A DNA stretch of 22,213 bases from an uncultured Blautia sp. (GTDB lineage Bacteria > Bacillota > Clostridia > Lachnospirales > Lachnospiraceae). The notes under the pieces are model-generated. The model saw nothing but the letters and a program-made list of their open reading frames with translations. It had not been told where the DNA came from and did not search any database. Positions 1 to 22,213 of the stretch are shown here, piece by piece. How positions within the stretch are numbered: the stretch's first letter is position 1; every line of letters begins with the position of its first letter. The DNA lies in NCBI GenBank assembly GCA_934378195.1, contig CAKRPO010000039.1:1-22213 (forward strand), read 5' to 3'. Both the position numbers and the translations under genes were made by a program.

Positions 1-1500
1 CGTCAGGCAACCAAAGATGCCGGTAAGATTGCAGGTCTTGATGTAAAACGTATCATCAACGAGCCTACAGCAGCAGCGCTTGCATATGGCCTTGATAATG
101 AAAAAGAACAGAAGATCATGGTTTACGACTTAGGTGGTGGTACATTCGATGTATCCGTTATCGAGATTGGTGATGGTGTTATCGAAGTTCTTTCCACAGC
201 TGGTAACAACCGTCTTGGTGGTGATGACTTTGACCAGAAAGTTACAGACTGGATGATCGAAGAATTCAAGAAAGCAGAAGGTGTAGACTTAAGCGCAGAT
301 AAGATGGCTCTTCAGAGACTGAAAGAAGCAGCAGAGAAAGCAAAGAAAGAACTTTCTTCCGCAACAACAACAAATATCAACCTTCCGTTCATCACTGCAA
401 CAGCAGAAGGACCGAAGCATTTCGATATGAACCTTACAAGAGCTAAATTCGATGAGCTGACACATGATCTGGTAGAAAAGACAGCAGAGCCGGTTCGCCG
501 TGCACTGTCTGATGCAGGAATCACAGCTTCCGAACTTGGTCAGGTACTTCTGGTAGGTGGATCTACACGTATCCCGGCTGTACAGGACAAGGTAAAACAG
601 CTCACAGGTAAAGAGCCAAGCAAATCTCTGAACCCGGATGAATGTGTTGCACTTGGTGCTTCCGTACAGGGTGGTAAACTTGCTGGTGATGCAGGTGCCG
701 GTGATATCCTTCTTCTGGATGTTACTCCGCTGTCACTGTCCATCGAGACAATGGGTGGTATCGCAACTCGTCTGATCGAGAGAAACACAACGATCCCAAC
801 CAAGAAGAGCCAGATTTTCTCCACAGCAGCAGACAACCAGACCGCTGTAGATATCAACGTAGTACAGGGTGAGCGTCAGTTCGCAAAAGACAACAAATCC
901 CTTGGTCAGTTCCGTCTGGATGGAATCCCGCCAGCACGTCGTGGTGTTCCGCAGATTGAAGTTACATTTGATATCGATGCCAACGGTATTGTAAATGTAT
1001 CTGCAAAAGACCTTGGAACAGGTAAAGAACAGCACATCACAATCACAGCTGGTTCCAATATGTCTGATTCCGAAATCGACAAAGCAGTCAAAGAAGCTGC
1101 TGAATTCGAAGCTCAGGATAAGAAACGTAAAGAGGGAATCGATACAAGAAACAATGCAGATTCCATGGTATTCCAGGTTGAGAATGCACTGAAAGAAGCT
1201 GGCGATAAGATTGATGCTAATGACAAAGCAGCAGTTGAGACAGATCTGAACGCACTCAAAGATCTCCTTGCTCAGACAGCAAACGCAGAACTGACAGATG
1301 CTCAGATTGCTGACATCAAAGCAGCTCAGGAAAAGATGATGGAAAGCGCCCAGAAACTTTTTGCTAAAATGTATGAGCAGACACAGCAGGCCGGAGGCCA
1401 GGCTGGACCGAATCCGGGAGCAGGTGCAGGCACAGCTCAGGGTGGCAACGAAGCTGGATATGGCGATGATGTTGTAGACGCTGATTACAAAGAAGTATAA
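1..1500 (+). CDS. dnaK: Chaperone protein DnaK (Hsp70), 5' end cut off by the window edge
   Basis: The reading frame is open from the first base and encodes 499 residues. Comparison with known DnaK proteins suggests that roughly the first 120-130 residues lie outside the window. Visible hallmarks are the [13 protein letters not shown] segment, the phosphate-2 loop DLGGGTFD, the adenosine-contacting [13 protein letters not shown], the interdomain linker followed by [17 protein letters not shown], the substrate-binding beta domain with [11 protein letters not shown], a helical lid, and a Gly/Ala/Gln-rich tail ending in DADYKEV. It is the cytosolic ATP-dependent folding chaperone, working with DnaJ (next gene) and GrpE, which is presumably upstream and out of view. 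Codon use is strongly biased, as expected for a highly expressed gene. The first methionine inside the window, at 118, is internal and not the start. Confidence 0.98.
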
Positions 1501-1537
1501 ATACCGTAAAAGAAAAAAATAAGATTTAAACCTTCAG

Positions 1538-1565
1538 ATGCCATTCATGCTTGCATGGATGGCAT
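1538..1565 (+). promoter_or_regulatory. Hairpin in the dnaK-dnaJ intergenic gap
   Basis: ATGCCATTCATG (1538-1549) pairs with CATGGATGGCAT (1554-1565) around a four-base loop CTTG. This gives a 12-bp stem with one G-U pair. A G-run follows, not a T-run, so it does not look like an intrinsic terminator. Its place between two co-directional chaperone genes suggests an mRNA processing or stabilising structure that lets dnaK and dnaJ accumulate at different levels; that role is inference. Confidence 0.5.
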
Positions 1566-1645
1566 TGGGGGATTATAATAATATTTTGGTGCGGTGTATA
1601 GCTGCATAAGAGCAATGTAAATCTAACATATAGGAAAGAGAAAAG

Positions 1646-2827
1646 ATGGCTGATAAAAGAGATTACTATGAGGTCCTGGGTGTCAGCAAGACTGCCAGTG
1701 ATTCAGAATTAAAAAGCGCATATCGAAAATTAGCCAAGAAATATCATCCGGACGTAAATCCAGGAGACAAAGAAGCAGAAGCAAAGTTCAAAGAAGCAAC
1801 AGAAGCATACAGTGTCTTAAGTGATGCAGACAAGAGACGTCAGTATGATCAGTTTGGTCATGCTGCATTCGAACAGGGCGGCGGTGGAGCCGGGGGCTTC
1901 GGTGGATTTGATTTCAACGGTGCGGATATGGGTGATATCTTCGGTGATATTTTTGGAGATCTGTTTGGTGGCGGCGGCAGAAGACGTGCCAACAACGGAC
2001 CAATGAAAGGTGCGAACTTACGTGCCCGTGTGAATATTACATTTGAAGAGGCAGTGTTTGGATGCGACAAGGAACTGGAGATCGTTCTGAAAGATGAATG
2101 TACGACTTGTCATGGAACCGGCGCCAAACCGGGAACAGAGCCGACTACCTGTCCGAAATGTCATGGTGAAGGTCAGATCGTCTATACACAGCAGTCTATG
2201 TTTGGTATGGTTCGAAATGTACAGACCTGTCCGGATTGTAACGGAACAGGTAAGATCATCAAAGAGAAATGTACATCCTGTCGTGGAACAGGTTATACTT
2301 CTTCCAGAAAGAAGATTCAGGTTTCTATTCCGGCCGGTATCGATAATGGACAGAGTATCCGTATCCGTGATAAGGGAGAGCCGGGAACCAATGGCGGTCC
2401 GAGAGGCGATTTACTTGTAGAAGTAAACGTTGCACGCCATCCGATCTTCCAGAGACAGGACATGAATATTTTTTCTACTGCACCGCTCACTTTTGCACAG
2501 GCTGCATTGGGAGGGGAAATCCATATCAATACAGTTGATGGCGATGTGGTTTATGAAGTGAAACCGGGAACACAGACGGATACACGTATTCGCCTGAAAG
2601 GTAAAGGTGTACCTTCCCTGAGAAACAAAAATATCCGTGGCGACCATTATGTAACACTTGTTGTTCAGGTTCCGACCAAGCTGAATGAAGAAGCCAAAGA
2701 AGCTCTTCGCAAGTTTGACGAAGCATGCGGCAACAGACCTGCATCTGAGGATAAAGACGGATCTGAGAAATCAGAGAAGAAGAAAAAGAGTTTTATGGAT
2801 AAACTCAAAGAGACCTTTGAGGACTAA
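1646..2827 (+). CDS. dnaJ: Chaperone protein DnaJ (type I Hsp40)
   Basis: This is a full-length 393-residue type I DnaJ, the J-domain co-chaperone that stimulates DnaK ATPase activity and delivers unfolded clients. The J domain spans about residues 4-70 with the diagnostic HPD at 34-36. A Gly/Phe-rich linker covers about 76-112. Four zinc-binding CxxCxGxG repeats lie at 152-216 ([32 protein letters not shown]), all intact. The C-terminal substrate-binding beta domains follow, then a Lys/Glu-rich tail. A GGAAAGAG ribosome site precedes the ATG. It lies 145 bases after dnaK on the same strand and is followed by an intrinsic terminator, so the heat-shock operon ends here. Confidence 0.98.
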
Positions 2828-2855
2828 ATACCATAGAATAGAAGAAAGTTTTTGG

Positions 2856-2886
2856 AAAAGAGGGAAAACCCTCTTTTCTTTTTTTG
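2856..2886 (+). terminator. Rho-independent terminator after dnaJ
   Basis: AAAAGAGGG (2856-2864), a loop of AAAA, and CCCTCTTTT (2869-2877) form a perfect 9-bp stem followed by CTTTTTTTG. It lies about 30 bases past the dnaJ stop and closes the chaperone operon. Confidence 0.92.
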
Positions 2887-3041
2887 TAGTTTCATGTATA
2901 GTAGATTAGATAGGATTGTTGAAAGCAGCCTGCTGCGGAACAATTCGTAAGTATCGGTGGTATCATAGGTACCGTAAGTATCGTAAGCATAAAATAGCGT
3001 AAAGTTATCATATAGGATAAACAGACAGGAGATTACAATAT
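2887..3041 (+). promoter_or_regulatory. Gap between the dnaJ terminator and prmA with short repeats; promoter expected but not clear
   Basis: This 155-base gap must contain the start signals of the prmA group because a terminator precedes it. I see no convincing -35/-10 pair; TAAAAT at 2990-2995 could be a -10 but lacks a good partner. CGTAAGTATCG occurs twice (2946-2956 and 2973-2983), with further CGTAAG/CGTAAA units at 2982 and 2998. GCAGCCTGCTGC just upstream is a near-perfect palindrome. The ribosome site before prmA is CAGGAGATT. Confidence 0.3.
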
Positions 3042-3995
3042 ATGAAATGGAATCGTTTTACGATTAAAACAAAGACAGAAGCAGAAGATATGATTATCTG
3101 TACACTGGCAGAGATTGGCGTAGAAGGTGTGGAGATTCAGGATCACCAGCCGCTGTCCGAAGAAGACAAAGCGCAGATGTTTGTAGATATCATGCCGGAG
3201 GGACCGGCAGATGATGGCATTGCGTATCTGAATTTTTACCTCGAAGAAGATGCAGATAAAGAAACAATCCTTCGTGATGTAAGAAATGCACTCGAAGAAC
3301 TTCGTACTTTTATGGATATCGGAGAAGCTACGATCGAGGAATCCCAGACAGAGGACAAGGACTGGATCAACAACTGGAAAGAATTTTTCCACCAGTTCTA
3401 TGTAGATGATATTCTGATTGTTCCGTCATGGGAAGAAGTGAAAGAAGAAGACAAAGATAAAATGATCCTTCATATCGATCCGGGTACAGCATTTGGAACC
3501 GGTATGCATGAGACCACCCAGCTTGTGATCCGTCAGCTGAAGAAGTATGTCAAACCAGGCATCGAGCTTCTTGATGTAGGAACAGGAAGTGGTATCCTTG
3601 GGATCACCGCTCTGAAGCTTGGTGCAGGCCATGTTGTTGGTACGGACCTTGATTCATGCGCCGTTCCGGCAGTACAGGATAATAAAGAAGCAAACCAGAT
3701 CGTAGATGAGACATTCGACATGATGATCGGAAATATCATTGATGACAAAGAAGTGCAGGATCAGGTTGGCTATGAGAAATACGATATTGTTGCAGCTAAT
3801 ATTCTTGCCGATGTACTGGTGCCATTGACGCCAGTGATCGTTCATCAGATGAAGAAGGGTGCATATTACATCACATCCGGTATTCTGGATGTCAAAGAAG
3901 ACGTAGTCAAAGAAGCTGTACAGAAAGCAGGACTTACTCTGGTAGAAGTTACAAAGCAGGGCGAATGGGTCTGCGTAACTGCAAGAAAGGACTGA
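3042..3995 (+). CDS. prmA: Ribosomal protein L11 methyltransferase PrmA
   Basis: This 317-residue protein trimethylates ribosomal protein L11 using S-adenosylmethionine. The N-terminal substrate-recognition domain includes the family segment EDKDWINNWKEFFHQ (about residues 104-118). DPGTAFGTGMHETT at about 146-159 is a PrmA signature. The SAM-binding loop DVGTGSGILG lies at 178-187, followed by GTDLD at the acidic ribose-binding position. The catalytic-region motif NILADVL is at 253-259, in place of the NPPF-type motif of N-methyltransferases. Length matches the family. The rsmE start lies four bases past its stop, so the two are very probably co-translated; prmA next to rsmE after dnaJ is a common Firmicutes arrangement. 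Confidence 0.95.
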   Translation: MKWNRFTIKTKTEAEDMIICTLAEIGVEGVEIQDHQPLSEEDKAQMFVDIMPEGPADDGIAYLNFYLEEDADKETILRDVRNALEELRTFMDIGEATIEESQTEDKDWINNWKEFFHQFYVDDILIVPSWEEVKEEDKDKMILHIDPGTAFGTGMHETTQLVIRQLKKYVKPGIELLDVGTGSGILGITALKLGAGHVVGTDLDSCAVPAVQDNKEANQIVDETFDMMIGNIIDDKEVQDQVGYEKYDIVAANILADVLVPLTPVIVHQMKKGAYYITSGILDVKEDVVKEAVQKAGLTLVEVTKQGEWVCVTARKD

Positions 3996-3999
3996 TCCC

Positions 4000-4743
4000 A
4001 TGCAGAGGTTTTTTGTAGAACCGCATCAGATTGATGAGACAGCACATCGGATTCATATCACGGGGACGGATGTTAACCATATTTCTAATGTCCTTCGCAT
4101 GAAGCAGGGAGAGGAAGTATGGATCAGTGACGGCGGCAAAAAGGAATACCGCTGTGCAATCGAGGCATTCAGTCAGGAAGAAGTGCTTCTTCATATTATT
4201 TATGCGCAGGAGCCGGATTATGAGCTTCCAAGCCGGATTTATCTGTTCCAGGGACTTCCGAAGGCAGATAAGATGGAACTGATCATACAGAAAGCAGTTG
4301 AGCTTGGCGCTTATGAAGTCATTCCGGTAGAAACAAAACGTTGTGTTGTGAAGCTGGATGGCAAGAAAGCGGCGAAGAAGGTTGACCGCTGGCAGCAGAT
4401 CGCAGAGAGTGCGGCAAAGCAGTCTAAACGTATGCTGATCCCGAATGTACATCAGATAATGACCTTTAAAGAAGCGTTAAGTTATGCACAGTCAATGGAT
4501 ATCCGGCTGATTCCGTATGAACTTGCCAAAGGAATGCAGGAGACAAAAGAAATCCTTACAGCAATAGAGCCGGGACAGTTTATCGGGATTTTTATTGGAC
4601 CGGAAGGCGGATTTGAAGAAAAAGAAGTAGAAGCAGCAATAGAGGAAGGTGCAAAGCCGATCACACTTGGCAGGCGTATCCTTCGAACAGAGACAGCAGG
4701 ACTTGCGATTCTTTCGGTTCTGATGTTCCAGCTTGAAAATTAG
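4000..4743 (+). CDS. rsmE: 16S rRNA m3U1498 methyltransferase RsmE
   Basis: This 247-residue SPOUT-fold methyltransferase modifies U1498 of 16S rRNA to N3-methyluridine. The N-terminal PUA-like RNA-binding domain covers about residues 1-70. The C-terminal trefoil-knot domain carries the family motifs GPEGGF (200-205) and LGRRILRTETAGLA (223-236), which form the SAM-binding knot. Length is normal. Its ATG follows the prmA stop by four bases, with AAAGGA inside the end of prmA as ribosome site. Together with prmA it forms a ribosome-modification pair. Confidence 0.95.
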   Translation: MQRFFVEPHQIDETAHRIHITGTDVNHISNVLRMKQGEEVWISDGGKKEYRCAIEAFSQEEVLLHIIYAQEPDYELPSRIYLFQGLPKADKMELIIQKAVELGAYEVIPVETKRCVVKLDGKKAAKKVDRWQQIAESAAKQSKRMLIPNVHQIMTFKEALSYAQSMDIRLIPYELAKGMQETKEILTAIEPGQFIGIFIGPEGGFEEKEVEAAIEEGAKPITLGRRILRTETAGLAILSVLMFQLEN

Positions 4744-4767
4744 TATTCACATAAATAAGAGGAAATT

Positions 4768-5922
4768 ATGGAAGTTTATTTTGATAATTCTGCTACCACC
4801 AGATGCTACGATTCTGTTAAAGACATCGTAGTAAAGACCATGACAGAAGATTTTGGTAATCCGTCTGCCATGCATCTTAAGGGTGTGGATGCGGAGAAAT
4901 ACGTAAAAGAAGCAACCAAGACGATTGCCGGAATCCTGAAAGTACAGGAAAAAGAAATTCTGTTTACTTCAGGTGGCACAGAGTCTGACAACCTTGCACT
5001 AATTGGTGGTGCAATGGCAAACAAACGAAACGGAAACCATATCATCATTACATCTGTAGAGCATGCTGCTGTCAGTCAGCCGGCATTATATCTGCAGGAG
5101 CAGGGATTTGAAATTACCTATCTTCCGGTGGATGCGCAGGGAAGAGTGAAGATGAGCACACTGGAAGCTGTGTTGAGGCCAGACACGATTATGGTATCCA
5201 CCATGCTTGTAAATAATGAAGTCGGAACTGTGATGCCGGTCGAAAAGATTGCAAAGATGGTCCATGAGAAGAGCCCGAAGGCGCTCTATCATGTAGATGC
5301 GATCCAGGGATTCGGTAAATATCACATCTATCCGAAACGTATGGGAATTGATCTCCTTGCAGTCAGCGGACACAAGATCCACGGGCCAAAGGGCGTCGGA
5401 TTTTTGTACATCAATGAAAAAGTTAAGATCATTCCTCAGATTCTTGGCGGCGGCCAGCAGAGCGGCATGCGTTCTGGAACAGACAATGTTCCGGGAATCG
5501 CCGGACTTGGAGTTGCTGCCGGACAGATTTACAGGAATCTTGATGAAAATGTAGAGCATATGTATCAGCTTAAAGAGCATATTGCAGAGGGACTTTCTGA
5601 GATCGAGGATATCCGTATCAACGGAATGCCGCTTCGAGAAGGAGCACCACAGATTTTAAGCATCAGTGTAATGGGCGTTCGAAGCGAGGTGCTGCTTCAT
5701 TCCCTGGAAGACAAGGGCATTTATATTTCTGCAGGAAGCGCATGTTCCAGCCACAAGAGAAAGCCAAGTGCTACATTAAGTGCCATGGGAATGTCCAAAG
5801 ATCAGATCGAAAGCACTGTTCGTTTGAGCTTCTGCGAAGAAAATACGATCGAGGAGGCAGACTATTTCCTGGAGACCATGAAAACTCTGGTTCCGATGCT
5901 CAGACGTTATTCAAGAAAATAA
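4768..5922 (+). CDS. Cysteine desulfurase (NifS/IscS family), probable sulfur donor for ThiI
   Basis: This 384-residue pyridoxal-phosphate enzyme removes sulfur from cysteine and passes it on as a persulfide. Visible hallmarks are YFDNSATT at the N-terminus, the cofactor segment TSGGTESDNLAL (67-78), the base-stacking histidine in SVEHAAV (H99), the aspartate and glutamine of HVDAIQ (175-180), the Schiff-base lysine in SGHKIHGPKG (K203) and the catalytic cysteine in SAGSACSSHK (C326). It sits 70 bases before thiI, an arrangement seen in Bacillus (nifZ-thiI), where the desulfurase feeds 4-thiouridine synthesis. I therefore infer ThiI as its main partner. No iscU-type scaffold gene is adjacent, which argues against a dedicated Fe-S role. 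The ribosome site is AGAGGAAA. Confidence 0.93.
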   Translation: MEVYFDNSATTRCYDSVKDIVVKTMTEDFGNPSAMHLKGVDAEKYVKEATKTIAGILKVQEKEILFTSGGTESDNLALIGGAMANKRNGNHIIITSVEHAAVSQPALYLQEQGFEITYLPVDAQGRVKMSTLEAVLRPDTIMVSTMLVNNEVGTVMPVEKIAKMVHEKSPKALYHVDAIQGFGKYHIYPKRMGIDLLAVSGHKIHGPKGVGFLYINEKVKIIPQILGGGQQSGMRSGTDNVPGIAGLGVAAGQIYRNLDENVEHMYQLKEHIAEGLSEIEDIRINGMPLREGAPQILSISVMGVRSEVLLHSLEDKGIYISAGSACSSHKRKPSATLSAMGMSKDQIESTVRLSFCEENTIEEADYFLETMKTLVPMLRRYSRK

Positions 5923-5944
5923 TAATACAAAAGAAATTCAGACA

Positions 5945-5965
5945 GGCCAGATCATATTTCTGGCC
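5945..5965 (+). promoter_or_regulatory. Hairpin between the desulfurase gene and thiI
   Basis: GGCCAGA (5945-5951) and TCTGGCC (5959-5965) form a perfect 7-bp stem with a seven-base loop. No T-run follows, and AGGAGG for thiI begins about ten bases later. It is more likely a processing or translation-modulating element than a terminator. Confidence 0.4.
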
Positions 5966-5992
5966 GGATAGAATCAGGAGGAAATACCAACT

Positions 5993-7174
5993 ATGATATT
6001 TCATGCATTTTTGATTAAATATGCAGAAATCGCTATCAAGGGTAAGAACAGATATCTGTTCGAGGATGCTCTTGTTAAACAAATGAAACTGGCTCTTGAG
6101 CCGGTTGAGGGCGAATTTAGAGTAACTAAGGAGCAGGGACGTGTTTACGTGTTCTGTCCGGAAACATATGATTTTGACGAGGCAGTAGAAGCACTGCAGC
6201 GTGTATTTGGTATCGTTGGCATCAGCCCGGTCGTAATCTACGAAGATCAGGGATTTGACCAGATGGCAAAAGACGTCGTATCTTATATGGAGGTAAGATA
6301 TCCGGGATACAACGGCTCTTTCAAAGTATACACAAGAAGAGCAAAGAAATCTTATCCGATTACTTCCATGGAAGTCAGTGCAGCAATTGGAGAAAAGATT
6401 CTGGATGCGTTCCCGGATGCATCAGTAGATGTGCATAATCCGGAGATGACACTTTCTGTAGAAATCCGTGACAAGATCTATGTATATTCCGAGACACTTC
6501 CTGGACCGGGTGGCATGCCGATCGGAACAAACGGTAAGGCAATGCTCCTTCTTTCAGGAGGAATTGACAGTCCGGTTGCTGGATATATGATCGCGAAACG
6601 TGGAGTCAAGATTGAAGCAGTCTATTTCCATGCACCGCCGTATACCAGTGAACGTGCAAAGCAGAAAGTTGTAGATCTGGCAAAGCTTGTGGCACGTTAC
6701 AGTGGACCGATCCGTCTGCATGTGGTCAATTTTACGGACATTCAGCTGTATATCTATGACCAGTGCCCGCATGAAGAGCTGACGATTATCATGCGACGTT
6801 ATATGATGCGTATTGCAGAGCATTTTGCACGCAAAGACAAATGTCTTGGGCTGATTACTGGAGAGAGTATCGGACAGGTTGCAAGTCAGACATTACAGAG
6901 TCTTGCTGCGACAGATGAAGTATGTGAATTTCCGGTATATCGTCCGGTTATTGGATTTGATAAAGAAGAAATCGTACAGATTTCCAGAAAGATCAATACA
7001 TTTGAGACTTCTATTCAGCCATTTGAAGATTGCTGCACGATTTTTGTAGCAAAACATCCGGTAACAAAGCCGAACCTCAAAGTGATCCACAGATCCGAAG
7101 AGAAACTGAATGAAAAGATCGATCAATTGATGGAAGAAGCTCTTGCAAGCACAGAAGTGATCGAGATTCAGTGA
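5993..7174 (+). CDS. thiI: tRNA 4-thiouridine synthase ThiI (no rhodanese domain)
   Basis: This 393-residue enzyme adenylates U8 of tRNA and exchanges the activated oxygen for sulfur, giving 4-thiouridine; ThiI proteins can also serve thiazole synthesis. The order is an N-terminal ferredoxin-like region, a THUMP RNA-binding domain (about residues 60-165) and a PP-loop ATPase domain with SGGIDSPVAGYM starting at 188. A Cys-Cys pair in FEDCCTIFV near residue 340 corresponds to the conserved cysteine region of the PP-loop domain. The C-terminal rhodanese domain of the enterobacterial enzyme is absent, as usual in Firmicutes, so the adjacent desulfurase probably transfers sulfur directly. AGGAGG at 5976-5981 is the ribosome site. 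A terminator follows. Confidence 0.95.
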   Translation: MIFHAFLIKYAEIAIKGKNRYLFEDALVKQMKLALEPVEGEFRVTKEQGRVYVFCPETYDFDEAVEALQRVFGIVGISPVVIYEDQGFDQMAKDVVSYMEVRYPGYNGSFKVYTRRAKKSYPITSMEVSAAIGEKILDAFPDASVDVHNPEMTLSVEIRDKIYVYSETLPGPGGMPIGTNGKAMLLLSGGIDSPVAGYMIAKRGVKIEAVYFHAPPYTSERAKQKVVDLAKLVARYSGPIRLHVVNFTDIQLYIYDQCPHEELTIIMRRYMMRIAEHFARKDKCLGLITGESIGQVASQTLQSLAATDEVCEFPVYRPVIGFDKEEIVQISRKINTFETSIQPFEDCCTIFVAKHPVTKPNLKVIHRSEEKLNEKIDQLMEEALASTEVIEIQ

Positions 7175-7237
7175 AAATCTGAAAAAGGGAATCACAGAGG
7201 CAATATAGAAGTAGTAAAAAAGAACAGTGATAAAAGA

Positions 7238-7274
7238 AAAACAGCTTCTCATGCGTAAGCACAGAAGCTGTTTT
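7238..7274. terminator. Bidirectional terminator between thiI (+) and the HPr-like gene (-)
   Basis: AAAACAGCTTCT (7238-7249) pairs perfectly with AGAAGCTGTTTT (7263-7274), and the loop has an inner TGC/GCA pairing. T-rich DNA follows on both strands (TTTTATAACTGTTTTG on plus; TTTTCTTTTATC on minus), so it can stop both converging transcripts. Confidence 0.9.
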
Positions 7275-7310
7275 ATAACTGTTTTGTATCTCAAAAGAGA
7301 AAAACGTGAA

Positions 7311-7547
7311 TCAGTCGATTACGTATGGCTGAACAACTGCAAGGATGGTGTCAAGAGCACTGCCTTCTGCATGGATGTTCAGGTTGATCGGTTTGGATAA
7401 GTCTAAACTGAAGATACCCATGATGGATTTGGCATCGATCACATATCTTCCGGATACTAAGTCAAAATCACAATCGAATTTGCTGATCTCGTTTACAAAT
7501 GCTTTCACTTTATCGATAGAATTCAGCGAGATTTTTAATGTTTTCAT
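7311..7547 (-). CDS. HPr-like protein lacking the phosphocarrier histidine
   Basis: The product is a 78-residue relative of HPr. The second half is clearly HPr: AKSIMGIFSLDLSKP (39-53) matches the Ser46 regulatory helix (KSIMGVMSL in Bacillus HPr), and LNIHAEG matches the following strand. The N-terminal half has lost the GxHARPA loop with His15; KISLNSIDKVKAFVNEISKF runs straight through and is a few residues shorter. It therefore cannot carry PTS phosphate on His15, while the serine equivalent (Ser41) remains. This resembles Crh, the Bacillus HPr homologue without His15, and suggests regulation rather than transport. The ATG at 7547 is chosen because GGAGG lies eight bases upstream and a strong promoter lies just beyond; the frame runs further upstream, but those extra residues overlap the promoter. 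Monocistronic. Confidence 0.85.
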   Translation of the reverse strand: MKTLKISLNSIDKVKAFVNEISKFDCDFDLVSGRYVIDAKSIMGIFSLDLSKPINLNIHAEGSALDTILAVVQPYVID

Positions 7548-7584
7548 TTTGAGATCCTCCCTATTTAGTGTTATTATGCCATTT

Positions 7585-7613
7585 ATCTTACCCGTCCCCT
7601 TTCGAAAAGTCAA
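7585..7613 (-). promoter_or_regulatory. Sigma-A promoter of the HPr-like gene
   Basis: On the minus strand TTGACT (7613-7608), a 17-base spacer and TAAGAT (7590-7585) form a near-consensus promoter. Transcription should start near 7578, leaving a leader of about 30 bases with GGAGG before the ATG at 7547. Confidence 0.8.
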
Positions 7614-7632
7614 GGGAAAAAGAGATGAAAAT

Positions 7633-7661
7633 TTGGTAAACATTTGGTCCGGATGCATAAA
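7633..7661 (+). promoter_or_regulatory. Possible promoter of mtaB
   Basis: TTGGTA (7633-7638) and CATAAA (7656-7661) are spaced by 17 bases, and each matches the sigma-A consensus at four of six positions. A second possible -10, TAAAAT, follows. The match is weak, but the gene needs its own start because the upstream neighbour is divergent. Confidence 0.4.
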
Positions 7662-7718
7662 AACACAATAAAATAGAGTAAACAGTAACAAACTATCAGA
7701 AAATACATGAGGTTAAAT

Positions 7719-9041
7719 ATGAAAAAAAAGGTTGCCCTTCATAATCTGGGCTGTAAAGTAAATGCATACGAGGTAGAAGCCATGCAGCAGCTCTTGGAGA
7801 ATGCAGGTTATGAGATTGTTCCTTTTGGAGAAGGAGCAGAGGTTTATGTGATCAATACCTGTACGGTTACCAATATCGCAGACCGTAAGTCCAGACAGAT
7901 GCTCCACAAAGCAAAAAAAATGAATCCGGATGCCATCGTCGTAGCGACTGGCTGCTATGCGCAGGCAGATACAGAAAGACTGAAAGAAGATCTGTCGGTG
8001 GATCTGATCCTCGGGAACAATCAGAAGAGACAGATTGTCGAGGCACTGGAAGAATACGAAAAAGAACATGCCAAACAGGTGCAGGTGATTGAAATCAACC
8101 ACACAAAAGAATACGAAGAGCTTTCAATTGCGTCCACAGCAGAGCATGTACGTGCTTATATTAAAGTGCAGGACGGCTGTAACCAGTTTTGTACGTACTG
8201 CATCATTCCGTTTGCGAGAGGACGTGTTCGCAGCAGAAAGATCGAGGATGTGCTGAGAGAAGTAGAGACACTGGCGGCCAAAGGCTACAGAGAAGTTGTA
8301 CTTACCGGAATCCATCTGAGTTCTTATGGGATGGATTTCCAAAAAGAAGAAAGAGAAAGTCTGCTGACCCTGATCCAGGAGGTAAGCAAGGTAGACGGAA
8401 TTGAGAGAATCCGTCTCGGCTCCCTGGAACCAAGGATCATTACAGAGGAATTTCTGGAAGGTATCGTTGCGACCGGGAAAGTATGCCCGCATTTTCACCT
8501 GTCTCTGCAGAGCGGCTGTGATAAGACACTCAAAAATATGAATCGCCGTTACAGCGCAACGGAATATGCGGAGAAATGTGCCCTGATCCGTAAATATTAT
8601 CAGGCACCGGCACTTACGACAGATGTGATTGTTGGATTTCCGCAGGAAACAGAAGAAGATTTTGAGATGTCATATGAATTTGTAAAAGATATACATTTTT
8701 ATGAGACACATGTTTTCAAATATTCCCGACGTCATGGAACCAAAGCTGCAGCAATGGAGGGGCAGCTTACAGAAGCAAAGAAAGCAGAACGTAGTGACAA
8801 AATGCTGGAGCTGCATGAAATTCGTGCCAGAGAGTACGAAGAGGCAATGATCGGAAAAGAACTGGAGATTCTTCTTGAAGAAGAAATAGAAATTGACGGG
8901 GAAGCCTGGTATGTGGGACACAGCAGAGAATACGTTCGTGCGGTAATCGCGAAAACGGATGTCCACAAAGTAAATGATCTTGTGACAGTAAAAGCAGTCG
9001 GTTTTGCAAAAGATCATATCCTGAAAACAGAAGAAGTATAA
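7719..9041 (+). CDS. mtaB: tRNA t6A37 methylthiotransferase MtaB
   Basis: This 440-residue radical-SAM enzyme adds a methylthio group to threonylcarbamoyladenosine at position 37 of tRNA. The N-terminal domain binds the auxiliary 4Fe-4S cluster through C12 (NLGCKVNAYE), C48 (NTCTVTN) and C79 (ATGCYAQ). The radical-SAM cluster cysteines are in CNQFCTYCIIPFARG (C154, C158, C161). A TRAM RNA-binding domain follows at the C-terminus. NLGCKVNAYE rather than a MiaB-type motif favours MtaB over MiaB. An ATG at 7707 is in frame, but its own sequence overlaps the GAGG ribosome site; the ATG at 7719 is correctly spaced from that site and gives the family-typical N-terminus. Divergent from the HPr-like gene. 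Confidence 0.93.
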   Translation: MKKKVALHNLGCKVNAYEVEAMQQLLENAGYEIVPFGEGAEVYVINTCTVTNIADRKSRQMLHKAKKMNPDAIVVATGCYAQADTERLKEDLSVDLILGNNQKRQIVEALEEYEKEHAKQVQVIEINHTKEYEELSIASTAEHVRAYIKVQDGCNQFCTYCIIPFARGRVRSRKIEDVLREVETLAAKGYREVVLTGIHLSSYGMDFQKEERESLLTLIQEVSKVDGIERIRLGSLEPRIITEEFLEGIVATGKVCPHFHLSLQSGCDKTLKNMNRRYSATEYAEKCALIRKYYQAPALTTDVIVGFPQETEEDFEMSYEFVKDIHFYETHVFKYSRRHGTKAAAMEGQLTEAKKAERSDKMLELHEIRAREYEEAMIGKELEILLEEEIEIDGEAWYVGHSREYVRAVIAKTDVHKVNDLVTVKAVGFAKDHILKTEEV

Positions 9042-9104
9042 ATATCGGACAATTCTGAACAGTAACAACAGGAATCTTTAAAAACGGCTTCTGAAAATGG
9101 GTTC

Positions 9105-9133
9105 TTGTATTTTAGAGGGAATTATATTAAAAT
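9105..9133 (+). promoter_or_regulatory. Possible promoter of the ireB-ruvX run
   Basis: TTGTAT (9105-9110), 17 bases, then TAAAAT (9128-9133). The -10 is good and the -35 weak. An overlapping TATATT at 9123-9128 is an alternative -10. No terminator is recognisable between mtaB and this point, so read-through from mtaB is also possible. Confidence 0.4.
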
Positions 9134-9165
9134 AAAAAGGAAATCTTATTAAGGACGTGAGAAAA

Positions 9166-9438
9166 ATGGCAGAAAACAATTTAGGAAATACACAGTATTT
9201 CAGAACAAAACCAGATGCAGATCTTGAAGTAAAAGAAGTTCTGGACCTGGTGTACAATGCAATGGATGAAAAAGGATATAATCCGGTGAACCAGATCGTC
9301 GGTTATATTATGTCCGGAGATCCTACTTATATTACCAGCCACAAAGGTGCGAGAAGCATGATCATGAAAGTTGAGAGAGATGAGCTGGTGGAAGAACTTC
9401 TTAATGAATATATTAAGAACAAATCCTGGGAACGATAA
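9166..9438 (+). CDS. ireB: IreB family regulatory phosphoprotein (UPF0297, YrzL type)
   Basis: This 90-residue protein matches the IreB family throughout. Typical segments are GNTQYF near the N-terminus, YNPVNQIVGYIMSGDPTYITSHKGAR in the middle and the C-terminal LVEELLNEYIKNK. In Enterococcus, IreB is phosphorylated by the PASTA kinase IreK on N-terminal threonines and opposes IreK-driven cephalosporin resistance. A threonine is present in the GNTQYF segment, so the same control is plausible here. The ATG at 9166 is chosen over the GTG at 9157 because AAGGA (9151-9155) is correctly spaced for the ATG and touches the GTG. First gene of the conserved ireB-ruvX-DUF1292 trio. Confidence 0.93.
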   Translation: MAENNLGNTQYFRTKPDADLEVKEVLDLVYNAMDEKGYNPVNQIVGYIMSGDPTYITSHKGARSMIMKVERDELVEELLNEYIKNKSWER

Positions 9439-9441
9439 ACA

Positions 9442-9864
9442 ATGCGGATTCTTGGATTGGATTATGGATCAAAAACAGTAGGAGTGGCAGTCAGTGATCC
9501 ATTGGGACTGACTGCCCAGAGACTGGAGACCATCTGGCGTAAACAGGAAAACAAGCTTCGCCGTACGTTTGCCCGTGTAGAGGAACTTGTGAAAGAGTAT
9601 GAAGTCGAAAAGATTGTTCTCGGGTATCCCAAGAACATGAACAATACGGTTGGCGAGCGCGCTGAAAAGGCGCTGGAATTTGGAGAGATGCTTAAGAAAC
9701 GTACAGGTCTGGAAGTGATCATGTGGGATGAACGTCTGACCACTGTCTCGGCGGATCGTGCCCTGATGGAGGCAGGTGTACGCAGGGAAAACCGTAAAGA
9801 GTATCTCGACGGGATTGCAGCAGTATTTATTTTGCAGGGATATCTGGATTCCCTGACAATGTAA
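9442..9864 (+). CDS. ruvX: Putative Holliday junction resolvase YqgF/RuvX
   Basis: This 140-residue RNase H-fold protein belongs to the YqgF/RuvX family. The first catalytic aspartate lies in [17 protein letters not shown]; further conserved parts are [12 protein letters not shown] with the GERA helix, MWDERLTT with the second acidic pair, and the C-terminal [17 protein letters not shown] with the last aspartate. Family members are linked to Holliday junction resolution and, in Escherichia coli, to pre-16S rRNA 5' processing. The gene follows ireB by three bases with no strong ribosome site of its own, which suggests translational coupling. Confidence 0.93.
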
Positions 9865-9877
9865 CAAAGGTGAGAGC

Positions 9878-10135
9878 ATGGAAAAAATCAGATTTCAGCT
9901 GGCCGATGGGACAGTAGAAGAATTTTATATCGAAGAACAGACAAGAATCGGAGGAGTATCATATCTCCTTGTATCGGATTCCATGGAAGATGAAGCGTCT
10001 GCCTATATTTTGAAGGATGTATCAAAGGATACAGATCCGAATGCCTGCTATGAAATGATTGAAGATGAAGATGAGTTGCAGGCTGTTTACAAAGTTTTTG
10101 AACAAATGCTTGACGACGTGGATTTTGAAATGTAA
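9878..10135 (+). CDS. DUF1292 family protein (YrzB type)
   Basis: This 85-residue acidic protein matches the DUF1292 family that follows ruvX across Firmicutes. It starts with a strand-rich part (IRFQLADGTVEEFYIEEQ, then SYLLVSDS) and ends with an acidic helix (EDEDELQAVYKVFEQML). No enzyme motif, membrane segment or signal peptide is visible. The function of the family is not established to my knowledge. AAGGTGAG is the ribosome site, and only 13 bases separate it from ruvX, so the three genes form one unit. Confidence 0.88.
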   Translation: MEKIRFQLADGTVEEFYIEEQTRIGGVSYLLVSDSMEDEASAYILKDVSKDTDPNACYEMIEDEDELQAVYKVFEQMLDDVDFEM

Positions 10136-10382
10136 GAACAACACATGACAAGAAACTGAATCACTGTGAACGTAACAGACAGTGATGGGCAGACTAAGAA
10201 GGAATGTATTTTGACCAAGTTGCTGTGAACGAAGTGAACAGTAACGTAATGTATGCACATTCCTATATTAGTGTGTACAAATGTTTGATTTCAGAGGACA
10301 CAGGACAGGCACAGCTTCTGCTATTGGCAGTAAGGAGTGCACCAGGTGTTTTCTGCATTGCACAGAATATGGAGGTGCTTGA
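10136..10382 (+). promoter_or_regulatory. Leader or gap before RNase J with two related hairpins
   Basis: This is the longest non-coding stretch in the 9166-15032 run. It holds two hairpins with equal 11-base loops. The first is TCACTGT/ACAGTGA (10161-10167 with 10179-10185), a perfect 7-bp stem. The second is GTTGCTGT/ACAGTAAC (10219-10226 with 10238-10245), an 8-bp stem with one G-U pair. Both contain CTGTGAACG. Neither has a T-run. I see no convincing sigma-A promoter. A small open frame crosses the region but lacks support. The stretch may be an RNase J target leader, or the scar of a lost gene. Confidence 0.4.
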
Positions 10383-12347
10383 TTGAGCGAAAATATAAAC
10401 GAAAATAAGACAAAAGAAAATCACAGAGAATATAATAAAACAAGAAAATATAACAGCCGGAATCGTAAACCAGGTGATAATAATACAAAGAAACCAATGG
10501 CAAAGCAGAAGAATTTCCGTTACAGACAGCAGAAACCAAATGACAGACATTACGACAAACATGCGGACAGACAGGCTGCAGTGCCAGCAAAGGAAATAAC
10601 AGATACACAGCAGCCCAAAACAGCTGCCAGGCCAGTTCCCAGAAATAACAATAAGGTGCAGCAACCGAGAGGCAATGCCCGCCGTGGACGTAAGGGTACA
10701 TCTAAGCTGAAAATCATTCCGTTAGGTGGTCTGGAGCAGATTGGTATGAACATTACTGCTTTTGAATATGAAGACAGTATTGTGGTTGTCGACTGTGGCC
10801 TTTCCTTCCCGGAGGATGACATGCTGGGTATCGATCTGGTAATTCCGGATGTTACCTATCTGAAAGAGAATATTTCCAAGGTCAAGGGCTTTGTGATCAC
10901 ACATGGTCATGAGGACCATATTGGTGCTCTTCCTTATGTATTAAAGGAAGTCAATGTACCAATCTATTCTACAAAGCTGACGCTTGGACTGATCACAAAT
11001 AAACTGAAGGAACATAATCTTGTACGTTCTACCAAGCTCAAAGAAGTAAAACATGGACAGGTTATCAATCTTGGTGACTTTTCTATTGAATTTATCAAGA
11101 CAAACCACAGTATTCAGGATGCTTCCGCACTTGCAATCTATTCGCCGGCAGGAATCGTTGTTCATACAGGTGACTTCAAGGTGGATTATACACCGGTATT
11201 TGGTGATGCAATCGATCTGCAGCGTTTTGCAGAAATCGGTAAAAAAGGTGTACTTGCTCTGATGTGTGACAGTACCAATGCAGAGCGTCCGGGCTTTACC
11301 ATGTCAGAACGTACAGTAGGACATGTGTTTGATAATCTTTTTAATGAACACAAAACTGCACGAATCATCATTGCGACATTTGCGTCCAATGTAGACCGTG
11401 TACAGCAGATCATTAACACTGCATACAGATTCGGACGTAAAGTAGCGGTAGAAGGACGAAGCATGGTCAACATTATCTCCGTTGCTTCTGAACTTGGTTA
11501 TCTTCGAATTCCGGAAAATACTCTGATTGAGATTGACCAGGTAAAGAACTATCCGGATGAAAAAGTCGTTCTGATCACAACAGGAAGCCAGGGAGAATCC
11601 ATGGCAGCGCTTTCCAGAATGGCAGCGAATATTCATAAGAAGATTACGATTAAACCGAACGATACCATCATCTTCAGTTCCAATCCGATTCCTGGAAACG
11701 AAAAAGCAGTTTCCAAGGTTATCAATGAACTGTCCATGAAGGGCGCGAAGGTTATTTTTCAGGATGTTCATGTATCCGGGCATGCCTGCCAGGAAGAAAT
11801 TAAACTGATTTATTCTCTGGTAAGACCCAAATATGCAATTCCGGTACATGGAGAGTACAGACATTTGACTGCACAGAAACATGTGGTAGAGGATCTTGGC
11901 ATTCCGAAAGAAAACATCTTTATTCTTGCATCTGGCAATGTGCTGGAAATGGATGCAAACAGTGCGGCTGTTACCGGTTCTGTTCATACAGGAGCAATCT
12001 TTGTAGACGGTCTTGGAGTCGGTGATGTCGGCAATATCGTACTGCGTGACCGTCAGCATCTGTCTGAGGATGGTATCATGATCGTTGTTATGACATTGGA
12101 GCGGCACAGCAATGTGGTTCTTGCCGGACCGGATATTGTATCCAGAGGATTTGTCTATGTGAGAGAATCTGAGGATTTGATGGAAGACGCAAAAGAAGTT
12201 GTAGAAAACGCCCTGGATTCCTGCCTGGAACGTAATATTACAGACTGGGGCAAGATTAAGAATACAGTCAAAGATGCACTCAGCGATTTCCTGTGGAAGA
12301 GAACCAAGAGAAGTCCGATGATCCTGCCGATCATTATGGAGGCATAA
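10383..12347 (+). CDS. rnj: Ribonuclease J with a long basic N-terminal extension
   Basis: This 654-residue metallo-beta-lactamase/beta-CASP ribonuclease has 5'-3' exonuclease and endonuclease activity in mRNA decay and rRNA maturation. The catalytic core starts at about residue 107 (KLKIIPLGGLEQIGMN). The zinc-binding motif HGHEDH lies at 174-179, further ligands include the aspartate in HTGDFK, and the beta-CASP part contains FASNVDRVQQI and VHVSGHACQEE. Bacillus RNase J1 is about 555 residues; the excess here is an N-terminal stretch of about 105 residues, rich in Asn, Lys, Arg and Gln and probably disordered and RNA-binding. The TTG start at 10383 follows GGAGGTG (10371-10377) by five bases. 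The YlbF-family gene starts four bases after its stop. Confidence 0.95.
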   Translation: MSENINENKTKENHREYNKTRKYNSRNRKPGDNNTKKPMAKQKNFRYRQQKPNDRHYDKHADRQAAVPAKEITDTQQPKTAARPVPRNNNKVQQPRGNARRGRKGTSKLKIIPLGGLEQIGMNITAFEYEDSIVVVDCGLSFPEDDMLGIDLVIPDVTYLKENISKVKGFVITHGHEDHIGALPYVLKEVNVPIYSTKLTLGLITNKLKEHNLVRSTKLKEVKHGQVINLGDFSIEFIKTNHSIQDASALAIYSPAGIVVHTGDFKVDYTPVFGDAIDLQRFAEIGKKGVLALMCDSTNAERPGFTMSERTVGHVFDNLFNEHKTARIIIATFASNVDRVQQIINTAYRFGRKVAVEGRSMVNIISVASELGYLRIPENTLIEIDQVKNYPDEKVVLITTGSQGESMAALSRMAANIHKKITIKPNDTIIFSSNPIPGNEKAVSKVINELSMKGAKVIFQDVHVSGHACQEEIKLIYSLVRPKYAIPVHGEYRHLTAQKHVVEDLGIPKENIFILASGNVLEMDANSAAVTGSVHTGAIFVDGLGVGDVGNIVLRDRQHLSEDGIMIVVMTLERHSNVVLAGPDIVSRGFVYVRESEDLMEDAKEVVENALDSCLERNITDWGKIKNTVKDALSDFLWKRTKRSPMILPIIMEA

Positions 12348-12351
12348 ATAA

Positions 12352-12687
12352 ATGGACGCTGTAAACAGAAATATCCATCTTCTTCTGAACGCGATTCAGA
12401 AGAGTGATGTGTACAGAACATATAAGCAGCAGGAAGCAATTCTGGAAAAAGATCCAGAACTTGCAGAAAGAGTACAGCATTTTCGTGCAGATAACTTCCG
12501 ACTTCAGAATGAAGAACGGGGCAATCTGCTTCAGGATGCGGAGCAGCTGGCACATGAGTCTGCGGAGCTTCGCAGAAATCCAGAGGTAAATGCATATCTC
12601 GATGCGGAGCTGGCGCTTTGCAGGATGATGCAGCAGATCTGTAAGACACTGACTGATGGGATTGAGATAAAGATTCCGGAAATCTGA
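12352..12687 (+). CDS. YlbF/YmcA (RicF/RicA) family protein
   Basis: This 111-residue, almost entirely helical protein matches the YlbF/YmcA family. Typical segments are LLNAIQKSDVYRTYKQQEA near the N-terminus, ERVQHFRADNFRLQ in the middle and AELALCRMMQQICKTL at the C-terminus. In Bacillus, YlbF and YmcA form a complex with YaaT that binds RNase Y and alters mRNA maturation, biofilm formation and sporulation. Here the gene follows RNase J by four bases, and its GGAGG lies inside the end of the RNase J gene. That points to coupled synthesis with a different decay nuclease. No cysteine-rich cluster-binding motif is evident. Which of the Bacillus paralogues it equals cannot be decided from sequence alone. 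Confidence 0.85.
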   Translation: MDAVNRNIHLLLNAIQKSDVYRTYKQQEAILEKDPELAERVQHFRADNFRLQNEERGNLLQDAEQLAHESAELRRNPEVNAYLDAELALCRMMQQICKTLTDGIEIKIPEI

Positions 12688-12763
12688 GCAACAGAGAGAG
12701 GAAATCATAACTGTTCACAGAGAAAAGAGCATAATGTCAGGTGGCACACAGAAAGGAGCAGAT

Positions 12764-13165
12764 ATGGGAGAAACGAAAGACCGCGTAGGCGCGGCCGGGG
12801 TAATTGTTGCAGGAGGATTTTTTAAGATAGCCTTGTATGTATGCGTGGCTGTTCTTATAATCTGGATTGGCAAGGTTACCTATCAGTTTGGATACAACAT
12901 TTTTAATCAGCAGGCGATGAGCCCGGGAGAAGGACAGGAAGTAACGGTTGTGATCAAGGAAGACGCATCAAGTTACGATATCGCCAAGACATTAAAGAGT
13001 AAGGGACTGATCGAGGATAGTCTGGTATTCTGGGTTCAGGAGAAGCTTTCTAATTACAGTGGCAAAATGAAACCGGGCACATATCTTCTCAGTACTGCCT
13101 ATACACCTAACCGGATTATGGGAATTCTGGCAGGTGATGCAGAGCAGGAAGGAGCATCTTCGTGA
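12764..13165 (+). CDS. MltG/YceG-like membrane protein without the catalytic domain
   Basis: The product is about 133 residues. It has a short cytoplasmic N-terminus, one membrane helix (about residues 10-36, GVIVAGGFF to LIIWIG) and an extracellular part of about 90 residues. That part resembles the N-terminal LysM-like region of MltG (VTVVIKEDASSYDIAKTLKSKGLIEDSLVFWV, then GKMKPGTYLLSTAYTPNRIMGIL). The large YceG catalytic domain of about 200 residues is absent; the frame ends at a TGA that overlaps the next start, with no leftover catalytic sequence downstream. It sits where yrrL (mltG) sits in Bacillus. The ATG at 12764 is preferred because AAAGGAG lies five bases upstream; an ATG at 12734 adds ten residues with a poorer site. 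Confidence 0.75.
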   Translation: MGETKDRVGAAGVIVAGGFFKIALYVCVAVLIIWIGKVTYQFGYNIFNQQAMSPGEGQEVTVVIKEDASSYDIAKTLKSKGLIEDSLVFWVQEKLSNYSGKMKPGTYLLSTAYTPNRIMGILAGDAEQEGASS

Positions 13166-13809
13166 TCGTAGAAGAAAGAATGCGCACATTTATTAATTCC
13201 CTTGATGCAGGCAACACTCCATTTCTTGATGAACTGGAGTGTTCTGCACTCTCAGAGGGAGTTCCGATCATCCGTAAAGAGATGCAGAGTTTTATAAAGA
13301 TGCTGCTTGCGATGAAGAGGCCGCAGCGTATTTTGGAAGTGGGGACAGCCGTTGGCTTCTCCACACTTCTTATGTGTGAATACAGCAGACCGGATATGCA
13401 TATCACGACGATAGAGAATTATGCCAAAAGAATTCCGCTGGCAAAAGAAAATTTCCGCAGGGCAGGGAGAGAATCCCAGATTACATTTCTGGAGGGAGAT
13501 GCAGGAGAATTTCTGAAAGAACTTTCCGGACCATATGATCTGATCTTTATGGATGCAGCAAAGGGACAGTATATCCACTGGCTTCCGGATGTAGTGCGTC
13601 TTCTTGCACCAGGAGGAATTCTGATGTCCGATAATGTGCTTCAGGAGGGTGAACTGATCGAATCACATTATCTGGTAGAACGAAGAAACCGTACGATCTA
13701 CAAACGGATGAGAGAATATCTGTATGAACTGAAACACCATCCACAGCTCGTGACAAGCATTATTCCGCTGGGGGACGGCGTGTCCTTAAGCGTTAAGGAG
13801 GAACTATGA
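13162..13809 (+). CDS. trmR: tRNA 5-hydroxyuridine O-methyltransferase TrmR (YrrM family)
   Basis: This 215-residue class I SAM-dependent O-methyltransferase has the SAM-binding loop ILEVGTAVGFSTLLM at about 57-71, an acidic ribose-binding residue in ITTIENY, the metal-site segment DLIFMDAAKGQY and GGILMSDNVLQEG. Bacillus YrrM (TrmR) converts 5-hydroxyuridine at tRNA position 34 to 5-methoxyuridine. The context supports the same role: the next gene is a U32 protein of the type that makes 5-hydroxyuridine. The GTG start at 13162 overlaps the stop of the preceding gene (GTGA) and has GGAAGGAG about eight bases upstream. It overlaps the next gene by four bases (ATGA). Confidence 0.85.
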   Translation: MIVEERMRTFINSLDAGNTPFLDELECSALSEGVPIIRKEMQSFIKMLLAMKRPQRILEVGTAVGFSTLLMCEYSRPDMHITTIENYAKRIPLAKENFRRAGRESQITFLEGDAGEFLKELSGPYDLIFMDAAKGQYIHWLPDVVRLLAPGGILMSDNVLQEGELIESHYLVERRNRTIYKRMREYLYELKHHPQLVTSIIPLGDGVSLSVKEEL

Positions 13810-15032
13810 GAAATATTGAGTTACTGGTACCGGCAAGTAGTCTTGAGGTACTGAAAATAGCCGTTGTATTTGGTGCAGATGCGGTATATATCGGGGGCGA
13901 AGCGTTTGGACTTCGTGCCAAAGCCAAGAATTTTTCACATGAAGATATGGCAGAGGGAATTGCTTTTGCCCATGAGCATGGCGTAAAAGTTTATGTCACA
14001 GTGAATATTCTTGCTCACAATGATGATCTTCCGGGAGTCAGAGAATATCTGCAGGAACTGAAGGGACTGAAACCAGATGCCCTGATCATTGCAGATCCGG
14101 GAATCTTCACTTATGCACGTGAGATCTGCCCGGAGATTGAGTGCCACATCAGTACACAGGCAAACAATACGAACTATGAGACCTATCGGTTCTGGTACAG
14201 GCTCGGAGCGAAACGTGTCGTAACAGCCAGAGAACTTTCACTGAAAGAAATCAGCGAGATCCGTGCACACATCTCGGATGATATGGAGATTGAAACATTT
14301 GTTCATGGAGCTATGTGTATTTCCTATTCCGGCAGATGTCTGCTCAGTAACTATCTGGTAGGAAGAGATGCAAACCAGGGTGCCTGTACACATCCGTGCC
14401 GCTGGAAGTATTCTATTGTAGAAGAGAAACGTCCTGGTGAATATATGCCTGTCTTTGAGAATGAGAGAGGAACATATATCTTTAACTCCAAGGACCTCTG
14501 CATGATAGAACATATGGATGATATCCTGAACAGTGGAATCGACAGCCTTAAGATTGAAGGACGTATGAAGACAGCGCTTTATGTAGCGACGGTTGCAAGA
14601 ACTTATCGTAAAGCGATTGACGATTATATGGAGTCTCCGGAGAAATACAAGGCAAATATGTCCTGGTATCAGGAACAGATTTCCAATTGTACGTACCGTC
14701 AGTTTACGACTGGTTTTTTCTATGGCAAACCGGATGAAAATACACAGATCTATGATAACAATACGTATGTGAAAGAATATACGTATCTTGGATATGCAGA
14801 AGAGGTTGATGCAAACGGATTTGCACATATCACTCAGAGAAATAAGTTCAGTGTGGGAGAGACAATCGAGATCATGAAGCCGGATGGTAGAAATATTTCT
14901 GCAGTCGTTCGAACAATTTATGACGAAGAGGGTAATTCTGTTGAAAGTGCACCGCATCCACAGCAGAAACTGGCGGTAGATCTTGGCACAGAAATAGAGA
15001 AATATGATCTTCTTCGCAGATCAGAAGCATAA
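13806..15032 (+). CDS. trhP: Peptidase U32 family protein, probable tRNA hydroxylation protein TrhP
   Basis: This 408-residue protein begins with a TIM-barrel-like part (ELLVPASSLEVLKIAVVFGADAVYIGG). It carries the U32 signature FVHGAMCISYSGRCLLS, with the cysteine set continuing in QGACTHPCRW, and then IFNSKDLCMIEHMDDIL and SLKIEGRMKT. Despite the family name, close relatives (TrhP in Escherichia coli, YrrN/YrrO in Bacillus) are needed for prephenate-dependent 5-hydroxylation of U34 in tRNA and probably bind an Fe-S cluster through these cysteines. It overlaps trmR by four bases, so substrate hydroxylation and methylation are made together. Bacillus has two adjacent U32 genes here, and this window has one. 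A terminator follows. Confidence 0.88.
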   Translation: MRNIELLVPASSLEVLKIAVVFGADAVYIGGEAFGLRAKAKNFSHEDMAEGIAFAHEHGVKVYVTVNILAHNDDLPGVREYLQELKGLKPDALIIADPGIFTYAREICPEIECHISTQANNTNYETYRFWYRLGAKRVVTARELSLKEISEIRAHISDDMEIETFVHGAMCISYSGRCLLSNYLVGRDANQGACTHPCRWKYSIVEEKRPGEYMPVFENERGTYIFNSKDLCMIEHMDDILNSGIDSLKIEGRMKTALYVATVARTYRKAIDDYMESPEKYKANMSWYQEQISNCTYRQFTTGFFYGKPDENTQIYDNNTYVKEYTYLGYAEEVDANGFAHITQRNKFSVGETIEIMKPDGRNISAVVRTIYDEEGNSVESAPHPQQKLAVDLGTEIEKYDLLRRSEA

Positions 15033-15063
15033 GAAAGAAGCAATATAAGCGTGATTTCAATAG

Positions 15064-15100
15064 AAAGATGTGGACCTAGAATAAGGCCCGCATCTTTTTT
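15064..15100. terminator. Shared terminator of the converging trhP and sigK genes
   Basis: AAAGATGTGGACC (15064-15076) pairs with GGCCCGCATCTTT (15085-15097) around an eight-base loop, with one G-U pair and one mismatch. Six T's end the right arm on the plus strand. The sigK stop codon (15078-15076) and its last codons lie inside the hairpin, so the same structure serves as the end of sigK on the minus strand with a weaker T-rich tail. Confidence 0.85.
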
Positions 15101-15693
15101 AATGCATTCTTTTCAATTCTGGAAACATAAGAACGACTGATGTGAAGCTGATCGGCAATTTCACGCTGCGTCATTTCTTCGCGGCCAAATAATCCGAAAC
15201 GGCAGCAGATCACCTGATATTCCTTTGGCGTGAGCAGATCTTTCATAGAAGACAAAAGAAAGCGGATATCCTCCCGGATGGAATATTCTTCTACAATATC
15301 GACAGGCGGACTTTCGATGATGTCCAGCAGATTGATCTCGTTTCCTTCTTTATCGGTGCCAATCGGTTCGTACAGGGAAACCTCACGCGAACATTTCTTT
15401 CGGGCGCGGAGCATCATCAGAAGCTCATTGTCAATGCATCGTGCAGCATAAGTGGACAGTCTGGCTGAACGTTCCAGATTGAAAGTGGAGATGGCTTTGA
15501 TCAGTCCAATCGTACCAATAGAGATCAGGTCTTCAAGATCTTCGCCATTTCCCTGGTATTTTTTGGCAACATGGGCGACCAGACGGAGATTGCGTTCGAT
15601 CAGGATACGCTTAGCCTCCGGATCCCCTTCCTGGCAGAGTTTGAGACAGAGTTTTTCCTCTGCAGCGGTCAAAGGTTTCTGAAAAGTTTTCAA
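15076..15693 (-). CDS. sigK: RNA polymerase sporulation sigma factor SigK, without pro-sequence
   Basis: This 205-residue sigma-70 family factor directs late mother-cell transcription in sporulation. Region 2 reads NLRLVAHVAKKYQ, then the core-binding DLISIGTIGLIKAI (55-68) and the -10 recognition part LSTYAARCIDNELLM. SREVSLYEPIGTDKEGNEI is a SigK/SigE-type linker, and region 4 has the helix-turn-helix TQREIADQLHISRSYVSRIEK (175-195). The frame stays open to 15864, but the start is taken as TTG at 15693, four bases after GAGGTGG (15704-15698). A sigma-K type promoter begins only some 28 bases upstream of that TTG, so longer starts would lie outside the message. The N-terminus MKTFQKPLT aligns with the start of mature Bacillus sigma-K, so no cleavable pro-peptide exists. 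The gene is uninterrupted by a skin-type element. Confidence 0.92.
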   Translation of the reverse strand: MKTFQKPLTAAEEKLCLKLCQEGDPEAKRILIERNLRLVAHVAKKYQGNGEDLEDLISIGTIGLIKAISTFNLERSARLSTYAARCIDNELLMMLRARKKCSREVSLYEPIGTDKEGNEINLLDIIESPPVDIVEEYSIREDIRFLLSSMKDLLTPKEYQVICCRFGLFGREEMTQREIADQLHISRSYVSRIEKNALKKMRALF

Positions 15694-15720
15694 ATGTCCA
15701 CCTCGAAAGGGGCTTCCATA

Positions 15721-15749
15721 TAGTCTATGTACAGGACATGTTTCCTGTG
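15721..15749 (-). promoter_or_regulatory. Sigma-K type promoter of sigK with an inverted repeat
   Basis: On the minus strand CACA (15749-15746), 16 bases, then CATAGACTA (15729-15721) match the sigma-K consensus mACm-16/17-CATAnnnTA at every defined position. The start of transcription would fall near 15714, about 20 bases before the TTG. The spacer and -35 hold a perfect inverted repeat, ACAGGA/TCCTGT (15731-15736 and 15743-15748), a candidate operator. Sigma-E promoters share the CATA-type -10, so sigma-E use is also possible. Confidence 0.65.
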
Positions 15750-15805
15750 CTTTTCCCATAAATGAATTGCATGATTTGCATGTTATTATCTGTGAACAGT
15801 AACGT

Positions 15806-15834
15806 TTGCGTATCACCCCGATGTAGTGTATAAT
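15806..15834 (+). promoter_or_regulatory. Sigma-A promoter of the three-gene unknown operon
   Basis: TTGCGT (15806-15811), a 17-base spacer, then a perfect TATAAT (15829-15834). It points to the gene starting at 15885, with a leader of about 45 bases ending in AGGTGA. It diverges from the sigK promoter, the -35 elements being some 56 bases apart. Confidence 0.8.
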
Positions 15835-15884
15835 GTTTTGTATATGAGAAAAATACACTTTCAAGGATAATCAGGTGAACCGTA

Positions 15885-18800
15885 TTGAAAAAAAGGATTG
15901 AACAGATACTCAGTGGAAAATTTGAATATGACCAGCCGGAACTTCTTTTTTCAAAGGAAAAGCTGGAGATAAAGATCAAAGCAGGAACGACCACACAGAG
16001 CGAACTGTATCTTGGAACGGAAGAGAATGATAAGATACAGGGATATATTACCTCATCCGACCGACGATTTGTTCCTGGCAGCAGCCGATTTTCCGGTACA
16101 ACCGTATGCCTGCCATATGGAATTGATGCTGTCGGCATGCAGCCGGGAGATGTTTGCAGAGGATGGCTTTGCGTAACATCCAACATAGGTGAATATAAGC
16201 TTCCGTTTACAATCGAAGCAGTAAAAGAAGAACTCGTAAGTTCTGTCGGCAGGATTGCAGATATGGATACGTTCTGTGAAATTTCGCGAAAAGATTTCCG
16301 GGAAGCATATCATCTTTTTTCTGAAAGAGATTTTTATACAGTACTGAAACATGCTGACAAAAAACAGAAGGCATTGTATGCAGGACTTTCTCATCAGCCG
16401 ATAACGTACCAGCATCTGGAGGAATTTCTGATTGGGCTGAAAGAAAAAGAACCGGTATCCATCTCTCTGAAGACGACAGGTGCAGAGTTTTACAATGTTG
16501 AAGAAGATATGCAGGAGTCTTTCGAGATACAGCGAAGTGGATGGGGACATCTTCGACTTGAGATAGAGGTAAAGGGAGATTTCCTGGAACCGGAACGCCA
16601 TGTGATCACGGATGAAGAGTTTATCGGGAGCAGTGTCCAGATCAGTTATCTGGTGCATGCAGACAAACTCAAAAAAGATAATCACATGGGTGAGATTATT
16701 GTAAGAAGTCCATATCAGGAACTGGAATATCACGTGGTTGCATCGCAGGGATCACGTATCCATATTGATGTGCACAGAGAGGAAAAGCGGCATAAACTGG
16801 CGCTTGTAAGAGATTATCTGGAATATCAGCAGGGAAAGACGGATTTCCAGACCTGGAAAGAGAATTCTGGATTTGAACTGAATCAGCTTCAGGAAGCAAG
16901 CTGCGACTATCCGGAGTATCAGTTCCTTGAATCCTATATGGCACATCTGGATGGAAATGATAACGAGGCAAAAAAAATACTCAAAAGTTATCATGGCAAG
17001 GAATTTACCAGAGATGAATTGGAAACAGCAGGGATTTATCTGTATCTCTGTACGGTGACCGGCCTTTATAAGGACAGAGGACAGGCCGTGTGGAAGCTTC
17101 AGAATTTTTTCAGACAGAAAGAAGACAGCTTTCAGCTGTTCTGGCTTCTCCTTCAGTTGGATAGTACGTATCGTACTTCACCGTCGAAAGTCCTTTTTAT
17201 GATGGAAGAGCTTTATGAGAAGGGGTGTTCCAGTCCGCTTCTTTATGCGGAAGCATGGAAAATGATCAGTGAAGATGTTTCGCTGCTTCATCGTCTGACA
17301 CCGTTCTGGATCCAGACCTTCTGCTATGCAGGTAAACATGATCTGCTTACGGAAGAACTGGTCATGCGCCTGGCCTATCTGTCGGGATACGAGAAGAATT
17401 TTTGTGGAAGTCTCTATAAAGCTCTTGCAGCCGGTTATGAGAAATTTGCAGCGGATGATGTTCTGGAAGCAATCTGCAAATATATCATGAAGGGCGAGCC
17501 TCGCAAAACTATGTATTTCAAATGGTTTTCTGCTGCAGTCAATCGTGGGCTCCGGATTACCAGACTGTTTGAATATTATGTGGAAACAATGGATATCACA
17601 TACAGAAGACAACTTCCCAAGCCGCTTCTGATGTATTTTGCGTATAATGACAATTCGCTTGGTGATACACGCAAGGCTTATGTTTATGCGAGTGTGATTG
17701 CATTTAAAGACAAGGATCCGAAAACATACGAGAATTATAAGGATGCCATGGAGCATTTTGCGTATCGCAAAGTCCGGGAAGGACAGCTGGATGAGAATTA
17801 TGCGATCCTTTATCAGGAATTTTTGTTTGATCCGGTAAGCAGGGAGGATGGAGAACTCATTGCACCGAAACTGTTTACATACCGCCTGTACTGTGACGAC
17901 AGCAATGTACGTCAGGTCATCGTGCGGCACAGTCAGTTTGCAGAGGAAGAGGTTTATCCGTGCTGCAGAGGAATCGCTTATCCGAGAATTTACACAGAGG
18001 ATGCAGTGATACTGTTTCAGGATGATAAACAGCGTCGGTATGTCTCAACGATCCCGTATAATCTCACCAAACTTACAGATGAAAGTGCCGCGGTGCCGGA
18101 GCTTTTGAAACTCGGGGTGAAAGAACGGGGACTTCTTCTGCATTATTGTGAGTCGACTGCACTGGATGCAGAGAATCTCGAATATTTTCAGAGTCTGGCA
18201 GAACTTGAAGACTGCACAGATGAATTCCGTGATTATGTAAGAAAACAGATTCTGGAATACTATGCAGCCAATGTGCATGATGAAAAAATTGACCGTTATC
18301 TCGAAAAGATAGATTTCCGTCAATATGCGCGGGTAGACCGAACAACGCTTCTTGAGATTCTGATTACCCGAAGAATGTTCCGGCAGGCGATGGCAATCGT
18401 AGAAGAACTTGGCTATGAGGGATTGGATCTGAGTTGTCTTCTTAAAATGACAAGCCGAATGATCCTTAAAAGTGATATGGCAGAAGATGATGAGCTTCTT
18501 GCCTTGGCTTCAGAGGTTTATCGTGAAGGCAAATATGATGAAGTGATCCTGCATTATCTGATGCTGTATCGTTTTGGACCGATAGATGAGCTGCTTTCCA
18601 TCTGGAAGAGTGCCAGAGGATTTGAAATGGATACCTATGATCTGGAAGAACGGATCTTAAGTCTTCTGATCTTTACGTCGGATTATCGCAAAGAGGGCGA
18701 AGCTGTGCTGGAATCCTATGTGAAACAGTCTGGTAAAGAACGAATTATCGGGGCTTACCTTACCCTGGTATCTTATGGTGTCTTCGTCAGAGAGTATACG

Positions 18801-19430
18801 ATGAGTCCGTTTGTCAGAAGCAGACTGGAACATGCATTCACCAGCAAATGGCCGGTGAACATCATCTGCAGACTGGCCCTTCTGCAGGAAATTTCCAGAG
18901 AAAAGGATCCCAAACCGGAATATGTGGGGATTGCGCAGAGCATACTGGAAGAGTGTGCAAAGGATGACCTGAGATTTGCCTTTTTCCGCAAACTGCCACC
19001 GGAACTTTTGAGTCCGTATCAGCTGGATGACAAGACTTTTGTGGAATGTCATGCGGCACCGGGAGTCAGAGTCACCCTGTTTTACAGACTGGATACAGGA
19101 CTTGGGACAGAGAGCGAATACAAATGTGAACCACTGAAAGAAATGTATCAGGGAATTTTTGTACGGACATTTACACTGTTTTATGGAGAGACCCTTCAGT
19201 ATTATTTCCAGATCGACCAGGGAGAAGAGTCAAAGAAAACTCCGGAGCGGGTCGTGACAATGAAAAAAATTGAGGGGACTTCCGGAAGTAAATATCAGAT
19301 GCTGAATCAGATCCTGTCTGCAAGAAGACTGGATAAGATACAGGAAGTAACCGACAGTCTGAAAGATTATCTCAGACAGGAACAGTATGTAAAAACCATG
19401 TTTACCATAGAGAAGGAAAGCGGAAAATGA
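15885..19430 (+). CDS. Large cytoplasmic protein of unknown function, resembling the DUF5717 family
   Basis: The 1181-residue product has no signal peptide, membrane helix or enzyme motif that I can see. Residues 14-112 and 188-288 look like two related beta-sandwich domains. Both show Phe-x-Gly, then a strand with a tyrosine, then a Gly-rich turn leading to a strand and Ser-x(2-4)-Glu (RFSGTTVCLPYGID to TSNIGEYKLPF; EFIGSSVQISYLVH to RSPYQELEYHV). Residues about 295-1040 are a long run of helix pairs of TPR-like or other solenoid type. Residues 1048-1130 form a further beta domain (GVRVTLFYRLDT, GIFVRTFTLFYGETLQYYFQI), followed by a helical tail. From memory this resembles a family called DUF5717 in Lachnospiraceae; I could not check this. 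The TTG start has AGGTGA six bases upstream. Its stop overlaps the next start (ATGA), so it leads a tight operon. A scaffold or assembly platform is a reasonable guess only. Confidence 0.85.
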   Translation: MKKRIEQILSGKFEYDQPELLFSKEKLEIKIKAGTTTQSELYLGTEENDKIQGYITSSDRRFVPGSSRFSGTTVCLPYGIDAVGMQPGDVCRGWLCVTSNIGEYKLPFTIEAVKEELVSSVGRIADMDTFCEISRKDFREAYHLFSERDFYTVLKHADKKQKALYAGLSHQPITYQHLEEFLIGLKEKEPVSISLKTTGAEFYNVEEDMQESFEIQRSGWGHLRLEIEVKGDFLEPERHVITDEEFIGSSVQISYLVHADKLKKDNHMGEIIVRSPYQELEYHVVASQGSRIHIDVHREEKRHKLALVRDYLEYQQGKTDFQTWKENSGFELNQLQEASCDYPEYQFLESYMAHLDGNDNEAKKILKSYHGKEFTRDELETAGIYLYLCTVTGLYKDRGQAVWKLQNFFRQKEDSFQLFWLLLQLDSTYRTSPSKVLFMMEELYEKGCSSPLLYAEAWKMISEDVSLLHRLTPFWIQTFCYAGKHDLLTEELVMRLAYLSGYEKNFCGSLYKALAAGYEKFAADDVLEAICKYIMKGEPRKTMYFKWFSAAVNRGLRITRLFEYYVETMDITYRRQLPKPLLMYFAYNDNSLGDTRKAYVYASVIAFKDKDPKTYENYKDAMEHFAYRKVREGQLDENYAILYQEFLFDPVSREDGELIAPKLFTYRLYCDDSNVRQVIVRHSQFAEEEVYPCCRGIAYPRIYTEDAVILFQDDKQRRYVSTIPYNLTKLTDESAAVPELLKLGVKERGLLLHYCESTALDAENLEYFQSLAELEDCTDEFRDYVRKQILEYYAANVHDEKIDRYLEKIDFRQYARVDRTTLLEILITRRMFRQAMAIVEELGYEGLDLSCLLKMTSRMILKSDMAEDDELLALASEVYREGKYDEVILHYLMLYRFGPIDELLSIWKSARGFEMDTYDLEERILSLLIFTSDYRKEGEAVLESYVKQSGKERIIGAYLTLVSYGVFVREYTMSPFVRSRLEHAFTSKWPVNIICRLALLQEISREKDPKPEYVGIAQSILEECAKDDLRFAFFRKLPPELLSPYQLDDKTFVECHAAPGVRVTLFYRLDTGLGTESEYKCEPLKEMYQGIFVRTFTLFYGETLQYYFQIDQGEESKKTPERVVTMKKIEGTSGSKYQMLNQILSARRLDKIQEVTDSLKDYLRQEQYVKTMFTIEKESGK

Positions 19431-20686
19431 ACGAAACAAGAGATTTGATCATTGGAATTGATTTTGGAAAAGAATATTCTCAGATCTGTTATTATGACCG
19501 CAAGGCGGAAGAACCGCGTTCTCTTCCGGTGAAAGTAGGAAGCAGTCAGGTTGAGATGCCGACATGTCTGTGTCTGCGTTCGGATCAGAAAACCTGGTGT
19601 GCAGGGCTGGAGGCGGAATATTTTGCAAGAGAGAAAGGCGGATTTCTGGCAGGTGATCTGTATGAGATCTCTGCGAAGGATACGTCTGTTACGATTGCGG
19701 GAGAGAAGCTGGAACCGTGGGAGATCCTGGCACATTTTTTACACGAAATGCTGAGACTTTTGGGAATTGCAGATGTGGAAAAAAATATCCGTAGTCTGTC
19801 GGTGGCTATGGAAACGCTGAATATGGTGCAGGTAGAGAATCTCCAGAAAGCTTGCCGGGAACTTGGAATTCCGGAATCCAATACGATCCTTCTGGATTAT
19901 GAAGAGAGTTTTTATTATTATGTCATGACACAAAAAATAGAAACATGGAACAGAAGTGTTGGCTGGTACAGCTTTGAGAATGAGGAAGTGAGCTTTCGCC
20001 GGATGTCCATGAACTCTGGAACACGACCGGTGCTGGTGCGTCTGGAAGTGCCTGTCCGTACCGTGCTGAGCAAAAATCCGGAAGAACGCGATGCAGAATT
20101 CTATACCTTTATCAAGGATACACTTGGCAAAGAACTATATTCCAGTATCCAGATCAATGGAGAAGGGTTTGACCAGGAATGGGCACAGAAATCGGTGAAA
20201 CTTTTGTGCTACCAGAGAAGAAAAGTTTTTTATGGAAACAACCTGTTTGCACGTGGCGCATGTGGGGCAGGAGCAGAACGATTTCTGAACCATGACCTCA
20301 AAGACTATTGTTATATGAGCAGTTCACTGGTGCTTTCTGATGTTGGTATGGAAATGCGTGTGATGGGGACACCTGCCTATTATCCACTGATCGAATCAGG
20401 AAGGAACTGGTATGAAAGCAATGCTTATGTAGAGCTGATCCTGGATGATACAAAGGAACTTGTCTTTATTGTAGATACCATGGGAGAAGCGAAGAAGAAA
20501 CGGATTGCCATGGCACTGCCGGGATTGCCGGAGAGACCGGATCGGACGACCAGACTTGGCGTGTCTCTGCAGTATACATCGCAGACAGAATGTCAGGTTC
20601 TTGTAAAGGATCTTGGATTTGGCGAGATGTTTCCGTCAAGCGGTATGGAATGGAAAGAAACGACCAGATGGCAGGAGGAATCATAA
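19427..20686 (+). CDS. Divergent Hsp70/actin-fold protein of unknown function, resembling the DUF5716 family
   Basis: The product has 419 residues. The N-terminal LIIGIDFGKEYSQICYYD (7-24) is a typical phosphate-1 loop of the actin/Hsp70 superfamily. Residues 124-168 follow the Hsp70 pattern before the second loop (LSVAMETLNMVQVENLQKAC, then LLDYEESFYYYVM in the place of [12 protein letters not shown]). The expected phosphate-2 loop is degenerate: GWYSFENEEVSF (179-190) where DnaK has [23 protein letters not shown] (272-282) is a plausible adenosine motif. Residues 320-404 resemble the Hsp70 substrate-binding beta domain, with LPGLPERP and VKDLGFGE where DnaK has LDGIPPAR and AKDLGTGK. No helical lid follows. 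It may bind nucleotide without normal hydrolysis. It overlaps the preceding gene by four bases and abuts the next one. Confidence 0.85.
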   Translation: MNETRDLIIGIDFGKEYSQICYYDRKAEEPRSLPVKVGSSQVEMPTCLCLRSDQKTWCAGLEAEYFAREKGGFLAGDLYEISAKDTSVTIAGEKLEPWEILAHFLHEMLRLLGIADVEKNIRSLSVAMETLNMVQVENLQKACRELGIPESNTILLDYEESFYYYVMTQKIETWNRSVGWYSFENEEVSFRRMSMNSGTRPVLVRLEVPVRTVLSKNPEERDAEFYTFIKDTLGKELYSSIQINGEGFDQEWAQKSVKLLCYQRRKVFYGNNLFARGACGAGAERFLNHDLKDYCYMSSSLVLSDVGMEMRVMGTPAYYPLIESGRNWYESNAYVELILDDTKELVFIVDTMGEAKKKRIAMALPGLPERPDRTTRLGVSLQYTSQTECQVLVKDLGFGEMFPSSGMEWKETTRWQEES

Positions 20687-21469
20687 GTGAGCGGATATAT
20701 ATTGTGTCAGACAAAGCGGGCATCGCTTCCGTATTTTATAGAAAATATCAGTACAAATGTGTATTCCATTGAGGAACTTTGTTATTATCTGTATCACAAT
20801 CTTTATCTGGTCGACCAGACGATCATGAATGAGGGACTGTGCAGCTGGATCCAGGAGGAACTGGAACTCACAGGGCTGGCAGCAAAGCTTCGTTCCAAGA
20901 TTGGGAAATTTGTAAGTGTGGAAGACATTCTCTATCCCGTTTTTAAAGAAATCAATTATCTGACGTATGAAGAACTGAAAAATTTGAATGTGCGTCTCCA
21001 GAAAATGAATGCGGAGGCACCGGCAATGCGTGAAAAGCAAAAAGCCGATGCACTGATGGAGAACAGAATGTATGTGCATGCCATACAGGTCTATCAGAAA
21101 CTTCTGGAAAGAGAGAATCTGGAGGAGATCAGAGAGGGACTGACAGAAAGTGTCTATCACAATCTGGGTTGTGCATACAGTTATCTTTTCCAGATGGAAA
21201 AGGCGGTTGACTGTTTCCGTAAGGCATATGAGGGCGGCCGGAGCCGGACATCGCTGGAGTCTTATCTGATTGCTTTTGGAATGACAAGGACACCGGCAGA
21301 GTATGAAAAAATGGCGAAGTCGGTAGGTGCAGAAAAAGAAATCCTGCAGGACATTCGTGCGAGGCTTCAGGAATTTTCAAAGATACAGGAGATTACGGTG
21401 AATAAGGAGAATATGGACGAAATACTCACAAAAATGACTCGTGAATATCACAGAAGTACGGGCTCGTGA
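20687..21469 (+). CDS. TPR-containing protein of unknown function, third gene of the operon
   Basis: The 260-residue protein is mostly helical, cytoplasmic and without enzyme motifs. The N-terminal 110 residues form a helical region (VYSIEELCYYLYHNLYLVDQ, then WIQEELELTGLAAKLRSKIG) that I do not recognise. Two TPR-like units follow at about 116-145 (ADALMENRMYVHAIQVYQKLL) and 155-186 (VYHNLGCAYSYLFQMEKAVDCFRKA), then further helices. TPR proteins often act as co-factors of Hsp70-type proteins, which fits its neighbour, but direct partnership is inference. The GTG start at 20687 begins immediately after the TAA of the preceding gene, with AGGAGGAA at 20673-20680 inside that gene, so translation is coupled. 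It ends the operon; no clear terminator follows. Confidence 0.85.
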   Translation: MSGYILCQTKRASLPYFIENISTNVYSIEELCYYLYHNLYLVDQTIMNEGLCSWIQEELELTGLAAKLRSKIGKFVSVEDILYPVFKEINYLTYEELKNLNVRLQKMNAEAPAMREKQKADALMENRMYVHAIQVYQKLLERENLEEIREGLTESVYHNLGCAYSYLFQMEKAVDCFRKAYEGGRSRTSLESYLIAFGMTRTPAEYEKMAKSVGAEKEILQDIRARLQEFSKIQEITVNKENMDEILTKMTREYHRSTGS

Positions 21470-21593
21470 AAAAAAAGACAATGTATACAGTTTTTTTGCA
21501 CGATTATGCTAGACGAAACTGGTTAAATCTGTTAAACTAGATTCATAATTTGGGTTTGGTAATACCGCCCAATAAGATTAGGAGGAATTTATC
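21470..21593 (+). promoter_or_regulatory. Gap before the aldolase gene with a tandem GTTAAA repeat
   Basis: The gap starts with A-rich DNA, then GTATAC and a T-run (21491-21497); the A-run and T-run could form a weak hairpin, but the arms mismatch, so I do not call a terminator. GTTAAATCT and GTTAAACTA (21522-21530, 21531-21539) form a tandem repeat. AATCT/AGATT (21526-21530, 21539-21543) is an inverted repeat over the same bases. CATAAT at 21544-21549 may be the -10, without a good -35. AGGAGG for the aldolase is at 21580-21585. Confidence 0.35.
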
Positions 21594-22213
21594 ATGTTAG
21601 TAAACGCTTCAGAAATGTTGAAAAAAGCAAAAGCTGGTCACTATGCAGTAGGTCAGTTCAACATTAACAACCTTGAGTGGACAAAAGCAATCCTGCTTAC
21701 AGCACAGGAACTCAACTCTCCGGTTATCCTTGGTGTATCCGAAGGTGCAGGAAAATACATGACAGGTTATAAGACTGTTGTTGGTATGGTGAAAGGAATG
21801 ATCGAGGAACTCAATATCACAGTTCCGGTTGCACTTCACCTGGATCACGGCAGCTACGAAGGATGCCTGAAATGCGTAGAAGCCGGTTTCACATCTATCA
21901 TGTTTGATGGTTCCCATTATCCGATCGAAGAGAACGTAGAAAAAACAAAAGAACTGGTTAAGATCGTTGCTGACCACGGAATGTCTCTGGAAGCAGAAGT
22001 TGGTTCCATCGGTGGTGAAGAAGATGGTGTAGTAGGTATGGGTGAATGTGCAGATCCTCAGGAATGCAAGATGGTTGCAGATCTTGGTATCGATTTCCTT
22101 GCAGCAGGTATCGGTAACATCCACGGTAAATACCCGGCTAACTGGAAAGGTCTGAGCTTTGAGACTCTGGATGCTATTCAGCAGCTGACAGGAGATATGC
22201 CACTTGTACTTCA
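21594..22213 (+). CDS. fba: Class II fructose-1,6-bisphosphate aldolase, 3' end cut off by the window edge
   Basis: The frame opens with ATG eight bases after AGGAGG and runs without a stop to the window end, giving about 206 residues of a protein usually near 290-310. It is the zinc-dependent aldolase of glycolysis and gluconeogenesis, cleaving fructose bisphosphate to glyceraldehyde phosphate and dihydroxyacetone phosphate. Visible motifs are VGQFNINNLEW near the N-terminus, the HLDHG segment with the catalytic aspartate and a zinc-ligand histidine, MFDGSHYPIEEN, EAEVGSIGGEEDG with a zinc-site glutamate, and AAGIGNIHGKYP with another zinc-ligand histidine. Codon use is strongly biased, like that of dnaK, as expected for an abundant enzyme. 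It follows the TPR gene by 124 bases and probably has its own promoter. Confidence 0.96.
   Translation, partial: MLVNASEMLKKAKAGHYAVGQFNINNLEWTKAILLTAQELNSPVILGVSEGAGKYMTGYKTVVGMVKGMIEELNITVPVALHLDHGSYEGCLKCVEAGFTSIMFDGSHYPIEENVEKTKELVKIVADHGMSLEAEVGSIGGEEDGVVGMGECADPQECKMVADLGIDFLAAGIGNIHGKYPANWKGLSFETLDAIQQLTGDMPLVL

Follow-up and report, generated by a model that had tools for sequence, protein, structure and literature searches.

PMC7083937 describes Ssz1 of RAC as an Hsp70 without a lid, which binds ATP without hydrolysing it and whose SBD-beta binds nascent chains. A second theme of the GAP1-N2 systems, as described by Kaur et al. (2020; PMC7159879), comprises an HSP70, GrpE, and a second HSP70 without the peptide-binding domain, as well as an FNIII-repeat protein with DnaJ or TPR fused to it; vWA and transmembrane (TM) proteins occur in the same class of systems. 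In literature searches with Hsp70, GrpE, and VWA terms, no description of the operon analysed here was recognised, PMC7159879 being the closest. No published role for DUF5717 or DUF5716 came up in a full-text search by these names, its single match being a paper whose title and abstract concern something unrelated. This is in line with the first-pass annotation of this DNA, which had given DUF-type labels to two of the proteins and no described role. The Pfam labels have no function attached; what is new relative to them is a fold prediction, the finding that catalytic residues are lost, the partner genes, and the ancestry.

The operon lies in the window, the whole stretch of 22,213 nucleotides analysed, from an uncultured Blautia sp. 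Three genes had been proposed to form one operon with a 4-base stop/start overlap between genes 1 and 2 and no gap between genes 2 and 3. The open reading frame (ORF) coordinates, all on the plus strand, confirmed this arrangement; as read from the sequence, the overlap is ATGA and the second junction measures 0 bases. The features are as follows.

15079..15864, minus strand: SigK-type sporulation sigma factor gene, divergent neighbour outside the system (profile match NF004471)
15806-15811, plus strand: candidate -35 element TTGCGT, 17 nt from the -10, with 3/6 consensus bases
15829-15834, plus strand: perfect -10 hexamer TATAAT, read by eye
15885..19430, plus strand: gene 1, DUF5717 protein, 1181 aa, TTG start (ORF and Pfam)
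15939..16226, plus strand: predicted first Ig-type beta domain of gene 1 (PapD/ASH/MSP-like), residues 19-114
16452..16757, plus strand: predicted second Ig-type beta domain of gene 1, residues 190-291
16770..19019, plus strand: putative TPR-type helical solenoid of gene 1, residues 296-1045 (model and Foldseek)
19032..19259, plus strand: putative C-terminal beta domain of gene 1, residues 1050-1125 (model only)
19427..20686, plus strand: gene 2, DUF5716 pseudo-Hsp70, 419 aa, ATG start (ORF and Pfam)
19439..20320, plus strand: predicted degenerate actin/Hsp70-type nucleotide-binding domain of gene 2, residues 5-298
20324..20668, plus strand: predicted SBD-beta-like sandwich of gene 2, residues 300-414
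20687..21469, plus strand: gene 3, TPR protein, 260 aa, GTG start (ORF and Pfam)
21594..22213, plus strand: downstream neighbour outside the system, running past the window end (sequence read), a putative class II fructose-bisphosphate aldolase gene

The sigma-A promoter proposed upstream of gene 1 stood only in part. The perfect -10 hexamer and the spacer length speak for it, but the -35 candidate matches only half of the consensus and the TATAAT site was absent from the list of a consensus scan (6 promoter-like sites found vs. 11.5 expected by chance), so the call is weak. The divergent SigK-type neighbour scored 280 bits with NF004471 against a cut-off of 252 and fell below the stricter TIGR02846 cut-off. 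The window also contains a dnaK gene, truncated at the window start, and a dnaJ gene, at positions 1-2827. No membrane segment was found in the products of genes 1, 2, and 3, as had been claimed, with highest 19-residue Kyte-Doolittle means of 0.99, 0.98, and 0.59.

Genes 1 and 2 matched their Pfam families over the whole profiles, DUF5717 (PF18984 and PF18983) and DUF5716 (PF18980), respectively. For gene 1, the matches were to DUF5717_N (1.4e-261) and DUF5717 (2.1e-99), and its predicted structure had a pLDDT of 87.8. The beta domains around a long helical solenoid that had been suggested for this protein were seen in the model, which also places a beta insert inside the solenoid at about residues 665-730 and two helices after the C-terminal beta domain. 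Foldseek matched the solenoid to TPR/solenoid scaffolds such as Ctr9, and since these matches had low TM-scores and a large rmsd, it is read only as a TPR-type solenoid. Gene 3 matched TPR_2 (1.1e-6), which agrees with its earlier description as a TPR protein.

Gene 2 matched DUF5716_C (2.2e-98). The actin/Hsp70 fold assigned to it in the first-pass annotation was borne out by structure prediction, the model having both an actin-type nucleotide-binding domain and an SBD-beta, the combination by which the Hsp70 superfamily is structurally recognised. The 419-residue chain ends directly behind the sandwich, and no alpha-helical lid is present in the model, with no helix of ≥4 residues beyond residue 288. 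A profile search against PDB sequences returned no Hsp70 (three matches at E 0.2-0.6); the fold assignment is based on the predicted structure and on HspB as an intermediate family. HspB denotes the DUF5716 member of the larger operon that related bacteria carry, and HspA, HspC, and HspVWA its three other Hsp70s.

K71, E175, and T204 (Hsc70 numbering) are the Hsp70 catalytic residues considered here. In the aligned columns K71, E175, T204, G203, and D206, the residue was kept in 0/39 gene 2 proteins and 0/13 HspB proteins, and the same columns were intact in 41/41 HspA, HspC, and HspVWA proteins. The loss of K71 and T204 extended to all 52 DUF5716 proteins, while that of E175 is alignment-dependent, a glutamate standing two residues further on in 34/39 gene 2 and 11/13 HspB proteins. 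Neither the catalytic residues nor the DxGGGT loop of an Hsp70 ATPase cycle were thus found in gene 2. Because the K71 and T204 equivalents are lost in every gene 2 protein aligned, an ATP-driven cycle is unlikely. Nucleotide binding may persist, with the equivalents of D10 (the phosphate-1 aspartate) and G338 kept in 37/39 and 39/39 gene 2 proteins, respectively. Alignment and model together support gene 2 being a lid-less Hsp70-type protein without key ATP-hydrolysis residues.

Lachnospiraceae are prominent in the gut. The unbiased occurrence figures are those from draws of 200 genomes, the family sampled being taken as Lachnospiraceae from the Blautia identity of the window. In profile searches of the family draw, DUF5717_N was found in 196/200 and DUF5716_C in 195/200 Lachnospiraceae genomes, and both together in 193, so the gene set occurs far beyond chance. 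One or both families were not found in G267, G275, G337, G344, G374, G392, and G444. Gene order was compared across 41 loci, in which gene 1 was present in 41, gene 2 in 40 (39 picked ORFs, plus an HMM match in L097 at G090:C3:112008-112895), and gene 3 in 40. These figures are conditional, since 40 regions (L092-L131) were picked for the place of gene 2 (38) or of gene 1 (two, in G362 and G392); six of the 40 came from the class draw, with the family not given (G029, G184, G226, G246, G116, and G140).

In the co-occurrence and gene-order check that had been suggested, the order was kept across the 41 loci. The median gap was 16 nt between genes 1 and 2 and 9 nt between genes 2 and 3 (39 loci each), and one genome (G313) carries a natural fusion of genes 2 and 3 of 709 aa. 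In 22 loci, the pairwise evolutionary distances of the three genes correlated at r 0.85-0.89, against only 0.33-0.38 with the neighbouring aminotransferase, a single-gene control. From the conserved order and strand, the tight spacing, the fusion, and the correlated distances, computation supports genes 1-3 as one co-inherited unit, as the first reading had it. Gene 1 can persist alone, since G392 keeps it without genes 2 and 3. P0154 (339 aa, PF18980 and TPR), another possible fusion, was dropped, as it reads like a frameshifted end of gene 2 run into gene 3. Deriving a function from neighbouring genes was rejected, because the conserved ones tested were all housekeeping genes (purB/F/C, aminotransferase, ABC transporter, and valS).

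A fourth gene, encoding a two-TM protein, lies 3′ of gene 3 in 25 of the 41 loci, with at least two hydrophobic segments in 25/25. In 66 of the 69 genomes with both positions listed, it stands just 3′ of gene 2. It is missing in about half of Lachnospiraceae and was not found in the Blautia loci, so membrane tethering would not be essential.

In related bacteria of the order, the operon is larger and runs in the order DUF5717, Hsp70, GrpE-like, DUF5716, Hsp70, Hsp70-VWA fusion, and TPR, with the two-TM protein also present at 7/12 loci. Of the 20 relatives' loci, only some have the whole set at one place. Serpin, S41 peptidase, acetyltransferase, and Mrr endonuclease genes lie between operon members in G474, and GGDEF, ScpB, sigma factor, PLP enzyme, and hemerythrin genes lie beside them in G621, G615, and G505; no common theme was seen among these inserted or adjacent genes. 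HspA, HspC, and HspVWA keep every catalytic residue examined, and by Pfam coverage of the operon at locus L144 the Hsp70s seem to extend no further than SBD-beta. A divergent aminotransferase gene lies directly upstream of gene 1 in 21/41 family-type loci and likewise in 10/20 relatives' loci (12/20 when one intervening gene is allowed), the relatives' enzymes sharing 53-59% identity with the best-matching family copy. It looks as if the two operons occupy the same chromosomal place.

In the DUF5716 tree, the 39 gene 2 proteins formed one clade (100/99), whose sister was HspB of the multi-Hsp70 genome G447 (100/100), encoded there in a full operon. The tree had midpoint rooting only, and this HspB, like several further DUF5716 rows, has a long branch or odd composition. 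The tree supports gene 2 as the probable orthologue of HspB. Hsp70-VWA was tested in 15 family-draw genomes, in G246, G029, G116, and G140, and in the order draw. At E up to 4.5e-216, it was present in 0/23 order-draw genomes whose gene 1 is of the window's type and in 67/71 other gene 1-positive ones. At E up to 0.001, all of 22 genomes matched the query, because DnaK matches its Hsp70 part, and the VWA part was matched only in G447, G497, and G554. These searches support the family lacking Hsp70-VWA wherever tested and having kept gene 1, the pseudo-Hsp70, the TPR protein, and, in about half, gene 4. For the remaining dedicated Hsp70s and the GrpE-like protein, loss was judged from the 41 loci. 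From its type of gene 1, we infer that the multi-Hsp70 operon type probably lies outside Lachnospiraceae.

Set beside Ssz1 as described above, gene 2 has by prediction the same anatomy, with the lid absent and the catalytic residues lost. However, RAC has a J-domain partner, whereas the operon partners are an Ig/TPR-solenoid protein, a TPR protein, and, in about half, the two-TM protein. No DnaJ Pfam match was found in genes 1-3, two gene 4 proteins, or the operon at L144, and the HPD motif is not conserved (5/41, 1/39, 0/40, and 0/25 for genes 1 to 4). Gene 2 groups with the DUF5716 proteins of the bacterial operon, in a tree without Ssz1. The likeness to DnaK-DnaJ-GrpE lies in the Hsp70 fold and in the relatives' three intact Hsp70s and GrpE-like protein, and the difference in the lack of a J-domain in the operon, as far as found, and of catalytic residues in gene 2. 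By the published domain descriptions, the HSP70/GrpE theme of GAP1-N2 resembles the relatives' operon, with its HSP70s, GrpE-like, Ig-plus-TPR, VWA, and TM proteins. The relatives' operon differs in having four Hsp70-family members, of which one is a VWA fusion and another a pseudo-Hsp70, and the DUF5717/DUF5716 gene set is near-universal in Lachnospiraceae.

The operon probably encodes a non-catalytic, Hsp70-derived scaffold complex, and it is apparently the remnant of a larger chaperone machine that related bacteria still have, a pseudo-Hsp70 scaffold left behind after loss of the ATP-driven parts. The TPR solenoids of genes 1 and 3 would bind the pseudo-Hsp70 stoichiometrically, and its SBD-beta would hold peptide segments transiently, or else a built-in segment of gene 1 or 3. 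The complex might then serve as a holdase or adaptor that works without ATP, anchored to the membrane through gene 4 where present, and might pass clients to housekeeping DnaK. Perhaps it works like the eukaryotic Ssz1/Zuo1 (RAC) pair by analogy, although it is not a member of RAC. A more tentative reading, which we consider quite possible, is that the whole family swapped an ATP-driven multi-Hsp70/GrpE/VWA machine for its non-catalytic skeleton, which would be a core, family-defining, ATP-independent chaperone hub and an independently evolved Ssz1/RAC counterpart. If so, the larger version, whose single operon encodes four Hsp70-family proteins, is still at work elsewhere in the order. Being near-universal, the operon would represent a neglected core function that can be tested in cultured Blautia and other Lachnospiraceae, and the loss of the ATPases with the pseudo-chaperone and scaffolds kept amounts to a natural experiment on the role of a dead Hsp70.

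Hsp110- or Ssz1-type partners recruit or regulate Hsp70, and genes 1-3 could likewise form a co-chaperone that recruits or regulates housekeeping DnaK in place of the lost dedicated Hsp70s. We consider this unlikely, as the remaining genes hold no J-domain or GrpE by Pfam and the relatives' orthologue of gene 2 has dedicated Hsp70s and a GrpE-like protein next to it; gene 2 may thus always have done without DnaK. A chaperone machine formed by the three window genes alone and actively driven by ATP would fit the predicted Hsp70 fold, TPR partner, and solenoid scaffold, the retained phosphate-1 aspartate, and the glutamate near the E175 column; yet the missing catalytic lysine and threonine, the lack of a J-domain or exchange factor in genes 1-3, and the lid-less gene 2 make it very improbable. 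The dedicated chaperone machine of the first-pass annotation is supported in its Hsp70 fold and its co-inherited unit, but not as a working machine. A sporulation device, suggested by the SigK-type gene directly upstream in the window, is the least credible proposal of all: the cluster of that gene recurs in only 4/41 loci, and SpoIVA was found in 135/200 family genomes vs. 193/200 for genes 1 and 2 together; of the 65 genomes in which SpoIVA was not matched, no fewer than 58 must therefore have both genes.

The content of the relatives' operon, namely HSP70s, GrpE-like, VWA, Ig-plus-TPR, and TM proteins, also recalls a conflict (anti-invader) system akin to the GTPase-centred GAP1-N2 systems with HSP70 and GrpE, which we nevertheless hold to be improbable here. 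No GAP1 or GTPase Pfam match was found in the operon proteins at L144 (where the TPR gene runs off the end of the locus), nor a GTPase match in genes 1-3, and GAP1-M (PF20014) was absent from 19 of the 21 genomes searched, the other two having it on contigs without the operon. Moreover, the near-universal presence and recurrent neighbour are unlike patchy defence genes. A defence or mobile element origin was rejected, as genes 1-3 and one gene 4 had no match to PADLOC models at E up to 0.01 and gene 2 had none among 72,556 plasmid records. In PADLOC, a relative's HspC and HspVWA matched PDC-M61B weakly (6.1e-10 and 6.2e-7, respectively). Five records named "Bacteriophage sp." match gene 2 at <60% identity; the two examined both hold genes 1-2-3-4, followed in one by valS, and since they carry this set they seem to be bacterial scaffolds under a phage label.

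The three open reading frames of the operon lay where the first-pass annotation had placed them, genes 1 and 2 overlapping at ATGA and genes 2 and 3 abutting with a 0-base gap, and were assigned by Pfam as follows:

15885-19430 (+), gene 1 (G1), DUF5717_N and DUF5717
19427-20686 (+), gene 2 (G2), DUF5716_C
20687-21469 (+), gene 3 (G3), TPR protein

None of the three products appeared membrane-spanning in a hydrophobicity scan, as had been read earlier. The proposed sigma-A promoter was upheld only in part: a perfect TATAAT was present at 15829-15834, but the -35 element (TTGCGT) was poor and the site was absent from the promoter scan output. A SigK-type sporulation sigma factor gene (15079-15864, -) lies divergently upstream of the operon. 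A full-text literature search by the names DUF5717 and DUF5716 returned only a match that was off-topic, judging by its title and abstract.

The G1-G2-G3 genes as a co-inherited unit are supported. In a 200-genome sample of the family to which Blautia sp. Marseille-P3087 (G001) belongs, a profile search detected DUF5716 in 195 and DUF5717 in 196; seven genomes (G267, G275, G337, G344, G374, G392, and G444) gave no match for one or both, and therefore both were present in 193. Neither DUF5717_N nor DUF5716_C was matched in G275 (3.6 Mb) and G337 (2.3 Mb). The class draw of 245 genomes yielded DUF5716 in nine and DUF5717 in ten, one of them a weak fragment. Forty regions of around 20 kb, chosen by the place of G2 (38) or G1 (2) and including six from the class draw, were mapped together with the window, and of these 41 loci all carried G1, 40 carried G3, and 39 carried G2 as a picked ORF. 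Since the ORF picker was misled by an antisense ORF at L097 (G090), where the HMM match lay between G1 and G3, the G2 count is 40. The median gaps were 16 nt (G1-G2) and 9 nt (G2-G3) at 39 loci each, and in G313 a single 709-residue protein represented fused G2 and G3. Pairwise distances of G1, G2, and G3 correlated at 0.85-0.89, compared with 0.33-0.38 against the neighbouring aminotransferase (22 loci). G1 can occur alone, being retained in G392 (L131) with G2 and G3 absent. The cluster of the window's SigK-type neighbour was found at only 4 of the 41 loci.

In the order draw, DUF5717_N was present in 94 of 196 genomes, 23 of which had either the single-protein form seen in the window or a partial version of it, while 71 had a divergent G1, often as two proteins of ~400 and ~900 aa. 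Twenty loci of the divergent type were fetched, plus 12 neighbouring regions. The operon at one of them, L144, ran in the order DUF5717 (two proteins), Hsp70, GrpE-like protein, DUF5716 protein, Hsp70, Hsp70-VWA fusion, and TPR protein.

Hsp70-family and GrpE-like members at L144, with domain matches
First Hsp70, 559 aa, PF00012 3.1e-75
GrpE-like protein, 7068-8996, 642 aa, GrpE domain at the C-terminal end, 4.7e-9
DUF5716 protein, also matching Hsp70, 528 aa, 1.7e-23 and 5e-20
Second Hsp70, 546 aa, 6.9e-61
Hsp70-VWA fusion, 691 aa, Hsp70 7.6e-95, VWA 2.4e-8

Some 490 residues precede the GrpE domain at L144; the counterpart in G447, the closest relative with a multi-Hsp70 operon, has only 279 aa. 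Only some of the 20 loci carried the full set, some being truncated by contig ends, and in G621, G615, and G556 a split G1 had no Hsp70s at that place, with the Hsp70-VWA fusion on other contigs. Of the 71 genomes with a divergent G1, 67 carried the fusion (E up to 4.5e-216), versus none of the 23 with the window's G1 type. It was also present in G493 and, partially, in G553, both of which gave no DUF5717_N match. None of the 245 class-draw genomes had it, their six matches at E up to 1e-95 spanning the Hsp70 part only. In G474 (L166 6204-13182), a serpin, two S41 peptidases, acetyltransferases, and an Mrr-type endonuclease are interposed among the operon members. The Hsp70-VWA frame of G447 consists of two ORFs of 198 and 494 aa (L132 1-1384; L155 9340-11384), reflecting a real break or an assembly error.

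An aminotransferase gene was divergent and directly upstream of G1 at 21 of the 41 loci, and the same arrangement was found at 10 of the 20 relatives' loci (12 if one intervening gene is allowed), the 12 relatives' aminotransferases sharing 53-59% identity with the most similar copy from the 41 loci. When 81 proteins were placed in a tree, all 39 G2 proteins formed one clade (100/99) with the DUF5716 protein of G447 as sister (100/100), while the larger operon's other Hsp70-family members, HspA, HspC, and HspVWA, formed separate clades; the root was midpoint only, and some DUF5716 rows, including that of G447, were long branches or of odd composition. Common descent of G2 and the multi-Hsp70 operon, with its three intact Hsp70s and GrpE-like protein, is supported, and the larger operon was read as older because G2 groups with the G447 protein and the place is shared. 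The window's operon is probably a catalytically dead remnant of this larger machine, which persists in relatives.

The prediction of G2 as an Hsp70 lacking key catalytic residues and the lid is supported. The chaperone-type machine proposed in the first-pass annotation was half borne out: the Hsp70 derivation stands, but a working, ATP-driven machine is unlikely, as those residues and the lid are missing. G1, G2, and G3 may be assembled into one complex, in which the SBD-beta of G2 would grip a peptide or partner segment; an ATP cycle would be absent, and clients might be passed on to DnaK. The nearest tested precedent for such a protein is Ssz1, which lacks a lid, binds ATP without hydrolysing it, and also binds nascent chains (PMC7083937). 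Among published gene neighbourhoods, the closest is that of the GAP1-N2 GTPase systems with their HSP70/GrpE theme (PMC7159879). Of 21 genomes searched for GAP1-M, only 2 gave a match, both times on other contigs, and the operon therefore does not appear to belong to a GAP1-N2 system.

The data also support a membrane partner in roughly half of the family. This two-TM protein, G4, lay directly 3' of G3 at 25 of the 41 loci and was mostly ~395 aa long (range 379-504). At least two strongly hydrophobic segments were present at mid-length in all 25 (around residues 160-240, more distal in longer proteins), the flanks read by eye like coiled coil, and a Pfam scan of two members gave nothing above cut-off. 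With an E cut-off of 0.001, a G4 profile matched 94 of the 200 genomes in the family sample, including 90 with E ≤1.3e-17, but gave no match in G001. G4 was just 3' of G2 in 66 of the 69 genomes with both places reported, the exceptions being two weak fragments and one copy on another contig, near the contig start. Among the relatives, the TPR protein was followed by G4 in 7 of the 12 regions extending past the operon (G554, G532, G569, G447, G469, G450, and G476), no G4 match being seen in the other five. G4 is dispensable; none was found at 52 Blautia-type loci, some on short contigs.

A role in sporulation is unlikely, because SpoIVA was present in only 135 of the 200 family genomes versus 193 for G1 with G2. 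The evidence also speaks against a role in defence: the operon is near-universal in the family, neither genes 1-3 nor the one G4 examined matched a PADLOC model, and G2 had no plasmid match. Two unannotated scaffolds of the phage collection labelled 'Bacteriophage sp.', L173 (MT835486.1) and L174 (MT835719.1), carry G1-G2-G3-G4, with G1 cut in L174 and valS following in L173; both are probably bacterial chromosome fragments mislabelled as phage.
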